From: Nitrosarchaeum sp.
GTDB taxonomy: Archaea > Thermoproteota > Nitrososphaeria > Nitrososphaerales > Nitrosopumilaceae
Direction of reading: 5' to 3'
DNA length: 64,000 nucleotides
Assembly (NCBI GenBank): GCA_003569705.1
Contig: BGOU01000007.1
Location: 62,001 to 126,000, forward strand
The notes under the pieces were generated by a model, which saw nothing but the letters and a program-made list of their open reading frames with translations, did no database searches and was not told the origin of the DNA. The position numbers were made by a program, and so were the translations under genes. Shown here piece by piece: positions 1 to 64,000 of the stretch (the stretch's first letter is position 1; the number at the start of each line of letters is the position of its first letter).

Positions 1-606
1 TTTCATTGATTGCAATATGCTATCAAGGTTATTTTCAGATTCTATCAGATTAACACAACGCCCCAGTGTTGAAAGAACATGAGAATCACTGCCAGCGACT
101 TGGGTCATTTTATTATCTAATGCAAATTGAGTCGCTCGTGCATTTGAAAGAATATCCACATTGTTACTGTTGAATACCTCAACCATATCACATTTTTTGG
201 CACTGTCGCGAAGTGCATCTAGCAAACTAAAAGGATGTGGTGCAGATGAAACACCACCCTGATTTCTAACTTCGTCTATTATCTCTTCTAAAGTAATTCC
301 AGGTCTAATTTCATCATGAATACCATATGCTAAAACATGTGCGCCAGTATCAGTAGTTATTTCCTCTGCTGGATATACTTCAATATTTTGAAACTTTGTG
401 TGATCTTTTTTGTATTGTAATAACTGAGAATACCCATCCAGAGTATTATGATTAGTAACAAAAATTGCATCTAATCCCAAATTATAAGAGCGGTCTAATT
501 GATCCCTTATGGAGACATTGCAATCATATGGTGCTTCTTTATCACCTACATGAAAATTTGAGAATGAGTTATGACAGTGTAGTTCAGTTTTGATAATCAA
601 TTTCAA
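1..606 (-). CDS. PHP-domain metal-dependent hydrolase, partial (3' end beyond the left edge)
   Basis: The minus strand reads open from a TTG at 606 (or TTG at 600) off the left edge, giving about 200 residues. The N-terminus has ELHCHNSFS, the His-x-His metal motif that opens PHP domains. Later come TNHNTLDGY, SAPHPF and AGSDSH, which match the other PHP metal ligands. The family includes nucleoside or oligoribonucleotide phosphatases of the TrpH type and histidinol phosphatase; the TrpH-like group (COG0613) fits best, but the substrate cannot be read from sequence. An in-frame stop upstream of the TTG and the lack of an ATG explain the start choice. It lies downstream of cofE on the same strand, with about 50 bases between them. 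Confidence 0.8.
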   Translation of the reverse strand, partial: MKLIIKTELHCHNSFSNFHVGDKEAPYDCNVSIRDQLDRSYNLGLDAIFVTNHNTLDGYSQLLQYKKDHTKFQNIEVYPAEEITTDTGAHVLAYGIHDEIRPGITLEEIIDEVRNQGGVSSAPHPFSLLDALRDSAKKCDMVEVFNSNNVDILSNARATQFALDNKMTQVAGSDSHVLSTLGRCVNLIESENNLDSILQSMK

Positions 607-655
607 GTAAAATTTTCTTCTTTGGATTATAATCCTATTGCAAACAATGTACTAG

Positions 656-1380
656 TTATCGAAATAAATCTTCATTTTGAGGACGGATGAGATTATGGAT
701 GGAAGAGGAGTCATTTTTGAAATCATAACCACGTATAATTGCAGCAGGACAGTTTATTGCTTTTTTCATTACTAGTTCTGCAGCTGAGCAAAGTTCATCG
801 GCAATTGCAATTTCAGTGACATGTAAGGTTTTTTAAAAGAATCCAGAGTTCCAATATAATCAAGTATGGGATTCATGCCAGAAATTCCAATAGCACAATT
901 AGTCTGTCCCATTCTAAACGGACGTCCAAATGTATCAGCAATAATAACAGATACAGTTTTCTTTGTTTGTTTTAGAATTTCCTTACGAATGTTTTCTGCT
1001 GAATCATCAGAGTTGAGAGGAAGTAATGTAGCAAATCCATTTTTGACGTTACTTTCATCTATGCCAGCATTTGCACAGATAAATCCATTTTTTGTTTCAA
1101 CAATTAGTATTCCATGATCCATTCGAATTATTTGCTTTGATTCATTTAGAATCAATTCCATGATATGAGGATTTTTTTTATATTCAGAGCTTATACCTTC
1201 TGCCAATAAAGAAGGCACTACTGATGATAGTTCAACTATGCGGCCTTCTTGTTTTGAGATGATTTTTTGAGCAATGACTAAAATATCGCCATTATGAATT
1301 TCTTCCGAATCAATTATCAGTTTCGATATATCATCATCAGGCTCTATTTCTTTTTCTATGTGTATTGGAATGATTTGCAA
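656..1380 (-). CDS. cofE: Coenzyme F420-0:L-glutamate ligase CofE (apparent frameshift)
   Basis: CofE adds gamma-linked glutamate to F420-0 using GTP, the last step of F420 synthesis. The first 185 or so residues carry typical family blocks such as VIIADTFGRPFR and NCAIGISGM. As read, the frame then shifts and stops early at 772. The other frame continues with LHVTEIAIADELCSAAELV, CPAAIIRGY and LIRPQNEDLFR, the normal CofE C-terminus, and ends at 656. One extra base in the six-T run at 829-834 would join the halves into 241 residues, the normal length. This is more likely a sequencing error than a pseudogene, because the downstream frame is fully conserved. The other cof genes are at 39.7-41.3 kb and 62.2-64 kb. 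Confidence 0.92.
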
Positions 1381-1414
1381 TTACAATTGTTGTAAAAACA
1401 CAGTAAGATATTGT

Positions 1415-2083
1415 TTATGCAGTAGTCGTGGTTTCCAATTTTAGATGATAATGTTTATTTATAATATCAAGTATTTTTGAAAGATCTTTTTCTTCCAAGG
1501 TAGTAGTTGCCAAATCTTTTACCACATCTTGTGCTCTATAAGCAATGCCTAAACCGGAAACATCAAATAATTTAATATCGTTTGCACCATCTACAACACA
1601 TACTATGTTTTCTTTCTTTTCATTCCATTCTGCAATTTTGATTTTAGCTGATTTTGATTTGTCAGAATCAACCTGTAATGTTACACCATCTAATTTTCCA
1701 TTTTTGAAAATTAGTTCATTTGAAAAAATATAATCCAAATCCAGTTCTTTTTGTAATCTGTCAGTCATTATTGTAAAGCCCCCGGAGATTGCCATTAATT
1801 TCCATCCTGCAGCTTTTAAAACTCTACATGCCTCTTTTGCACCAGTCATTATAGGTAGAGCATCAGCAATTTCTTTGCATACAGTATAATCAAGACCCTT
1901 TAATGCAGCAACTCTTGTTTTAAGACCATCTTCCCAATTAATCACACCTTGAATACCTTGTTTTGTAATTTCCCAAATTTCATCTTCCTTGTTGAGTTTT
2001 TCTGCAAGAATTGGGAGATACTCTGCATCGTATAGAACCCCTTCAACATCAAAAATTGCCAGCAATTGATTTCTGATTTGCAA
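1415..2083 (-). CDS. HAD-family phosphatase, SerB-like (phosphoserine phosphatase)
   Basis: A 222-residue HAD phosphatase. Motif I near the N-terminus is FDVEGVLYD (Asp nucleophile, with Glu where SerB usually has Asp). Motif II is AISGGFTIM, where SerB has the Ser-Gly-Gly block. Motif IV is VVDGANDIKLF, matching the GDGANDxxM signature of phosphoserine phosphatases. The fold and the ALPIMTGAKE cap region fit serine synthesis from 3-phosphoserine. The DxE in motif I makes exact substrate assignment less secure. It sits just upstream of cofE on the same strand, 34 bases away, and diverges from the small gene at 2169. Confidence 0.8.
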   Translation of the reverse strand: MQIRNQLLAIFDVEGVLYDAEYLPILAEKLNKEDEIWEITKQGIQGVINWEDGLKTRVAALKGLDYTVCKEIADALPIMTGAKEACRVLKAAGWKLMAISGGFTIMTDRLQKELDLDYIFSNELIFKNGKLDGVTLQVDSDKSKSAKIKIAEWNEKKENIVCVVDGANDIKLFDVSGLGIAYRAQDVVKDLATTTLEEKDLSKILDIINKHYHLKLETTTTA

Positions 2084-2168
2084 AAAAATTACTAATTATA
2101 TTAAAGTTTGAACTTTTTTTAGATCTAAAAACGCTAGTAATAAATCAAGGAAACTAATTCAACCATAT

Positions 2169-2456
2169 ATGGGAGAATTAGAACACAAATACGAAGTAGT
2201 AATAGAGATAACTGAAGCAAAACAAAAACTTCCAGACGAGGTAAAAGAGGAGTTAAAGGCATCAGGCATGATGGATGAGAAAGGAAAATTAAAACTCAAA
2301 GGAGTTAGTCCAAAAATGCTCAAAAAAATGAAGCAAGAATTTGTGAATTGTCCGGTATTAAAGAAGGAAATTCAATTTGTTCAATGTTTTGTTTGTCCAA
2401 ACTTTCAAAGTAGAGTTATGGGAAAAGTCCTATGTAAAGGCGACGCGTTAAAATAA
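2169..2456 (+). CDS. Small conserved Cys-containing protein, unknown function
   Basis: A 95-residue lysine-rich protein with no membrane segment or signal peptide. The C-terminal third has four cysteines (NCP, QCFVCP and VLC) that could bind zinc or another metal. The start ATG at 2169 follows an AT-rich region with divergent transcription of the phosphatase. I do not recognise a characterised family. It lies 61 bases before proS on the same strand, so it may be co-transcribed with it. Confidence 0.65.
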   Translation: MGELEHKYEVVIEITEAKQKLPDEVKEELKASGMMDEKGKLKLKGVSPKMLKKMKQEFVNCPVLKKEIQFVQCFVCPNFQSRVMGKVLCKGDALK

Positions 2457-2517
2457 GTCCACACTAATCAGATAATGTATAATTTATCACGAAAGGCTCA
2501 TTAGTAAAATTATTTCT

Positions 2518-3971
2518 TTGAATTCTAGTTTGAGTAAAGAAGACATTGGAATTACAGTTTCAAAAGAGGCAGACTTTAGTGAATGGTATACTCAAGTTGT
2601 ACTAAAAGCAAAACTGGCAGATTATGCACCAGTAAAAGGCCTGATAGTATTAAGGCCTGAGGGATACTCAATTTGGGAATCATTGAGAAACACTTTTGAT
2701 GAAAAATTTTCTAAAAATGGGATCAGAAATGGATTTCTTCCAATTTTAATTCCAGAGTCACTTTTAGGAAAAGAGCAAAAACATTTTGCAGGATTTAATC
2801 CAGAAGTGTTCTGGGTAACACATTCCGGAGAAAATGAATTGGGAGATAGGCTCGCACTTAGACCAACTTCAGAAACTTTGGCATATACGATGTATTCTAA
2901 ATGGATACAAAGTTGGAGAGATTTGCCATTAAAGATTAATTTTTGGAATACAGCGTTAAGAGCAGAGATAAAAGCTACAAAACCATTTATCAGAACTTCA
3001 GAATTTCTATGGCAAGAAGGTCACACAGTTCATGCAGTTCAAGAAGAGGCAGAAAAAGAAGTAATAAAGATTTTAGAAATTTACAAAAATACAGTTGAAG
3101 ATGAATTGGCCATTCCAGTAGTTACAGGTAAAAAAAGTGAAAAAGAAAAATTTGTAGGAGCGGTATATACAACAACTATGGAAGCAATAATGCCAGATGG
3201 AAAGCTCTCCAAATGGGAACATCTCATTTTCTTGGGCAGAATTTCTCAGTACCATTTGAAGTAAAATTTACAGACAAAGACAATATCGAGCAATTTGCTT
3301 GGCAAACTTCATGGGGAGTATCATGGAGGTTAATTGGTGCCATGATTATGGTACATGGTGATGATAAAGGTCTTGTACTTCCACCAAAAGTAGCACCAAT
3401 TCAAGTAGTGATAGTTCCAATTTACAAATCAGATGAGGCCAAAGAAATAGTACTTCCAAAATTAAATGAGATTCGCGAACAATTAGAATCAAAAAAAATC
3501 AGAGTTCATGTAGATGACAGAAGCGAGTTAACGCCAGGTTACAAATTCAATGATTGGGAGCTAAAAGGAATCCCATTAAGAATTGAGATCGGACCAAAAG
3601 ATATAGAAAAACAACAAGTCATTTTAGCAAAAAGATACAATCGAGAAAAAATAAGCGTAGGATTTAGCGAGATTGAAAAAATAATCACAATATTAGATGA
3701 GATACAAAAAGACATGCTAAAAATTGCAAGAGTAAAAGCCAGTGAAAATACAATAAATATTTCAAACTATACAGAGTTCAAATCAAAAATAGGAGGGGGG
3801 GGTTTTTTCAATGCATATTGGTGTGGCAAAATAGAATGTGAGGAAAAAATCAAAGAAGAGACAGGTGCAGACATCAGAGTGATTCCGTTTGGTAGTGAAA
3901 ATATAGATGGAAAATGTATTTACTGCCAAGAGCAAAGTATTGCAACTCCAATATTTGCAAGAGGGTATTAA
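2518..3971 (+). CDS. proS: Prolyl-tRNA synthetase, archaeal type (apparent frameshift)
   Basis: A class II aminoacyl-tRNA synthetase that charges tRNA-Pro. The first segment, from a TTG at 2518, contains RPTSETLAYTMYSKWIQS (motif 2 region) and FIRTSEFLWQEGHT. The second contains WQTSWGVSWRLIGAMIMVHG (motif 3), an anticodon-binding domain and a Cys-containing C-terminus (CIYCQE). As read, the frame breaks after MPDGK. One extra A in the AAA at 3201-3203 would give PDGKALQMGTSHFLGQNFS, the conserved family sequence, and a 484-residue enzyme of normal archaeal length. Because this is an essential gene, a sequencing indel is much the likeliest cause. The stop is 3 bases before egtB, so the two are probably co-transcribed. 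A tRNA-Pro lies at 55 kb. Confidence 0.95.
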
Positions 3972-3974
3972 AAA

Positions 3975-5284
3975 ATGACAACATCCACAGACATAGAAGA
4001 GAGAAACCCACTTTTAGAACAATTCAAAGAAATCCGAAGCAGGACATTGGAATTAGTAAAAACTTTAGAAAAAGATGATTTTGTGGTACAGACTGCATTT
4101 TTCACCAGTCCACCAAAGTGGCACATAGGACATGTAAGTTGGATTTATGAAACAATCATGAGTAAAATAGATAAAAATTACGAATTTTATTCTAAAGAAT
4201 TTTCAGAATACCTAAACTCATATTATCAACAATTTGGAATACCACAAGATAAAGATAAGAGAGGAATTATCTCAAGACCTACAACTGAGCAAATTTTTCA
4301 ATATTTTAATACAATCAGCCAAAGAGTAAATCACTTTATCGAATCAAATGCACTCAATAATGATGCAATCAAATTAATTATTATTGGATTACATCATGAA
4401 TATCAACATCAGGAATTGTTAGTTTATGATCTACAACATTTACTAGCAGAACAGTATAGACCAGTTAGAAAAAATGAAAAACCACACTCATCAAATTTTG
4501 AACAAAAATCAATAGACATCAAAGGCGGAATATACACAATGGGGTATAACGGGGAAGATTATTGCTATGACATTGAGTTACCAGAACACAAAGTGTATCT
4601 TGATGACTATACCATAGATGCATTTCCAGTTACTAACGAACAATATCTAGAATTCATGGAAGATGGTGGGTATGACACTTACAAGTATTGGCTTTCAGAT
4701 GGATGGGAGAAAGTGAAAAAGAATGAATGGAAATCACCAATGTATTGGGAAAAAATAGACGGTCAATGGAAAGTAAGAGATTTTCTAGGGATTAGAAAAT
4801 TAAATCCAAAAGAACCAGTATGTCATGTTAGCTATTATGAGGCAGAGGCATATTGTAAATGGGCAAAAAAGAGGCTTCCAACAGAAGCAGAGTGGGAGAA
4901 AGCTGCATGTTGGAATGAAGAAAAACAGCAAAAAACGGTATTCCCATGGGGAAATGAACAGCCAACAGAACAAAATTCCAACCTACTAGAATCATATCAC
5001 TGGGGTGTACAGAAATAGGATCATATCCTAATGGTATGAGCCCATCAGGATGTCATCAAATGATAGGAGATGTATGGGAATGGACATCGTCTGAATTTAT
5101 TGGATATCCTGGATTTAAGACAGGATTTGAGGAATATAACGACAAGTGGTTTACAAATCAAAAAGTATTGCGTGGAGGATCTTTTGGTACACCAAAAAGG
5201 TCAATTCGCGGAAGTTATAGAAATTTTTTCAGATTAGACGAAAGATGGCTATTTTCAGGATTTAGATGTACAGAGAATAACTAG
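3975..5284 (+). CDS. egtB: EgtB-like iron-dependent sulfoxide synthase for ergothioneine (apparent frameshift)
   Basis: EgtB joins a cysteine-type thiol to the imidazole of trimethylhistidine using O2 and non-heme iron. The N-terminal DinB-like domain has [14 protein letters not shown] and [10 protein letters not shown]; the His residues fit the known three-His iron site. The C-terminal FGE-sulfatase domain runs from [10 protein letters not shown] to SGFRCTENN and includes [33 protein letters not shown] and LRGGSF. As read, the frame breaks at HWGVQK and stops at 5018. One extra G in the G run at 5002-5005 would give [13 protein letters not shown] and a 436-residue protein, normal for EgtB. 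It lacks the extra methyltransferase domain of OvoA. The separate EgtD gene faces it, with 3 bases between the stops. No EgtC or EgtE homologue is adjacent. Confidence 0.88.
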
Positions 5285-5287
5285 AAT

Positions 5288-6267
5288 TCAAGTGTTTTTA
5301 GAGACCAAAGTCAACGCAAAATGATTGTTTTCATCCAACCAAGTATTTTTAATGTTAAATCCAGTTTGATGCATTAATTCACGTATTTGAGATAATTTGT
5401 ATTTATGAGAATGTTCAGTGTGAATTAATTCATTTTTCTTTAAGGTTAATGAAACATTTGCTTTTGAGATAATGACAGATTGATTTACCAGTGATTTTAA
5501 ATACATTTCAATTCTTTGATCATTTTCATTGTATATTGCACAATGAGTAAAATTATTCAGATTAAAATCAGCGTCTATTCATCATTAATTCTAGATAAGA
5601 CATTAAGATTAAACTGTGCAGTCACACCTTGAGAATCATTATATGCGTTTTCTAAAATCATTTTATCTTTTACTAAATCCAAACCAATTAAGAAAAGATC
5701 ATTATCTTTCATAGTGGAATTAATTTTCTCCAAAAATTCTTTTCCCTCATCAGATGTAAAGTTTCCAAAACTAGAACCCAAGAAAACAATTAGATTTTTT
5801 TTGTTATCATAGTTTTTTAGAAATTCAAGACCGCCTTCATAGGTATCAATTATTCCAGTTATGTGCAAATCCTTGTAATCTCGTTGAAGTAATGCGGAAC
5901 TTTCAGTCAAAATTTCAGAGATGTCAATTGGAAAGTATTCAGTTTTATCTTGAACTAGGTTCAATATGTCTAAAATCAGCCTTGTTTTTACAGAAGAACC
6001 ACTACCAAGTTCAACTAATCTAAAAGAACCATCAAGATATAGAGGCAATTCACCTTTTAGTTTTTTGAGAATACTAATTTCTGTTCGGGTAGGATAATAT
6101 TCAGGCAATTCACAAATTTTTTCAAATAAATCAGAGCCTTTTTTGTCATAAAAAAATTTAGGACTAATAAATTTAGAATGTCGATTCAAGCTAAAAGATA
6201 TTTCATCTGCAAAACTCTTTTCAAGGGTAATAGAATTGGGTTTGAAAATATTGTAATTTAGAGTCAA
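5288..6267 (-). CDS. egtD: Histidine N-alpha-methyltransferase EgtD (apparent frameshift)
   Basis: EgtD methylates histidine three times with SAM to make hercynine, the substrate of EgtB. Family blocks include FFYDKKGSDLFEKICELPEYYPTRTE (split here as FFYDKKGSDLFEKI and ELPEYYPTRTE), the SAM loop VELGSGSSVKTRLI, FLGSSFGNF and LIGLDLVKDK. As read the frame stops at 5575 after RINDE. One extra A at about 5577 on the plus strand would give RINDELDADFNLNNFTH, the conserved EgtD continuation, then HCAIYNENDQRIEM and SHKYKLSQI, to a stop at 5288. The corrected protein has 326 residues, normal for EgtD. The gene converges on egtB, which makes a two-gene ergothioneine locus. Confidence 0.92.
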
Positions 6268-6409
6268 TCTGATATTTTTTGTAATTTAGATTTTTTTGAA
6301 TTGTTTTACTCAAGTATTAAAACAGATTTTATTTGACATAAATGCTTTATCCCAATTAAACAGGCGTGAATTATATTTCTTGATATACTTCTTTATTCAA
6401 TTCCATGCA

Positions 6410-7375
6410 TTGGATGAAATTTTAAGAATAGAACATTTGAGTAAGTTTTTTATTAAAAAAGGTATTTTCAGTTCTAAAACCATCACAGTAAAAGCAGTAG
6501 ATGACGTATCATTCTCTCTAAAAAAAGGAGAAGTCTTTGTAATAGCGGGTGAATCAGGTTCAGGCAAGTCAACAATAGCAAAATTAATTCTCAAATCCAT
6601 TCATGCAGATTCAGGGAAGATATTATTTGAAGACCAGGAGATTAAAAATGATAAAAAAAGTTTAGAAAAAATTAGAATGAATTGTCAAATGATACATCAA
6701 GATCCATATGATTCAGTAAATCCGCGAATGAATGTAGCAGATATTATTTCAGAACCACTTGAAATTCATAAAATTGGAAATAAAGAGGATAGAAGAAATA
6801 GAGTCATAGAGGTACTACGTGAAGTAAAACTTGAGCCTGCTGAAGAGGTTCTAAAAAAATATCCACACATGCTATCAGGCGGACAAAGACAGCGAGTAGT
6901 ACTTGCAAGGGCGTTGGCATTAAGACCAAAGATAATTCTTGCAGACGAACCTGTTTCAATGCTAGATGTTTCCATAAGAGCAGAGATGCTGGAATTAATG
7001 CAAGAGTTGCAAAAAAAATATCAAATTTCTTTCATATACATCACTCATGATTTAGCAACTGCCAGATACTTTGGTCAAAAAATAGGAATTTTGTATCTTG
7101 GAAAAATTGTAGAGATGGGGTTAATTGATGAGGTATTGCTAAAACCAAAACATCCCTACACTCAAGCTCTCATTGACGCAATTTCAGAGCCAGATCCTGA
7201 AAATCTCAATAGGGAGAAAAAGATCAGAATCAATGAACCGCTAGACATTGATGTTTACGTTGGATGTAGATTCAGAGCAAGATGCCCATATGTTATTGAA
7301 AATTGTAAAAAAGAACCAAGTTTAGAAAGTATAGAAAAGGATCATTTTGTTGCTTGTTATGTCAATCTAGACTAG
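6410..7375 (+). CDS. Oligopeptide/dipeptide-type ABC transporter ATPase (OppF/DppF-like)
   Basis: A nucleotide-binding subunit of a peptide-type importer. It has Walker A GESGSGKST, signature LSGGQRQRV, Walker B IILADEP, a switch His in YITHDLATA, and the C-terminal Cys domain found in OppD/OppF (CRFRARCPYVIENCKKEP). I place the start at TTG 6410 (LDEILRIEHLSK); the frame is open back to 6296, but those residues are hydrophobic and not family-like. No permease, second ATPase or binding protein is next to it. A peptide-type binding protein lies 40 kb away at 46.8 kb. Its stop overlaps the 3' end of smc by 4 bases (convergent). Confidence 0.88.
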   Translation: MDEILRIEHLSKFFIKKGIFSSKTITVKAVDDVSFSLKKGEVFVIAGESGSGKSTIAKLILKSIHADSGKILFEDQEIKNDKKSLEKIRMNCQMIHQDPYDSVNPRMNVADIISEPLEIHKIGNKEDRRNRVIEVLREVKLEPAEEVLKKYPHMLSGGQRQRVVLARALALRPKIILADEPVSMLDVSIRAEMLELMQELQKKYQISFIYITHDLATARYFGQKIGILYLGKIVEMGLIDEVLLKPKHPYTQALIDAISEPDPENLNREKKIRINEPLDIDVYVGCRFRARCPYVIENCKKEPSLESIEKDHFVACYVNLD

Positions 7376-10300
7376 GATGTTCGAACAGAAGGCATTCGCT
7401 TGTCTTTGTATGTAACAACATAAGATACACCGTTTTTTGGATAAACGCCGTAGATGAGTTTGGCTTTTTGTACAACAGAGTCTTTTAGAGAAACAATAAT
7501 GAACTGACTTTCATGAGAACGTTCCTCTAAAATTTTTGCTAGTCTTTCAGAATTTGGGGCATCAAGATGCGCATCTACCTCATCAAAGAGATAGAAAGGT
7601 GAGGGCTTTAATTTTTGTAATGCCAAAACAAAGACTACCGCAGCTAGTGTTTTTTCACCTCCACTGATTGACGTTGATTCTCTTTTTGGTTTATTTGGAA
7701 ATTGAATCAGATAAGAAATTCCAGAATTAAAAATGTCATCTTCGTTTTGCAATTCAAGCCAAGCATTACCGCCAGTCATTTTACTAAAAATAAGACGAAT
7801 TTCTTTGTCTACTATATCAAATGCGTCCAAGAATGTTTGACGTTTATCTTTTTCAATATCTTCAATGAATTTTACAATAGAGTTTCGTTCTTCCTCTAAT
7901 GAATTTTTACGTACAGACATAGAGCGATATCCATAAGATACTTCAAGGTATGTTTCAGGAGCTTTGGCATTAAGAGAATTAAGAGAGTTTAATTCAGTAT
8001 TCAGTCCGTGCACTATAGATTCAACATCAAAAGTTTCCATATTTTTATCAAATCCAAAAGATGAGAGAAGAGAATGTAATTTACTTTCATTTTCAATTAA
8101 ATCATGCAAATCACGAGTTAAAGAATCAGATTGTCTTTCCAAAGAATTAATTTCCTTTGTGAGTTCTTTGTCTTTTTCAGAAAGGACTTTTAATTTATCA
8201 TCATATTCTTTGAGTTGTCCAATTGACGAACCAGATGTAGAGATAAGGTCTTGTTCTTTCTCTCTTAGTTTTACAAGTATTACAGTTTTAGATTCTTTTT
8301 TTATCTCTAATTCTTTAATTTTATTTTCTAATTCCTGGTGTTGTGAGTTTAATGAAGATTCTTCATCATAGAGACTTTTTATTTGAGATTTTTTTCTATT
8401 TTCATCAGTCTGCAATGCAGTTAATTGTGAATCTTTATCACGATATTCATTCATTATTGTAGTGTATAGTTTCTCAAGGTCTGATTTTTTTGCATTCACC
8501 CTAGACAGTTCATTTGCAATTCGTGTTTGTTCCCCACTGGCATAGTTTTCTTCAACAATAGTAATTCTTGCATTAAGTGAGTCTATATGAGATTCATGTG
8601 CAGATAATTCCACAAGCAGACTAGTGTTTCTTCTATTTAATTCAAAAATTCTTGTACCAAGTTGTTGTTTCATATTGATTGCAGATGAAATTCTTGATTG
8701 CAGATTAGAATAATTTTCATCAGTGGATGCAAGGGATTGTTCTGACAGAGACAGTCTTTCAGCATAATTCTGAATAGAATCTTCAAGTTTCTTAAGAGAG
8801 TGTTTTTTCTTTAAAACATATTTTTTAAGTAGACTGATGGATTCGAGCAATCCATCAATATCAGTACTCATGGAGATGATTTTAGTCAACTTGGAAATTT
8901 TTGAATTAATATCAATTATTACAGCGCCCCCTTTAGCCTCAAAATACTCGCCATCCAGAGTTACTGCCTTATGGCCCAATTTTGAGATACGATATGCCGA
9001 ATCCCTGGAATCAGCAAGAACAACATTCCCAAAAAGGAATGTTTTAAGAGCAGAATGAGAAGGATTGCAACGCACATAATCAGAGAGCACCCCGATTACA
9101 CCTGATTCCTTTGGTAAATCTAATTTGAATTTTGGAATTGCATCAAGAGGAATTATTTTTAATTTTGGAAGATTTTTTGAACGTGCAACCTCTGCAATGC
9201 CAAGTAATGTTGCAAAGTCTGGCACAACAATTGCCTTAATCCAATCAGAACTTACAGCGAGTACTGAGCGCTCGTATTGTTTATCCCAAGAAATCATTTC
9301 ATAAACCAATCCTTCAATACCAAGTCTATCCGAATCTTCTTTTAGTTTAGCAACAGTATAATCTTCATGCATTATTCCCTTTACTGTTTTGATTTTTGTG
9401 TCATATTGAGCTGCAGCTTTACTTGATTTTTCTAAAATTAGATCAAGCTCTTCTAAATCATTTAGTGTTTTAGATTTTTTTGAATTAAGTTTAGAGATTC
9501 TAGATCTTAATTCAGAAATAGATGCATTGTGATTATTTATCATAGACTCCAATCTTAACTTCAAAGTAGAAAATGACATAATTGCTTGTTCCAAATCAGA
9601 TAACTTGTCAGAATTAGATTTGATTTTAATTTGAGATTCTTCCTTTTCATTTTCTACTTTAGATAATTTTAACTTAGTTTCATTAAGTTGATCAGAAAGT
9701 AATTTTATTTTATTATCAATTTCAGATTTTTTAGATGCAGCTACAGATTGTTCTGTCAAAATTTTATTTCTTTCAGAATCAAGTATTTCCAAATCATCAT
9801 TAATTTTGTTCTTTTTTATGTTTGTTTCATCAATTGATTCTTTAGAGTGTAAAATATTAGATTCGATTTCAATTCTAGATAAATCAATTGCTTCAATTTC
9901 ATTTTTAATTTCAGGAATTCTAAAATCAATTTGCTGTAGTCTTTTAGTGGATGCGACAATTGCACTATTGTCCATCTCATATTGTTCCATTGCAGAGCTT
10001 AATTCAGAATCAATAGCAGCTTTGGCCTGACTATAGTCAGTGGCAGTTGTCATTAATTTTGATTTTTCACTTTCAAGTACGTTTATTTCATTTCTAATCA
10101 TGACTCTTTCATCATCAAATTTTTTGATTTCATAGGTGATTTTGTTAAATGTGTCTTCCTTTGAGGATTTCTGGCTTGTGATTGCTCTTAATTTGTTAGA
10201 TGCCGCAATTGCTTTGTAGCGATTTAGTTCCCGTTCAAGTACACCATGGCGAAGTTTTTGATTTCGCTCCTCTTCAAGTTCATCGATTCTTTTTTTAATT

Positions 10301-10896
10301 TCACCCATCTTTGCAAGAGCGATCTCCAATCTTCTATCAGCATCATCTAGCTGTTTGATTGCCTCAGTTTTTTTCTCATCAAAGTAAGACAATCCAATTA
10401 AATCCTCAATGGTGTTTCGTTTTTCTTCGGATGTGAATTCAGATATTCTTGTAACTGTTCCTTGTTGTACTGCGTTTAGTTGACCCAGTCCAGCATTGGC
10501 AACATCGAGAAGATCCAAAATTTGACCTCTGTTTGTTGGTTTTTTATTTAGATAATATGTATTCTCACCTTTATCATCCATTTCCCTGGTGATCTCTACC
10601 GCATCAGAATCAATTGGAATCTTTCTATCAGAATTATCAAAATGAACACTGGATCTTGCCATTTTAGGTCCATGTCGATTACCTTCTATATCATGTATTA
10701 GTGATCTGAGTTTGTCAACTCTCATCATTTTTGGCTTATTTTCACCCAGAGCAAAAATTATTGCGTCAAGAATGTTACTTTTTCCAGAACCGTTAGGACC
10801 AGAGATTGAAACCAGACCAGGTTCAAACATAACAGTAGTGTTTTTGAATCCAAATGATTTGAAACCAAAGATCTCTACTTTTTTAATATGGACCAA
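7372..10896 (-). CDS. smc: Chromosome segregation protein SMC
   Basis: A complete 1174-residue SMC ATPase. The N-terminal head has Walker A GPNGSGKSN (about 33-41) and the QQGTVTRI region. Long coiled coils (about 170-500 and 680-1000) flank a hinge around 510-670 with KGIMHEDYTVAKL and GGAVIID. The C-terminal head has signature ISGGEKTLAAVVF (about 1077-1089) and Walker B FYLFDEVDAHLD with catalytic Glu near 1106. SMC dimers compact and separate chromosomes. The start is TTG at 10896, as there is no in-frame ATG before a stop. No ScpA/ScpB homologue is adjacent. The 3' end overlaps the ABC ATPase gene by 4 bases. Confidence 0.97.
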   Translation of the reverse strand: MVHIKKVEIFGFKSFGFKNTTVMFEPGLVSISGPNGSGKSNILDAIIFALGENKPKMMRVDKLRSLIHDIEGNRHGPKMARSSVHFDNSDRKIPIDSDAVEITREMDDKGENTYYLNKKPTNRGQILDLLDVANAGLGQLNAVQQGTVTRISEFTSEEKRNTIEDLIGLSYFDEKKTEAIKQLDDADRRLEIALAKMGEIKKRIDELEEERNQKLRHGVLERELNRYKAIAASNKLRAITSQKSSKEDTFNKITYEIKKFDDERVMIRNEINVLESEKSKLMTTATDYSQAKAAIDSELSSAMEQYEMDNSAIVASTKRLQQIDFRIPEIKNEIEAIDLSRIEIESNILHSKESIDETNIKKNKINDDLEILDSERNKILTEQSVAASKKSEIDNKIKLLSDQLNETKLKLSKVENEKEESQIKIKSNSDKLSDLEQAIMSFSTLKLRLESMINNHNASISELRSRISKLNSKKSKTLNDLEELDLILEKSSKAAAQYDTKIKTVKGIMHEDYTVAKLKEDSDRLGIEGLVYEMISWDKQYERSVLAVSSDWIKAIVVPDFATLLGIAEVARSKNLPKLKIIPLDAIPKFKLDLPKESGVIGVLSDYVRCNPSHSALKTFLFGNVVLADSRDSAYRISKLGHKAVTLDGEYFEAKGGAVIIDINSKISKLTKIISMSTDIDGLLESISLLKKYVLKKKHSLKKLEDSIQNYAERLSLSEQSLASTDENYSNLQSRISSAINMKQQLGTRIFELNRRNTSLLVELSAHESHIDSLNARITIVEENYASGEQTRIANELSRVNAKKSDLEKLYTTIMNEYRDKDSQLTALQTDENRKKSQIKSLYDEESSLNSQHQELENKIKELEIKKESKTVILVKLREKEQDLISTSGSSIGQLKEYDDKLKVLSEKDKELTKEINSLERQSDSLTRDLHDLIENESKLHSLLSSFGFDKNMETFDVESIVHGLNTELNSLNSLNAKAPETYLEVSYGYRSMSVRKNSLEEERNSIVKFIEDIEKDKRQTFLDAFDIVDKEIRLIFSKMTGGNAWLELQNEDDIFNSGISYLIQFPNKPKRESTSISGGEKTLAAVVFVLALQKLKPSPFYLFDEVDAHLDAPNSERLAKILEERSHESQFIIVSLKDSVVQKAKLIYGVYPKNGVSYVVTYKDKRMPSVRTS

Positions 10897-11221
10897 TGAT
10901 AATGATTTTACATTTGGTTGGATAATCGATGGTTAACAAGTTTAGTTGACATAATTGATTAATTTTTCTTGTTGTACTATCATTTTTTTCGTAATGGTCG
11001 TTATTATGAAATTAGAATTTGAAATCATGTGTAGATGTATGAGTATGATATAACCCATAAATTGAGCCTGCATATAGATAAATAACATTAAACCAATGCA
11101 TAGTTGTTTTTCAAAGTAGCACAGATTTGAAAAAAACTTTCACCCTAGAATTAGATATGAGTGTAACAGATCTTATCAATATAGAATAAAAACACACTCA
11201 AATCATAGAAATTTTAAGCGA
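10897..11221. other. Intergenic region with no recognised gene
   Basis: About 325 AT-rich bases between smc and the inositol-phosphate synthase gene. I found only trivial open frames (for example 19 codons on the plus strand near 10994) and no tRNA-like or GC-rich structured stretch. The smc promoter must lie at its left end. Confidence 0.6.
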
Positions 11222-12316
11222 TTATTTACCTTCGACGAATTTTTCACAGTCAATTTTTGCTTGAACATCAGACATTTGTTCAAGAGGATGTTTCATTAAA
11301 TACGCACTAGCTGGTATGATTGGACCTCCTATGCCTCTATCAAGGGCAATCTTTGCCAATCTAATAGCATCAATAACAATACCTGCAGAATTTGCTTTGT
11401 CATCAACTTCTAAACGAACTTCCATGTTGTAAGGAATATTAGCCCACTGTCTACCTTCAATTCGCATAAACATGAGTTTGGTGTTGCCTAAGAATGGAAT
11501 AAAATCAGAGGGACCAACGTAAATCTGATCATCTGCCAATCTCTCCTTAAGTTGACTTTGAACACTTTCAGTTTTAGAAATTCTCTTAGAGGCTAATCTG
11601 TCTTGCTCTTTCATGTTTAGAAAATCAGTATTTCCTCCAACGTTTATCTGATAAGTTTTTTCGATTTTAGTTCCACGGTCACTGCATAATTTAGCCAGTG
11701 TTCTATGAACAATAGTAGCTCCCACCTGACCTTTAATGTCATCACCAATTACAGGAATATTTTTTTCTTTGAATTTTTTAGCCCATGTTTCATCAGATGC
11801 AATGAAAGAAGGAATACAGTTTACAAAAGCAGTATTAGTGTCAAGGCAAATTTGAGCCCAAAAGGCAGTAACCTGATCAGAGCCTACGGGTAAATACGAG
11901 ACAATTATTTCAACACCGTTATCTTTGAGGATTTGTTTAATTTCTTCTGCGAGCTGTTTGTCAGTTTTTGTGGTTTGGAGTGGTTTTATTCTATTTTCAA
12001 CCCATATGCCAACTCCATCAAGGGCAGGACTTTCGTAAACTTTGGCATTAGTTTTAGGCATTGTCTCTTTTGGAATCCAGTTAACCATGTTTGGATATTC
12101 ATAAATTGCTTCATTGAGTGGTTTACCTACCTTATTATCACCTACATCAAAGCCGCATACAAAATCAATATCGTGAATTCCATATCCAGCCAGTTTATCA
12201 TGAATTATACCAGTTACTTCTTGAGAAGGATTTTGTCTATAGTACTCTATTCCCTGAATTAGACCTGCAAAACAATTACCTATACCTACCAAACCTACTC
12301 GGATTCTTTTTACCAT
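11222..12316 (-). CDS. Myo-inositol-1-phosphate synthase
   Basis: This enzyme converts glucose 6-phosphate to L-myo-inositol 1-phosphate using internal NAD redox chemistry, the first step toward archaeal phosphatidylinositol-type lipids. The 364-residue protein starts with the NAD-binding motif VGLVGIGNCFAGLIQG. It contains the family blocks VSYLPVGSDQVTAFWAQ, GDDIKGQVGATIVHR and NVGGNTDFLNM, followed by the lysine-containing active-site region SKRISKTES. Length and order match archaeal and actinobacterial INO1. It is probably monocistronic: both flanks are intergenic gaps of more than 200 bases. Confidence 0.96.
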   Translation of the reverse strand: MVKRIRVGLVGIGNCFAGLIQGIEYYRQNPSQEVTGIIHDKLAGYGIHDIDFVCGFDVGDNKVGKPLNEAIYEYPNMVNWIPKETMPKTNAKVYESPALDGVGIWVENRIKPLQTTKTDKQLAEEIKQILKDNGVEIIVSYLPVGSDQVTAFWAQICLDTNTAFVNCIPSFIASDETWAKKFKEKNIPVIGDDIKGQVGATIVHRTLAKLCSDRGTKIEKTYQINVGGNTDFLNMKEQDRLASKRISKTESVQSQLKERLADDQIYVGPSDFIPFLGNTKLMFMRIEGRQWANIPYNMEVRLEVDDKANSAGIVIDAIRLAKIALDRGIGGPIIPASAYLMKHPLEQMSDVQAKIDCEKFVEGK

Positions 12317-12556
12317 TCAGAAATTAGTGAGATTATGCAGGTTTTAAGTTTTCTTACATGGAAACACAGTAATTCTTCTTTGGTATACTTGAGAGATTTT
12401 CAAATTCGGCGAACGCATTCTGACAAACAGGACTAAAGTAAAAAACTCCACTACCAAATTCAGATTGTCATTTTTGGTGAATTATACACCAAGATATCAT
12501 AAGTCATAATATTTATCGAAATTGAATCTGCAAATTATCACTAGATGTTATTATGT

Positions 12557-13249
12557 TTACCCTCCTAGTACCATAGTTATGCCAACTACTACGACCCCAA
12601 TTATCATCATGGCAATACCAGAGCGAATCTTGTTTCTTGATGCATATTTGCCCCACGTATATCCAATAAAAAACAACATACCAAGTCCAATTACAAAAGA
12701 CAATCTAATGGCCAGCATAAGATCATCTAAAATCATAAATGGGATTAACAGTGGAATCGCAGTGGAAACAACAAGTACAAATGTCAATAAGACTACAAAC
12801 AGATCTTTTTTTGTAACCCATTCGGGTTTTTCTATTATAATGGGATCTACACGTTTTAAGATCTCATCAGATATTTCCTCTATATCTTCTTTCTTTAGTG
12901 AATCACCAACTGCAGAACTTAGATCATCTTCAATTGAAATATGAGCATCTTCCTGATCTTTTTTGAATTTTACAGACTGGGATAATCTGTAAATTTTTCC
13001 ACGTTTAATCAAATTTATCAAAACATACAAGATACCATCTATTATCCCCCAAGCAGCATTACAACCAAGAGGAATTAGGATCAACGTCTTTTTCATTTCA
13101 ATATAGTCTCCACTCGTCAAAGATAATCTCAAATAACCAATCATGACTAGAACCATTATCACACCACACATGATTTCAGCTAGTCTGTCACCCTCTGACA
13201 GGTAGTCATGTCTGAAAATTGTGAACCTTCCCTGTTCTTTGTTACTCAA
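12557..13249 (-). CDS. VIT1/CCC1-like integral membrane protein
   Basis: A 230-residue membrane protein. An N-terminal hydrophilic stretch is followed by about five hydrophobic segments: two in residues 22-85, a hydrophilic middle (about 86-150), and three from 151 to the end. The second hydrophobic segment has PLGCNAAWGIIDGILYVL, which resembles the conserved GCNxAWGxxDG block of VIT1/CCC1-family metal (Fe/Mn) transporters. The acidic loop (about 100-140, rich in Glu/Asp) could bind metal. Transport substrate and direction are inference. It is the most downstream gene of a loose minus-strand run of membrane proteins. Confidence 0.6.
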   Translation of the reverse strand: MSNKEQGRFTIFRHDYLSEGDRLAEIMCGVIMVLVMIGYLRLSLTSGDYIEMKKTLILIPLGCNAAWGIIDGILYVLINLIKRGKIYRLSQSVKFKKDQEDAHISIEDDLSSAVGDSLKKEDIEEISDEILKRVDPIIIEKPEWVTKKDLFVVLLTFVLVVSTAIPLLIPFMILDDLMLAIRLSFVIGLGMLFFIGYTWGKYASRNKIRSGIAMMIIGVVVVGITMVLGG

Positions 13250-13431
13250 TATGTGATGCTATTCTTTTTTCATATTAAAGAATATGCTAATTCTGATTTT
13301 CCTTTACATAACAAATATCAAAATTCGTACTTTGATATTAGAATTAAAAAATCAATTCATTAATTTCATTGATTCTTTTGAATAATATATTCACTCAAAG
13401 ATTATGAGAAAATTTAAGGATGATCCATATG

Positions 13432-14166
13432 CTAAGTAGGTTCGATTGGAAGATTTCCTTTATCTGAAGAGTGCTGAATTTTATGCATTATAAAATAAAT
13501 TAATTTGAGTATTGCTTCCAAGACTCCAAGAAACGCAATGAAAATTGTCAACTCTAGCATTACGGGTGGAAAATTATCAATTGCATCAACTATTTTAACA
13601 AAATCCAGATTTGGATTCAAGAGTAACGTAAATAGTAAATTAAATGGCAAAAATTTCATAATGTCTTCTGCGAGTTTTTCATTCCAATGTGCAGCTATTC
13701 TTGATGCAGAAATAATGCCAACCATAACGAGTGTTAAAATATCAAAATTAAGTGAAGTGTTTAGAGTCCACATAAAGAAAAAGCAGACGACTACCCATCC
13801 ATACATCATAGTCGGAAAAATTAGAATGTATTTTACAGCATAAAAAATTCTTTGTTTATTTAAAGATGGCATAGTACCACTTGCAGTATACGTGGTTTTT
13901 TTCTTGAAGACTTCTCTTCTGCTCAGAACACTGCTTGTCTTCCAGATAAAATAACTAAATAATAAAATTCCAATTGCCACGGGCAGTACATCTTTGAATT
14001 TTACTCCAATGTTATATTGTGAAATAGCATGTTCAAAAATATTTAATGATGTAGGTTCATTTGAAACATTTGTTGTTTTAAGATCTTCATTGTTTGATTG
14101 ACCATAAACAACTAGAAATCCTGGAATGATAAAACTCAAAACAAATAATATGAAAATTTTATTCAT
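13432..14166 (-). CDS. Membrane protein with signal-like N-terminus, unknown function
   Basis: A 244-residue protein. Residues 1-23 form a signal peptide or first membrane segment ending near VVYGQS, followed by an extracytoplasmic stretch of about 30 residues. There are then four or more hydrophobic segments (about 58-75, 108-135, 142-160 and 205-230). The C-terminus is hydrophilic. I recognise no family. It sits among other minus-strand membrane genes with gaps of about 180 bases on either side. Confidence 0.6.
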   Translation of the reverse strand: MNKIFILFVLSFIIPGFLVVYGQSNNEDLKTTNVSNEPTSLNIFEHAISQYNIGVKFKDVLPVAIGILLFSYFIWKTSSVLSRREVFKKKTTYTASGTMPSLNKQRIFYAVKYILIFPTMMYGWVVVCFFFMWTLNTSLNFDILTLVMVGIISASRIAAHWNEKLAEDIMKFLPFNLLFTLLLNPNLDFVKIVDAIDNFPPVMLELTIFIAFLGVLEAILKLIYFIMHKIQHSSDKGNLPIEPT

Positions 14167-14351
14167 GTTTTCTCTCTTTCTGAGAGTTTAAAAATTTTGT
14201 ATTAAAAACAATAATCTAATTACTACATATGAGCAATGTTGTCTAAAAAACCTCGATGTTAAAATCATAAATCCATATTTTTTCTACATCGTCTCTCATT
14301 TTAGGCATAAAGAGATACATACCATCATGGAAATTAATGGACTATAATCAG

Positions 14352-14900
14352 TCATAAATGAGATCTCTTTACTGCCCTATCACCTATCGCACCTTTGATA
14401 ATTTCGATTCCAATTAAAAATAGATGAATTGATAATAAGACACCTATCATTTGATGGGATAGAACAGGATGTGTGAAATATAATCCTGTCAAAAGTATAA
14501 AAATAATTCCCAGAACAAGCAACAAAAGGCTAATTGCTCTTGCTTTGTTTATTTGAGTAATTCCTGTTAAAATAAATCCAATTCCTTGAATTATTATAAA
14601 TAGAAAAAATAACCAACTTGACCTAGTTGTTACATCATCATGAAATACAATAAAAATAAAAAGTCCTACAACAATTGCACTAATTCCAACACCCATCTCA
14701 ATTGATCTTATAATTTTTGAATCTTTTTTCTTTAAAATTCCTTTTAGTATGCCGATAATACCAATTGCCAATACCATCATTCCAGGATATATAACATAAA
14801 CAGGAGTATACAGATTGAAAAAATGGCAACCAGATAAAACAATGAAAAATCCACCGAATACAAACTTGATGATTTTCACTCTTTCAGATTGTTGAATCAA
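14352..14900 (-). CDS. HdeD-like (DUF308-type) membrane protein, copy A
   Basis: A 182-residue protein with six hydrophobic segments separated by short loops, the layout of HdeD/DUF308 proteins. It is a close paralogue of the next gene upstream. The two share ERVKIIK at the N-terminus, FHDDVT-RSSWL in the middle, FLFIIIQG and IGIEII-GA-G at the end. DNA identity is also visible over the central third, which indicates a tandem duplication. HdeD family members are linked to acid or envelope stress in bacteria; no role is established here. Confidence 0.7.
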   Translation of the reverse strand: MIQQSERVKIIKFVFGGFFIVLSGCHFFNLYTPVYVIYPGMMVLAIGIIGILKGILKKKDSKIIRSIEMGVGISAIVVGLFIFIVFHDDVTTRSSWLFFLFIIIQGIGFILTGITQINKARAISLLLLVLGIIFILLTGLYFTHPVLSHQMIGVLLSIHLFLIGIEIIKGAIGDRAVKRSHL

Positions 14901-15000
14901 TGCTGTATCTTGTATGAATCTACGCTGAGTATAAGAGTCAATTTATAATTCAAGACTTGTCATAAACATTATCGCATTTAACCAATCAATCACCCTATGA

Positions 15001-15558
15001 TCAAGAATTTTTTACAATCTTGTTTCCTACTGCACCCGAAATAATTTCTATTCCAATTAAAAGTATATTTGTGGATAACAAGCCACTAATCATTACTATT
15101 GGCACATCAGGATATAACAATCCTATCAAAGTTACAAGCATAATTCCAATCATAATTTTTGAAATTCTAATTGCTTTTACTTTACTTCTATCAATAATTC
15201 CCGTTGCAATAAATCGAACACCTTGAATTATTATAAATAGAAAAAGCAACCAACTTGACCTAGATGTTACATCATCGTGAAATACAACAAAAACAAAAAG
15301 TGCTATAACAATTGCAGTAATTCCGATACCCACCTCAATCGTTCTTGTCATTTTGGAATCGCCTTTGTTTAAAACCCCCATCAATATGGTGATAACGCCA
15401 ATTAGTAACACAACTATGCCTGGATACGTAACGAAAAGAGGCGATGGGTTAGTTATGTTGAAAAAACGATAACCTGAAAAAACAAGAAGGGTTGCACCTA
15501 ATACAATTTTGATAATTTTTACTCTTTCGGATTTTTGAATCAATATTTTACCTTGCAT
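15001..15558 (-). CDS. HdeD-like (DUF308-type) membrane protein, copy B
   Basis: A 185-residue six-segment membrane protein, paralogous to the copy starting at 14900. Shared stretches include SERVKIIK, VFHDDVTSRSSWL and LFIIIQG. The 100-base spacer between the copies has its own AT-rich start region, so each may have its own promoter. A more distant third relative lies at 19.6-20.2 kb. Function unknown. Confidence 0.7.
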   Translation of the reverse strand: MQGKILIQKSERVKIIKIVLGATLLVFSGYRFFNITNPSPLFVTYPGIVVLLIGVITILMGVLNKGDSKMTRTIEVGIGITAIVIALFVFVVFHDDVTSRSSWLLFLFIIIQGVRFIATGIIDRSKVKAIRISKIMIGIMLVTLIGLLYPDVPIVMISGLLSTNILLIGIEIISGAVGNKIVKNS

Positions 15559-15654
15559 GAATCTATGCAGAGTATGTGAATCAATGGATAATTCTGCATG
15601 TCTAAAAATTTTCCATCTCTAAATTTAGAACTAGGTTAAACAATTTCATATGTT

Positions 15655-16290
15655 CTACTCCATTGCAATTGGCATAATGACAAACAGTGAAACTGTGATC
15701 ACAGCAAATGATGCCACACCAATTATAAAACATATCTGATTTAATCTAACAGATGAAAATTTGGTTGCTATACTTCCCAAAAATAATATTGATGCATAAA
15801 TCACGGTAAAAAGAACATAATTATCTGAATTCTGATTAGCTTGTTGAGCTTCATCCATCTTTAATTCTGCTATTTTTAATTTCTGTTCTGCTTGTTCTGC
15901 AAATGTTCGCTTGTACTCTTTCATAACAAATGGATGTGGAGGAGCATTTGGATTATCAAAGGGATTTGTATCTAACCAAGATTGAACTGCTGGTTTGAAA
16001 TCCGGACGAAACCTTTCAAAATAAAAATCACTTAGTTTTTTATCATCATTATTTACTGCGTTAACATACTCTGTAAACATCATTACATCTATCATAGTGT
16101 ATTGTCCCTGTTGGAGATTCAATTCTGATGCTTGCCTGTTTGCTGCATTTACATCAACTAATTTGAATGTCTGAATTCCACCCCACAGAGTAGACTGGTA
16201 TGCACTCCACGCAGTAAATACTATAATCAATGCCAGCAACATTACAGATAACAACTCCATCTTATTGGCAAATACTTTTTTCTCACTCAT
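15655..16290 (-). CDS. DUF4337-like membrane protein, co-transcribed with patatin
   Basis: A 211-residue protein. One membrane segment is near the N-terminus (about 11-30), followed by a long soluble region with a Gln/Glu-rich helix (about 130-155) and two C-terminal hydrophobic segments (about 155-175 and 183-205). The opening block (MELLSVMLLALIIVFTAW, then SAYQSTLWGG) resembles DUF4337 proteins. Its ATG overlaps the stop of the upstream patatin gene by 4 bases (ATGA), so the two are translationally coupled. It may anchor or modulate the lipase, but this is inference from gene order. Confidence 0.65.
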   Translation of the reverse strand: MSEKKVFANKMELLSVMLLALIIVFTAWSAYQSTLWGGIQTFKLVDVNAANRQASELNLQQGQYTMIDVMMFTEYVNAVNNDDKKLSDFYFERFRPDFKPAVQSWLDTNPFDNPNAPPHPFVMKEYKRTFAEQAEQKLKIAELKMDEAQQANQNSDNYVLFTVIYASILFLGSIATKFSSVRLNQICFIIGVASFAVITVSLFVIMPIAME

Positions 16291-17756
16291 GATTGCTTTT
16301 TTTCTTGTAGTCCTGCAGATTTCAGATATTGATGACCAAAACGTGTATCAATGTAATTAACCACATCATCGTAGCCATTCTCTATGAGTTGTTTTATTGT
16401 GTTTGATGAAAAATCAAAGATTTTTTTCGAGGTTTCGTTTTCGCTATGTTTTCTTTCAATTCGTATTACTTCGCCTATATTGAATTGTCCTTCAACCATA
16501 TTTCGATATTTCATAGATTCCACACCATGCAATTTACCATGACTTTCTGGAAAAGTATCAAGCAAATCATCTATGACACTCTGTTTTACGCCATGAGATT
16601 TTGCAATATCAATTAGTTTCTTGCTCAGACCAATAGCATCTGCAACTATCAAAAGTACATTTTGGTCTCTTTCTGATTTATCTGCAAAAGTTATGTCAAT
16701 ATTTCTATTCAAAACTCCGTCAAAATCCCAAGGAATCTCATCAATACGTGATGGATGTAAGTTGATCAATAGCACTCCTAGCTTTGGTACGGATTCTTTC
16801 AATCCTTTTACTTTGTACCAGAACTGTCTGTGAAGGATAATGAGTTGCGCTAATGGAGTATTTGCCAACAATCCACCATCCCAGAAATACCGTGTCTTTT
16901 GCTCATAGTTTTTTGTTTTAAAATTATAACTTTCTGCCTCTAGTTGAACATAATCATAACTTACAGGAACTGCTGCACTGGCAAGAACATGATCTGCAGT
17001 TATACCTTTAGGATAACGAATAACATGTTCAAATCCAATGCCAGCATCTTCGTCATATTCATCATCATCATACCCTGTGTCTTTATTCATTATGTATCTA
17101 CCATATTCTGATTTTAAAGTACCGTCTTTCTTTGCATAGCTGTCAAACACAACAGGCTTACCGTCCAATACATCAACAGCAGTTAAGAGTAATCTAGGTT
17201 GATTATCATCATGGCTTGTTGCAATTGGAAACTTTGCGAATCGTTCCAAAGAATCCTTTAGAAACTTGTTACTGTAACGATACCATCTATTTGAAAGATC
17301 AAAAAATTTGGTATCTGGTGTTGTGTGTGGTGAAGAAAAAACCTTGGGCACACCCCAAATCGAAAATTCCATTGCTGAATAATATCTTCGTGCAGCTTCA
17401 CTAGTAGCTGCGCCTTGGAAAAATTGTCTCCAATAATTCCACCATTGCATCATAGGCCCAGAAAATTTATCTGACATTGATTCCGTTGAAATATAATTCC
17501 AAAATTCTTCTAATCTCTCAGCTGATCCTTCCCAAGTTTTGTTTTCAACTACATGGCTTACCAAAATTGCTGCATTAATTGCTCCAATGGAAGTACCTGC
17601 AACAATATCAAAAATTGGTCTGTCTTTATGTTTCATCTCTGCATCTCTGTATTTTAGAAATGAATATGCTGCCTTGAAAGCGCCTACCTCATATGCTCCA
17701 AGTGAGCCTCCACCTTGAAGTACCAATGCACGTTCTACCTCTGGTATATTTTTCAC
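16287..17756 (-). CDS. Patatin-like phospholipase
   Basis: A 489-residue lipid acyl hydrolase of the patatin family. The oxyanion hole is LQGGGSLGAYEVGAF (about 13-27). The nucleophile elbow is GTSIG with Ser at about 56. The dyad Asp is in the WDGGLLANTPL block. Family members cleave fatty acyl chains, yet archaeal membranes have ether lipids, so its natural substrate here is unclear; it might act on storage, foreign or acylated compounds. The C-terminal 180 residues resemble the long patatin type. It is coupled with the downstream membrane protein by a 4-base overlap. Confidence 0.88.
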   Translation of the reverse strand: MKNIPEVERALVLQGGGSLGAYEVGAFKAAYSFLKYRDAEMKHKDRPIFDIVAGTSIGAINAAILVSHVVENKTWEGSAERLEEFWNYISTESMSDKFSGPMMQWWNYWRQFFQGAATSEAARRYYSAMEFSIWGVPKVFSSPHTTPDTKFFDLSNRWYRYSNKFLKDSLERFAKFPIATSHDDNQPRLLLTAVDVLDGKPVVFDSYAKKDGTLKSEYGRYIMNKDTGYDDDEYDEDAGIGFEHVIRYPKGITADHVLASAAVPVSYDYVQLEAESYNFKTKNYEQKTRYFWDGGLLANTPLAQLIILHRQFWYKVKGLKESVPKLGVLLINLHPSRIDEIPWDFDGVLNRNIDITFADKSERDQNVLLIVADAIGLSKKLIDIAKSHGVKQSVIDDLLDTFPESHGKLHGVESMKYRNMVEGQFNIGEVIRIERKHSENETSKKIFDFSSNTIKQLIENGYDDVVNYIDTRFGHQYLKSAGLQEKKQS

Positions 17757-17991
17757 ATATTTGCAACGAGTCTGAACAATATAACAATTGTTGAAAAATT
17801 CATTGATGAGTATAGTTTGTCTAATTATTGAATAAATTATATTTCAAGCACAGTTACAAGATTTTGGTCTAAAAAAGTCAAATGAAATCTTCCCATACAT
17901 ATCATGCACAATATAAACATGAGAAAATTCAAACCATGTAATTATTAGAATAATTTTGAGAAGTTTGGAACATCGCATCCAACTAGCATTA

Positions 17992-18450
17992 TTATAAATT
18001 ATGATTTGGTGGTATCCACCATGAATAATAAGATTGAAACATTTCTGCAAATCCATGTATGTTTATGTTTGTCATGTTCATATTTTTATGCAGTGTATCT
18101 AAGATAATCTCTAAATTGCTAGTGTGATAGTGATACAAATTGTTTGCAATATCAATCCACACATCAGCCATACTTTGAAATTCTTTTTTTGGTTCTATCT
18201 TCAAACCCATCTTTTGCAGAAATTCTTGCTGAGAGTAAATAGAAGATTCTGCAACATTACCATAAAATTTTATCTGTTCTAGATATAACTTGCAAAGTAT
18301 TTCAAAACGTCTTGTGACGGTATTTTCTACTTGTTTTTGAAAATCATCTAAATGCATGCCATAAGGAGATATGTGGCTTTGGGAATATTCATAATCTGTT
18401 TTTAATTTTGAGTTCGCTACAGGTGTTATTGTTTCATGTTTTGACGCCAA
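17992..18450 (-). CDS. Hypothetical helical protein
   Basis: A 152-residue protein with no signal peptide or membrane segment. It looks largely alpha-helical, with a polar N-terminus and an aromatic, Met-rich C-terminus ending in SWWIPPNHNL. I do not recognise a family. The 230-base gap after it holds only a low-complexity AT-rich frame that I do not call. Confidence 0.55.
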   Translation of the reverse strand: MASKHETITPVANSKLKTDYEYSQSHISPYGMHLDDFQKQVENTVTRRFEILCKLYLEQIKFYGNVAESSIYSQQEFLQKMGLKIEPKKEFQSMADVWIDIANNLYHYHTSNLEIILDTLHKNMNMTNINIHGFAEMFQSYYSWWIPPNHNL

Positions 18451-18611
18451 TTAACCAGAGATCATAATATAACACATAAAACAATAGCATGATTCTCAAG
18501 GATGAATGTCAGTACATCTGGCAGTTCCAGAACTATACCAATTATAAATAAAAGAATACTTTACGAATAAAAAGAATTTTCAAGTTAAGATAGATAGTAA
18601 TTGAATTTAGA

Positions 18612-19079
18612 TCAATTTCTACCATATGTGGAATATAGCTGTCTTGCCGCGTCTATAAGATATGCAGCACCAAGTACAAAGAACGAGTATGTTACAATTA
18701 CATCAAGAAGTGTGTATTTTATAATCTCAGGTTGATCCAATATTTCAATAAAATCAAAGACAAATAGAGAAAGGGTACAAAGTAGAAACATAAAGAAAGC
18801 CTTGATGAAAGATTTTCTTGCCAGATGAATACGGGTTGTAACGGTTTCATTATTATTTCGTGTCAAGTTTACTAGAAATGTTCCACCAGTGAGTGAAAGA
18901 CCAGTTAAGACTGCAGAAATGCTTGGATTAAGTATGTTGTCAAGAGCAAGAATTCTGTCCTTACTAATTTTTGTGCCCAAAATATTTTCAAAATCACTTT
19001 GCGCAAAAACAGAATAAATTGATGATGCAGCCAAAAATAGGGCCATTGCAAAAAGCATTGATTTAGTGTGCATGTTCAA
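18612..19079 (-). CDS. Membrane protein with signal peptide, unknown function
   Basis: A 155-residue protein. Residues 1-26 form a signal peptide ending near SVFAQS. Three hydrophobic segments follow (about 50-70, 88-108 and 120-142), with a positively charged loop containing RIHLARKSF. I recognise no family. It is on the same strand as the neighbouring 126-residue gene, with a 56-base gap. Confidence 0.6.
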   Translation of the reverse strand: MNMHTKSMLFAMALFLAASSIYSVFAQSDFENILGTKISKDRILALDNILNPSISAVLTGLSLTGGTFLVNLTRNNNETVTTRIHLARKSFIKAFFMFLLCTLSLFVFDFIEILDQPEIIKYTLLDVIVTYSFFVLGAAYLIDAARQLYSTYGRN

Positions 19080-19135
19080 TCTTTTTCAAGAACAGAATCA
19101 ACATAAAGATTACGATATATGAAAAAATGGATTTA

Positions 19136-19516
19136 TCATGTTTTTTTATTTTCAGGTTTTTTTAGTACGTTGAGATCAAACTCTTTTCGCAAGACGGATT
19201 TTAGTTTATTGTTTGCAAACACTTCCACTGTTATCTTAAATGTCATTTTATTGAGAGGGATGTTATACGGGGTTATTGTTATTGTGTGATCGCCTGTATT
19301 CCTATTAGGAAAATCAAGAGACGGGAGTTGAAATGACGGTTTGTCTATTTTCAAGTATTGATTATTTAGATCATCAGTCTTTGTAATTACGGTGATACTA
19401 TCAAATTTTTCTTCATTATTTTTTAGATTAAGTGTAATTGTAGAAAATTTATCTGAGTCAATTTTTGAATTTGAGATTTTTAATTTCTCAAATACCAGTC
19501 CTTTTTTACCAAACAA
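19136..19516 (-). CDS. Small beta-rich protein, CARDB/Ig-like
   Basis: A 126-residue protein. Alternating patterns such as FSTITLNLKNNEEKFDSI and TFKITVEVFANNKLKSVL look like one Ig-like (CARDB-type) beta-sandwich domain. There is no signal peptide, and the C-terminus is lysine-rich. This fold prediction is by pattern only; no function is assigned. Confidence 0.5.
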   Translation of the reverse strand: MFGKKGLVFEKLKISNSKIDSDKFSTITLNLKNNEEKFDSITVITKTDDLNNQYLKIDKPSFQLPSLDFPNRNTGDHTITITPYNIPLNKMTFKITVEVFANNKLKSVLRKEFDLNVLKKPENKKT

Positions 19517-19609
19517 TTCTAAAACCCAGCAAAGACTGTAAATTCGAAAGATAAGAACTTTATTTTATGTGTGATGTGTAAATTATTTTCAGAAAAATAA
19601 AATTATACT

Positions 19610-20161
19610 CTAAGGTTTTGTAATGGATAGTTTTTGCCCGATGATTCCTGCAATAATGCTGGCAATTCCATGGAATAACAATCCTATTGAAACTAGCAAA
19701 AGCATCATGGTTACAGCTAATCCAGGCATGGCATGAATTGATGCTGAAACTACAACTGCCAAAATACCTAAAATAATATTGGCGATTCTAGAACCTCTAC
19801 CTAGACTTTTGTCTGCTATACCAGTAACGATGAGTCCTAATCCATGAATTAGAATTACAATTGATACTATCATGATTAATGTTGCAACTGCAGCAATTGG
19901 ATGAACTAGAGCAAAAATGCCACCTCCAATTGAAATAACTCCCATTACAATATGGATTGCTCTTGAAGATTTTGGACTTGTACGCAATACAAATCCTTCA
20001 ATAATTTTTGAAATTCCTACCATTATCAAAGCAATTCCAAGAAATACAATATACAATAATGTTGTCTCAGCAGGATTTGCAATTACCCATCCAGATAACG
20101 CTATAGCAATTGCTCCTAAAATAATCTGAGTTATTCTTAACCAAACTGGGGATTTATCCAT
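19610..20161 (-). CDS. HdeD family (DUF308) membrane protein
   Basis: A 183-residue protein with six hydrophobic segments in three hairpins. It is richer in Gly/Ala than the pair at 14-15.6 kb and closer to classical HdeD proteins. Features include ALSGWVIANPAETTL near the N-terminus and GISKIIEGFVLR after the second segment. The divergent secreted-protein gene starts 55 bases away at 20217. Confidence 0.8.
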   Translation of the reverse strand: MDKSPVWLRITQIILGAIAIALSGWVIANPAETTLLYIVFLGIALIMVGISKIIEGFVLRTSPKSSRAIHIVMGVISIGGGIFALVHPIAAVATLIMIVSIVILIHGLGLIVTGIADKSLGRGSRIANIILGILAVVVSASIHAMPGLAVTMMLLLVSIGLLFHGIASIIAGIIGQKLSITKP

Positions 20162-20216
20162 ATCAAAAAATCAAAGAGGATGTATTAATATCATATGATA
20201 AATATCATTTCTAAGA

Positions 20217-21014
20217 ATGTTGTTGCCAATTTTTGCAATGTTGATATTGCTAATTTCAACAAATCATGCTTTTGGGATGAGTTATGATGTTGTATATAAT
20301 GAGTATAGACCAGGTGGAAGTTTGACACAATATCATGACATGAGACAATTGAACTTTATTGTGTTAGATGTTGAAAAAATTTTCATACCAAAGTGGATTG
20401 ATGAGCCGGGAGATTATTCAGATATTTTAAAAATAAAATTCAATGTAACAAATAATGGACTAAAAAATTTTTCAATATACAAAAACATGTTTCAGATAAA
20501 CGTGGTAGATCCACATCAAGAGTTTAAAGAAGTGAGGCGAATCAATCAGGACTATATGGTAGATAATTACGATCCTCAATACATTGAAGATTTTAAGCTC
20601 AGATTCCAAGACATTTCATTACCTTCAGAATTATCTGAATGTGTACTACTCAATCACAATCTTAGGATTAATCAAACAAAAACGTTGTCTGTTTGCTTTG
20701 ATGTCAGACAAAAATGGTCTAATGAGCCATTAGATTTGAAAGGACATAGACAATATTACCTTGTCATGATGGATAACAAATTTGCAACATCGTGTCCAAA
20801 CTGCATATCTGTTTTACTAAATGATTATTACCAAAGTCCCATAATGAAAACAAATATTCCACCACATATTCAGATGCATAGTGGAATAGATGCAGAAAAA
20901 ATCTCTTGTAAAGAAAGATTTGTGTTGATCTTCAAATTAGAGAAACCTGCATGTGTAAAGCCTACCACAGCAAAAATTCTTGAAAGTCGTGGATGGACTA
21001 GAATTAATCCATGA
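20217..21014 (+). CDS. Secreted protein with C-terminal CVK...GW module
   Basis: A 265-residue exported protein. The signal peptide is residues 1-20 (ending near NHAFG). The middle resembles an Ig-like or DUF4352-like beta domain (ILKIKFNVTNNGLKNF). The C-terminus has the pattern CKERFVLIFKLEKPACVKP followed by LESRGW. A related module occurs inside the giant repeat protein encoded convergently next door (CAEGHDLLIR, CVKTEHVSKF, QSGW). It is probably anchored or displayed at the cell surface; the role is unknown. Confidence 0.65.
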   Translation: MLLPIFAMLILLISTNHAFGMSYDVVYNEYRPGGSLTQYHDMRQLNFIVLDVEKIFIPKWIDEPGDYSDILKIKFNVTNNGLKNFSIYKNMFQINVVDPHQEFKEVRRINQDYMVDNYDPQYIEDFKLRFQDISLPSELSECVLLNHNLRINQTKTLSVCFDVRQKWSNEPLDLKGHRQYYLVMMDNKFATSCPNCISVLLNDYYQSPIMKTNIPPHIQMHSGIDAEKISCKERFVLIFKLEKPACVKPTTAKILESRGWTRINP

Positions 21015-21083
21015 TGAAATGTGACAGTTTAGATAAACAGAGATCACAATTAACACATATTCACAGTGTCATAGTGAAATATT

Positions 21084-24000
21084 TTATGAGTTAATTGTTA
21101 ATCCGGCACAGCTAAAAATTGACTTGTCTTTAAATTCGGATTGCCATTTTTGGTGCATTTTGTATGTAAATAACGAATCATCATAATAAGTTACAAAATT
21201 ATCAATTTCACATTCTCTGTATTTCCAAGTCTGCAAAACATCTCCCTTTCCATCATTTACCTCTATGATGACATTAAATAATTCAGGTTTTGCCCCAGCG
21301 TTAACATATCTACTTGCAAGTTCATAGTACCAAGACTTGTCTTTGCTTGGGAGGGATTCCAGATAGAATGCCTTTGCAGAAGAATCAAGTGGAGTTGAAG
21401 GGCGCAGTACAGCAGAGTTTTCATCCGCAATTGGCACAAATTTTGAAAATGTTTTAACAGTTTGTGCTGGTGTAATGTCAGTTCCCTCAAAAGTTATAGT
21501 AAATGAAGCAGCTCGCTCATCATTTGTTGGAAGAATAGTTTGTAGTACATCACTCGCGTTTCTCTTCTCTCTTTCTGAAGGTTTTATCCAACCACTTTGC
21601 TCGAATTTTGATACATGTTCAGTTTTTACACAGAGAGGGACATTTTTTGGAGGTCTGATTAGCAGGTCGTGTCCTTCAGCGCACACTACACCTTCTGATG
21701 GAATACCAACTGCTCTTTGAATCATTGGTGAGATTTTTTTAAGATTTCCAGTAGGATAAAACAGTGGATCTTTCTGCGGAGATGTCTTGAAAGATTCTCC
21801 AGCACAATCCAGAATTGACTGTCCACGAATTTCTGGCTTTAATCCTGGAACATAGCGAATTATCACCATACCGTCATTGTAATAGAGTGCCGAATCATCA
21901 ACATTGCAATCTGCATAAACAACAGAATACAAAATAGTTCCATCACCAGTTACAGTATCAATTCTCACATCAATTAGCTCGGGTGTTTTTCCAGGATTCA
22001 AGTATCTGCTTATGAAGTCATATGCGTCTTTGTGCTGAGCATTTGGAAGGCCGCCTAAAGATATGTTTGAATCACTATGAGTTTCAACTTCTTGTACTAG
22101 GGCGCTAGTTCTTTCATTTTGAAGCTCACCACCATACAAGCTAACGATATTTAGCGTCGCCATGTCATACAGAGATGGGACTGTCACAATATCTTGTTGG
22201 ATGTTTGATTTACGTTGATCAAAATCTACAGAAAAACCATTGCATTGAAATGTTGAAACATCAACAATATCAGATATACCTTTTCTTCCACTAAGTGAAA
22301 AAGAAAGTAGACTATCTGCAGATTTCAAATCAAAGTTTTTGAGATCACAATCAGCATAATTCCAAGACTGTAATACAGTGCCATCACCGCTTACATAATC
22401 AAATGCAACATCAAATGGTTGTGGCTTAGCACCTGGATTGATGAATTTACTGACGACCAGATCATAGTACGGCATCTTGTCTTTGCTTGGCAATGAAGTT
22501 ATTGTAAATTCAGTTGATTTGACATAATCATTTCGTTGCATGGTAGAGAGATATGGTTTTGAAACAAGCGCAATAGAAGATGAACCCGGAACACCTGGTT
22601 CTTCTGGGACTACTGGTGGTTCAGTTATACAATCTGTATCTTCACAACCTACTGGTGGTTCTTCTGGATCTACTGGGGGTTCTTCTGGATCTATTGGTGG
22701 TGTATCTGGACAATGAGGATTATTTGGAGGACATGGTTTGCATCCTGGAGGAGATTCTCCAGGGGCACAATAATCAGGAGGAGATCCAAACGTAGCAGGA
22801 CTTGCGCCCCCACCGGATTCAGTATTAGATATTATTGTCGTGCTAAACTTGACTAATTGCACGCTGGTCTCACTTCTCTGATCAACTTTTGGCGTAAATT
22901 TACCAATAGTGTAAATTTTCAGAGGTTCTGTAAAGTCCCCTCCTGAAAATGTAGTGACAATATTTTTAATTCTAGAATTACTAGATGGAATAAAATCTAC
23001 AGAATAAAGTGATTTTTCAGGTGTTTTTTCTGCAACAAAAGAAGTTCCATCAAATGACAAACCAGTGCATTGGAATATTGTCCTGTCACGATATTCAGGA
23101 TGTGATGTGTCAGTGAATTTTTGTAAAATCAGTGTGTCAGAATAAAATGTTTTGTACAACAACACTTGGCAATCAGAGTATTTCCAGTTTTGAAGTGTGG
23201 TTGCATCCCCAGTCATTACAGATATAGTCACCTGAAATGGTTCAGGTACTTTTCCTGCATTGATGTATTTACTCATTAACTGATAATACCATTGATTGTC
23301 CTTGCCAGGAAGAGAGTCCAAATAGAATTTTGGCTCATCGCCAAATGGTGCATTTGGAATCATCAATTGTATTTCTTCATGAGTGACTGGTCCAAATTTT
23401 GAAAACGAGGTGATGGTTTTTGCTGGCGCAATATCTGCACCCTCAAAATGAACCGAAAAAACCATAGCACGTGATGAGTCATCAGGAACATATGCATAAC
23501 CAGTCTTTAATTCTTTGAGATTCACATCTGGATTGAACAGCAAACCATTGCATTCAAAAAATGTTTTTTCTCGTATCTCCGAACCTGCTTTTTGTATAAA
23601 TTTGTAAACCAAACTATTATCTGTAAAAAATGTGGCATAGTTGTAAGCTTTGCAATCTGTGTATTTCCAGGTCTGCAGCACATTGTTTGCTCCAGTTATT
23701 AGATAAATTGTTGCATCAAATGGTTCCGGTGCTTTTCCAGGATTGACATATCGACTAATTTGTTGATAGTAAGGTTGTTTGTCTTTTGTCGGATTTGCCT
23801 CTAGTGCAAATCTTGGTTTTTCTCCAATAACATTTCCTGGAATTGAAATTGGAAAGTTAGGATTTTTTGAGATTGGGACAAACTTTGAAAAAGAGTCAAA
23901 AGATGTGACATTTCGAAATTCTCCTCCGGAAAATTGTGCTAGTATTCTATCTGCCCTGTTTTCTTTACTTGGCAATATTGGAACAGTCAGTGAGTCTAAT

Positions 24001-24748
24001 TTTCTAATCGATTCTTTAAGAACAAAATCTTGTGTGAAACCAGTACAGCTAAAAACAGTTTTGTCTCTTATTTCAGAAGATAAAGAGCCATCAAATTTGA
24101 CTTTGAATAGATTTTCATCCAGATACGGGGTATACGAATTGATTACACACTTCTGATATTGCCAGAGTTGTAGTGTGGAGCCATCACCAGTTAAAACTTT
24201 AATGTCAATGTCAAATGGTTCTGGTTTTTTTCCAGGATTGATTGATAGTTTAACTAGATTTTCATAAAATAATTTTTTGTCATCGCTTGGAAGTGATTCA
24301 AGTTCCAACCCATATGATATGCCGTTATAATTGAATGGGATGGGAGTACGAATATTCTTGTCAATATGTGTAAATTTTGAAAAAGTATTGAAGGTTTGTT
24401 TTGTTTTAATATCACCGTTAAAAAATCCACAGTAAATGCCATTGCACGATTATTGTCATCTACAATTACTTTTTGTTGGTAGTTTTTTGATTGTTCAGTA
24501 TAAGCTTGGGATATTTCTTTGATAGAAGATTCGTCAGTAGTTTTTCCATGTACCAGATAGGGATTCAGCGGTCTATCAAAATATTTCAGTATTTCAATAC
24601 CAAGTCCTCCCTCAGAGAAATAATATGGATTAGATTCAACTAGATGAACCCCTATTGGTACTTGCTCTTCGGCAAAGATAAAATTAGTAGTCAGAAATGT
24701 AATTAATGTTAAAAAACTTAGCAATACAATCGAATACTTCAATAACAA
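21084..24748 (-). CDS. Large secreted protein with six long repeats (apparent frameshift)
   Basis: Signal peptide in residues 1-26 (ending near NFIFAEE). The corrected protein has 1221 residues and six copies of a module of about 90 residues within a repeat period of roughly 150-190. Each module has a variant of LESLPSKDK, then Y..PGKxPEPFDV, VTGDGTxLQxWKY, Cys, and RDKTxFxCxGL; two Cys per copy could form a disulfide. Spacers often read FSKFxPI. A Pro/Cys-rich linker (about 22.56-22.80 kb) divides the protein, and a CVK...GW module precedes the last repeat. As read, the frame breaks at VDFLTV; one extra A in the run at 24420-24425 would restore VDFFNGDIKTK. It is likely a cell-surface or matrix protein. 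No C-terminal membrane anchor was seen. Confidence 0.75.
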
Positions 24749-25038
24749 AATAGTTTTTTTGTTATTTTTAAATCATATAGTAATTGAGATATATCAACTC
24801 AGAAAGAACTAAGCGATTTAGAAAATTACAAAATCGTGCCTAAAATTGAAATATAAAATCATTTTAAAACTTTATTTTCTTAAAGGATTATGAATCATAA
24901 TAGAAATAAGACATAATTATACTTGTCACCAGGAAATTATAATAATTTTACCATTTATTTATACAGCACTAGTTTCAAAACTAAAAAAGTAATCAAATCA
25001 GGTAAAAACTATTATTCAATAGAATTCAATGCAACACA

Positions 25039-25751
25039 TTGTATTCCAGAATAAGAATTAAAGAATTAAGACCCATTAATTTGGAAGGGGGATATCTCAT
25101 AGATGGATTTCCTTCAGTGGGATTTACCAGCGCAATTGCAACAGAATCAATGATACAAACATCGCAATTTAGTTTAGCAGGAATAATTGATTCAGATAGT
25201 TTCCCACCAATTAGTTTGATTAAAGAGGGTAAACCAAATTATCCAACACGTATTTTTGTAAACGATGATCTTAAAGTTTCAGTTTTTTGTCTTACCTTAC
25301 TCTTCATGAATCATTACATAGAGTTGTTGCAAAGGCAATGCTTAGTTGGGCAAAAAAACAAAAAATAGAACTAATTGTAAGCAGCATGGCAGTAAAATCC
25401 CTAGATGGTCTTGAAGGAATAGTTGCAGTGGGAAACACAGATTCTGCAAGAACAAAATTAAAAGAATCAGGATTAAAAGTCCTAGAATATGGAACAATTC
25501 CAGGAATACCAGGGATGTTACTTAATGAAGGAAGCATGACAAACCAAGATGTAATTGTAATTCTTTTTCATTCAGATGGTACTGGTCCAGATTTTAGATC
25601 AAGTGCAGAGTTGTGTTTGGGAATGTCACAATTAATTCCTGGTACATCTTGCGATATTCCACTTTTACAAAAAGAGGCAGCAAAAGCAGAGCAATCAATT
25701 AAAGAAACAGATGAAGAGTCACGGCAGTTAAAAGATTCTATTTACAGATAA
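25039..25751 (+). CDS. Proteasome assembly chaperone (PAC2) family protein (apparent frameshift)
   Basis: An archaeal PAC2-family protein (COG2047). The N-terminal half carries YLIDGFPSVGFTSAIATES; the C-terminal half carries SSMAVKSLDGLEG, YGTIPGIPGMLL and PGTSCDIPLLQKEA. As read, the frame breaks in VSVF. One extra T in the run at 25283-25288 would give VSVFLSYLTLHESLH and a continuous 237-residue protein. The start is TTG at 25039; the nearby ATG at 25029 is out of frame. Family members in eukaryotes help assemble the 20S proteasome; the archaeal role is less clear. Confidence 0.85.
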
Positions 25752-25811
25752 AAAAAATTATCAAATTACATGTTTATGTAATAACCACATGTCAATAAAA
25801 ATAGAAAATTA

Positions 25812-26426
25812 ATGAATCAAATAATAGAATTTGTAGTGACAGTTATTCTTATTTCAGCATCAGGAGTAATGGCGCCAGGTCCTCTATTTACAGCAAATAT
25901 AGCATATGGGTTACGAGGCGGTGGAAAAGCAGGAATAAAAATGGCAGTAGGCCATACAATTGTAGAATTACCACTTGTTATTTTATTAGGGGTTGGAGTA
26001 TTTTCGTTTAAAATTTTTCCAGAGTTCAGAACACTGATTTCTATTTTAGGAGCAATCATACTTTTCGTGTTTGCAGGAATTCAAATTAAAACAACATTAC
26101 AAATGAAAAAAATAACTTTCAGTCCAAAACACAATGCAGTTCTTGCAGGAATTACACTTAGCGCGTTAAATCCATTTTTTATCATATGGTGGTTGAGTGT
26201 AGGTTTCAAATTAATTTCAGATGCAATGTTGATATGGGCATTTGCAGGAATAGTTATTGTTTTTTTATTGCACATATGGATGGATTTTGTGTGGTTGTAT
26301 TCAATTGCATATCTTAGTTCTAAAAGTTCAAAAATTATTTCAAATAGAAATTATAAAATTCTGATGATTGGTTTGAGTTTAATGTTGGTATATTTTGGAA
26401 TATCATTCATATCAGATGTCATTTAA
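25812..26426 (+). CDS. LysE-family transporter
   Basis: A 204-residue membrane protein with six hydrophobic segments. The opening block SGVMAPGPLFTANIAYGLRGG and the central TLSALNPFFIIWWLSVG are typical of LysE/RhtB-type exporters of amino acids or small solutes. The substrate cannot be read from sequence. It starts 60 bases after the PAC2 gene and converges on the next gene, overlapping it by 4 bases. Confidence 0.85.
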   Translation: MNQIIEFVVTVILISASGVMAPGPLFTANIAYGLRGGGKAGIKMAVGHTIVELPLVILLGVGVFSFKIFPEFRTLISILGAIILFVFAGIQIKTTLQMKKITFSPKHNAVLAGITLSALNPFFIIWWLSVGFKLISDAMLIWAFAGIVIVFLLHIWMDFVWLYSIAYLSSKSSKIISNRNYKILMIGLSLMLVYFGISFISDVI

Positions 26427-26665
26427 CCGCAATCTAAAATTTCAACTTCTGGTTTACAATTAGCATCAAATAAATTAATTTTTTCAACTAAAACGTCGCA
26501 AAATTCAGGATCAAGTGATTTTTCATATGATTTTAAATCAGCCATAATTGCAATATGTTGTATCACACAAGAATATACTGTAAATCCAAGAATTATTCCA
26601 ACAATAAAAATACATACAGAGATGAGAATTAAATTTCTAATGGTTTTAGTTTTTTGTAATGTCAA
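26423..26665 (-). CDS. Small single-span membrane protein
   Basis: An 80-residue protein with one hydrophobic segment (about 11-33) and a short Cys-containing domain outside it (SLDPEFCDVLVEKI, then two more Cys at the C-terminus). It starts at a TTG inside the last codons of the upstream alba gene (20-base overlap), which suggests co-expression. I recognise no family. Confidence 0.5.
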   Translation of the reverse strand: MTLQKTKTIRNLILISVCIFIVGIILGFTVYSCVIQHIAIMADLKSYEKSLDPEFCDVLVEKINLFDANCKPEVEILDCG

Positions 26666-27182
26666 TTTCTATTGTAGAGACATTACGTAGTTTACCGTCT
26701 TGAGATGTAAGCGAATCAGATAAAATTCTAACATCACTGACGACATATCCAACAGTGTTCATTCTTTTAACAATCATTTGAGATACATCAACTGCCTGAG
26801 TAATTCTTTGACCTCTGGCCTTAATTGTAACGGTGTGTCTTGTTGAAAGTTGTGTTAAAGTAGCTGCAACATATGTCAATATCGGTTTAGTACCAACAAA
26901 AATCACATCACGGTCTTCAAGATCAGGTTTAGTTTCAGTTGAGGGTTCACTAACAGGTGGAGATAATTGTGGTTCTGATTCAGGTGGAGATAATTGTGGT
27001 TCTGATTCAGGTGGAGATAATTGTGGTTCTGATTCAGGTGGAGATAATTGTGGTTCTGATTCAGGTGGAGATAATTGTGGTTCTGATTCAGGTGGAGATA
27101 ATTGTGGTTCTGACGATACATCGGCATCATGAAATTCAGATAAAATATCTTCTGCGTCTTTAGATTTTTTGGGGTCGCTCAA
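26646..27182 (-). CDS. Alba-type DNA/RNA-binding protein with a repeat-rich N-terminal extension
   Basis: The last 86 or so residues are an Alba domain: VIFVGTKPILTYVAATLTQL, then TIKARGQRITQAVDVSQMIV. Alba is a nucleic-acid-binding chromatin protein of archaea, normally about 90-100 residues. Here about 90 residues precede it, including six tandem nine-residue units of SEPQLSPPE type encoded by a 27-bp DNA repeat. The extension is acidic and Pro-rich, so it is likely disordered and may tune DNA bridging or partner binding (inference). The 80-residue membrane gene overlaps its end. Confidence 0.88.
   Translation of the reverse strand: MSDPKKSKDAEDILSEFHDADVSSEPQLSPPESEPQLSPPESEPQLSPPESEPQLSPPESEPQLSPPESEPQLSPPVSEPSTETKPDLEDRDVIFVGTKPILTYVAATLTQLSTRHTVTIKARGQRITQAVDVSQMIVKRMNTVGYVVSDVRILSDSLTSQDGKLRNVSTIEIDITKN
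26954..27115. repeat. 27-bp tandem repeat, six copies (minisatellite in the alba gene)
   Basis: Six head-to-tail copies begin at 26954, 26981, 27008, 27035, 27062 and 27089. They are identical as read except for the last two bases of the sixth. Each is 27 bases, so copy-number changes keep the reading frame of the Alba N-terminal extension. The identity of the copies points to recent expansion. Confidence 0.97.
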
Positions 27183-27223
27183 TTTATTATTCCTTTAACA
27201 ACAAAAGCTTCTTTGGCTTTTAT

Positions 27224-27493
27224 TTAATTTTTGAGGTCCTCACGTTTGATGTATTCTTCAAAGATTTTTTCAACTTCATCATCATTTTTGCTGTCCTTTA
27301 CCTGATTTACTAGATCTTCTTCTTCAATTTCATAACAATTTAGGAAATCTTGTGAATCTTTGAACAACAAAAGAACTTTGTTCTTAAACACATAATGGTA
27401 GAGTTTTTCTTTTTCCATTAGTTCTGGCTTTATGTTGATGCCGTTATCATCGGAAGATACAGGATAAACCACATTATTGTTTAAAATACTCAA
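27224..27493 (-). CDS. Small acidic protein, unknown function
   Basis: An 89-residue acidic protein with no signal or membrane segment. Its C-terminal half is rich in Glu, Asp and Lys. It lies 41 bases upstream of alba on the same strand and divergently from DNA polymerase IV (51-base gap). I recognise no family. Confidence 0.5.
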   Translation of the reverse strand: MSILNNNVVYPVSSDDNGINIKPELMEKEKLYHYVFKNKVLLLFKDSQDFLNCYEIEEEDLVNQVKDSKNDDEVEKIFEEYIKREDLKN

Positions 27494-27544
27494 TATTTAG
27501 ATGAATACACAATATAGTAATAATCAAAGAGGAGATTCAAAGTA

Positions 27545-28638
27545 TTGGGAGCTAGAGTAGTTTTCCACATAGATTTTGATTATTTCTTTGCTCAGTGTGA
27601 GGAGATACGTATTCCAGATCTAAAATCAAAACCAGTATGTGTTTGTGTCTTTTCAGATAGGGGAGGAGACAGCGGGGCAATTGCAACTGCAAATTACATA
27701 GCCAGAGAATTTGGGGTGAAATCAGGAATGCCAATTAGTTTTGCAAAAAAAGACTAGAGGAAAAAAAAGATGCCATTTTTCTCCCAGTTGATTTTGATTA
27801 TTATTTAGAAATTTCTGAGAAAGCCATGAGTATCATAAAAGAAAATGCAGATGTTTTTGAATACGTAGGAAAAGATGAAGCGTATTTGGATGTCACAAAT
27901 AGGGTAGAGGAAAATTTTGACAAGGCAAGTCATTTGGCACAACAAATTAAAAACTCCATCAGAGACAAAGTGAAACTTAGTTGCTCCATAGGTATTTCAT
28001 CAAATAAATTGATTGCAAAAATTGCATCAGATTTTAGAAAACCAGATGGATTAACAGTGGTATCGCCGGAAAAAGTTGAAGAGTTTTTAGAAAAATTAAA
28101 GATCCGAGCAATACCAGGTATTGGAAAAAAAACAGAAGAACAACTCATCCAGATGAATCTTGAAACAATTAAAGATCTTAAAAAATTAGATGTGTTTACT
28201 TTGAATAAAGAATTTGGGAGAAAACATGGAACTTACATATTCAATGCAGTTAGAGGAATTGATGATGAACCAGTAAAAGAAAGAGAGGCAAGCATTCAAT
28301 ATAGTAAACTCAGTACTCTAAAAAAAGATTCAAAAGATTATGATTTTTTGGCAGAAAATCTTATGGAATTATGTAGAGAACTACATGAAGTAATTCAAAA
28401 AAACAACAGACGATTCAAATCAATAGGAATACAATTCATTCAATCGGATTTAACAAACAAAACAAAATCAAGAATGTTAAAAAATCCTACATCAAGTCTA
28501 GAAGAATTACAAAAAAATGCAGACCAGTTGTTAAAAGAAGCATTAGAAGATCAAAAAAACACAGTTAGAAGATTAGGGGTAAAAGTTTCAGAACTTTCAG
28601 AAATTCGCGGTCAAAGTGATATTACTAGTTATTTTTAG
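27545..28638 (+). CDS. dinB: DNA polymerase IV, Y family (apparent frameshift)
   Basis: A translesion polymerase. The N-terminus has [16 protein letters not shown] (first catalytic Asp). Catalytic Asp-Glu is in [11 protein letters not shown], followed by [18 protein letters not shown], the helix-hairpin-helix [13 protein letters not shown] and the little-finger domain. As read, the frame stops at 27757 after FAKKD. One extra A in the run at 27745-27751 would give [20 protein letters not shown] and a 364-residue enzyme of normal length. The start is TTG at 27545. The 3' end overlaps the sortase-like gene by 14 bases (convergent). Confidence 0.93.
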
Positions 28639-29569
28639 GAAGAGATTTTCCTTCAGACTCTAATTTTTTTAGCCTCTTTGTTTCTATCAGAATTACTATC
28701 AGTAAAAAGACAAACAGCCACGGCAAAAACATAATCTCACCTGCTACAGAATGAAATTCTTCCCATTGTTTTACATCGGTAGTGACTTTAAGAGCATACC
28801 AAGATAAAGAAAAGATCCTAATCATATTAACGCCAATAGTACCCGCAATTCCCAATCCAAAGTAAATCGCTTTTCTATTTCTGTGAATATTCATTTTTAA
28901 TAGAAACGCACCCATAACCAAAGAATAGATGATTATACTGTGCACACCTGCAGACGGCCAAAATACCTGGAGTACCATGGGTCCAAAATCACCCTTTAGG
29001 AACATTATATTGTCACGTGCAGTAGCAGTTCCAAGATCAAACACATTGACTAACCACACATTTGTTTGCACCAAATAAGGTACAACATATTGTAATGGAC
29101 CAAGAGAATCATATGGGAAAAATGCATCCAATGAAAGAATGATTGCACTGCCACCAAGAAATATTGCTCCCGCAGGTGCAATTCTTATCCATCGCTTACC
29201 AAAAAATATGCTAAGTGTGACAATTACAAAAAGACCCATCACAATAAAGTCCCACATCCATGTCCAAGAATAGATTAGTTGTACATTAAATTGCTCAGCA
29301 GATGCTATAAGATAATCCCTTAGACCAAATTCCAATCCAATAAGATATGTGATTACCACAATAGCCAATGGAATTGCAGCAATCAATCTTCTTTTAGAAA
29401 TTATAATTTTAAGACCAATTAATTCAGCAACAATAAATGCAAGTGCAAAAAGAAATCCGCCTCTTCCTTGATTCCAACTTAAACTAAAGCTATTAGGAAA
29501 TGCAACTAGTGCAAAAATAATAGGACTGGCAATAATAGCAATGCCGATTATCAGATTCTTATTTTGCAT
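28625..29569 (-). CDS. Thaumarchaeosortase/exosortase-like membrane protein (Cys replaced by Ser)
   Basis: A 314-residue protein with eight or more hydrophobic segments. The layout near the end matches exosortases and archaeosortases: WPSAGVHSIIIYSLV (about 204-218) at the active-site position, NMIRIFSL with Arg251, and FHSVAGEIMF with His273. In most relatives the first block has a catalytic Cys followed by Ser/Ala-Gly. Here Ser206 occupies the Cys position. Family members cut C-terminal sorting signals from secreted proteins. Whether this one is active with Ser or has another role is open. Confidence 0.7.
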   Translation of the reverse strand: MQNKNLIIGIAIIASPIIFALVAFPNSFSLSWNQGRGGFLFALAFIVAELIGLKIIISKRRLIAAIPLAIVVITYLIGLEFGLRDYLIASAEQFNVQLIYSWTWMWDFIVMGLFVIVTLSIFFGKRWIRIAPAGAIFLGGSAIILSLDAFFPYDSLGPLQYVVPYLVQTNVWLVNVFDLGTATARDNIMFLKGDFGPMVLQVFWPSAGVHSIIIYSLVMGAFLLKMNIHRNRKAIYFGLGIAGTIGVNMIRIFSLSWYALKVTTDVKQWEEFHSVAGEIMFLPWLFVFLLIVILIETKRLKKLESEGKSLPKNN

Positions 29570-29613
29570 TGTAATTGAATTAAAAAGTGGTCAATAAATA
29601 GATCAAGATCGTA

Positions 29614-29760
29614 TCAACAAATCACAGAAAATTTCTCAGGGCAACAAAAATGTGCATAGTATGGATCAGATAGTTTGTCTTTGACCAAAAATACGACTAT
29701 TGTATAGTTAGTAGTTTTTGGAATAATTTTACTACATTTTACACATCTAAGCGTGTCCAT
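29614..29760 (-). CDS. Small Cys-rich (zinc-ribbon-like) protein
   Basis: A 48-residue frame from ATG 29760 has RCVKCSKIIPK and a CC pair near the end (AHFCCPEKF), a plausible four-Cys zinc site. The frame is open further upstream, but that part is hydrophobic and overlaps the end of the nreA-like gene, so I prefer the internal ATG. Evidence is limited to the Cys pattern. Confidence 0.4.
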   Translation of the reverse strand: MDTLRCVKCSKIIPKTTNYTIVVFLVKDKLSDPYYAHFCCPEKFSVIC

Positions 29761-29863
29761 GAGTGGTTTTGGCAACAAAATATACTTTAGAAACAGGATG
29801 TAATGATCTAAAATAACTATTTTACAATAAATGTAGCCACAAACAAATTGCAGACATAATAAA

Positions 29864-30985
29864 TTAGAAAAAATCGGCAATGGTTTTCTGACGAATTAAT
29901 TTCAGAATATTTCCTTTGGAAAGCCATTCAGGTTTACTAATACTCATTTTCTTTGACGCCAAAGTAATAGCATCGTCAAAAGTTTCACCAATTATGGGTT
30001 TTTGTCTCATTGCTGAACGAATACCTTCTCTTACCTGCCAAACACCCACAGGAATTGCGTATTCGGGTCTAATTTCCCGCAAGATTATCACACCAGATTG
30101 AATTTTATTTTTCACTAGATACTCAGTTACTCCCAATTTAGCTGCAAAATATGCACCAGCTATTGCTGGAGGATGATGAATTCCGCGTGCATCCTCAAAA
30201 TCAGAACCAAATCCTAAAACACCATCAGAATACCATGCTTCAATCATTTCATAAATCCATCTGTGTGGAAATAAAACCACAGAAAATAAGTTTCCAAGAT
30301 GTTCATATGTAAAAACTTTATACGAATCAATCAAAGCATAATTCAAAATTTCTTCAGTAAGAGATTTTGAGATAATATCATCAGTTGCAGTTATACTCCA
30401 TTTTGTAGGAACCAGTTTTCTTTTTTTTCCAAGCATTCCAATGCTAAAACATTTTTGAATTTTTGAAATATCTATGCCAGAATTATAAAGGTGTAAAACA
30501 GCATCTTGTGCATTTAGATCTTTATCATAAAAAGTTTTTTCAATGGATTTTGTTGCAGATGTACCATAAAATTTTGCAGTCTTGATTTCACCAATTGGTC
30601 CAAATGGTGCACTTTCCCCATCAAGTGAAACACTTGTAGATGTAGTTTTAGTAAATTGCAAATCAGAGTCTGCTGGTTTTGAAGACATTGTAATCTCTTG
30701 TAAATTTTCTATGTAGCGTCCCTCTGTTTGATGTATTGAAACTTTTTGAATACCACGAATTAGATTCAACCTAAAATTAACAATTTCCTCAAGAGATTTA
30801 CCTGTCCATCTTTCAGGACTGTCAAGTAAACTCGTATCACCATGTATCGGAGGAACCATCGGTCCGACGAACACCTTTGGGTAGTTGTAAGAGCCTACAA
30901 ACACAGATGGTGGACTAGAACCACTAATAGAATCAGAGGAAAACAAATTGCCATATTTTGACAAATTCTCATGCCATTTTGCCAA
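29864..30985 (-). CDS. nreA: NreA-type DNA repair protein with C-terminal PCNA-binding (PIP) motif
   Basis: A 373-residue protein of the archaeal Nre family (COG1602). Family blocks are SPPSVFVGSYNYPKVFVGP, LGKKRKLVPTKWSITATDD and FGSDFEDARGIHHPPAIAG. The last eight residues, QKTIADFF, form a PIP box that would dock on PCNA, as known for NreA. Family members act in repair of DNA damage in haloarchaea. The start is TTG at 30985: the frame has no ATG between an upstream stop and this codon. The protein lacks the Cys-rich N-terminus seen in some homologues. Confidence 0.9.
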   Translation of the reverse strand: MAKWHENLSKYGNLFSSDSISGSSPPSVFVGSYNYPKVFVGPMVPPIHGDTSLLDSPERWTGKSLEEIVNFRLNLIRGIQKVSIHQTEGRYIENLQEITMSSKPADSDLQFTKTTSTSVSLDGESAPFGPIGEIKTAKFYGTSATKSIEKTFYDKDLNAQDAVLHLYNSGIDISKIQKCFSIGMLGKKRKLVPTKWSITATDDIISKSLTEEILNYALIDSYKVFTYEHLGNLFSVVLFPHRWIYEMIEAWYSDGVLGFGSDFEDARGIHHPPAIAGAYFAAKLGVTEYLVKNKIQSGVIILREIRPEYAIPVGVWQVREGIRSAMRQKPIIGETFDDAITLASKKMSISKPEWLSKGNILKLIRQKTIADFF

Positions 30986-31120
30986 GATTGCTCTTCGAAT
31001 ATCTTGTGAATTAGTAGACAGTGAAATTTATGCCTAAAATGTTCCTATTAAGTTGCCTAATCAGGAGAATTGACCATTACTCAACGTATGATGTTTAAAG
31101 AACAAATCCAAACATAAGAC

Positions 31121-32044
31121 ATGTCAATAAAGAGAATAGTCTCTTTTCTACCCAGCGCTACAGAATTGTTATATGAATTTGGAGTAGAAGACATGTTGTA
31201 TGGAGTAACACATGAATGCAAATATCCTGAAAATGCAAAAACAAAACCACGAGTAATTAGTTCGGTAATTAATTCAGATGAATTATCCAGCAAAGAAATA
31301 GATACAAAAACTTGTCAATTATTAAATGAAGGAAAAGAAATTTTTACATTAAATGAAAAAAATATTTCAGAAGCAAATCCAGATCTCATAATATCTCAAG
31401 AAACATGTGAGGCATGTGCGGCACATACCAACCAAGTTAACAAGGCAATTCAGATTTTACAGAAAAAGCCAATGATCCATTCCATGGATCCACATAATTT
31501 ACAAGAGATAATAGAGACGGTAAATAAAATTGGAAAAATTATTGAAAAGGAAGATAAGGCAGAAAAAATTACAGAATCACTTAAAAAAAGAATAAGACAT
31601 GTAAAAAATTGTAAACAAGATACAAAACTAAAGGTTCTTGCAATAGAATGGATTGACCCATTTTTTACAGCAGGTCATTGGGTACCTGAAATGATCAAAG
31701 AAGCAGGAGGAGAAAATATGATTAGTGAGATAGGAGAATATTCTAGAAAATTAAGCATTACAGAGATCACAAAATCAGATCCAGATATCATAATCATGAT
31801 GCCATGTGGTTTTGATACATTCCGTACAATATCAGAATACAATAAGATATTGAAAGACGATAAAGCATGGAATATGTTGAGGGCTGTCAAAAATAAAAAA
31901 GTCTTTGCAGTGGACGCAAATTCTTATTTCAGCAAACCAAGCATCAGAACCATCACAGGATTAGAGATACTTGCAAAAATTATTCAGCCAGAGAGTTTTT
32001 TGAATCTAACCGTTCCTGAAAACTCATTTGTACATATAAAATAA
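31121..32044 (+). CDS. BtuF-like cobalamin/helical-backbone binding protein
   Basis: A 307-residue protein of the periplasmic-binding superfamily that includes BtuF. It begins IKRIVSFLPSATELLYEFG, the usual family start, and contains NPDLIISQETCEACA and IEWIDPFFTAGHWVPEMI. There is no signal peptide or lipobox, so either it is cytoplasmic or export uses another route. No BtuC/BtuD genes are adjacent. Cobalamin binding is inferred from the family only. It diverges from nreA across 135 bases. Confidence 0.75.
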   Translation: MSIKRIVSFLPSATELLYEFGVEDMLYGVTHECKYPENAKTKPRVISSVINSDELSSKEIDTKTCQLLNEGKEIFTLNEKNISEANPDLIISQETCEACAAHTNQVNKAIQILQKKPMIHSMDPHNLQEIIETVNKIGKIIEKEDKAEKITESLKKRIRHVKNCKQDTKLKVLAIEWIDPFFTAGHWVPEMIKEAGGENMISEIGEYSRKLSITEITKSDPDIIIMMPCGFDTFRTISEYNKILKDDKAWNMLRAVKNKKVFAVDANSYFSKPSIRTITGLEILAKIIQPESFLNLTVPENSFVHIK

Positions 32045-32052
32045 GGTTATAA

Positions 32053-32145
32053 TTATTCAGTATCGTCTAATTCATCATATTCGGCATTTCTTCTACCGGG
32101 TCTAATTGGGATGTACATAATGGACATGTATTTTATTAATTTCAC
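32053..32145 (-). CDS. Possible small protein (30 codons)
   Basis: From a GTG at 32145, or ATG at 32127, a short frame encodes a basic, hydrophobic start followed by YIPIRPGRRNAEYDELDDTE. The end looks more like protein than random AT-rich DNA. The frame is closed by a stop just upstream at about 32170, so a frameshift upstream is also possible. It is convergent with the BtuF-like gene. Treat as a candidate only. Confidence 0.3.
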   Translation of the reverse strand: MKLIKYMSIMYIPIRPGRRNAEYDELDDTE

Positions 32146-32409
32146 TAGAAGATAGATTCCAAGGTTTCAAAAATTTGCCCTTTTAGTGTATGTTTTATAC
32201 AAATTATTTTGTAGATTACCTCATCGCACATCAAGGCCTGATGATTCATCATAATGTTATCCTAATTAATAGTGCTTAAATGCAAATTTTGTAAGATGTA
32301 AGAATGAAGAACATATTGGGCACAGTATTTGGTGTGATTTATGATATGTTAACTTCAATATTTAGTTAGAATTTGAATAGAGATTATCAAAGAATCATCT
32401 AAATAATCA

Positions 32410-32886
32410 TTAGACGATGCTGCATTCAATTTTAAGTGATTTTACGGTGGTATAATATGTAAAAACCAACAATCCAATTGCTCCAATGCGTATTGGAAGT
32501 TCAAAATTTGTTAGAAACGAAAGAGCAGTTGCACCTACAGAACCAAATGTAGAAACCACTGCAAACCCGATAGGTCCACAACTACAAGCACCAGCAACAG
32601 ATCCAATAAATGAACTAAAAACACTGCCACTCATTTTTCCTTTGGATTTTTTCAAAATATTAATTCTGTAAATATTCATAGGAATTACCAAAGCAGACAG
32701 TATAGAGAGAATTACAATTAATACCAATCCAAGTTCTGTTCCTTGTGGAATATGGCCAACGAGGTATGGATCCAAGAAAAGATACTCTGAGATAACTAAC
32801 AACCCAATTAACATGAATGAAAAAATAATAGATGACAAAATAATGTACAACCTATTTGAAAATACAAGTTGTAGATGTTGTATCAT
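32410..32886 (-). CDS. Membrane protein with a CSCGP motif, unknown function
   Basis: A 158-residue protein with four hydrophobic segments (about 12-33, 50-70, 88-115 and 128-147). The third carries GSVAGACSCGPIGFAVVS; two Cys within a membrane segment suggest metal (for example copper) or redox chemistry, which is inference. A positively charged loop (NILKKSKGK) precedes it. The family is unknown to me. The 365-base stretch between the BtuF-like gene and this one holds only the small frame noted at 32053-32145. Confidence 0.6.
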   Translation of the reverse strand: MIQHLQLVFSNRLYIILSSIIFSFMLIGLLVISEYLFLDPYLVGHIPQGTELGLVLIVILSILSALVIPMNIYRINILKKSKGKMSGSVFSSFIGSVAGACSCGPIGFAVVSTFGSVGATALSFLTNFELPIRIGAIGLLVFTYYTTVKSLKIECSIV

Positions 32887-33097
32887 GCTAAATCATTAAC
32901 CCAGTACTTGTTTAAAAACAGAGCATGATTGTACACAGTTCAACATAGTAGAAACAATTCCATGAGTACTCATATCAGGGTCACATATCATATAAAATAT
33001 GATGAATATACAATAATTGCACTTATGATGACTATAGATATGATGATATCTGTAGAGTCATTTTTTACCCACTAGTCTTGAAAAATTGTTTAAAAAC

Positions 33098-33295
33098 TTA
33101 GTCCAAATGATTTGACGATTTTCGCTTAAAGAGATTTACAAATTTTGAAATCACAGTGTCAATTGGGCAAATTTCACACATAATATTAGATGAATGCTTG
33201 ACTAGATGTTTCTCAAATGTTTTTCTAGAATCAAATATCAGATCACACCTAGTGCAGTAAACTTTGGTAATGTTATTTTTAGATAATTTTACCAC
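33098..33295 (-). CDS. Small C2H2 zinc-finger protein
   Basis: A 65-residue protein with YCTRCDLIFDSRKTFEKHLVKH, a classic C2H2 zinc finger (Cys-x2-Cys, 12 residues, His-x3-His written here in two parts: YCTRCDLIF and FEKHLVKH). A second Cys pair (MCEICP) follows. The C-terminus is basic. It may bind nucleic acid. Another C2H2 protein lies 150 bases upstream on the same strand. Confidence 0.75.
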   Translation of the reverse strand: MVKLSKNNITKVYCTRCDLIFDSRKTFEKHLVKHSSNIMCEICPIDTVISKFVNLFKRKSSNHLD

Positions 33296-33446
33296 AGGTA
33301 TGTATCATATTTAGAACTTATAAAGATCCTGTTAAAAATCGTCATCTGAAAAAAGATCAGACAATATCATTTCAAAATCATTAATTTTGATTAAAGGACT
33401 TACAATATTTCAAAAATTAAAAAGAGATAGACAATAGATAAGAGAA

Positions 33447-33812
33447 TTACAAATAGTGTATCTTCATATGATTTTGAAGTTCTATTTCATATCTAGTGAC
33501 AAATCCACAGTGAGTACATGAGAACATATCAGATGACGGAGTGGGATCACGTTCAATGATTTTTCCTGAAATGGATTTAATTGATATGACGTTATTATTA
33601 GAGATCACAGCGAAATTTCGCCCCTCACCAATTGACTCTAGGAACTCTTTGATTGCAGTTATCACCATGTTTTTGTCAATAATTTGATCATCTAACGTAG
33701 ACAGCATAAACTCATTAATCTTCAGAGTAGGTATTGCAGCAACTTGATCTGACACATAAACAACCAATTCGCTCTTTATGGATGCCACATCTTTACAATC
33801 AATTGTAAGCAT
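33447..33812 (-). CDS. Protein with C-terminal C2H2 zinc finger
   Basis: A 121-residue protein. The first 90 residues are an unrecognised alpha/beta domain with a small helical start. The last 25 form one C2H2 finger, FSCTHCGFV followed by LQNHMKIH. A single finger fused to a soluble domain suggests protein or nucleic-acid binding. It has the same orientation as the small finger protein at 33098 and is divergent from the 33896 gene. Confidence 0.65.
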   Translation of the reverse strand: MLTIDCKDVASIKSELVVYVSDQVAAIPTLKINEFMLSTLDDQIIDKNMVITAIKEFLESIGEGRNFAVISNNNVISIKSISGKIIERDPTPSSDMFSCTHCGFVTRYEIELQNHMKIHYL

Positions 33813-33895
33813 GAAGTGTGGTGGAAGAATCGATATTTTAGTTTAACAAAGATTTGAAAATGATTATTATGCTTTGAAATAATCATTTTTCACAG

Positions 33896-34282
33896 ATGAG
33901 AGATTCAGAGACATTCGGTGTGGAAAAAGGACATGGTGAAGAAGTAATCACATGGCTAAATGAGCAATCCAAGAATCAAGGATCTAAATTGGAGGCAAGA
34001 TTGTACGGATACACAATAACTACAAAAAATTTTGGAGATTTTGAAATGTTTTCATGGGTTGGAGATGTGAAGATTGCAAGAAAAATGATCAACAAGGCAA
34101 GTAAAAGATTCAAGATAAAAGTAATAGAAGGAGGGTACAAACCAAAAGAAAAGTTATTTCGAATGAAAAAATTTGATTATGCAAAAGTCAGAAAAGATGA
34201 AAAGACAATAGGACAGTTAGAATTTGAGGCATCAAGATTTGGTGATGGGCAATGGGAGATAAAAAATGAAGAACGTCGTTAA
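33896..34282 (+). CDS. Conserved-looking soluble protein, unknown function
   Basis: A 128-residue basic alpha/beta protein with no signal or membrane segments. Stretches such as DFEMFSWVGDVKIARKM and GQLEFEASRFGDGQWEI look well ordered. I recognise no family. It is 27 bases before the dehydrogenase gene at 34310 and may share its transcript. Confidence 0.6.
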   Translation: MRDSETFGVEKGHGEEVITWLNEQSKNQGSKLEARLYGYTITTKNFGDFEMFSWVGDVKIARKMINKASKRFKIKVIEGGYKPKEKLFRMKKFDYAKVRKDEKTIGQLEFEASRFGDGQWEIKNEERR

Positions 34283-34309
34283 AAAATACAGAATCAGGAG
34301 AAAAGTCAG

Positions 34310-35185
34310 ATGACAAAAATTGGAATTATAGGAACAGGAATGCTTGGAAATGCAGTAGGTTTGAATTTATTAAAATCAGGTTTTGATTTGACAGTATACA
34401 ATAGAACAAAAGAAAAAACCAATGAATTGAAAAAAAACGGTGCAAAAGTTGTAGATTCCCCAAAAAATGTAGCTGAAAATTCAGAATTAGTAATCATAGT
34501 GGTAAAAGACGCAGATGCTGTAAAAAAAGTATCATTTGGAAAAAATGGAATCATCGAAGGAAAGCATGAAGGACTAACAGTTGCAGATATGAGCACCATA
34601 AATCCAATAGAATCAAAAAAGATTTCAAAAAAATTCTTAGAACATAAAATAATTAAATTAGATACACCAGTTATGGGAGGGCCAAATGTTGCAATTACTG
34701 GGGAGTTGGTATTGATAGCATCTGGAGATAAAAAAACATTTGATAGTCTCAAAAATATTTTTGAAAAAATAGCAAACAAGATATTTTTTTTGGAGGGAAA
34801 TGGAACAGCCCATTTGGTCAAACTTTCAATGAATCTTCAAATCACAATGCTTGCACTTGCACTCTCTGAGGGAATTACATTAGTAAGAAGTGCAAATGTA
34901 GATCCAAAAATATTTCTCGATATTTTGAATTCAACTTATTTTAAAACTGGAATGAGTGAGAATAAAGCATACAAGATGATACAAGATGAATTTGATGCAA
35001 CATTTACTCTTGCAAATCTGAAAAAAGATATCAGTACCATTACAGATACTGCAAAATCATTTGGAATCAAACTGCCAATGATCAAAAAAGCTGAGGATGT
35101 ATACAATGAGGCATTGAAAAAAGGATATGGGGATATTGATTATACAGGGATTTTGGCATACATCAAAAAAGTAAACAAATCTTAA
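34310..35185 (+). CDS. NAD(P)-dependent beta-hydroxyacid dehydrogenase (3-hydroxyisobutyrate dehydrogenase family)
   Basis: A 291-residue enzyme. The N-terminal Rossmann domain has IGIIGTGMLGNAVGLNLLKSG (GxGxxG motif, split as IGIIGTGMLGNAVG). The substrate loop is LDTPVMGGP, and the catalytic Lys is in HLVKLSMN. The C-terminal all-helical domain is complete. Family members reduce or oxidise small beta-hydroxyacids or succinic/glyoxylic semialdehydes. In an organism using the 3-hydroxypropionate/4-hydroxybutyrate cycle, a semialdehyde substrate is attractive, but this is inference. Confidence 0.88.
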   Translation: MTKIGIIGTGMLGNAVGLNLLKSGFDLTVYNRTKEKTNELKKNGAKVVDSPKNVAENSELVIIVVKDADAVKKVSFGKNGIIEGKHEGLTVADMSTINPIESKKISKKFLEHKIIKLDTPVMGGPNVAITGELVLIASGDKKTFDSLKNIFEKIANKIFFLEGNGTAHLVKLSMNLQITMLALALSEGITLVRSANVDPKIFLDILNSTYFKTGMSENKAYKMIQDEFDATFTLANLKKDISTITDTAKSFGIKLPMIKKAEDVYNEALKKGYGDIDYTGILAYIKKVNKS

Positions 35186-35251
35186 CATATACTAAGAATC
35201 GTGACTGAGATTTACCAAAAATTCTATAAGTTACACCAATAAAATTACAAT

Positions 35252-36013
35252 ATGCGATTAAAAGACAAAGTTGCGATAGTCACTGGCGCCTCAAGTGATA
35301 TTGGCAAAGGTGTTGCAAAGAGATTCGTAGAAGAAGGAGCCAAAGTAATTCTCATTGCAAGAAAACTAGAAGGGTTAGAAAAAGCCAGAAAAGAGATAGG
35401 AAATGAAAATTCTACGGCATCAATGTCATGTGATTTAACTAACGAATCTCAAGTAATGCAAACGGTTAATCAAATTATGAATACATATGGAAAAATAGAT
35501 ATTTTAGTAAATAACGCAGGTGCAATCAATGATCCGATTCACTTTCATGAAATGGCGGATTCTGAAATTAAAAAATTAATTGATATCAATTTGTTTGGAG
35601 TATTTCACATGACAAAAGCTGTGCTAAATAAAATGTCAGATGTTAAAAAAGGAGTCATTGTAAATATTGGTTCAATCTCAAGTGAAAGAGCAATACCAAG
35701 AGTTCATCTGGCAGCATACTCTGCAACAAAAGCAGCAATAACAATGTTCACAAAATCAATTGCAGTAGAATATGCAAGAAGAAATATTAGATGCAATGGT
35801 GTAAATCCAGGAATTATAAATTCAGGCATGATAAAGCCATATCTTGATGATCCTCAAGCGAGAAAAGTTTTAGAAGAAAGATTACCGCTAGCAAGAATCG
35901 GTGAACCAGTAGACGTTGCAAATGCAGTGTTATTCTTAGCATCAGATGAAGCAAATTGGATTACAGGTGCCATCCTCAATGTAGATGGTGGAAAAACAGC
36001 TTCAGAAGGATAA
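35252..36013 (+). CDS. Short-chain dehydrogenase/reductase (FabG-like)
   Basis: A 253-residue classical SDR. The cofactor motif is [10 protein letters not shown] (about 11-20), with NNAG at about 87-90. The catalytic Ser lies in NIGSISSE, and Tyr156 and Lys160 in AAYSATKAA. The C-terminus [20 protein letters not shown] is typical of 3-oxoacyl-ACP reductase-like SDRs. The real substrate is unknown; archaea lack standard fatty acid synthesis, so a ketone or alcohol of another pathway is likely. It follows the dehydrogenase gene by 66 bases. Confidence 0.9.
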
Positions 36014-36081
36014 TTCTTTTTGAAGTAACATAATAGCAAATAATTGAGATATTCTAAAAGATTCAGAAATAAAACACGTGT

Positions 36082-36242
36082 TAGTGCAAAATAATCAAAA
36101 GTAAAATAAGCATTTTTTCAAGATGGAGTAATCTCTTTTTTTTTCTCCGGGTGTAAGACTTGTAGCTAAAACCAGTAATTCCCATAATTATTACAGTGAT
36201 TACAGACCAGAGCACGAAAGAAGCAATGTCAGATTCTGCCAT
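36082..36242 (-). CDS. Possible small membrane protein (apparent frameshift)
   Basis: From ATG 36242 the minus strand encodes MAESDIASFVLWSVITVII followed by a basic tail (YKSYTRRKKK), one membrane span plus a positive-inside tail. As read it ends at 36096 (48 residues). One extra T in the nine-T run at 36136-36144 would change the tail to KKKEITPSEKM and end at 36082. The start context and topology look real, but the gene is short. The rest of the 345-base interval between the SDR and zinc-protein genes shows no other feature. Confidence 0.4.
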
Positions 36243-36358
36243 TAAACAAACATAAATGAATTAAACATCTAAAGTTTCTGTTTAAAAAACAAGGTAATAA
36301 AATAAATTTTCAGAGGTATTTCTGAAACATCTAAATAGATTTGATATAGATTACTTTC

Positions 36359-36574
36359 ATGCCTGAAGTAACGTGCCCAGATTGTGGAAAGCGCTTATTT
36401 CATGAAAATGAAGACACACTAAAGATACAAGAAACAATACATGGAAAATTTTGTAGAAAAAAGATGGGGGAAACCCATAGCTTCATGCACCGAGATCTAG
36501 CACATATGAGTACATTTGATTCAGAAAGAGAAAACGACGGTAGTGGAACTCCAGTTTTAAAAAATAATCTGTAA
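36359..36574 (+). CDS. Small zinc-binding-like protein
   Basis: A 71-residue hydrophilic protein with TCPDCGKRLFHE near its start and a further Cys and His-rich stretch (HGKFCRKKMGETHSFMHRD), which could complete a zinc site. No family is recognised. It precedes the geranylgeranyl reductase gene by 54 bases on the same strand. Confidence 0.6.
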   Translation: MPEVTCPDCGKRLFHENEDTLKIQETIHGKFCRKKMGETHSFMHRDLAHMSTFDSERENDGSGTPVLKNNL

Positions 36575-36628
36575 ATTAGACATAGTCATACCTCAAAATT
36601 ATATCCTAGGATCAACAAAGTAAAAAAG

Positions 36629-37846
36629 TTGACAATAGAGCATCAATATGATTTAGTGATAGTGGGAGGAGGGCCCGCAGGTTCTTCAGCAGCATATGCT
36701 GCATCAAAAAATGGAATTACAGTTGCACTTTTAGAAAAAGAGGAAACAATTGCACAGTCAGTCAGAACCAGCGGTGTAACATGGATACAAAATATAAAAG
36801 AATTTGGCATTCCAGATGACTGCTATAATCCGATTAAAAATTACTCATTTTGTTCACCAAATAATGAAGTTACAATTAGCGATACAATTCCACAAGCGGC
36901 AGTTTTGGATGTAAGAAAAACATATCGATGGTTAGCAGAGCAGGCAAAAAATGAAGGGACAGATATTTTTCTCAAAACCAACATCAAAGATGTGATAAAA
37001 AATAAAGAAGGAGATATCGTAGGAGTAAGCGGAACTAGTAATCAAGAAGAGATAATATTTCATTCCAAAGTTGTTATAGATGCAAGTGGATTTTCTTCAA
37101 CAGTTTCTAAAGCCATGGGGCTTGTAACACAGTGGGAAAGATTTGGAGCAGGTGCAGAATACGAAGTGGAAGCTGAAAATGTAGATCAAGAAACATGGTG
37201 GCTTATGGTGGGTCAAAAATATTCTCCAGCAGGGTATGCATGGATTTTTCCTGTAGGAAAAAATATCGTAAGAATAGGAGTTGGAGTTGGAAAACCAGAA
37301 TCAGCAGTAGACCCTACAGAGAGATTAAAAGAGTTGATGGATTCCAAAATTGGCCCAATCAGTAAATTGGGAAAAATTACACCAATTGAATTTCATTATG
37401 GATTAATTCCAAATGATGGATTATCAAGAAAAACAGTATACAATAATTTGATTCTTGTAGGAGATTCAGCAGGTCAGGCCAATCCATTGGTGTTAGAGGG
37501 AATAAGATACGCAATAAAATTTGGAAGAGTTGCAGGAAAAATAGCATCAAATGCAATAAAATCAGGAAAAACAGATGAAAAGACGCTATACCCATATGAG
37601 GAAAATTGGCGAAATGACATTCAGGCAAAAATCAAATCTGCTGGAAAAGTTCAAGATAGATGGATTGGATTATCAGATGAGGAGTGGGATAAAGAATTAG
37701 ACATAATCAAGGAATTAAAACCTGAAGAATTTTTAGATTTTATTAAAGCAGATTTTGGTTTAGCAAGCATGATAAAATTAGCAACACGTCATCCAAAATT
37801 AGCAGTTAGACAATTATTCAGATTGGTTAAAAGTAAAAACAAGTAA
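36629..37846 (+). CDS. Geranylgeranyl reductase family FAD enzyme
   Basis: A 405-residue FAD-dependent oxidoreductase. The FAD-binding motif is DLVIVGGGPAGSSAAYAA. The family also shows VVIDASGFSSTVSKAMG, YAWIFPVGKNIVRIGVGV and LVGDSAGQANPLVLEGIRYA. Such enzymes saturate the geranylgeranyl chains of archaeal ether lipids, or of menaquinone, using a reductant such as F420H2 or ferredoxin. The start is TTG at 36629, as no in-frame ATG lies near. Which lipid is reduced cannot be read from sequence. Confidence 0.9.
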   Translation: MTIEHQYDLVIVGGGPAGSSAAYAASKNGITVALLEKEETIAQSVRTSGVTWIQNIKEFGIPDDCYNPIKNYSFCSPNNEVTISDTIPQAAVLDVRKTYRWLAEQAKNEGTDIFLKTNIKDVIKNKEGDIVGVSGTSNQEEIIFHSKVVIDASGFSSTVSKAMGLVTQWERFGAGAEYEVEAENVDQETWWLMVGQKYSPAGYAWIFPVGKNIVRIGVGVGKPESAVDPTERLKELMDSKIGPISKLGKITPIEFHYGLIPNDGLSRKTVYNNLILVGDSAGQANPLVLEGIRYAIKFGRVAGKIASNAIKSGKTDEKTLYPYEENWRNDIQAKIKSAGKVQDRWIGLSDEEWDKELDIIKELKPEEFLDFIKADFGLASMIKLATRHPKLAVRQLFRLVKSKNK

Positions 37847-37880
37847 TTACCCAACAGTCAAAAAAACCAGAAAGGCAATC

Positions 37881-37893
37881 TTCAAATTAAATC
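37881..37893 (+). promoter_or_regulatory. Possible TATA-like element of the RNase P RNA gene
   Basis: An AT-rich TTCAAATTAAATC stretch is centred about 24-26 bases before the predicted 5' end of the RNase P RNA at 37911, the usual archaeal TATA distance. This is a positional match only. Confidence 0.4.
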
Positions 37894-37910
37894 AAAAATA
37901 CAACTAACAT

Positions 37911-38193
37911 GTGTGAGCTGGAGCACGATACACTGCTACGGCAGAGGAAACTCCTCCCTCCATACAGGAAATGTGATCCGGAGATGGATAACCAGAGATG
38001 GTTGGCAACGGAGCAGAAAATAATCCAACCTGGCGCACAATGATGGCAAAACCTGAGATTTCCAGAGAAGGAATGAAAAAGACGTCCCACATGGAGCAAA
38101 GCCAAACAGAACTCTAGGATCCTGTACCAAGTTCAGGTAGGCTGCAAAGCGTAATATCGTGAAAACAGAAGGAGGGTTACTCCCAGCACACAC
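37911..38193 (+). ncRNA. rnpB: RNase P RNA (archaeal type)
   Basis: A GC-rich island in AT-rich DNA with no convincing protein frame. The 5' end GTGTGAGCTGG (37911-37921) pairs with CCAGCACACAC (38183-38193) as helix P1, with a single A-A mismatch. Next to it is CAGAGGAAACTCC, close to the universal P RNA core GAGGAAA-UCC. The 3' part has AAAACAGAAGGAGGGTTACT, matching the conserved ACAGAA...G-UUAC block. The order and about 283-base length fit archaeal RNase P RNA, the ribozyme that trims tRNA 5' leaders. A T-rich stretch follows at 38197. Minus-strand frames across it are artefacts. Confidence 0.88.
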
Positions 38194-38205
38194 GTATATT
38201 TTTTA
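38194..38205 (+). terminator. T-rich end of the RNase P RNA gene
   Basis: A run of six T at about 38199-38204 directly follows helix P1. Archaeal RNA polymerase stops at such T-runs. It may also serve the convergent gene ending at 38229 in part, but that gene reads from the other strand. Confidence 0.4.
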
Positions 38206-38228
38206 AAATATTCTAATTTTTAATGATG

Positions 38229-39587
38229 TTAACTCATTGAGCTAACTTGTTCTTTACAAAGACTGGCATTGCATCTGCATGTTGCATCACATAAACAAGA
38301 ACCATGCATTTCACAATCACATTCAGAACCAATTTCTGCAGATGCCGCACAACCACATGCTGCTTCCTCCTTACTACTAGGAAGAGATGGGGGTTGACTC
38401 TGTTTTTGGTCTTCATACACACTTCTAGTTTGTGCATAATCAGAAGTATCAGCAAGCTGTGCTTCGCCCCTATTAGTTTGATAGCCACCAGAAGACGCAC
38501 TTGTTTGATAGCTTACTAGTCTACTTGGATCAATTCCTTGTTGACCGGTTGTTTGATTCTTTAGTGCCCTATTACTAAAAATGAAAAACGCAATACCGCC
38601 AATTGCAGCCATTCCTGCCATGCCATAAACTATTGTTACTGGAAATCCACCAGAAGAAGTTGTTTGGTATCCTGCTGGAGGAGTTGGTGTAAGTCCTACA
38701 ATTTCCAAACCATCAAGTACATCTATTGCACCAAATCCAATTGCAGCAATATTTCCTTGATCAGATGATTGTACACTTCTAACTACATAATCTTGATCAG
38801 CAGATACTGGTGCTTCAAAAACTCTTTCCACTTGTCTTCCTTCTCTAAGACTACTTTCACCCATTGTCCATTTAGATACAACAAATCCAGATATGGACTC
38901 GTCTAATCCAAATGTAGCAGCGTCTGCAGTAACTCCAGTAGGATCAAACAAAAAGTGCCAGTTAGTCATTGGCTGTTCTAAAATATAATCAGCATTGATA
39001 AGGCCTTTTGATAATATTGTATCTGCGTCAGTTCCTGCAAGAATGTCATACACTGCAGGTTCTTTGTCTTTTAACAATGATATAGGTAAATTGATTTCTA
39101 CACCGTCAATTATAACAGAATCATTAGTACTCATTCCTCTCCAACCCATATCAACTAAGGTACGAATTTGATCTTTAGTAATTACATAGTCACTGATAGT
39201 ACCTTTTAGAATTACTCTATAATCAACAGAAGTAGTAAGATCTCTACCCTTAAGATGAAAATCATAAGAAACGTTTAGATCAGAAATTTGTGCATGACTT
39301 CCATCAGATCTAATTTTTTGATTAAGTTTTGCGATTAATTCTTGAACACCAGGGTTTGTTGCATCTGCAGAACCAGTAACTGACCATTCCTTTTCATGTA
39401 GTTCATCAAATATTTTTCCGCCATTTGGATATTCAATAAAGATAGTTTTCTGAAAATTATAAGAGAACGGAGAGGCATTGCTATTAGGATTAATTCTAGC
39501 ATCAATTTGTGCTGCCCAAACAGAAGAGCTTGATCCAATTACAAACAAACCAGCAATCAAAACTGCTAAAAATACAGTCCTAGACAC
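38229..39587 (-). CDS. Membrane-anchored secreted protein with a Cys-rich (CxC) cytoplasmic tail
   Basis: A 452-residue protein. Signal peptide at residues 1-25 (ending near VWAAQ). A large extracytoplasmic domain (about 26-310) is followed by one membrane span (about 315-339). The tail of about 113 residues ends in four CxC motifs, CGC, CDC, CLC and CRC, plus a last Cys: nine Cys in about 35 residues, metallothionein-like. By topology the tail would face the cytoplasm. It could bind Cu or Zn and report on or buffer metals (inference). I recognise no family. It is convergent with the RNase P RNA gene. Confidence 0.75.
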   Translation of the reverse strand: MSRTVFLAVLIAGLFVIGSSSSVWAAQIDARINPNSNASPFSYNFQKTIFIEYPNGGKIFDELHEKEWSVTGSADATNPGVQELIAKLNQKIRSDGSHAQISDLNVSYDFHLKGRDLTTSVDYRVILKGTISDYVITKDQIRTLVDMGWRGMSTNDSVIIDGVEINLPISLLKDKEPAVYDILAGTDADTILSKGLINADYILEQPMTNWHFLFDPTGVTADAATFGLDESISGFVVSKWTMGESSLREGRQVERVFEAPVSADQDYVVRSVQSSDQGNIAAIGFGAIDVLDGLEIVGLTPTPPAGYQTTSSGGFPVTIVYGMAGMAAIGGIAFFIFSNRALKNQTTGQQGIDPSRLVSYQTSASSGGYQTNRGEAQLADTSDYAQTRSVYEDQKQSQPPSLPSSKEEAACGCAASAEIGSECDCEMHGSCLCDATCRCNASLCKEQVSSMS

Positions 39588-39701
39588 GAATAAAATCGAC
39601 AGTTAATTAGTAATAAACTTATCCTCCAAAATTAGATCGGTGATTTCTGAAAAAGTAATATGGAGTAACAGCAAATGGTTTTAGAGATTTAGGAGAATGA
39701 A

Positions 39702-40622
39702 ATGATTACAGTATTAGCAGGCGGAACAGGTTCGGTAAAACTAGTCAGAGGATTAGTAGCTCAGGAATCCAAAGTCAACGTAATAACTAACGTTGGGGAC
39801 AATTATTGGCTTTATGGACTATACGTGTGTCCAGATATTGATACTATCATCTACGGTCTGGCTGATTTACTGGATCAAGAAAGAGGATGGGGAATCAAAA
39901 AAGACACATTCAATTTTCTAAGACAGATGGAGGTGTTTGGAGAAGAGACGTGGTTTAGAGTTGGAGACAGAGATGCTGCAACTCACTTGATAAGAACAAA
40001 CATGTTAAAAAATGGTAAAAATTTGAGCGATATTACAAAATGGATGTGTGAAAAATTTGCGGTCACGGCAAACATAATTCCAGTTACAGATAACAGCATA
40101 GAAACAAGAATAACTACAGACAAAGGAGACTTGCATCTTCAAGAATATTGGGTAAAACATCGTGGAAGAGATCCAGTCATCGGAATTCAGTATATCGGGG
40201 CAGACAAAGCACGTCCAAATCCTGAAGCAGTAAATGCAATTCATGATGCAGACATGGTAATTTTAGCGCCAGGAAATCCATTAACATCCATTGGTCCAAT
40301 GTTACAAATCAAAGGAATTAGAAAAGAACTTTCAAAAATTAAAAAGAAGGTAGTTGCAGTTAGTCCACTTATCGGGGATAAAGCCATTAGTGGTCCAGCA
40401 GCAAAATACATGGAAGCTGCAGGAATTGAAACAAACGCATATGGTCTTGCAAAAATGTATTCAGATGTATGTTCAAACATAGTAGTAGATACAAAAGATA
40501 GATTACTTGTAAAGAAAATTCAAAGTCTAGATATGAAAGTATATGAGACAAAAATTACAATGAACAATAAATTAGCTGAAGATGCATTAGCAAATTTCAT
40601 TTTAAAACAAATACACGTCTAA
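39702..40622 (+). CDS. cofD: 2-phospho-L-lactate transferase CofD
   Basis: CofD transfers the phospholactyl group to the F420 precursor FO, making F420-0. The 306-residue protein begins MITVLAGGTGSVKLVRGL. It has the family blocks VNVITNVGDNYWLYGLYVCP and DADMVILAPGNPLTSIGPML, and VAVSPLIGDKAISGPAAKYM near the end. Length is normal. CofC follows after a single base, so the two are co-transcribed. CofE is at 0.7-1.4 kb and CofG/CofH at 62-64 kb. Confidence 0.96.
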   Translation: MITVLAGGTGSVKLVRGLVAQESKVNVITNVGDNYWLYGLYVCPDIDTIIYGLADLLDQERGWGIKKDTFNFLRQMEVFGEETWFRVGDRDAATHLIRTNMLKNGKNLSDITKWMCEKFAVTANIIPVTDNSIETRITTDKGDLHLQEYWVKHRGRDPVIGIQYIGADKARPNPEAVNAIHDADMVILAPGNPLTSIGPMLQIKGIRKELSKIKKKVVAVSPLIGDKAISGPAAKYMEAAGIETNAYGLAKMYSDVCSNIVVDTKDRLLVKKIQSLDMKVYETKITMNNKLAEDALANFILKQIHV

Positions 40623-40623
40623 T

Positions 40624-41262
40624 TTGAAAATTGCAGCAATTATTCCTGTAAAGACTTTCTCTCTAGCAAAAACGCGTTTAGATTTATCATCGCAACAAAA
40701 AGAAGAGATATGCAAAATTATGTTAGAAGAGATATTACATGTATTATCAATTTCTCCACAAATTGAAAAAACAATAATAGTAACAAAAGAAGAAAAGGCA
40801 ATTGAAATTGGCAAAAAATACAATGCAATAATCATCCCAGACAATGAAGAAAAAAGCGTCAACAGTGCAGTTGCTCTAGCTGACAAATATCTTTTAGAAA
40901 ATCAATTTGATGCATCAATTGTTTTTCCACAAGACATACCATTCATCAAAACTCAGGATATTGATTTTATGTTAAACTACAAAATACCTCCAAATTTTGT
41001 AATAGTTGTACCCTCTAGAAGATTTGATGGTACAAATGCGCTTGTAAGAATGCCAATAGATTTGATGATAACACATTATGATGAAGATAGTTACAAAATT
41101 CACATGAACACTGCAAAAGAGTATACAAGAAACGTATCACTTGTTTTTGTAAAAAGAATAATGTTAGATGTAGATAACATGGAGGATCTTAAATTCCTCC
41201 TAGAACAAAATGAGAAACCAGAGATTACAGAAAAAATTAAAAGCATTTTAGATTCAAAATAA
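40624..41262 (+). CDS. cofC: 2-phospho-L-lactate guanylyltransferase CofC
   Basis: CofC activates phospholactate (or phosphoenolpyruvate in some groups) with GTP to supply CofD. The 212-residue protein starts at TTG 40624, one base after the cofD stop, with IPVKTFSLAKTRL, the family's nucleotidyltransferase start. It also has PDNEEKSVNSAVALAD, FPQDIPFIKTQDIDFM and VPSRRFDGTNALV. Translational coupling to cofD is likely. Actual acceptor preference cannot be read from sequence. Confidence 0.94.
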   Translation: MKIAAIIPVKTFSLAKTRLDLSSQQKEEICKIMLEEILHVLSISPQIEKTIIVTKEEKAIEIGKKYNAIIIPDNEEKSVNSAVALADKYLLENQFDASIVFPQDIPFIKTQDIDFMLNYKIPPNFVIVVPSRRFDGTNALVRMPIDLMITHYDEDSYKIHMNTAKEYTRNVSLVFVKRIMLDVDNMEDLKFLLEQNEKPEITEKIKSILDSK

Positions 41263-41342
41263 GAAAAACATCACATTTTAGATAAATTAGTTAATTCCAG
41301 ATGAAGATCACCATCAGGTTTATAAGAAATGAATTAGCAATG

Positions 41343-41350
41343 GTTATATA
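41343..41350 (+). promoter_or_regulatory. TATA box of the tfb gene
   Basis: TTATATA at about 41343-41350 lies some 34 bases before the ATG at 41381. A transcript starting about 25 bases downstream of the box centre would begin near 41372, leaving a short leader and excluding the upstream TTG at 41366 as the start. Confidence 0.6.
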
Positions 41351-41380
41351 TCATCATAAAAAGTTTTGAAAGGAAAAAAA

Positions 41381-42289
41381 ATGGTCAAAAATGTAAACCC
41401 AAAAGACAGATGCCCAAGATGTGGTCAAGGCACATTAGTCACAGATGCAACTACGGGAGAGAATTTCTGTGGAAAGTGTGGTTTTGTAATTACTGATAAA
41501 GTTGACGAGTCAGGTCCTGAATGGAGGGCATTTTCTAACGAAGGTGAAAACAAAAGCAGGGCAGGAGTGCCAACTTCATTAGCAATGCACGACATGGGAT
41601 TGGCAACTATCATCAATCCTCAAAACAGAGACGCGACAGGTAAACCACTTACTTCTGCCATGAAAAGTACTATTGAAAGACTGAGAACATGGGATAGTAG
41701 AAGTCAAGTTCATGAGCCAATTGATAGAAACTTTAGACAGGCATTTAGCGAACTAGACAGATTAAAAGACAAATTAGCAGTGGGTGATTCAGTTATTGAA
41801 AAAGCAGCTTACATTTATCGTAAAGCATTAGAGAAAGGTCTTGTAAGAGGACGTTCAATTTCAGCATTAATCGCATCTGCACTTTATGCCGCATGCAGAG
41901 ATACAGAAACTCCTAGAACACTAAAAGATATTGGACAAGCAAGCAACATAAAGCGAAAAGACATTGCCAGATGCTATCGTCTATTATTAAGAGAGCTTAA
42001 TTTGAAAATGCCAGTGGTGGATCCTGTGAAATGCATATCAAGAATTGCAAGCAAGGCAGGGTTATCTGAAAAGACAAAAAGAGCAGCCACCAAAATACTG
42101 CAAACTGCAGAAGAACAAAAAATATCTGCAGGAAAAGACCCAATGGGTTTAGCAGCAGCAGCACTTTATGTGGCATGTGTTACAAATGGTGAAAATAAAA
42201 CTCAAAGAGATGTTGCAGAAGCAGCTGGAGTGACAGAAGTCACAATAAGAAATAGGTACAAAGGCTTGAAACTTGCGCTGAACCTCTAA
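41381..42289 (+). CDS. tfb: Transcription initiation factor IIB (TFB)
   Basis: TFB bridges TBP and RNA polymerase at archaeal promoters. The protein has an N-terminal zinc ribbon (CPRCGQ, then CGKCGFV), a B-finger region SGPEWRAFSNEGENKSRAG, and two cyclin-like repeats (about 110-200 and 205-300 of 302 residues). The ATG at 41381 is chosen over an in-frame TTG at 41366, because the TATA box position puts the transcript start between them. An AGGAAA stretch precedes the ATG. Many thaumarchaea have several TFB paralogues; this looks like a full-length canonical one. Confidence 0.97.
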   Translation: MVKNVNPKDRCPRCGQGTLVTDATTGENFCGKCGFVITDKVDESGPEWRAFSNEGENKSRAGVPTSLAMHDMGLATIINPQNRDATGKPLTSAMKSTIERLRTWDSRSQVHEPIDRNFRQAFSELDRLKDKLAVGDSVIEKAAYIYRKALEKGLVRGRSISALIASALYAACRDTETPRTLKDIGQASNIKRKDIARCYRLLLRELNLKMPVVDPVKCISRIASKAGLSEKTKRAATKILQTAEEQKISAGKDPMGLAAAALYVACVTNGENKTQRDVAEAAGVTEVTIRNRYKGLKLALNL

Positions 42290-42390
42290 GTGAATTTAAA
42301 ATTATCAATCAATTACAATACAATATAGAGAAAACAATCAGACTAAATTGGATTTGATGTTTCTTAAACAAATGAATTTTCAATAACATA

Positions 42391-43383
42391 CTATTCAATT
42401 TTTAATGTTTGTTCTTTTTTTGAATTAAAATAAGTAATCAACAATACAGAAACCGAAAATATGCCAGATATCAAAAATAACATTTCCATAGTATTAATCA
42501 GAGGATGTGAAAATGCTGCCTCAATTGTCATCTCATTAGTCTGAGATACAAAATTTGCATATGAAAATATAAAATAATTTGTACCCCAATGAACAAGAAT
42601 TGCAGTTATCAGACCGAATCGGAAATAGAGCCAACCAAGTATAATTCCACTCACAGTAGCCTGTGCAAATTTTCCTTCACTCCACGGTTCACCAGTCATA
42701 ATATGAGCTAGTCCAAAAAAGATACCAACTAAAACTATCAAAAACAAAATTTTTCTAGAATTATAGATATGTAAATTACGATTTGGATTCCAAATAGATT
42801 TGAAAAAATGTTTTATAGATAATTTATGGGAATAAAACACAAAAAGTGGCAAACCAATGAGAATTACTCGAAATCCAATTTCTTCAACAATGGGGGATAG
42901 GCTCACATACAAAAACTGAGCCAAATTATTATCTACAGATGGAGGAACAGTGACTATTCCAAATCCCTGTTGAATAAAATCGATGATTATAGACATCAAA
43001 ATTAGAATCGAAAACCATTTCGTTATTGTAATCATATAGTTTGATTTTGTTTCTAATTTTTCACGACTGAGATTTGCAGATAATGCTTTTAAAAATCCTT
43101 TATCAGGACCAAACATAGCTATTGTAAAAAGAATGGCATAGATAGACCATAAAACAATAAAGACGTCACCTATTTCAATATCAAACGGAGTAAGATATCC
43201 AAGTTCTTTAAAAATATCAAGATTGTTTAACGGGTACTGAAAATTTATGTCATCTCCAATATCAGTATTAAACACAACAAATACTCCAAATGGAAATGAC
43301 AAGAGCATCATGCCAAATATGACAGACAAAAGTGCGAAATGAGGAATTCCTATAATTTGAAGAATCTTATTTGATACTTGCAA
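42391..43383 (-). CDS. CPBP-family intramembrane metalloprotease (CAAX protease-like)
   Basis: A 330-residue membrane protein with about eight hydrophobic segments. The family motifs are EEIGFR (about 167-172, the EExxxR signature), FGLAH (about residue 226), and a second His in HWGTNYFIF. These residues bind the metal in CPBP (Abi) proteases, some of which process prenylated proteins or act in bacteriocin immunity. The substrate is unknown. It is 8 bases downstream of the aIF1 gene on the same strand. Confidence 0.88.
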   Translation of the reverse strand: MQVSNKILQIIGIPHFALLSVIFGMMLLSFPFGVFVVFNTDIGDDINFQYPLNNLDIFKELGYLTPFDIEIGDVFIVLWSIYAILFTIAMFGPDKGFLKALSANLSREKLETKSNYMITITKWFSILILMSIIIDFIQQGFGIVTVPPSVDNNLAQFLYVSLSPIVEEIGFRVILIGLPLFVFYSHKLSIKHFFKSIWNPNRNLHIYNSRKILFLIVLVGIFFGLAHIMTGEPWSEGKFAQATVSGIILGWLYFRFGLITAILVHWGTNYFIFSYANFVSQTNEMTIEAAFSHPLINTMEMLFLISGIFSVSVLLITYFNSKKEQTLKIE

Positions 43384-43390
43384 TGTCTAT

Positions 43391-43699
43391 CTAATGAAGT
43401 TCGATGCTGGATTCAGGAAATCCTAAATGGATCAGAGTATCTTTAATGGTATCTCTATGATCGCCTTGAAGGAATATGTAGCCATCTTTTGCAGTTCCAC
43501 CGCAAGCATATTTGTTTTTTAATTCTTTAGCGACAGTTTCTAAATTATTTAATTTAGGATCCAATCCTTCAATCATAGTTCCTTTTTTCTTGAATCGTCG
43601 AGTTTCCAAACGAATTATAATTTTTGTACTATCTTTAGCAAGTTCACCACAAGCGCATAGATCTTCAGGAAGACCACATGTATTACAAATTACCGCCAT
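43391..43699 (-). CDS. Translation initiation factor aIF1 (SUI1/eIF1 family)
   Basis: A 102-residue SUI1-domain protein that helps select start codons on the small ribosomal subunit. It has RLETRRFKKKGTMIEGLDP and the YACGGTAKDGYIFLQGDHRD block that typifies eIF1/SUI1. An N-terminal Cys cluster (CNTCGLPEDLCACG) could bind zinc, as in many archaeal members. It is co-oriented with the CPBP protease gene. Confidence 0.95.
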   Translation of the reverse strand: MAVICNTCGLPEDLCACGELAKDSTKIIIRLETRRFKKKGTMIEGLDPKLNNLETVAKELKNKYACGGTAKDGYIFLQGDHRDTIKDTLIHLGFPESSIELH

Positions 43700-43803
43700 A
43701 CGTTCTAAATTATTCCGATTTTACGCACTATTAAGCCTTGTTTGAAATATGAATGAAATTGAAAAATAATTGTATTTTTTAGAGAGAAATCATAACTCAA
43801 CAC

Positions 43804-44136
43804 ATGTCAAAAGATCTTACAAAAAAGGCGGCAGAAATGTTATTGAACGGAGCAACTTTGCTAAGCGAACCATGCCCATATTGTTCAGGGGTAAGAGTAA
43901 TGAAAGCAGGTCATGCATTATGCATCAGTTGTGGTAGAGAACCTGAAAAAAAAGAAATTCCAGTCAAAGTCGAACAACAGACAGAAAAAACAGGACTAGA
44001 GATCACATTAGAAAAAAAATTATCCGAATTATCCAAAGAATTAGAACAAGAAACCAATCATGAAAAGCAACAAGAGATACTAAGATCAATTAATTCCCTC
44101 ATAGAAACCATAGAAAAGGTAAAGCACAAACAATAA
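43804..44136 (+). CDS. Sjogren syndrome/scleroderma autoantigen 1 (p27) family zinc protein
   Basis: A 110-residue protein. The N-terminal part has the pattern LLSEPCPYCSG followed by CISCGREP, a four-Cys zinc site, as in the archaeal UPF0148 family related to human autoantigen p27. The C-terminal half is a Glu/Lys-rich helix likely to form a coiled coil. Function is unclear in archaea. It precedes the Sec61-beta gene by 37 bases. Confidence 0.85.
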   Translation: MSKDLTKKAAEMLLNGATLLSEPCPYCSGVRVMKAGHALCISCGREPEKKEIPVKVEQQTEKTGLEITLEKKLSELSKELEQETNHEKQQEILRSINSLIETIEKVKHKQ

Positions 44137-44173
44137 AGTATTTATGTCAAAATTCAAGCTTTGAAAAACAGCA

Positions 44174-44341
44174 ATGAGCAGTAAAAAGAAAGGGGCCCCA
44201 CTACCAGCATCAAGTGGCGGTCTCATGCGATTCTTTGAGGATGAGACTAAAGGATTCAAAGTTGATCCAAAAATTGTTATTTCAATCCCAATTAGCTTAA
44301 TTGTGGCTTCATGGTTAGTTGATATTTTTATATCTCCGTGA
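44174..44341 (+). CDS. secG: Preprotein translocase subunit Sec61-beta (SecG-like)
   Basis: A 55-residue tail-anchored protein: MSSKKKGAPLPASSGGLMRF, then an acidic linker and one membrane span (about residues 34-53), ending IFISP. The N-terminal SSGGLMRFFE pattern is typical of archaeal Sec61-beta. It is a small subunit of the SecYEG/Sec61 protein-conducting channel in the cytoplasmic membrane. The DUF2070 gene starts 6 bases downstream and is probably in the same transcript. Confidence 0.9.
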   Translation: MSSKKKGAPLPASSGGLMRFFEDETKGFKVDPKIVISIPISLIVASWLVDIFISP

Positions 44342-44347
44342 TAGTAC

Positions 44348-46090
44348 ATGGAAAAATCTTCAGATGATGTTTCAAATATACACAATAGGTTTTCCCTTAC
44401 ATTAATCAATCCGGCATCACATTACTTTTCTCTTGTAGGATCATTAGTAATTGCGGCAGTAATTACAGCTACAGTTTATTTTGGATATCATCTTAATTCA
44501 GATGAAATTTGGTTTAGAATTCCAGTTGTAATTGGAATATTGGCATTAACTCAGTTAATAGATACACATTTCACCAGAAAAAAAGAATATTCAAAATCAT
44601 TACACGCATCTCTTTTTGGAAATATGTTGTGGATTGCAATATTACTAATGGGGTTACTTGCAAGTGTTGTACTAGCAAAAGAAACATCATTGTTCTTTGT
44701 AACATATGGAATGTTCCTATTTGCTAGTTTTAGAATTGGGATTTTCACTACAACATTGGGTGCAAGTATTAGAAAAGCATGGGCCATATGCATGGTACAA
44801 CCACTTGCCATGTTCTTAGTAATGATTCCTTATGACATGTGGAGTTCGATGTTGACAAATCCGATGGCAATAGGGTTTGGATCAGTATTTTTGATAATTG
44901 CCAGTGTTTGGTCTGTATTGACAGATAGAGCTGGAAGACCAGGTATGGAAAGCACACACAGAACAATACAAGCATACTTGGCATCACAAGGCAATGATTT
45001 TACAGAAGCTGAAGAAATCATCGAACAGCGTTCATACAAAACTAAAGTATCTACATCTCAAATAAGACTACGTTCATCAAATGGAGATACAGAATTCAGG
45101 ATGGTGTTACCTGAGATTCATCCAGGCCCATATCATCCAGTCGGAGGAAGCAACATACCATATTTGATTTACAAAAATCTAGATTCTTCAGCAATGATCA
45201 TGCACAGTATTTCAGATCACTCGTTAAATCTTCCATCAAAAAATGAGGTTGAAAATTATTTAAAAAATCTAGACAAAAGCATAGTCAAAGAAGAAGGACT
45301 AGTATGCACAGAACCAGTAACTGTTCAAATTAACAAAGCCAGAGTCACAGGTTTACTCTTTGGAAATAATCCACTGTTATTTCTCTCATTATCACCACAT
45401 GGTATGGAAGATATTCCAAACTATATGAAAAAAGAAATAGAACAGTATGCCAAAAATAGAAACTTTGTCAGAATATTGATTGTCGATTGTCATAATGCAA
45501 TGGGTGCAGAAATTTCAAAAGAAGATGGAGAAGATATGCTAAAAGCAGCAAAATCTTGTCTGGATTCTTTAATGATAAAGGATAGTTACCCAATAGAATT
45601 TGGGTATGCAAATTCAGACAGTATGGATGTATGGACTGAGGATTTAGGAATGGGCGGTTTAGGAATAGTATGCCTAAAAATTAATGACAAAAAATTCTTT
45701 CTTGGTTGGGCAGATGCAAATAATATGGAAAATGGAGTCAGGGAGAAAATCGTAGAGAATTTTACAAAAAGTGGATATCAGTTATTAGAAATTTGTACTT
45801 CGGATACACATTATGCCCCAGTTAAAGCCAGAAACAGAAATGGATACTATCAATTAGGATTAATCACAGGTGCAGAAAAAATATCCAAATGGTTTTTGGA
45901 AATTGCAAATAATGCAGAATCAAAAATAACATCAGCAAAATTTGAAATTTTAGAAAATGAGACAGATGTAAAAATTATGGGTGATGGAATATACGAAGAT
46001 TATTCCAAAGCGCTAGATAATTCTCTAAAGATAACAAAAGGATTCATGATTGGAAGTGTCATATTATTCATAATTACTTTGTTCCTATAG
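44348..46090 (+). CDS. DUF2070 family membrane protein
   Basis: A 580-residue archaeal protein. An N-terminal membrane domain (about residues 25-200, with six or more hydrophobic segments) is followed by a large soluble domain (about 200-555) containing PEIHPGPYHPVGGSN, VDCHNAMG, and EICTSDTHYAPVKARNRNGY. A final hydrophobic segment lies at the C-terminus. His and Asp motifs suggest a hydrolase-like metal centre, but the function is unknown. It follows sec61-beta by 6 bases and overlaps the convergent nuclease gene by 17 bases. Confidence 0.92.
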   Translation: MEKSSDDVSNIHNRFSLTLINPASHYFSLVGSLVIAAVITATVYFGYHLNSDEIWFRIPVVIGILALTQLIDTHFTRKKEYSKSLHASLFGNMLWIAILLMGLLASVVLAKETSLFFVTYGMFLFASFRIGIFTTTLGASIRKAWAICMVQPLAMFLVMIPYDMWSSMLTNPMAIGFGSVFLIIASVWSVLTDRAGRPGMESTHRTIQAYLASQGNDFTEAEEIIEQRSYKTKVSTSQIRLRSSNGDTEFRMVLPEIHPGPYHPVGGSNIPYLIYKNLDSSAMIMHSISDHSLNLPSKNEVENYLKNLDKSIVKEEGLVCTEPVTVQINKARVTGLLFGNNPLLFLSLSPHGMEDIPNYMKKEIEQYAKNRNFVRILIVDCHNAMGAEISKEDGEDMLKAAKSCLDSLMIKDSYPIEFGYANSDSMDVWTEDLGMGGLGIVCLKINDKKFFLGWADANNMENGVREKIVENFTKSGYQLLEICTSDTHYAPVKARNRNGYYQLGLITGAEKISKWFLEIANNAESKITSAKFEILENETDVKIMGDGIYEDYSKALDNSLKITKGFMIGSVILFIITLFL

Positions 46091-46709
46091 TTTTCATTTG
46101 ATCGAGATTACCATAAAATTCATCTACAAACGATGAAAATTGAAAAATCGGAACTATTGGCACTCTGTCTATAAAATCAATCTTGTCGTGATACAAAGTC
46201 ACAATTACAGGCACAGCTATGGCACCAGGAGTTTTTAAAATGTAATGTTTTGTTCTTGCAATCTGTTTTTTTACTGCAGAAGATAAAGTGGAAGAACTGT
46301 AACGTTTCCAATGTTTGCAATCAATTAACATAGCAACACCTAATCGTATACCAACAACATCAATTTCCATTCGGGGTTTGGTAAGAATTAAATTTTTTAT
46401 AATTGCAAAGTTTTTAGAGTATAAAATTTCAGCAGCTAACCCTTCAAAATCCTTCCAGTTCAACATAATTGAAATTTCATCTAGAGGGCCGCCATTTTTT
46501 ATGAGTTCAATTGCAGCTTTTAGTTTATCACCATCTTCAAAATAGTACTTGTTTTCTTGTTTTGTTCCAATTCCAGTTTCAATATAGCCATCTAGAATTT
46601 TTTGCGAATCAACAGTATTTGTTTTTGTAATTGCAGTAAAATCTTCAACAGAAATACCACCAGGGATAATCCCATTTAGTCCAGTTAACATATTTTGATT
46701 AAATTTCAT
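46074..46709 (-). CDS. Mrr/restriction-endonuclease-like (PD-(D/E)xK) protein
   Basis: A 211-residue protein. The N-terminal part (about 1-85) looks like a winged-helix region. The C-terminal part has a nuclease fold of Mrr type: Glu94 in FEGLAAEIL, Asp117 in MEIDVVG, and Asp130 with Lys132 in LIDCKHW, which form the PD-(D/E)xK catalytic set. It may be a DNA-repair or structure-specific nuclease rather than a restriction enzyme. No methyltransferase is adjacent. It overlaps the 3' end of the DUF2070 gene (convergent). Confidence 0.75.
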   Translation of the reverse strand: MKFNQNMLTGLNGIIPGGISVEDFTAITKTNTVDSQKILDGYIETGIGTKQENKYYFEDGDKLKAAIELIKNGGPLDEISIMLNWKDFEGLAAEILYSKNFAIIKNLILTKPRMEIDVVGIRLGVAMLIDCKHWKRYSSSTLSSAVKKQIARTKHYILKTPGAIAVPVIVTLYHDKIDFIDRVPIVPIFQFSSFVDEFYGNLDQMKTIGTK

Positions 46710-46803
46710 ATTATTTTTCTTTGGTAATTAAGATGATATAGGTTTTAGGAGATATTATCAAGAGGTTATTATGAAATAGGTTTTATTACAACCAAACTAA
46801 ATA

Positions 46804-49272
46804 ATGATTATGAAATTATTGCTAGTATTCATACTAGCTCTTGTAGTTGCATTTTTAATCCATAATGATTCATTTGCAGAAAAGAGTACATTTTTTGATT
46901 CTGTAAAGTTTATTCAATATTTGGATGAAAATACTGCACTTGAAGAAGTAAGAAAGGGCAATTTAGATATCTATTATGATAGAATTTCTTCAGACAGATT
47001 AGAAAATCAAAAATCACGTGAAGGATTAGAAGTGTTTGATTCAACTGGAGGATATTACAGTATACTAGTAAATCCAGCAGAATCAAATGAATTCAATCCA
47101 TTTTCAATCAAAGATATCAGATTTGCGTTAAACTATCTAATAGATAGAAAACTGATTGTCAATGAACTGATGGGGGGTTACGGATCACCCATGATCACTT
47201 ACTATGGGCCTTCAGACCCAGAATATCTCACAGTAATAAAGCAATTAGAGACGTTCAATTTTAGATACGACCCAATATTGGCAGAAGAAATGATTTCAAA
47301 CGCACTAAAAGAAAAAGGGGCAATAAAATCAAACGGTCAATGGGAAATTAATCACAAACCAATTGAAATTACAATTTTTATTAGAACTGATGATCCTGTA
47401 AGAAAATCCATTGGTGAGATCTTATCTTCTGAATTAGAAAAAATAGGATTCATAGTAAAGAAAGACTTTGGAGATTTGAACAAAGCTTTTGTAGTTGTGT
47501 ATGGCTCCGACCCTGCAAAAATGAAATGGAATCTATATACAGAGGGTTGGGGTAGATCTGCATTTGTAAAATATGATTCAACAGGATTAGCTCAAATGTA
47601 TTCTCCATGGTTTTCAAACATGCCTGGATTCAACAACCCATCATATTGGAATTACAAAAATGAACATCTAGATACCATAACACAAAAAATTTACAGTGGG
47701 GATTTTCAATCAGAAGATCAAAGAGCAGGTTTGATTCAAGATGCAGTTGCTGAGGGAATTGATCAATCAGTTAGAATTTTCATAGCAAGTAAAATTGATC
47801 AGTATGTAGCAAATGAGAAAATGGAGGGAATAGTTAATGATTTGGGGGCGGGGGTTCCAAGTAGATTCACACCAATTAATTCTAGAAGTGACGATAAAGA
47901 ACTAGTCATAGGAGTTAAGGAGATCTATCAAGGAGCATGGAATCCAGTCATGGGATTAAGTGACAAATATAGCAGACAAATCTGGGGAATAATTTCAGAT
48001 CCTATTACTTTTAAAAATCCATTCACAGGAAAAACATTTCCAGTCAGAGCAGATTGGGATGTAGAAACTGCAGGACCCAATGAAAAATTAAATTTACCAG
48101 ATGATGCAATAATGTGGGATCCTGTAGAACAGCAATGGAAAAAAGTACCGCATGGAACTCAAGCAATAAGCAAAGTCAGATTTAATTTTAAATTTAGCAA
48201 TTGGCATAATGGTCAAATAATGGATATAAAGGATATCATACATTCATTGTATTTTACAATGGAGTGGGGAACACAAATAGATGAAAATGACAAGACATTT
48301 GATGTTGAATTCACACCCATAGCTTCACAGGCAGTTCAAACTATAATTGGAATCAACCCCATCGATGATGATACAATTGATGTTTATGTGAATTATTGGC
48401 ACTTTGATGAAGCTGAAATTGCGGATTGGGCAGCAATATGGAGCCCAATGCCATGGGAAATTACGGCTGCGATGGAACAAGCCGTAATAGATGGAAAAAC
48501 TTCATTTTCCAGATCCGGTGCAACCAATAAAAATGTCAGTTGGATTTCTCTAATAATTCCAAATGACGCTAAAATGATTCAGAGTTATTTGAATGAGTTT
48601 AGTGAAAAGAAATATGTTCCAAAATCACTAGAGTCATTTGAAACAGACTTTAATTATTTCGATAATAGGTATATGGCGTCATCAGAGTGGGTTAAAGCAC
48701 ATAATCATGCAGTGATTAGCAATGGTCCATTTTACCTTAGTGCATATTCACCAGAATCAAGAACCATTATTGTCAATGCTTTTGATGATGAAATATATCC
48801 TTTCAAGTTAGGCCACTGGTCAGAATTTGAAAAAACCGAATTTCCAAAAATAACAAATGTAATTGTACCAAATATCATTCAAAAAGGAACAGATTTAGAG
48901 ATAAGCGTAGAAACATCACATGCAGATTCAATTCTTTATTTTCTGACAGACAGTAATAGAAATTCAACATTATCAGAATCAATCAACGTAGATAAAAATT
49001 TCACCATGATTAAGATTCCAGGAGAAAAAACGGAGAGGTTAGACACAGGCGCAAAAGATCTCAAAATATTTGCCATTTCTAATTCAGTATTAAAACCAGA
49101 TTACTATACTACAAGTTTCTTAGTAGTGAAAAACAAAGTAGTGCTGTCTGAAATAAATCAAAACAATATAGAATTTGATAAAAATAATTCTTTTGAATGG
49201 ATATGGATGATTGTACCTATATCGATTATTGTAGTAACTGCAATATACATTAAGAAAAGAAAACGAGATTAA
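46804..49272 (+). CDS. Peptide-type ABC transporter substrate-binding protein with C-terminal membrane anchor
   Basis: An 822-residue family 5 solute-binding protein. Signal peptide at about 1-26 (ending near DSFAEK). The family core includes DIRFALNYLIDRKLIV, YGPSDPEYL and, further on, NWHNGQIMDIKDIIHSLYF. It ends with one membrane span and a basic tail (about 797-822, KKRKRD), so it is anchored in the membrane. It may bind peptides or nickel. No permease is adjacent; an OppF-like ATPase is at 6.4 kb. An alternative start is ATG 46810. Confidence 0.85.
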   Translation: MIMKLLLVFILALVVAFLIHNDSFAEKSTFFDSVKFIQYLDENTALEEVRKGNLDIYYDRISSDRLENQKSREGLEVFDSTGGYYSILVNPAESNEFNPFSIKDIRFALNYLIDRKLIVNELMGGYGSPMITYYGPSDPEYLTVIKQLETFNFRYDPILAEEMISNALKEKGAIKSNGQWEINHKPIEITIFIRTDDPVRKSIGEILSSELEKIGFIVKKDFGDLNKAFVVVYGSDPAKMKWNLYTEGWGRSAFVKYDSTGLAQMYSPWFSNMPGFNNPSYWNYKNEHLDTITQKIYSGDFQSEDQRAGLIQDAVAEGIDQSVRIFIASKIDQYVANEKMEGIVNDLGAGVPSRFTPINSRSDDKELVIGVKEIYQGAWNPVMGLSDKYSRQIWGIISDPITFKNPFTGKTFPVRADWDVETAGPNEKLNLPDDAIMWDPVEQQWKKVPHGTQAISKVRFNFKFSNWHNGQIMDIKDIIHSLYFTMEWGTQIDENDKTFDVEFTPIASQAVQTIIGINPIDDDTIDVYVNYWHFDEAEIADWAAIWSPMPWEITAAMEQAVIDGKTSFSRSGATNKNVSWISLIIPNDAKMIQSYLNEFSEKKYVPKSLESFETDFNYFDNRYMASSEWVKAHNHAVISNGPFYLSAYSPESRTIIVNAFDDEIYPFKLGHWSEFEKTEFPKITNVIVPNIIQKGTDLEISVETSHADSILYFLTDSNRNSTLSESINVDKNFTMIKIPGEKTERLDTGAKDLKIFAISNSVLKPDYYTTSFLVVKNKVVLSEINQNNIEFDKNNSFEWIWMIVPISIIVVTAIYIKKRKRD

Positions 49273-49767
49273 CTAATAAAACAAGCCATACTCTTTTAGA
49301 ATTATATCAATTTGATCTTCAGATTCTAATTTAGAATACTCATCCAAAAGATTTTGATTTAATTCGTAAAAAGTATGTCCCCACTTGAATTTATCAAGTA
49401 TTGCAAGTGCCTCATCTCTAAAACCTAAAATAAATAATGATGCAGATAGTGCTTCAGCAGTAGTAAGTTTATTGAGTTTTGCATAATTAACAGGATTACC
49501 AGCTAATAGAGGAGGTAATTTTCTTTTGATGCCACTAAATTTTTTTGAAAATGCCTGATCAACAAGATTCCAAGAGCAATCAATTCCAACTATTGAATTT
49601 ATCAAAGATTTGTCTTTAGGTAGAAGAGTTTTTTCAGAAAAAGGATCTAATACTAGCCCTTTATTTCCTATTTTTTTGATATTTTTTGCAATGCCAAATT
49701 TAACCATTTTTGCAGCCGTACATTTTTTTGGATCATCTTGGTAAAACATCAAAACCTGAAGATTCAT
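49273..49767 (-). CDS. tsr3: rRNA aminocarboxypropyltransferase Tsr3 (DUF367)
   Basis: A 164-residue protein that adds a 3-amino-3-carboxypropyl group from SAM to a conserved uridine of small-subunit rRNA. Family blocks are the start LQVLMFYQDDPKKCTAAK, GIDCSWNLVDQAF, LPPLLAGNPVNYAKLNKLTTA (split here as LPPLLAGNPVNYAK and LTTAEALSA) and GFRDEALAIL. Length is normal for archaeal Tsr3. It converges tightly on the binding-protein gene, with no gap. Confidence 0.93.
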   Translation of the reverse strand: MNLQVLMFYQDDPKKCTAAKMVKFGIAKNIKKIGNKGLVLDPFSEKTLLPKDKSLINSIVGIDCSWNLVDQAFSKKFSGIKRKLPPLLAGNPVNYAKLNKLTTAEALSASLFILGFRDEALAILDKFKWGHTFYELNQNLLDEYSKLESEDQIDIILKEYGLFY

Positions 49768-49800
49768 CTTATTAGTTATGAAATGAATGGTATTTTGAAC

Positions 49801-52800
49801 TTACTCTAGTATTTTGTAGTTAATTTTATAGTAGAATCTAGAGGCTTGATCATCTTTGATTACATCTACATTCCAAGTTTCATTAGGCAAAAATTCCAAA
49901 GATGATTCAGGAAGGATATCAAATTTCTCAAGGTATGCGTCAGGACCACTATATCTAACTTTAAGATTAATTCCATCTACTGAAACAATCTCATAGATTT
50001 GTCCTGGTTTTCTAGTAGAATCTTTTACAAGACAATTTTCCTCAGGACCAATAACACATATTCCAGATTCAGAAGTAACTCTGAGATTTACATTTGATTG
50101 ATCAGTTTTTGTAGCAAGTAATGAACCAGAAAGCACACGTGGTAATACCTGATTACCATCTATGGTTTTTTCGTTTGTAATAATAGATATTTTATCCTCT
50201 AAAATTCTGTTGACTTTTTCAATAATAGTTAAAGGTGATTTTTCAGATTCTGAGATAACAGGTTTCTCTACTACATTGAACATTAAAGATTTAGTTTCAA
50301 AACCAGCATCAACTGTAATTTCGTATGAACCTATACTTGATGGAGAATCAGATAATTGAAATTGATGTGAAAATGAACCAGAAGAACTAGGTCGAATAGT
50401 AGTAACAGGGCCTAAATGCTTACCGCAGTAAAATGAACCGCATGTTATTTCACCAGCTATTTTTTGAATTACACTAACATCAAATTTTTCAATGTATATT
50501 AGCTTGTTTGGTTTACCAGATATAGTAACTAGGTCACCAGGATAATATTCAGGTTTATCAGTAGCAAGTAAAAGAGATAACTTTTCACCAGATCTAAAAG
50601 AGAAATCATTTGCAACAGTAAATGTGGATTCAGTTTGTTTACCTAAATATGATGCTTTTACTTTGTATTGACCTTCACTAAAAACAGTTGCAGGTAATTC
50701 AAACAAGCTCTGAAAATTTCCACCCTGATCAGGATAAACAGATGATTCATGGATTTGCTTAAATGGAGTTTTACCATCAATAATTGTTATTGTAACTCTG
50801 TCGGGAATTACCAATCCCTCAGAACCTTGTTCTCTTTTAATGACATTACCAATCACCTTTAATTTGTCTCCAGCTTTGTATAGAGATTTTTCAGTTGAGA
50901 CATACAAAGGAATCAAAGATAAAGAATCGTTTTCAGGATCAGAAGAGACTTTGAAGAAAATATCTTTGCCAGCAGAAGCAGTAGAGACATGAATTTTGTA
51001 AATTCCGTAATTGGTTTTAGATGTGGATCTGTCATCGGATTTTATAGCCAGAGGTTTTTCAGTAATAGGGGTAATCCAAGACCAAGAAAATCTTTGATTA
51101 TCAACAGTGGCACCAGAATCAGTTGTACTACCATCAGGTTTTGTAAGAGAAACTTTTACTGAGTTATCACCAGTAGGAGGAATCAATCCTGTCAAAAGAA
51201 CAGTTTCACCTAAACCATAAACTTGTTTATTCAAAGTAAGTAATGCACCGTCAGTTAATTTCAAAGGATCTATAATTCCAACAGTTGTGGATTTTAAAAG
51301 TCCACGATATTCTGCTTTTATTATATAAGATCCTTCAGTGAATGCAAGTTGAGATATACTTGTTTGAACTGAAAATCTTCCAGAAGATTCAGGTATTGCA
51401 GTAAATTCGTATGCAACAATTATTCCATTTTTCTCTCTAGTTTTAGCACCACCCACTTTATCCACACCGATAATTTGTAACGGACTTCCATCTTCATGAG
51501 ATATCGAAATATTCACGGATGATGTTTGAAGGGTTGAACTAGTAGCAGGATTTGCAATAAAACCATCAATAGTCATGACATCACCTAAATCATAAACTGT
51601 CTTATCTGTTGAAAGTGAAATAGGATCAGTACTTACAACATATTGGCTAGCATTTGTAACGGCATGAATTATTTTTGATGCAGAACCAACATCTTTTGAA
51701 ACATATATTTTGTAATCACCTAATCGAACATCGCTATCAGGTATTTTGAAAGAATATGCAAAAGAGCCATCACCAGATATTTTTAGCACATCTAAAATTT
51801 TAAATCCAGAATTATCACCACTTGTAGAAAGTGCAGGATTTTTGGTCTGAATGATTTCTAAATTCATAAAACCAACCCACACATTGTTTAATCTACCAGT
51901 AATTGCAACAGTTTCACCTAAACCATATGCATCTTTATCTGTCCACAGTGATATTGCTTTTTCTTCTTTGATGTCTTGGATTACTTCAAAAGACGCAAGT
52001 GCGGATTTATCAAAATAAACACCAGTTATCTGATATTTTCCATAAGCAGGATTCACCGTAGTAAGAAACACACTTGTAGAAAATTTTCCATTTGTAGGAT
52101 ACAAACTACCTGTGGAAACTATTTTTCCACTAGGATTCTTTATATTAAATTTCAAGCCTTCAAGGGGAATTACTTTGGTAGTAAAACCAGTAATCAACAA
52201 AGTGTCTCCAGGAAGATATTTGGATTTATCAGTAGCAATGCTAAGAGTGCCATCTTCTTTGATGTTATCTGCGATTATTTCATCACCTACAGAGAAACTT
52301 GTTTGAGATGTTGCACCACCATAACTAACTGAAACTAGGTAGACACCGTTGTTAATTCCAAGAACTTGTTGAAGATTCAAGCTGGTCTTATAATTCAAAT
52401 TAAGATCAGGATAAAGTGAAATTATTTTATCGTAATTAGGACCAGATATTTTTATCAGTATTTCATCAGCATGATAATATGGTTTTTCAATGAATATTTG
52501 TTTTGAGACATTTCCTTGAATAATGGCAGTATTACCAAATAGATATGATGATTTATTTGACGATATAGATACTGAAAGACCTTCTTTTGCTTCTGCAACA
52601 ATCAGCTTTCCATTAGAAGATCCAGCTGTAGAAATTGTAAATTTCCAATCATGAATATTATCCAAGTCATATCCATCAGAAGTTCTTTGCCAAGAAGCAA
52701 TATCATTTTTCATGTCAGACAGCAATGGAGTTCTATCTACAACTACGCCGGTCTTATCTTTTAGTTCAACTAATTCGTTAGTATCAGTAAACCATAGACT

Positions 52801-53085
52801 TTGATATGAAAATGTCAAAAATTTCCCAGGTTCAATAAAAGTACCAGTTGGTATAATCATTGTTTTTTTCAATATTGTAGTTGATGCAATTTGCCAACCA
52901 CCAATATCAATTTTAGAATCTGTTGGGTTGTAGAGTTCAACCCATTCTGCGATAGATTTGGCATCATCACCTGGAGGATTAATATCAATTTCATTAATTA
53001 CAACATGATTGGTAGATTGAGCATTTGCAGTAACAACTAACCCACTAAGAAGCAAAATAGAAAATAAAATAATGATGTTCTTCAT
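49801..53085 (-). CDS. Large secreted surface protein with lamin-tail domain and seven MG2-like repeats
   Basis: A 1094-residue exported protein. Signal peptide at about 1-22 (ending near NAQST). Residues 27-150 form a lamin-tail domain (VVINEIDINPPG, AEWVELYNP, IDIGGWQIAS). Seven Ig-like repeats follow, each opening with a pattern like TDKSKYLPGDTLLITG or TDKDAYGLGETVAITG. The last 150 residues are beta-rich. No C-terminal membrane anchor or recognised sorting signal was seen, so attachment is unclear. It is probably part of the cell envelope or S-layer-associated surface (inference). Confidence 0.8.
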   Translation of the reverse strand: MKNIIILFSILLLSGLVVTANAQSTNHVVINEIDINPPGDDAKSIAEWVELYNPTDSKIDIGGWQIASTTILKKTMIIPTGTFIEPGKFLTFSYQSLWFTDTNELVELKDKTGVVVDRTPLLSDMKNDIASWQRTSDGYDLDNIHDWKFTISTAGSSNGKLIVAEAKEGLSVSISSNKSSYLFGNTAIIQGNVSKQIFIEKPYYHADEILIKISGPNYDKIISLYPDLNLNYKTSLNLQQVLGINNGVYLVSVSYGGATSQTSFSVGDEIIADNIKEDGTLSIATDKSKYLPGDTLLITGFTTKVIPLEGLKFNIKNPSGKIVSTGSLYPTNGKFSTSVFLTTVNPAYGKYQITGVYFDKSALASFEVIQDIKEEKAISLWTDKDAYGLGETVAITGRLNNVWVGFMNLEIIQTKNPALSTSGDNSGFKILDVLKISGDGSFAYSFKIPDSDVRLGDYKIYVSKDVGSASKIIHAVTNASQYVVSTDPISLSTDKTVYDLGDVMTIDGFIANPATSSTLQTSSVNISISHEDGSPLQIIGVDKVGGAKTREKNGIIVAYEFTAIPESSGRFSVQTSISQLAFTEGSYIIKAEYRGLLKSTTVGIIDPLKLTDGALLTLNKQVYGLGETVLLTGLIPPTGDNSVKVSLTKPDGSTTDSGATVDNQRFSWSWITPITEKPLAIKSDDRSTSKTNYGIYKIHVSTASAGKDIFFKVSSDPENDSLSLIPLYVSTEKSLYKAGDKLKVIGNVIKREQGSEGLVIPDRVTITIIDGKTPFKQIHESSVYPDQGGNFQSLFELPATVFSEGQYKVKASYLGKQTESTFTVANDFSFRSGEKLSLLLATDKPEYYPGDLVTISGKPNKLIYIEKFDVSVIQKIAGEITCGSFYCGKHLGPVTTIRPSSSGSFSHQFQLSDSPSSIGSYEITVDAGFETKSLMFNVVEKPVISESEKSPLTIIEKVNRILEDKISIITNEKTIDGNQVLPRVLSGSLLATKTDQSNVNLRVTSESGICVIGPEENCLVKDSTRKPGQIYEIVSVDGINLKVRYSGPDAYLEKFDILPESSLEFLPNETWNVDVIKDDQASRFYYKINYKILE

Positions 53086-53366
53086 GGTGTGTTCCTATAT
53101 TGGATGCCTGAAAGCCTCATTTTAGAATGGGATTGAGGAAAAGTTGAGCTAGTTGTTAAAGTTGACCTCAGTTGTCGGACTTTTAGGAGCATTTTTGTAT
53201 AAAATTTCTAGATTTTATAATATTTAGGATATACGTATGAATAATCGGTATTGGAATATTTCAAATTTTTCAAATTATTAACATTTGTTTACTTTTTTAA
53301 AAAAATATGATGAATATTCAATGTTAGTGTAGGCTGACTTATCTGTCTAGATGAGCATATTACTTT

Positions 53367-53744
53367 ATGAGTACTATTGGTTTGTATCTTGTAAAAAAGC
53401 TAGGACAAGACGATGAAAAAATAAAGCAAGCATTAGAGATGTTATTGATAGATAGAGGAAACGAGTTTCGTGAATTATCTAATGTGCTTTTAAGAGTGCC
53501 AAAATCAATGGCACCAATATCCAATTCGGAGCAATTCATATTGAATTTCTGTTTGGATGTAAATGAAGCATTCAAGACGTGGTCGGGAGAAATGGAATTG
53601 TTAATAGATTCTCCCCAAAGAGCATTAATTATTCTAAGACAGCTCTCACGAGATAAGACTAAGATGAATGAATTAGTACATCTTTTGAATTTATCATACA
53701 CACTTGCAGAAGAATTCAAAGAAATCTATAGACGACTAAAATAA
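53367..53744 (+). CDS. Helical protein, unknown function
   Basis: A 125-residue all-helical protein with no signal or membrane segment (for example YLVKKLGQDDEKIKQALEML and LSYTLAEEFKEIYRRLK). An open frame on the other strand is a shadow. I recognise no family. The 280-base gap before it shows no convincing gene. Confidence 0.55.
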   Translation: MSTIGLYLVKKLGQDDEKIKQALEMLLIDRGNEFRELSNVLLRVPKSMAPISNSEQFILNFCLDVNEAFKTWSGEMELLIDSPQRALIILRQLSRDKTKMNELVHLLNLSYTLAEEFKEIYRRLK

Positions 53745-53818
53745 TTTACTTTTTTATATGTTGTAAAACTAAAGTATGAACTTTTTACTGAGCATATGTA
53801 ATAAAGATAATTTTGTCG

Positions 53819-54016
53819 TTATTTCTTCTTTGATTGAATTTCATCATAGTGAGTATCGCATACATTAATCAGTTTATCATCTAAATTGATTTGTTTGCTT
53901 GCCTTTTTACCACACTCAATAAAGTAATGGCAGTAAATAATTCTATTAGAATTTAGGATCACTTCAGTTAAGAGGTCTACTGATCTTTTTGGTTCATCAG
54001 GATCATATAAAGACAC
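53819..54016 (-). CDS. Small protein with Cys/His metal-site pattern
   Basis: A 65-residue hydrophilic protein. The arrangement YCHYFIECGKKA followed by NVCDTHYDEI could form a four-ligand zinc site. I recognise no family. Confidence 0.55.
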   Translation of the reverse strand: MSLYDPDEPKRSVDLLTEVILNSNRIIYCHYFIECGKKASKQINLDDKLINVCDTHYDEIQSKKK

Positions 54017-54099
54017 TACAAACTATACATTGTAATGTTATTTAGTCATTGAGATCAAAGCAGTCCTGATATTATGTAGATAGCATTGTTTTGAGATAA

Positions 54100-54351
54100 T
54101 TATGCAGGAACAGATAACTTTTGCATATAATCATAATGTATTCTCAAAAAATCCATGATCTTTCGATCTTCGTTTTTGTCAATTGGCGCTCCATTTGCAA
54201 GGATACTCAAATATTTTAAATTCAAATCCAGACTATGAAGCGATGTTTTAATTCCACCTTCATATCCTGCTCTCAAATATTCTATGATTTTATCTTCCGT
54301 CTGTAAAATCTCCTTTTCCAGACTTTTAATGTCTTCATGAACATTTCTCAT
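54100..54351 (-). CDS. Small helical protein, unknown function
   Basis: An 83-residue protein with an N-terminal coiled-coil-like helix (IKSLEKEILQTEDKIIEYL) and a second helical stretch. There is no signal or membrane segment. I recognise no family. About 250 bases of AT-rich sequence separate it from the next gene upstream. Confidence 0.5.
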   Translation of the reverse strand: MRNVHEDIKSLEKEILQTEDKIIEYLRAGYEGGIKTSLHSLDLNLKYLSILANGAPIDKNEDRKIMDFLRIHYDYMQKLSVPA

Positions 54352-54600
54352 TGTTCCTCAATGCATAAATTGAAAAATAACCTTATTCATATGATTTCTT
54401 TAAATTCGTTAAAATTAATTCAAATTTTTGAACAAAATAAAAGAAACCAAATCAAGCAGTACAAAATTAAAACTCTAATTTGTATTTCACATATTTTTAA
54501 ATGATTTACCGGAGGATGTAATATTTGTAAGATTTTTCTTTCAAGTTTATTAGAATGTATTTTTCAAATTAATTTTTATAGATTCAAGGTGTTGTACAAG

Positions 54601-54849
54601 TTATTCGTTTACAGAGTCACAATTTGGGCACTTTTGATCAGATATTTTAGAACCACAGTCAACACAGATGCCTTCGCCCATCTCTTTTTCTATAGATCTT
54701 CTTCTATTTCCTACATAGAATTTAATTCCAAAATAGATGACAATCGCAATTAAAGCCGCATATATTGGAGCCATAAATGGAATCAATCCAATCATAAAAA
54801 GTAAAAGGCCCACAATCAAAATAATATCGCGTTTTTCAAAATTCAACAA
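54601..54849 (-). CDS. Small membrane protein with C-terminal zinc ribbon
   Basis: An 82-residue protein: two hydrophobic segments at the N-terminus (about 9-26 and 28-45), a basic stretch (GNRRRSIEKE), then CVDCGSKISDQKCPNCDS, a four-Cys zinc ribbon. The ribbon would face the cytoplasm under the positive-inside rule. Role unknown. Confidence 0.7.
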   Translation of the reverse strand: MLNFEKRDIILIVGLLLFMIGLIPFMAPIYAALIAIVIYFGIKFYVGNRRRSIEKEMGEGICVDCGSKISDQKCPNCDSVNE

Positions 54850-54992
54850 AATTAAAACAAACTAGAATTCATAAAAACATGCCGGAGCTCAGAAATAATA
54901 ATTTTATTTCATATCAAGGTCATTACTCTAACTCTTCCTCATTGCTCGGCAACAAAATTATGACACTATTTGATAATAAGATAATGATTTAG

Positions 54993-55069
54993 TGGTGGGA
55001 TCGGCGTGATTTGAACACACGACCTCTGCGTCCCAAACGCAGAATCATACCAAGCTAGACCACGATCCC
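54993..55069 (-). tRNA. tRNA-Pro (anticodon TGG), CCA encoded
   Basis: Read on the minus strand, the acceptor GGGATCG pairs with CGATCCC (54997-55003), followed by discriminator A and an encoded CCA (54993-54995). The anticodon stem CTGCG/CGCAG encloses the loop TTTGGGA, giving anticodon TGG. The T-arm has GTGTTCAAATCAC. A complete cloverleaf forms without an intron. A matching prolyl-tRNA synthetase is at 2.5 kb. Confidence 0.96.
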
Positions 55070-55144
55070 AGTGAATCCTAAAAGTCGCCCAATTTAAGCT
55101 AGACAGATAATCATTTTAAAGGCATTCAAAAGAACAAAAAAGTA

Positions 55145-56044
55145 TTGCAGTTAGATGATTATATCAAAGCGGGAAAAATTGCTGCAGAAGTAAGAGAGAT
55201 GATAAGAGAGAAAGACTGGGTTGGAAAAACAGTTTATGAAATTTGTGAAGAAGTAGAAAATCAAATTAAAAAACGCGGAGCAAAATGTGCATTTCCAGTA
55301 AATGTAAGTATCAATGAAATAGCAGCTCATTATACAGCAGAACCAAATGATCCAATTACAATTACAGATTCAGATTTGGTCAAAATTGATCTTGGCACAC
55401 AAATTAATGGATATATTGCAGACACTGCAGTTACGGTTTGTCAGGATGCACAGTATGAAGGATTAATTCAAGCTGCAGAAGAAGCATTAAGCAATGCAAT
55501 GTCCATGATAAAAGTAGGAGTCAAAGCAAGCGATATTGGACGAACAATAGAAAAAACAATAAAACAAACGGGATTAAAACCAATTGCTAATCTTAGTGGT
55601 CATTCTTTAGGGCAATATACAATACATGCAGGAAGATCTATCCCAAATATTTGGTCAGTAGGAGGATTTACCCTAGCAGAAAATACAGCTTATGCATGTG
55701 AGCCATTTGTAACTACAGAAAAAGGTGGTGGATTTGTAAGAAATGGAAAAATAAAAAATATCTTTGCATTGAATTCAAGGAAAAAAACAAAAAATGATGA
55801 AGTAGATAGGCTACTTGACTATATCTGGGAAAAATTCAACATGTTACCTTTTGCACTAAGATGGATTACAAAAGATTGGGAAGAAAAGAAAGCCAGAGAA
55901 CTGCTAGAACAACTAATCAATAAAAAAGCAGTTCAGGCATATCCAATATTAATTGAAATAAATGAACAAAGAGTTGCCCAGGCAGAACATACTTTTATTC
56001 CAAATGAGAATGGTGTCACAGTGACAACTATTTCAGCAGATTAA
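55145..56044 (+). CDS. map: Methionine aminopeptidase, type II (archaeal)
   Basis: A 299-residue enzyme that removes the initiator Met from nascent proteins using two metal ions. The ligands are visible: Asp in DLVKIDLGTQINGYIADTA, His in LSGHSLGQYTIHAG, Glu in CEPFVTTE, and Glu in QAEHTFIP. An insert typical of type II enzymes (after FALNSRKK) contains WITKDWEEKKA. The start is TTG at 55145. It is probably monocistronic. Confidence 0.96.
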   Translation: MQLDDYIKAGKIAAEVREMIREKDWVGKTVYEICEEVENQIKKRGAKCAFPVNVSINEIAAHYTAEPNDPITITDSDLVKIDLGTQINGYIADTAVTVCQDAQYEGLIQAAEEALSNAMSMIKVGVKASDIGRTIEKTIKQTGLKPIANLSGHSLGQYTIHAGRSIPNIWSVGGFTLAENTAYACEPFVTTEKGGGFVRNGKIKNIFALNSRKKTKNDEVDRLLDYIWEKFNMLPFALRWITKDWEEKKARELLEQLINKKAVQAYPILIEINEQRVAQAEHTFIPNENGVTVTTISAD

Positions 56045-56121
56045 CAAATTTACAATGTTATTTTTCATACAAATATCACATGTATGATGTGCGTAAAATT
56101 TTGCACGTATTATTTGAAAAA

Positions 56122-56466
56122 TTATTTTTTAAATTGTATCAGATTTGATGCTCTTTGAATACACACCAGTGCATCTTCATGCTTACCCAGTTGCTTAAGG
56201 GCATAACCTTTGTTTTTTAATGCAACTAGATCATTTGGTTCAATATCCAAAACCTTAGAATAACACTCTAGAGATTCTTCCATCTTGGCAAGTTTGATAA
56301 GAGCAAATCCTTTGTTCTTCAATGCCAATAAATTATTTGGTTCAACAGCCAATACTTCATCATAACACTCTATGGATTCAGAGTACTTACCAAGTTGATT
56401 AAGGTCATATCCTTTTCTATTCAATACCTCCACTGACTCAGATTTTTTCCTACTCAGAAAATTCAT
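56122..56466 (-). CDS. Tetratricopeptide repeat (TPR) protein
   Basis: A 114-residue protein with three TPR units of 34 residues. Units share the pattern LNRKGYDLNQLGKYSESIEC, ALKNKGFALIKLAKMEESLE and ALKNKGYALKQLGKHEDALV. TPRs form helical scaffolds for protein contacts; partners are unknown. The second and third units are similar at the DNA level, which suggests recent repeat duplication. Confidence 0.88.
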   Translation of the reverse strand: MNFLSRKKSESVEVLNRKGYDLNQLGKYSESIECYDEVLAVEPNNLLALKNKGFALIKLAKMEESLECYSKVLDIEPNDLVALKNKGYALKQLGKHEDALVCIQRASNLIQFKK

Positions 56467-56573
56467 AATTTTTTCAAAAAAAACCTAAATTTAATAATTC
56501 CGAAAATAATTCAGATCGGATAGTAGATATAAGAACATTATAAAAAACAGCCAACTAAATTAGAGGGGTAATT

Positions 56574-56753
56574 TTATTTCTCAATAGTTTCGCCAAAGAT
56601 TCTTTCTATTATAGTCATCCCATTACAAGAATCACATTTTGAGGTTTCAGCAAAAAGAAAATCACCCTCTTTGAATTTTCTTTTTCTTTCCAAATTGCAT
56701 TGGTTACATTTTTCTACAGTATATGCATGAATAGTTTTTTCTTTTGAGAACAT
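56574..56753 (-). CDS. Small zinc-ribbon protein
   Basis: A 59-residue protein from ATG 56753: MFSKEKTIHAYTVEKCNQCN, then a basic helix, then KCDSCNGMTIIERIFGE. Two CxxC pairs make a four-Cys zinc ribbon. The ATG overlaps the TAA of the DUF1512 gene by one base (TAATG), so it is likely translationally coupled to it. Function unknown. Confidence 0.8.
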   Translation of the reverse strand: MFSKEKTIHAYTVEKCNQCNLERKRKFKEGDFLFAETSKCDSCNGMTIIERIFGETIEK

Positions 56754-57883
56754 TATTGTGATACTCCCATAGTATTTCCCACACCAATTAACAAAATAGA
56801 CTGACCAGGTTTTGTGTTGTCATGAATCATCTCATAGATTTGCAAGCGTACATTGTCTGCCTTACTTGCAATTTCTTTAGTCATTAGTGTGATTGCATCT
56901 TGGACGGATTGTTTTATAACAATTGCAAAAATAGGAATGTTATTTTTTGTTGCAATATCTTCTATCTGAAATCTTTCAGTTCCAATTCCACCTATCGCTG
57001 CACCAAACCCTTGTGCAATACTTGCAGATTCTTCTCCTTCCATTTTTAATGCAGCATCTACCATAATTATGACATCAGGTTTGTTTTTAAAAATGATAGA
57101 TTCTACTGCATCTCCGGGTCTACCAACAGTAGAGCCAGGACCTTCAGCTTTTAATAGAAATAATTTTCGTCCATCATATTGAGTTTCACTAAGAACAGTT
57201 TGAAAAGCAATAGATTCTTTTTTAGTATCAAGCATCATTTTACCTACAACCATAGGCCCTATTCCATCCCCTATGGGCTGACCCATTTTAAAAGCAGGGA
57301 TAGCTTTGTGCATAGCTTCTGCTTCTTCCAATATGAAAGGCAAAATCATTTGAAGTGGTAAAATTAATGGATAATTGTTATGCTTTTTTGCAGTCAAGAA
57401 AAGATGATTAATTACCTTGTAAATCATTTGCAAAGAAGTGGCAATTTCAAGCAGTGTTTGAATTTTTGTTAATTCTAAATCACTTGTTTGAGGAGATAAT
57501 GACTTGATATGTTCTCTAGAATAATCTTCACGTGCTCTTACAATATGTCTGACTTTGGCAACGATTCCATTTGGATCCATATCAACTGGCATTATAGTGA
57601 AATAATCTAAAAAGCGGTCAATTTTTTTAGTTGGATCATCTTTAGGATTCATATTTTTTTTAATATAATCAATTAGTTCATTTCGTGATTTAGTTTTGTA
57701 GTCTTCTAGTTTTTTGATCCCATTTTTTATTTCTCCAGATGTAATTGTTAATTGAATTCGCTGTCCATAGAATACAAAAACAATAATCGGAACAATCCAG
57801 ATTAACATCATAATTGGATTTGTATCATCTTTTAATCCAAATAATTGATCAAAATCGATATTTGTAAAATCCAATAAACTCAA
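56753..57883 (-). CDS. DUF1512 family protein
   Basis: A 376-residue archaeal protein of the DUF1512 family. It has a membrane segment near the N-terminus (about 23-40), then a long soluble region with KAIPAFKMGQPIGDGIGPMV, GPGSTVGRPGDAVE and IAQGFGAAIGGIGTERFQIE. The Gly-rich conserved blocks suggest a nucleotide or metal site. Function is unknown. It diverges from TBP across 145 bases and is coupled to the downstream zinc-ribbon gene. Confidence 0.88.
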   Translation of the reverse strand: MSLLDFTNIDFDQLFGLKDDTNPIMMLIWIVPIIVFVFYGQRIQLTITSGEIKNGIKKLEDYKTKSRNELIDYIKKNMNPKDDPTKKIDRFLDYFTIMPVDMDPNGIVAKVRHIVRAREDYSREHIKSLSPQTSDLELTKIQTLLEIATSLQMIYKVINHLFLTAKKHNNYPLILPLQMILPFILEEAEAMHKAIPAFKMGQPIGDGIGPMVVGKMMLDTKKESIAFQTVLSETQYDGRKLFLLKAEGPGSTVGRPGDAVESIIFKNKPDVIIMVDAALKMEGEESASIAQGFGAAIGGIGTERFQIEDIATKNNIPIFAIVIKQSVQDAITLMTKEIASKADNVRLQIYEMIHDNTKPGQSILLIGVGNTMGVSQ

Positions 57884-57996
57884 AGAATGGTGAATCTAAA
57901 TTAAATCATTCGTATAATCAAGATACCACTAAAAATTTGAACCCATATCAGAAATTATAAAAACGGTCTACTCGAAGGTAAAAAATGGCGAGTGCT

Positions 57997-58005
57997 TTTA
58001 TTATA
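57997..58005 (+). promoter_or_regulatory. Possible TATA box of the tbp gene
   Basis: TTTATTATA is centred about 28 bases before the ATG at 58029, which would make the tbp transcript leaderless, as is common in archaea. A second AT-rich element (AATTATAAAAAC at about 57953-57964) is the alternative; it would give a leader of roughly 45 bases. Confidence 0.5.
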
Positions 58006-58028
58006 GTTGTAATAGAAAAAGCCTGATT

Positions 58029-58589
58029 ATGCCACAAACAAAGCCTATTGTAAGCGTGGAAAACGTTGTAGCCTCTGCTTCTGTTGATCAGAAAATGGAC
58101 TTGAATGAAATCACAAGAACATTCCCAGATGTAGAATATCATCCTGAACAATTTCCAGGATTAGTCTTTAGACTAAAGGTTCCAAAAACAGCAACTTTGA
58201 TTTTCACCTCAGGAAAAATGGTATGTACCGGATCAAAATCCGAAGAAATGGCACGAAAAGCAGTAAAAACGGTAGTACAGCAACTTCGAAAAGGCGGAAT
58301 TAAAATAAAAAAAGATGCAACAGTTGAAATTCAAAATATAGTAGCATCAATTAACTTAGGCGGAAAAATCCATCTCGAACAAGCCGCAAGAACTTTACCA
58401 AGAAGCATGTATGAACCAGAGCAATTCCCAGGATTAATTCATAGAATGCTAGATCCAAAGACAGTGATTTTATTATTTTCTTCTGGAAAACTCGTCTGCA
58501 CTGGTGCTAAAAAAGAACCTGATGTTTATAGATCAGTAAACAACTTACATGCATTACTAGAAGAAAAAAATTTGATGATATACGAATAA
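58029..58589 (+). CDS. tbp: TATA-box-binding protein (TBP)
   Basis: A 186-residue protein made of two imperfect repeats of about 90 residues, the TBP saddle. First repeat: YHPEQFPGLVFRL and LIFTSGKMVCTGSKSEE. Second repeat: YEPEQFPGLIHRM and LLFSSGKLVCTGAKKE. It binds TATA boxes and recruits TFB (encoded at 41.4 kb) to start transcription. Complete and of normal length. It ends with an acidic tail (EEKNLMIYE). Confidence 0.98.
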   Translation: MPQTKPIVSVENVVASASVDQKMDLNEITRTFPDVEYHPEQFPGLVFRLKVPKTATLIFTSGKMVCTGSKSEEMARKAVKTVVQQLRKGGIKIKKDATVEIQNIVASINLGGKIHLEQAARTLPRSMYEPEQFPGLIHRMLDPKTVILLFSSGKLVCTGAKKEPDVYRSVNNLHALLEEKNLMIYE

Positions 58590-58613
58590 TTATTGGCGGA
58601 ATTTATTTTCTAA

Positions 58614-58940
58614 TTATTTTATTGGGCTTCCTAATGGAACATCTTCATTTACAGTTAACCAAAATGGTTTGTCATCAACATCTGCTGCTAAAAGCATTGC
58701 ATTTGATTCAACGCCTGCCATTATTTTGGGTTCTAGATTTGCAATAACAATTACAATTTTTCCAATAATATCATCGGGCATATAATATTGTGCACCGCCA
58801 ATTATCACGTTTCTTTTTTCATTGCCAAGATCAATCACTCCTTTTATAATTCTAGTTTTTCCCGGAATAGGTTCAGTTGAAATAATTTTTGCCACACGAA
58901 TATCCAATTTTGCAAAATCATCATAAGTTACATTAGACAT
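58614..58940 (-). CDS. tRNA-binding domain protein (MetG C-terminal/CsaA-like)
   Basis: A 108-residue OB-fold tRNA-binding protein. It shows FAKLDIRVAKIISTEPIPG at the start, RNVIIGGAQYYMPDDIIGK and VIVIANLEPKIMAGVES, the pattern shared by the beta domain of methionyl-tRNA synthetase, Arc1/EMAP II and CsaA. It probably helps deliver tRNA or acts as a chaperone. It converges on tbp, with a 24-base gap. Confidence 0.92.
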   Translation of the reverse strand: MSNVTYDDFAKLDIRVAKIISTEPIPGKTRIIKGVIDLGNEKRNVIIGGAQYYMPDDIIGKIVIVIANLEPKIMAGVESNAMLLAADVDDKPFWLTVNEDVPLGSPIK

Positions 58941-58981
58941 AAGAATTCCTAAATTACCTTGTTAAAATGAATTTCGAAATT

Positions 58982-59197
58982 TCACATTAGAACTTTTTTA
59001 TCTATACCACTTGTTTCGATTTCATATTTTAGAGCTGCAGGGAGTTCGACATATTTTTTATTAACCAATGCAACTATTTGGTCATCAGGAACATTTACCA
59101 TTCTTAGTAACTTAGCACGTTGATGAGCATAGGCATTTTTCCAAAATCCTGCCCCATCAAAGGTTCCAATTTTTGGCATATATCGTGAAGGTTTCAT
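58982..59197 (-). CDS. Small basic protein, unknown function
   Basis: A 71-residue basic protein with no membrane segment: KPSRYMPKIGTFDGAGFWKN, AYAHQRAKLLRMVNVPDD and VELPAALKYEIE. It looks ordered and conserved, but I recognise no family. A structured element lies directly upstream of its start (59214-59291), so it may have a folded leader. Confidence 0.6.
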   Translation of the reverse strand: MKPSRYMPKIGTFDGAGFWKNAYAHQRAKLLRMVNVPDDQIVALVNKKYVELPAALKYEIETSGIDKKVLM

Positions 59198-59213
59198 TTT
59201 TTTAAGGGTAATT

Positions 59214-59291
59214 GACTGTGACGGAAGTTTGGCAATTGCCGTTAGAACTGGAGTTACTGTTCTGGATTTTAGGCATGTTGCCCATCACAGT
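59214..59291. ncRNA. Candidate structured RNA or folded leader
   Basis: A 78-base stretch at about 47 percent GC, above the surrounding AT-rich DNA. Its ends are exact complements: GACTGTGA (59214-59221) and TCACAGTC (59284-59291). Inside are three further hairpins: GGCAATTGCC, AGAAC...GTTCT, and GGC...GCC around GGCATGTTGCC. A branched, tRNA-like shape results, but no tRNA T-arm is present on either strand. If transcribed from the minus strand, a TATA-like element at 59314-59326 would place the start near 59291. It would then lie in the leader of the 58982-59197 gene. Strand and identity are unresolved. Confidence 0.4.
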
Positions 59292-59313
59292 CTCTTTCTG
59301 TAAATATAGGAAT

Positions 59314-59326
59314 CTAATATATTTAA
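59314..59326. promoter_or_regulatory. TATA-like element between divergent units
   Basis: CTAATATATTTAA lies about 30 bases from the ATG at 59350 on the plus strand and about 29 bases from the structured element's end at 59291 on the minus strand. It could serve either direction. For the plus-strand gene it places the transcript start after the upstream GTG at 59341, which supports the ATG at 59350. Confidence 0.4.
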
Positions 59327-59349
59327 TGCGAAATTAACGAGTGAGAGGC

Positions 59350-59766
59350 ATGGCAGAAATTGAAGTTTCAGTTGAAATTAGTGCTCCAATAGACAAAGTT
59401 TGGGATATAGTATCTGACATAGATAATGAACCAAAATTTTGGAAAGGAACTAAAGAGATCAGAAACATATCAAAAAACGGCAATATTATCACCAGAGAGA
59501 TAACCATCGCATTTAGAGACCAAAAATGCATGCAAGAAGTAAAATTACAACCCAAAGAAAAGATTGAATTTGTATTTACAAAGGGAATCATAGATGGAAT
59601 CAAAATTACAACCCTAACTCTCAAAGATGAAAAAACATTACTCAAAGTAAAATGGGACATTAAACTTACAGGTATGATGGGAATGTTCACAGGAATGATA
59701 AAAAAGCATATTGAGAGCGGAACAGTGCAAGCACTACAAAAGATCAAAGAAGAAATAGAGAGATAA
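59350..59766 (+). CDS. SRPBCC (START/polyketide-cyclase-like) family protein
   Basis: A 138-residue protein with the helix-grip fold pattern: IEVSVEISAPIDKVWDIVSD near the start, then a central beta region and a long C-terminal helix (MFTGMIKKHIESGTVQALQK). Such proteins bind hydrophobic ligands. The start ATG 59350 is preferred over GTG 59341 from the promoter position. Its stop is 4 bases before the glycosyltransferase gene, so they are co-transcribed; a role with a lipid or isoprenoid substrate is inference. Confidence 0.85.
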   Translation: MAEIEVSVEISAPIDKVWDIVSDIDNEPKFWKGTKEIRNISKNGNIITREITIAFRDQKCMQEVKLQPKEKIEFVFTKGIIDGIKITTLTLKDEKTLLKVKWDIKLTGMMGMFTGMIKKHIESGTVQALQKIKEEIER

Positions 59767-59770
59767 TATC

Positions 59771-60976
59771 ATGGAATTAATTTTAGATGTTTTGAATTAT
59801 TCACTAACTGCAATTTTAATTGGAGTATCCATAGCATGGATATTTCTAATTAAATCAATGATAAATTCTGTCAGATTAACTCCATATCTAGACAGATTTG
59901 AAAGAAAGAAACATGATAATCCTAAAGTTTCAATTATTCTTCCTGCAAGAAATGAAGAAGAATTTATTGGGAAATGTTTAGATTCGTTAATCGAGCAAGA
60001 TTATACAAATTATGAAATTATTGTAATCAATGATTCATCAGAGGATGCAACAAGCAAGATCATTTCAGAGTATGCAAAGAAAAATTCCAAAATAATACCA
60101 GTAAATGCACAAATAAAACCAGATGGATGGATGGGGAAAAATTGGGCATGTATGGAAGGATATAAAAAAGCAACAGGAGATCTTTTGTTATTTACAGACG
60201 CAGATACTAAACATTCACAAAATGTAATTTCCCTTGCAGTATCACATTTACTTTCTTTTAATTTAGATGCATTATCCGCAATTCCGAAAATGCGTACAAT
60301 GGATTTTTGGACAAGAATTACACTTCCTATGATTTCGACATTTCTTCATACAAGGTTTTCAGCCATTCGAGTAAATGACCCTTCAAAGAAAACAGCATAT
60401 TTCTTTGGTAGTTTTTTCATAATTAAACAAAAAACCTACGAATCAGTAGGAACGCATGAGGGTGTAAAACATGAAATCATTGAAGATGGTGCATTAGGGA
60501 AAAAAGTAAAAGAATCAGGACATAAGATGAAAATTGTGAGAGGAGACCATCTAATTGAAGCAGTGTGGGCACGAGACAAAAGCACACTATGGAATGCCCT
60601 CAAGAGACTGATGATTCCATTATATCTTCAAAGTGAGAAAATTGCAATTGGGAGTTTCTTTGCAGTATTGTTCTTACTTTTTATGCCATTTCCAATTTTA
60701 GTATATTCTACGTTATGGGCATTAGAAACAACATCGTTTTCAATTCTATTTGTAACGTCACTTGTTGCTTCAATAATGATTTACATCGGAGCCATAATCG
60801 AAGTCAAAAAACTATTGCATCTGAGATTAATCGACGCGTTGTTTGCCCCCATAGGTAGCTTGGTGGTAGTATTGGGATTTTTAAGCGGATTACTTCAAGC
60901 AAAAAATAGTACTGTATCTTGGAGAGGAAGAAGATATTCCATGAAAGACCATATTCAAAACGCGATAAGTGTATAG
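59771..60976 (+). CDS. Family 2 glycosyltransferase, membrane-bound
   Basis: A 401-residue enzyme. One membrane segment at about 8-28 is followed by a GT2 catalytic domain with VSIILPARNEEEFIGKCL, VINDSSEDATS and LLFTDADTKHS (DxD metal site). The later ARDKSTLWNALKR resembles the QxxRW region. There are three or more C-terminal membrane segments and an ending SWRGRRY, as in the carotenoid/hopanoid-type (CruC/CrtQ/HpnB-like) group. The acceptor is likely a lipid or isoprenoid, by inference from the family and the SRPBCC neighbour. Confidence 0.85.
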   Translation: MELILDVLNYSLTAILIGVSIAWIFLIKSMINSVRLTPYLDRFERKKHDNPKVSIILPARNEEEFIGKCLDSLIEQDYTNYEIIVINDSSEDATSKIISEYAKKNSKIIPVNAQIKPDGWMGKNWACMEGYKKATGDLLLFTDADTKHSQNVISLAVSHLLSFNLDALSAIPKMRTMDFWTRITLPMISTFLHTRFSAIRVNDPSKKTAYFFGSFFIIKQKTYESVGTHEGVKHEIIEDGALGKKVKESGHKMKIVRGDHLIEAVWARDKSTLWNALKRLMIPLYLQSEKIAIGSFFAVLFLLFMPFPILVYSTLWALETTSFSILFVTSLVASIMIYIGAIIEVKKLLHLRLIDALFAPIGSLVVVLGFLSGLLQAKNSTVSWRGRRYSMKDHIQNAISV

Positions 60977-61013
60977 CAATACTTTTAGATGGAAATTCAG
61001 GTAACGATTTTGC

Positions 61014-62156
61014 ATGGATAAATCAGGAATGCTAGTGGGTGGAGCAATTGGAGCTGTAATTGTTGCAGTTATTTTTGCAGTAATTTTGATAACACCACAT
61101 ACCACAATGAAATCTGAAATTATCGTAAGTGATAAACCCATTCCAAATGCAATAGGAGAAACAACTCCAGCATATTCAAAAAATCTTTCATTAATTGAAA
61201 TATTTGAAAAATCAGAACCAGGAGTAGTCAAAGTAACCGTTCACAGAACAGATCAGGTAAATGGAACAAATGGAGTTGGCTCGGGTTTTGTTTTTGATAA
61301 AAAAGGACACATCATCACAAATTCTCATGTTGTAAAGGATGCAAAAAAAGTAGTCGTTACATTTCTTGATGGTCGTTCATACAATGCAGAAGTAATTGGT
61401 TTTGATGAATTTACAGATATTGGAGTTATCAAAGTTAACGCGGATTTGTCATTGTTAAAACCACTATCATTGGGGGATTCAGCTAATCTCAAAGTCGGAG
61501 AACCCATTGCAGCGATTGGAAATCCATTTGGCCTATCAGGTTCTATGACATCAGGAATTGTCAGTCAATTAGGCAGACTCTTACCTTCAGGAGCAGGGTA
61601 TTCTATTCCAGATGTGATTCAAACAGATGCTGCAATTAATCCAGGAAATTCAGGAGGACCGTTGTTAAACATGCGAGGAGAAATTGTAGGAATAAACACA
61701 GCAATACAGTCTGCAACAGGTGAATTTACAGGAGTTGGATTTGCAGTTCCATCCCAGACAATAGCCAAAATTGTTCCAACTCTAATAGAAAATGGAGAAT
61801 ATCACCACCCATGGATTGGAATTTCTGGTAGAGATATTGATCCTGATCTAGCCAAAGTTTTGAATCTAAATGATGCTGTAGGATTTTTAGTAATAACAGT
61901 AGTAGAAAATAGTCCAGCATCAAAAGCTGGCATACATGGATCTAATGAAACAGTAGAGATTGACGGAGTGAAATATCAGGTAGGAGGAGATATCATATTA
62001 TCAGTAGACGGTAAACAAGTAAGAAAAATAGACGATATTTTGGTTCATCTACAAAGAGCAAAATCCATTGGAGATGAAATGAATTTAGAGATTCTAAGAG
62101 ATGGTAGAACTACCAACATCACAATTACCTTAGAAGAAAGACCAAATGGAAATTAA
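61014..62156 (+). CDS. HtrA/DegP-like serine protease with PDZ domain
   Basis: A 380-residue membrane-anchored protease. An N-terminal span (about 7-27) would hold it in the membrane with the catalytic part outside. The trypsin-like domain has His105 in TNSHVV, Asp135 in FTDIGVI, and Ser213 in GNSGGPL. One PDZ domain follows (about 270-375, with VGFLVITVVENSPASKAGI and LSVDGKQV). It degrades or refolds damaged envelope proteins. It is 37 bases after the glycosyltransferase. Confidence 0.95.
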   Translation: MDKSGMLVGGAIGAVIVAVIFAVILITPHTTMKSEIIVSDKPIPNAIGETTPAYSKNLSLIEIFEKSEPGVVKVTVHRTDQVNGTNGVGSGFVFDKKGHIITNSHVVKDAKKVVVTFLDGRSYNAEVIGFDEFTDIGVIKVNADLSLLKPLSLGDSANLKVGEPIAAIGNPFGLSGSMTSGIVSQLGRLLPSGAGYSIPDVIQTDAAINPGNSGGPLLNMRGEIVGINTAIQSATGEFTGVGFAVPSQTIAKIVPTLIENGEYHHPWIGISGRDIDPDLAKVLNLNDAVGFLVITVVENSPASKAGIHGSNETVEIDGVKYQVGGDIILSVDGKQVRKIDDILVHLQRAKSIGDEMNLEILRDGRTTNITITLEERPNGN

Positions 62157-62198
62157 AGCAATACAAGCATAAATACTTCTAGGCAAGCACAACAACTG

Positions 62199-63368
62199 TT
62201 GAACAAACTTGTGTTAAACTCTGAGAGTTTAAACAATGTTTTAGAAGACAAGACAATTTCCAGAGATGAAATAATACAAATTTATGAAAGTTCAAAAAAT
62301 AATCCCAAAGAGTTATTCTCAACATCTCAAAGATTGAGAAAAAAATTCAAAGAAGATTCAGTTACATTTTCAAAAAAAGCATTTTTCAATATTGTAAATT
62401 TATGTAAAGATACATGTTTGTACTGTACTTACAAGGCAGAACCTAGTGAGGAAAAAATATCTCTGATGTCAAAACAAGAAATAAAACAATTATTGAGTCT
62501 GGCAAAAAAATATAGATGTGTAGAAGCTTTGTTTGTAACAGGAGAACAACCAGAACAAAGATATCAAGAGGCCCGAGATTGGCTAAAGACAAATGGATTC
62601 AAATCAACGGCAGAATATTTGATTCATGCATCAGAATTGGCAATAGAGACGGGGTTGTTTCCACATACCAATGCAGGAAACTTGAATAAAGAAGATCTAA
62701 AAGAATTACAAAAAAGCAATGTGTCAATGGGCATAATGTTAGAAAACATCAGTGAAAGACTTGCAGAAAAAGGAATGCCACATTATTTAGCTGCAAGCAA
62801 GAAACCAAAAGCACGTCTCGAAGTACTGCAAAATGCAGGTGAATTAAAAATTCCAATGACAACTGGGATACTAGTAGGAATTGGAGAAACGCCAATTGAA
62901 ATCATAGATTCAATTTTGGCAATAAGAAAACTACATAAAAAATATGGAAATATACAAGAAGTGATTGTACAAAATTTTCAACCAAAACAAGACACTAGGA
63001 TGAATGATTTCCCGCCGGCTAATGAAAATTATTTCAAAATAGTTGTAGCATTAACAAGAATAATCATGCCAAAAATGAACATACAGATTCCTCCAAATTT
63101 ATCTCCAAATTCATATCACAGTTTTCTATCATTGGGAATTAATGATTGGGGTGGAGTTTCACCACTTACACCAGATTACGTAAATCCGGAATTTTCTTGG
63201 CCAGAGATTAAAAAAATAGAGCAAGACTCAATGAACGCAGGATTTGAATTAAAATGCAGATTTCCTGTCTATCCTGAATTTTTTTCGTTTATTGGCAAAG
63301 AGTTAAGAGATAAGATGAAAAATATTGAAGATGAAGAGGGCTTGGTGAGAAAGGAGTATTGGAAATGA
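62199..63368 (+). CDS. cofG: FO synthase subunit 1, CofG (radical SAM)
   Basis: A 389-residue radical-SAM enzyme that, with CofH, makes the deazaflavin FO from tyrosine and a ribityluracil. The cluster motif CKDTCLYC (Cys69, 73, 76) is of CxxxCxxC type. Family blocks include ALFVTGEQPEQRYQEAR, TAEYLIHASELAIETGLFPH (split here as TAEYLIHASELAIE and GLFPHTNAGNL) and NDWGGVSPLTPDYVNPE. The start is TTG at 62199. Its TGA overlaps the ATG of cofH by 4 bases, so the two are translationally coupled. Confidence 0.95.
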   Translation: MNKLVLNSESLNNVLEDKTISRDEIIQIYESSKNNPKELFSTSQRLRKKFKEDSVTFSKKAFFNIVNLCKDTCLYCTYKAEPSEEKISLMSKQEIKQLLSLAKKYRCVEALFVTGEQPEQRYQEARDWLKTNGFKSTAEYLIHASELAIETGLFPHTNAGNLNKEDLKELQKSNVSMGIMLENISERLAEKGMPHYLAASKKPKARLEVLQNAGELKIPMTTGILVGIGETPIEIIDSILAIRKLHKKYGNIQEVIVQNFQPKQDTRMNDFPPANENYFKIVVALTRIIMPKMNIQIPPNLSPNSYHSFLSLGINDWGGVSPLTPDYVNPEFSWPEIKKIEQDSMNAGFELKCRFPVYPEFFSFIGKELRDKMKNIEDEEGLVRKEYWK

Positions 63369-64000
63369 GTGTCAACATAGAATTACTGCTTAAAAATTCA
63401 GACTCTTTTGTTTCTGAGATTTTAAACAAGGCATTATCAGATAAAGAGATAACATCTCAGGAAGGATTAAGACTATACAACACAACAGGGATAGATTTTC
63501 ATTTAGTAGGACTGGTTGCAGATGAAATTAGGAAAAGAAGAGTCGGAGACACAGTTACATATGTTGTAAATAGAAACATCAATTTTACCAATGTATGCAT
63601 TAAACAATGTGGTTTTTGTGCATTTAGTAGAGATTTTAGAGAAGAGGAAGGATACTTTCTCCCAACAGATGAAATTGTAAGACGTGCAAAAGAGGCACAT
63701 CAATTAGGTGCAACGGAAGTCTGTATTCAAGCTGGTCTTCCACCAGATATGGATGGAGATTTGTATGAAAATATTTGCAGGGCAATTAAAAAAGAAATTC
63801 CAGATATCCACATACATGGATTTTCACCAGAGGAAGTTCTCTACGGAGCATCAAGATCAAAGACGACAATTAGAGATTATCTTAAAAGACTAAAAGAATC
63901 GGGAGTAAACACTCTGCCAGGAACAGCAGCAGAAATACTAGATCAAAAATTAAGAGATAAAATTTCTCCAGGAAGAATTAGTGTAAAAGATTGGGTAGAA
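63365..64000 (+). CDS. cofH: FO synthase subunit 2, CofH (radical SAM), partial (3' end beyond the right edge)
   Basis: The ATG at 63365 overlaps the cofG stop (ATGA). The first 212 residues are visible. The cluster motif is CIKQCGFC (Cys78, 82, 85), preceded by TYVVNRNINFTNVC. ATEVCIQAGLPPDMDG and HIHGFSPEEVLYGA follow. CofH forms the tyrosine-derived radical intermediate for FO synthesis. The C-terminus lies beyond the window. Confidence 0.95.
   Translation, partial: MSVNIELLLKNSDSFVSEILNKALSDKEITSQEGLRLYNTTGIDFHLVGLVADEIRKRRVGDTVTYVVNRNINFTNVCIKQCGFCAFSRDFREEEGYFLPTDEIVRRAKEAHQLGATEVCIQAGLPPDMDGDLYENICRAIKKEIPDIHIHGFSPEEVLYGASRSKTTIRDYLKRLKESGVNTLPGTAAEILDQKLRDKISPGRISVKDWVE

Follow-up and report, generated by a model that had tools for sequence, protein, structure and literature searches.

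A secreted six-repeat protein of ammonia-oxidising archaea with a predicted phage tail-tube fold, and its possible closure into a single-chain ring

The locus and its genes

What is a secreted archaeal protein that consists of six long repeats, and why should there be six? The question is raised by the window, a 64,000-nucleotide stretch of DNA (contig C7, positions 62001-126000) from a Nitrosarchaeum genome of 1.46 Mb in 10 contigs, 97% complete (GC content 33%). As the preliminary description of this DNA had recognized, two genes for secreted proteins stand here in convergent orientation, and both the small ORF and the large protein begin with a signal-like stretch (Table 1). The nearest named relatives of the large protein come from metagenome-assembled genomes of Nitrosopumilus and Nitrosarchaeum, with Nitrosotalea bavarica more distant, which points to an ammonia-oxidising host of the Nitrosopumilaceae kind; the loci of relatives are numbered below with the prefix L. 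Our overall reading, to which we assign a probability of roughly 0.55, is that the large protein is a secreted chain of six tube domains that would close into a single-chain pseudo-hexameric ring and serve, via a module named WING-49, as a scaffold for ester hydrolases.

Table 1. Positions of the features discussed, in window coordinates.
Feature	Position	Strand	Remarks
Small gene	20217-21014	plus	265 aa, secreted; C-terminal WING-49 module; body without known domain
WING-49 module (C..CVK..GW) of small protein	20862-20999	plus	62.2 bits
Large gene	21084-24748	minus	two reading frames; six repeats of ~140 aa
Large protein, repeat frame	21084-24308	minus	1074 aa from first TTG; 1121 aa stop to stop
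Large protein, frame of the signal-peptide-like start	24254-24748	minus	different from the repeat frame
N-terminal part of large protein	24426-24748	minus	signal-like hydrophobic start; frame differs from repeats
T6 tract, site of the frame break	24420-24425	minus	nearest relative L061 one base longer
Tail-tube-fold repeat 1 (predicted)	24024-24422	minus
Tail-tube-fold repeat 2 (predicted)	23529-23951	minus
Tail-tube-fold repeat 3 (predicted)	23046-23474	minus
Tail-tube-fold repeat 4 (predicted)	22221-22976	minus	Pro/Cys-rich insert between halves
Tail-tube-fold repeat 5 (predicted)	21783-22166	minus
WING-49 module of large protein	21582-21728	minus	between repeats 5 and 6; 40.1 bits
Tail-tube-fold repeat 6 (predicted)	21087-21515	minus	AF2 model: pLDDT 89.3, pTM 0.83
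ProRS	2518-3971		split between overlapping ORFs
PAC2	25039-25751		split between overlapping ORFs

The large gene of the window is interrupted by a one-base frameshift at the T6 tract, where it has one base fewer than L061, the nearest relative (84% identical in repeat 6), whose gene is intact. The mature N-terminus is conserved (..NPYYFSEGG..NPYLVHGKTT..), and intact relatives have it in frame. The simplest explanation, and probably the right one, is an assembly indel, because two further genes of the same window are also split: the halves of ProRS correspond to the core of one enzyme and to its anticodon-binding/C-terminal parts, and those of PAC2 match successive parts of one Pfam family. 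Programmed frameshifting is not favored, given the intact gene of L061 and the splitting of these two unrelated genes. The frameshift had gone unmentioned in the preliminary description.

Six repeats with a predicted tail-tube fold

A profile made from the six repeats recovers each repeat of the window protein at 137-204 bits, in agreement with the six long repeats first noticed in the sequence; an additional, weak hit of 1.2 bits corresponds to the N-terminal half of repeat 4, which the Pro/Cys-rich insert parts from the other half. The repeats are 27-43% identical to repeat 6. Two cysteines per repeat had likewise been proposed, and both are present in 99 of 101 aligned repeats and, without exception, in a wider set of 50 domains; the conserved pair in each repeat probably forms a disulfide. 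Among 300 genomes of the phylum, the six-repeat profile matched 20, all within the window's family, Nitrosopumilaceae.

Repeat 6 was modeled with AF2 from an alignment of 101 repeats taken from the window and related loci, giving a succession of strands with one helix (E E E E H E E E E). Foldseek against the PDB returned nine matches at E ≤ 0.001, all of them injection-system or Hcp chains and headed by the AFP baseplate chain 6rao_F (E 4.6e-5), and the best 50 matches were without exception tail-tube, Hcp, or phage/injection-system tail and neck chains. VIA-align, run on the top 1000 Foldseek matches, aligned 998 chains, 142 of them with Z ≥ 8, including 6rao_F (Z 13.5; 3.2 Å over 124 residues), 6j0n_n (13.1), Hcp1 6bdc (11.7) and the lambda V protein 7t4f (9.6). 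Many named tail-tube proteins were also returned from a viral library. On these predictions we hold it near certain that the repeat adopts the phage tail-tube/Hcp fold.

Sequence similarity of the repeats to tail-tube families is weak. PHROG 4542 (tail tube) matches 10 of the 101 repeats (best E 7e-4) and, in the wider set, 5 of 50 domains (best E 1.9e-4, ~34 residues in the member shown). Pfam PF06841 (Phage_T4_gp19) scores 12.3 bits on the window protein, below its cut-off of 28.2, and matched one of 25 repeats (E 0.022). No repeat exceeded a cut-off in Pfam or NCBIfam, a PDB sequence search with the repeats gave no credible relative, and none of 10 selected proteins matched the tail-tube family. 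The preliminary description had suggested predicting the structure of one repeat and had named a match to a known domain as the result that would speak against it; such a match now exists in fold (tail tube/Hcp), while in sequence the repeat falls below every Pfam and NCBIfam cut-off, to which extent the family is indeed undescribed. With a profile of the 101 repeats the tube domain was found in 88 of 200 genomes of the family, and a fold is thus assigned to a large protein set that has no curated model.

The WING-49 module and the small protein

The module shared by the two proteins, C..CVK..GW, had been correctly spotted, but it is not new: it corresponds to NCBIfam NF058652, WING-49, and both window proteins score above the curated cut-off of 22 bits. 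The small protein starts with a hydrophobic signal-like stretch, ends in C..CVKP..GW and has no Pfam match at E ≤ 1. When a module profile built from 13 copies was searched in 300 genomes of the phylum, 42 matched, 41 of these in the window's family, with nine matches in the window genome and as many as 24 or more elsewhere. The fetched loci contain 64 distinct copies, 14 of them in frames cut by the locus end; among the other 50, 37 reside in proteins without a tube domain, where the module is C-terminal in 18 cases, near the N-terminus in 10 and internal in nine. WING-49 is a general component of secreted proteins in this archaeal lineage and therefore no defining mark of a gene pair. A literature search found no paper that names it.

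The two genes had been described as paired. In 31 loci of relatives (L049-L079), the small protein was matched through its module only and never as a neighboring gene, and its body had no match in the loci of the large gene's relatives. We reject a special pairing of the two genes, as the module is widespread and the small gene is no conserved neighbor of the large gene.

Domain number and ring closure

Domains were counted with an iterated profile, multiple records of one gene being taken once. Six repeats, a fixed number, are present in each of the 13 long homologues read over their full length (the window, L061, L063-L071, L074 and L076), and all 13 have WING-49 between repeats 5 and 6, ahead of the last repeat as originally observed. 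The further proposal that a repeat had been added after an ancestral end finds no specific support in this constant arrangement or in the domain tree, in which repeat 6 groups with repeat 3. Complete shorter relatives have either three tube domains (n = 8: L052/L021, L077, L079, L036, L037, L038, L045 and L048) or one (n = 20: L003, L022-L035, L042-L044, L046 and L126). The numbers seen among complete relatives are 1, 3 and 6, never 2, 4 or 5. Left out of these counts were sequences affected by contig ends, N runs or broken frames (L062, L072, L073, L075, L078, L120, L121 and L122) and the fragments in L123, L047 and L053.

In the domain tree, L036, L038, L045 and L048 group with the pstS-side single domains (support 1.0) and lie outside the six-repeat clade, which indicates that the tube domain was triplicated at least twice. 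The three-domain L045 adjoins a phoU-like gene that in L003, L043 and L044 occurs together with pstS and one single tube domain; a three-domain form thus seems to replace a one-domain form there. The 1/3/6 series rests on few independent events.

For a full-length view, the mature part of L068 (1091 aa) was modeled from an alignment of 13 sequences (pTM 0.68, pLDDT 75.6, linkers weak). In Foldseek it best matches multi-domain tail-tube and tail-tip proteins, with T5 9iny_A (E 1.4e-5), DT57C 8hqz_p, SH-Ab15497 8xan_A and P74-26 8ed0_A among the top ones. In VIA, 8xan_A spans residues 407-716 of the model, that is, domains 3 and 4 (240 residues, 3.9 Å, Z 13.1), and 8ed0_A spans residues 242-550, domains 2 and 3 (257 residues, 4.3 Å), the latter with Z 7.8, a value below 8 that may reflect a common arrangement only. 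T5 pb6, likewise among the top matches, is described as the product of duplication and fusion, with a trimer that is pseudo-hexameric (PMC5717097); a 2021 review gives phiCbK as the only other known case of fused trimeric tubes (PMC8718954). Since neighboring domains of the model superpose on fused-dimer tubes of pseudo-hexameric rings, we infer a single-chain pseudo-hexamer. That the six domains close into one such ring is likely. One polypeptide would then do the job of six subunits in phage tail tubes or Hcp and of three in T5 pb6, three-domain relatives would pair, and one-domain relatives would assemble in sixes.

The strongest competitor is a string of tail-tube-fold domains, arranged like beads, that forms a long surface stalk or adhesin and no ring. 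Tandem two-cysteine repeats are common in surface stalks, the linkers joining the domains are modeled with low pLDDT, and the window protein has its long Pro/Cys-rich insert in repeat 4, all of which would suit such a string. However, stalks usually vary in repeat number, which here is constant at six in 13/13, and the L068 model reaches its pTM over the full 1091 residues with neighboring domains arranged like fused-dimer tail tubes. We consider a stalk unlikely.

Neighboring enzymes and the proposed scaffold

A gene is visible 5' of the large-gene homologue in 17 loci, the window included, and in 10 of these (6 + 4) it encodes a secreted sulfatase or an MBL-fold hydrolase. PF00884 sulfatases account for six (L061, L065, L067, L070, L079 and L121), with one small ORF between sulfatase and tube gene in L067 and L070, and MBL-fold hydrolases for four (L071, L075, L076 and L077), L077 having an alkylsulfatase as well. 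The remaining seven (the window, L052, L066, L068, L069, L074 and L120) have an upstream gene of another kind. The MBL-fold neighbors best match GntH (NCBIfam) and PNGM-1 (PDB), and for this reason we do not claim them as sulfatases. Because PF00884 is scarce in the family, with 14 matches above cut-off in just 8 of 61 genomes, chance is a poor reason for its presence in six of 17 loci, although these loci have a common ancestry and do not count as independent cases. Several of the neighboring enzymes have a WING-49-like stretch after the signal peptide, some of these scoring below the curated cut-off.

In the mechanism we propose, the WING-49 module would anchor the ring at the cell surface or tie it to partner enzymes, which in relatives would be the secreted sulfatases and MBL-fold hydrolases, often with a similar module of their own. 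The ring may thus serve outside the cell as a scaffold or channel where sulfate (or phosphate) esters are broken down. A surface scaffold for ester hydrolases is a guess with some support, and a link to these enzymes cannot account for the entire function, as the window genome has no match to the PF00884 sulfatase.

The same gene linkage in 10 of 17 loci, and the WING-49-like stretches on both gene products, would also be expected of an accessory subunit or inhibitor that binds the secreted sulfatases and MBL hydrolases, or their substrate, with neither ring nor tube. Such a role is hard to reconcile with the many genomes, the window's included, that have tube proteins but no PF00884, and with the single-domain members that stand at a pstS/phoU-like locus instead; it also leaves the 1/3/6 series unexplained, and we rate it as quite improbable. 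A role as part of a phage tail or of a contractile injection system, whether domesticated or still active, with the domains forming a real tube, agrees with the fold matches to injection-system and phage tubes but is very improbable in view of the secretion signals, the absence of sheath PF04984 from all seven tube-protein genomes tested, the lack of any tail gene (sheath, baseplate or tape-measure) among the neighbors seen, and the failure of four viral-contig scans and of 50,697 phage records to yield a relative. On the same scans and records we reject a viral origin.

The preferred reading, a secreted ring of six tube domains, has a wider form that we offer only tentatively and with considerable doubt: ammonia-oxidising archaea may employ the tail-tube domain, independently of any virus or injection machine, to build a secreted ring scaffold, the numbers 1, 3 and 6 may be set by a six-fold ring, and the six-domain chain may be a complete ring that uses WING-49 modules to organize the breakdown of sulfate and phosphate esters at the cell surface. 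The linkage points to sulfate-ester use in these archaea, which are better known for ammonia oxidation. The number of repeats yields a testable claim about quaternary structure. In a literature search, no paper joining tail tube, Nitrosopumilus and secretion was found, and nothing on this protein.

Comparison with known systems

As members of WING-49 (NF058652), the modules of both window proteins are ordinary and show no difference. Known settings of the tail-tube fold are tailed phages, the T6SS and injection systems, whereas here it is predicted in secreted archaeal proteins for which no tail machinery was found. The predicted fold is the same as that of the phage tail-tube, T6SS Hcp and injection-system tubes, with VIA Z values of 9.3-13.5 over about 88-124 residues in the best 50 rows. 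In contrast to those proteins, the archaeal repeat protein has a signal peptide and two conserved cysteines, is about 4-15% identical to them in the VIA rows, reaches no curated sequence model and has no tail genes seen nearby.

The tubes of T5 pb6, P74-26 and SH-Ab15497 also have more than one tube domain per chain, with adjacent domains placed alike. These tubes are virion parts, while the archaeal protein is secreted, and their chains have two tube domains, as reported for T5 pb6 (PMC5717097) and as judged from the two-domain match for P74-26 and SH-Ab15497, compared with three or six in the archaeal proteins. A chain in which exactly six tube domains are fused would naturally make a ring by itself, going beyond the two-domain fusion of T5 pb6 (PMC5717097). 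The feature common to tail-tube and Hcp rings is six tube domains per ring; the archaeal chain has six in 13/13 homologues, and its neighboring domains are placed in a ring-like manner in the model.

Split genes and the surroundings of tube proteins

The ProRS and PAC2 genes are each broken into a pair of overlapping ORFs, a pattern indicative of indel errors in the assembly from which the window is taken.

Coordinates of features (window positions unless a locus or contig is named)
Feature	Position	Strand	Remark
ProRS	2518-3264 / 3213-3971	+	one gene
PAC2	25039-25368 / 25287-25751	+	one gene
Alba-domain protein	26646-27182	-	near-identical SEPQLSPPE repeats in N-terminal part
Secreted single tube-domain protein	L003 1300-2031 = G000:C7 about 232436-233167	-	between pstS and phoU-like gene

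Among the loci carrying relatives of the large secreted protein, the order pstS, secreted protein with one tube domain (the repeat with a predicted tail-tube/Hcp fold), phoU-like gene is found in L003, L043 and L044, and in L045 the same phoU-like gene is adjoined by a three-domain tube protein. Tube proteins of L077/L124, L123 and L079 are surrounded by clusters of secreted alkylsulfatases, sulfatases, MBL-fold and HAD hydrolases, several of which contain stretches resembling WING-49 (NF058652, the C..CVK..GW module).

Several single-domain proteins (L022, L026, L028, L030, L126) carry a W[IV]KN.AK[WY]W-like N-terminal segment preceding the tube domain. Those of L031, L032, L033 and L042 share a C-terminal tail (..GTEGELFYNS..LQKFVNGEW..), which may resemble a trimerising or fibre end.

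Follow-up and report, generated by a model that had tools for sequence, protein, structure and literature searches.

In most Nitrosopumilaceae, one syntenic orthologue of the chromatin protein Alba bears an acidic N-terminal tail, as read from the open frames, and in many of these genomes we found that the tail is built of short in-frame tandem repeats whose sequence and number shift fast between species. The case described here lies in a 64,000-nucleotide window (the whole stretch of DNA analysed) of a Nitrosarchaeum genome (1.46 Mb in 10 contigs, 97% complete; relatives: Nitrosarchaeum, Nitrosopumilaceae). Its Alba gene is an open reading frame of 178 aa with a TTG start on the reverse strand (26646-27182), delimited by its translation, its profile matches and its conserved start. 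Read from the N-terminus, all on the same strand, it encodes a tip, MSDPKKSKDAEDILSEF (aa 1-17; 27132-27182), conserved by column counts over 54 orthologues; a short separating stretch; the 27-bp array, with unit SEPQLSPPE (26954-27113); a short, acidic and non-repeated linker (26910-26953); and the Alba domain (aa 92-177; 26652-26909). The TTG start is supported because the start and its context are conserved in relatives: orthologues from Nitrosarchaeum and Nitrosopumilus have TTG followed by AG(C/T) at the matching position, where other genera have ATG.

The domain matches Pfam Alba (PF01918) over aa 93-153 (E 7.9e-12; 45.2 bits, above the gathering cut-off of 25) and Alba chains in the PDB (E 4.8e-16 and weaker). 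The NCBIfam AlbA models NF003088 and TIGR00285 also match (E 2.5e-22 and 6e-21), with scores below their cut-offs (78.9 vs 90 and 74.3 vs 88.25 bits). The protein is therefore an AlbA homologue that is not named as the NCBI equivalog. The exact frame, the array called by TRF and these domain matches bear out the first-pass annotation, which had placed an Alba with a minisatellite-encoded tail at this locus; the conserved tip, the acidic charge of the tail and the loss of the lysine at the K16 position, all described below, go beyond it.

TRF reports the array with a period of 27, 5.9 copies, 100% matches, no indels and a score of 320, the highest of any array in the window. It comprises five full SEPQLSPPE units and a sixth ending in V, so the six in-frame units initially described are there, except that they are identical rather than near-identical. 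The 27-mer was found nowhere else in the 1.46-Mb genome when up to 3 mismatches were allowed. With units that are in frame, homogenised within the genome and unequal in number between close relatives (species with flanks 94-97% identical), the array behaves as a coding minisatellite. Two other repeats occur in the window: a 21-bp coding repeat (22639-22701) encodes a PPIDPEEPPVDPEEPP stretch in a large protein (ORF 21084-24308, reverse strand), and a 102-bp repeat (56182-56425; 2.4 diverged copies) has the 34-residue period seen in TPR-like proteins.

To place the tail within the lineage, we searched for Alba in 18 genus, 250 family and 400 class genomes and found it in all good genomes. Since these collections hold one genome per species, all tail comparisons are between species. 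Long tails, mostly with arrays, occur in Nitrosarchaeum, Nitrosopumilus, Nitrosopelagicus and the relatives of Cenarchaeum; Nitrosotenuis has tails of 25-45 aa without arrays, and the tail is absent from Nitrosotalea-like genomes and from the other families sampled. A second Alba gene in the home genome, with a domain 49% identical, has no tail, and we found no long tail on the second Alba of the family genomes or on outgroup Albas. The tail, first described as unusual, is so relative to Alba in general, whereas in Nitrosopumilaceae it is the norm for this paralogue, with variation in the unit only. The gene order is the same in most genomes (divergent dpo4, up89, Alba, tm80, convergent lysE), which indicates that the tail is a derived feature of a long-established chromosomal gene and did not arrive by foreign insertion. 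The Dpo4 encoded next to it was used for a tree, made to ask about a single origin of the tail; tail states group by clade in this tree, with four changes for arrays and with the short-tailed Nitrosotenuis group as one clade, a pattern compatible with one origin or with several. Our literature search for a tailed thaumarchaeal Alba returned nothing on point within open-licence papers, a weak sign of novelty, and a repeat-built acidic arm on Alba appears to be undescribed. Three records stand apart. In a Cenarchaeum genome (L101, 659-2767) the Alba tail is 617 aa long and repeats a 72-bp unit about 20 times; the unit includes a Cys-Cys motif (HGDGSCCSESRDLEAPAPEQAAPA), in contrast to the Pro/Glu tails elsewhere. 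In the Nitrosarchaeum MAG G009 (L016 / L066), tail and Alba domain lie in different frames, through an assembly error or a lesion. Finally, a contig deposited as a gammaproteobacterium (L092, BMAH01000059.1) has an Alba locus that resembles those of Nitrosotenuis and shows the complete archaeal gene order; it is a mislabelled or mixed record.

The repeat units turn over quickly. Tandem arrays were detected by TRF in 56 out of 89 distinct loci, with periods of 12-90 bp that are all multiples of 3. In fifteen 27-bp arrays, units from one genome are 99.6% identical to each other, vs 79.6% for units from different species. One synonymous difference, GAACCC in all copies of L008 vs GAACCA in L009, is carried through the whole array, which shows that homogenisation acts at the DNA level. 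The first-pass annotation had proposed a tail that expands while keeping its frame and a comparison of copy number among related species; unit sequence and copy number do shift fast between species, and tail length is unequal in all 10 of the 10 closest species pairs (flanks 94-97% identical; for example 76 vs 105 aa, 148 vs 103 and 83 vs 67). The loci L005, L012 and L014 have 4, 3 and 1 units, respectively, and the range extends from 1 to about 14 units of 27 bp. Long tails without repeats also occur (L049, L074, L086 and L135). Together with the single-unit tail and the 25-45-aa tails, these indicate that no particular length is required. A search of viral contigs for further alleles found none, and two contigs of one genome (G170), identical in the region and both ending in the array, are uninformative on alleles.

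Other properties of the tail stay constant. Its net charge is negative in 54 out of 54 complete tails (range -3 to -99; -19 in the home protein), opposite to the positive charge of the Alba domain, and a Pro/Glu-rich composition is reached by different units in most genera. The tip follows an amphipathic pattern, D-A-x-D/E-I/V-L-x-E-F, with I/V and L/F/Y in nearly all rows and with A and E in 54 out of 54, a count that is partly circular because the tip pattern was used to locate the 54 protein starts, so that A, and E in most rows, were partly selected for. One locus (L139) has a short acidic tail with no clear tip. The tail is predicted to be a disordered arm: in a model of L112, a natural up89-Alba fusion from a Cenarchaeum MAG, the Alba domain and up89 fold and the tail is mostly below pLDDT 50, with a low-confidence short helix on the tip.

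The tailed copies also differ at the position that is Lys16, the acetylated residue, in Sulfolobus Alba1 (the first K in the GKKP motif). The home Alba has GTKP instead, with Thr98 (26889-26891, reverse strand) aligned with Lys16. This lysine is lost in 77 out of 79 tailed copies, whereas 34 copies without a tail, either paralogues or outgroup Albas, retain it, as do all 10 tailless Nitrosotalea orthologues. Its loss may simply reflect shared ancestry. Alignments that mixed up89 with tailed Alba rows (A1 and A3) misaligned at look-alike helices and were set aside; alignment A4 comprises domain-only rows. Work on Alba acetylation is cited in PMC11894787, according to which Alba bridges DNA and Alba2 heterodimers limit filaments.

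We propose, with about even confidence and from comparison of sequences, that these proteins are a family form of Alba in which an acidic spacer, driven by slippage and bearing a conserved tip, tunes the assemblies of Alba with DNA. The N-terminus of Alba would have become a long disordered acidic arm, its body made of tandemly duplicated short in-frame units and its tip conserved. Replication slippage or unequal recombination would add, remove and homogenise units, so that unit sequence and length turn over by species as the Pro/Glu-rich, net negative composition and the tip are kept. The arm would most likely act by competing with DNA for the basic surface of Alba, much as acidic tails cover the DNA-binding surface of HMG-box proteins, and by surrounding Alba-DNA filaments with a repulsive layer, so that binding and bridging are weakened; it would also serve as a spacer that offers the tip to a partner. 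The reach and charge of the arm would then depend on copy number, and the effect could be tuned further by dimers that combine tailed and tailless Alba.

Neutral drift, which we consider somewhat unlikely, is the main rival: a disordered N-terminus would merely tolerate slippage-prone DNA, and the array would wander with no consequence provided that the frame is preserved. The spread from 1 to about 14 units, and even to a 617-aa tail, with no favoured copy number, and the wholesale replacement of units between genera are what such drift would produce. The negative charge of every complete tail examined, the convergence of different units on Pro and Glu in most genera and the retention of the tip beyond the array speak against it, as does the lack of long tails on outgroup Albas and on the other Alba that these genomes encode. 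A bolder extension of the tuning proposal, which we regard as rather improbable, is that Nitrosopumilaceae swapped Lys16-type control of one Alba for a hypermutable, length-tunable acidic arm with a docking tip, copy number being an evolvable, perhaps within-population, rheostat of chromatin compaction. If true, this arm would be a prokaryotic counterpart of the disordered tails of chromatin proteins. We think it unlikely that the array is a contingency locus, whose copy number shifts within one population to give differing chromatin states and whose variability is itself selected. Serial identical units and unequal lengths in all near species pairs would suit such a locus, but in-frame changes should have graded rather than on/off effects, and turnover by slippage explains the pattern without selection for variability.

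The neighbouring genes bear on a further alternative. A conserved orphan small protein, up89 (27224-27493, reverse strand), identified from synteny, homologues and an AF2 model, lies 41 nt upstream of the Alba start. The small protein tm80 (26423-26665, reverse strand), with a hydrophobic N-terminal stretch, overlaps the 3' end of Alba and is syntenic by ORF position. A divergent Y-family DNA polymerase gene (Dpo4-like; 27545-28638, forward strand) and a convergent LysE-type translocator gene (25812-26426, forward strand), both assigned by profile match, are likewise syntenic. The Dpo4-like gene is split in two frames because one A is lacking from an A-run (7 here vs 8 in L004 and L056) just ahead of a stop at ~27757; the break is either a true frameshift or an error in sequencing the homopolymer. 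A sigma-70 promoter scan scored below the shuffle mean, with a model that is not apt for archaea. Homologues of up89 were found in 15 out of 17 genomes, and they share the motif YHC..F/Y.D....CYEIEE and adjoin Alba in several families. Modelled alone, up89 reaches pLDDT 85; the model has no PDB fold match with E <= 0.001, and the protein has no convincing Pfam family. We rejected its identification as PriX (E 0.032, below the cut-off, in only 2 out of 37 members, and no fold match). That the tail or its tip is a dedicated docking arm for up89 is suggested by their strict adjacency and by three Cenarchaeum-type genomes (L110, L111 and L112) in which up89 is fused in frame to the tailed Alba, with no stop between them and the internal ATG kept. 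Nevertheless, we consider this very unlikely: up89 also accompanies tailless Albas in other families and is thus not specific to the tail, which weakens it as a tail-specific partner, and the fused model has no confident arrangement (pTM 0.39).

Still less probable is a role of the repeats as DNA, for example as binding sites or a nucleoid signal: the units are very regular and occupy a single genomic place, but the DNA units of other genera share neither sequence nor length with them (12-90 bp; composition from AT-rich to GC-rich), and it is the protein frame, charge and tip that are kept across genera. That the arrays are an assembly artefact, which the first-pass annotation had named as grounds for discarding the idea, has a negligible probability, because perfect repeats do tend to collapse or expand falsely but arrays are present in single-contig genomes (G001, G002, G029, G089, G091, G175 and G176) and many independent assemblies break there. 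Contig ends fall within 250 bp upstream of the domain, on the array side, in 24 out of 80 loci, and within 500 bp downstream in 0 out of 80. Such breaks occur in 24 out of 60 loci of repeat genera vs 0 out of 20 of non-repeat genera (Fisher p = 4e-4), and most truncated tails begin inside an array. This pile-up of contig ends on the array side only indicates that the arrays do exist and that assemblers struggle with them; for a given short-read genome, the exact count of units is uncertain and should be treated with caution.

Compared with Alba of the Sso10b / Alba1 type, the protein has the same domain (PF01918) at full length and differs by its acidic repeat tail of about 90 aa, the Thr at the K16 position and its NCBIfam scores below cut-off. 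Mycobacterial HupB, likewise a nucleoid protein, has a repeat tail that is of low complexity, specific to its lineage and reported to be indispensable for HupB function (PMC5676037). The HupB domain is unrelated to that of Alba, and its tail is C-terminal, basic (PAKK/KAAK) and predicted to add DNA contacts, whereas the Alba tail is N-terminal and acidic. A 27-bp deletion in the tail is reported for M. bovis hupB. The hupB restriction fragment is of unequal length in M. tuberculosis and M. bovis. HMG-box proteins similarly combine a basic DNA-binding domain with a disordered acidic tail, which, according to PMC4207994, occludes the DNA-binding surface. Their fold is unrelated, their tail is C-terminal and they have no homogenised minisatellites, so that the Alba arm would resemble these tails in function by analogy. 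The yeast RNA polymerase II CTD is also a disordered repeat tail, and according to PMC4882425 instability of the DNA that encodes it may influence its length; it consists of heptads of conserved sequence, whereas in the Alba tail the unit itself is replaced between species.

One practical consequence of the array is that many short-read assemblies of Nitrosopumilaceae break at this gene. With 1 to 14 units attached to an almost unchanged domain, the family also offers a natural length series in which the tuning of a chromatin protein by disordered tails can be tested. Few archaea are as abundant in the sea and in fresh water as Nitrosopumilaceae, and their chromatin is almost unstudied. Our findings suggest that a chromatin protein of these ammonia-oxidising archaea carries an adjustable arm, whose repeats are reshuffled while the tip and the DNA-binding part stay constant.
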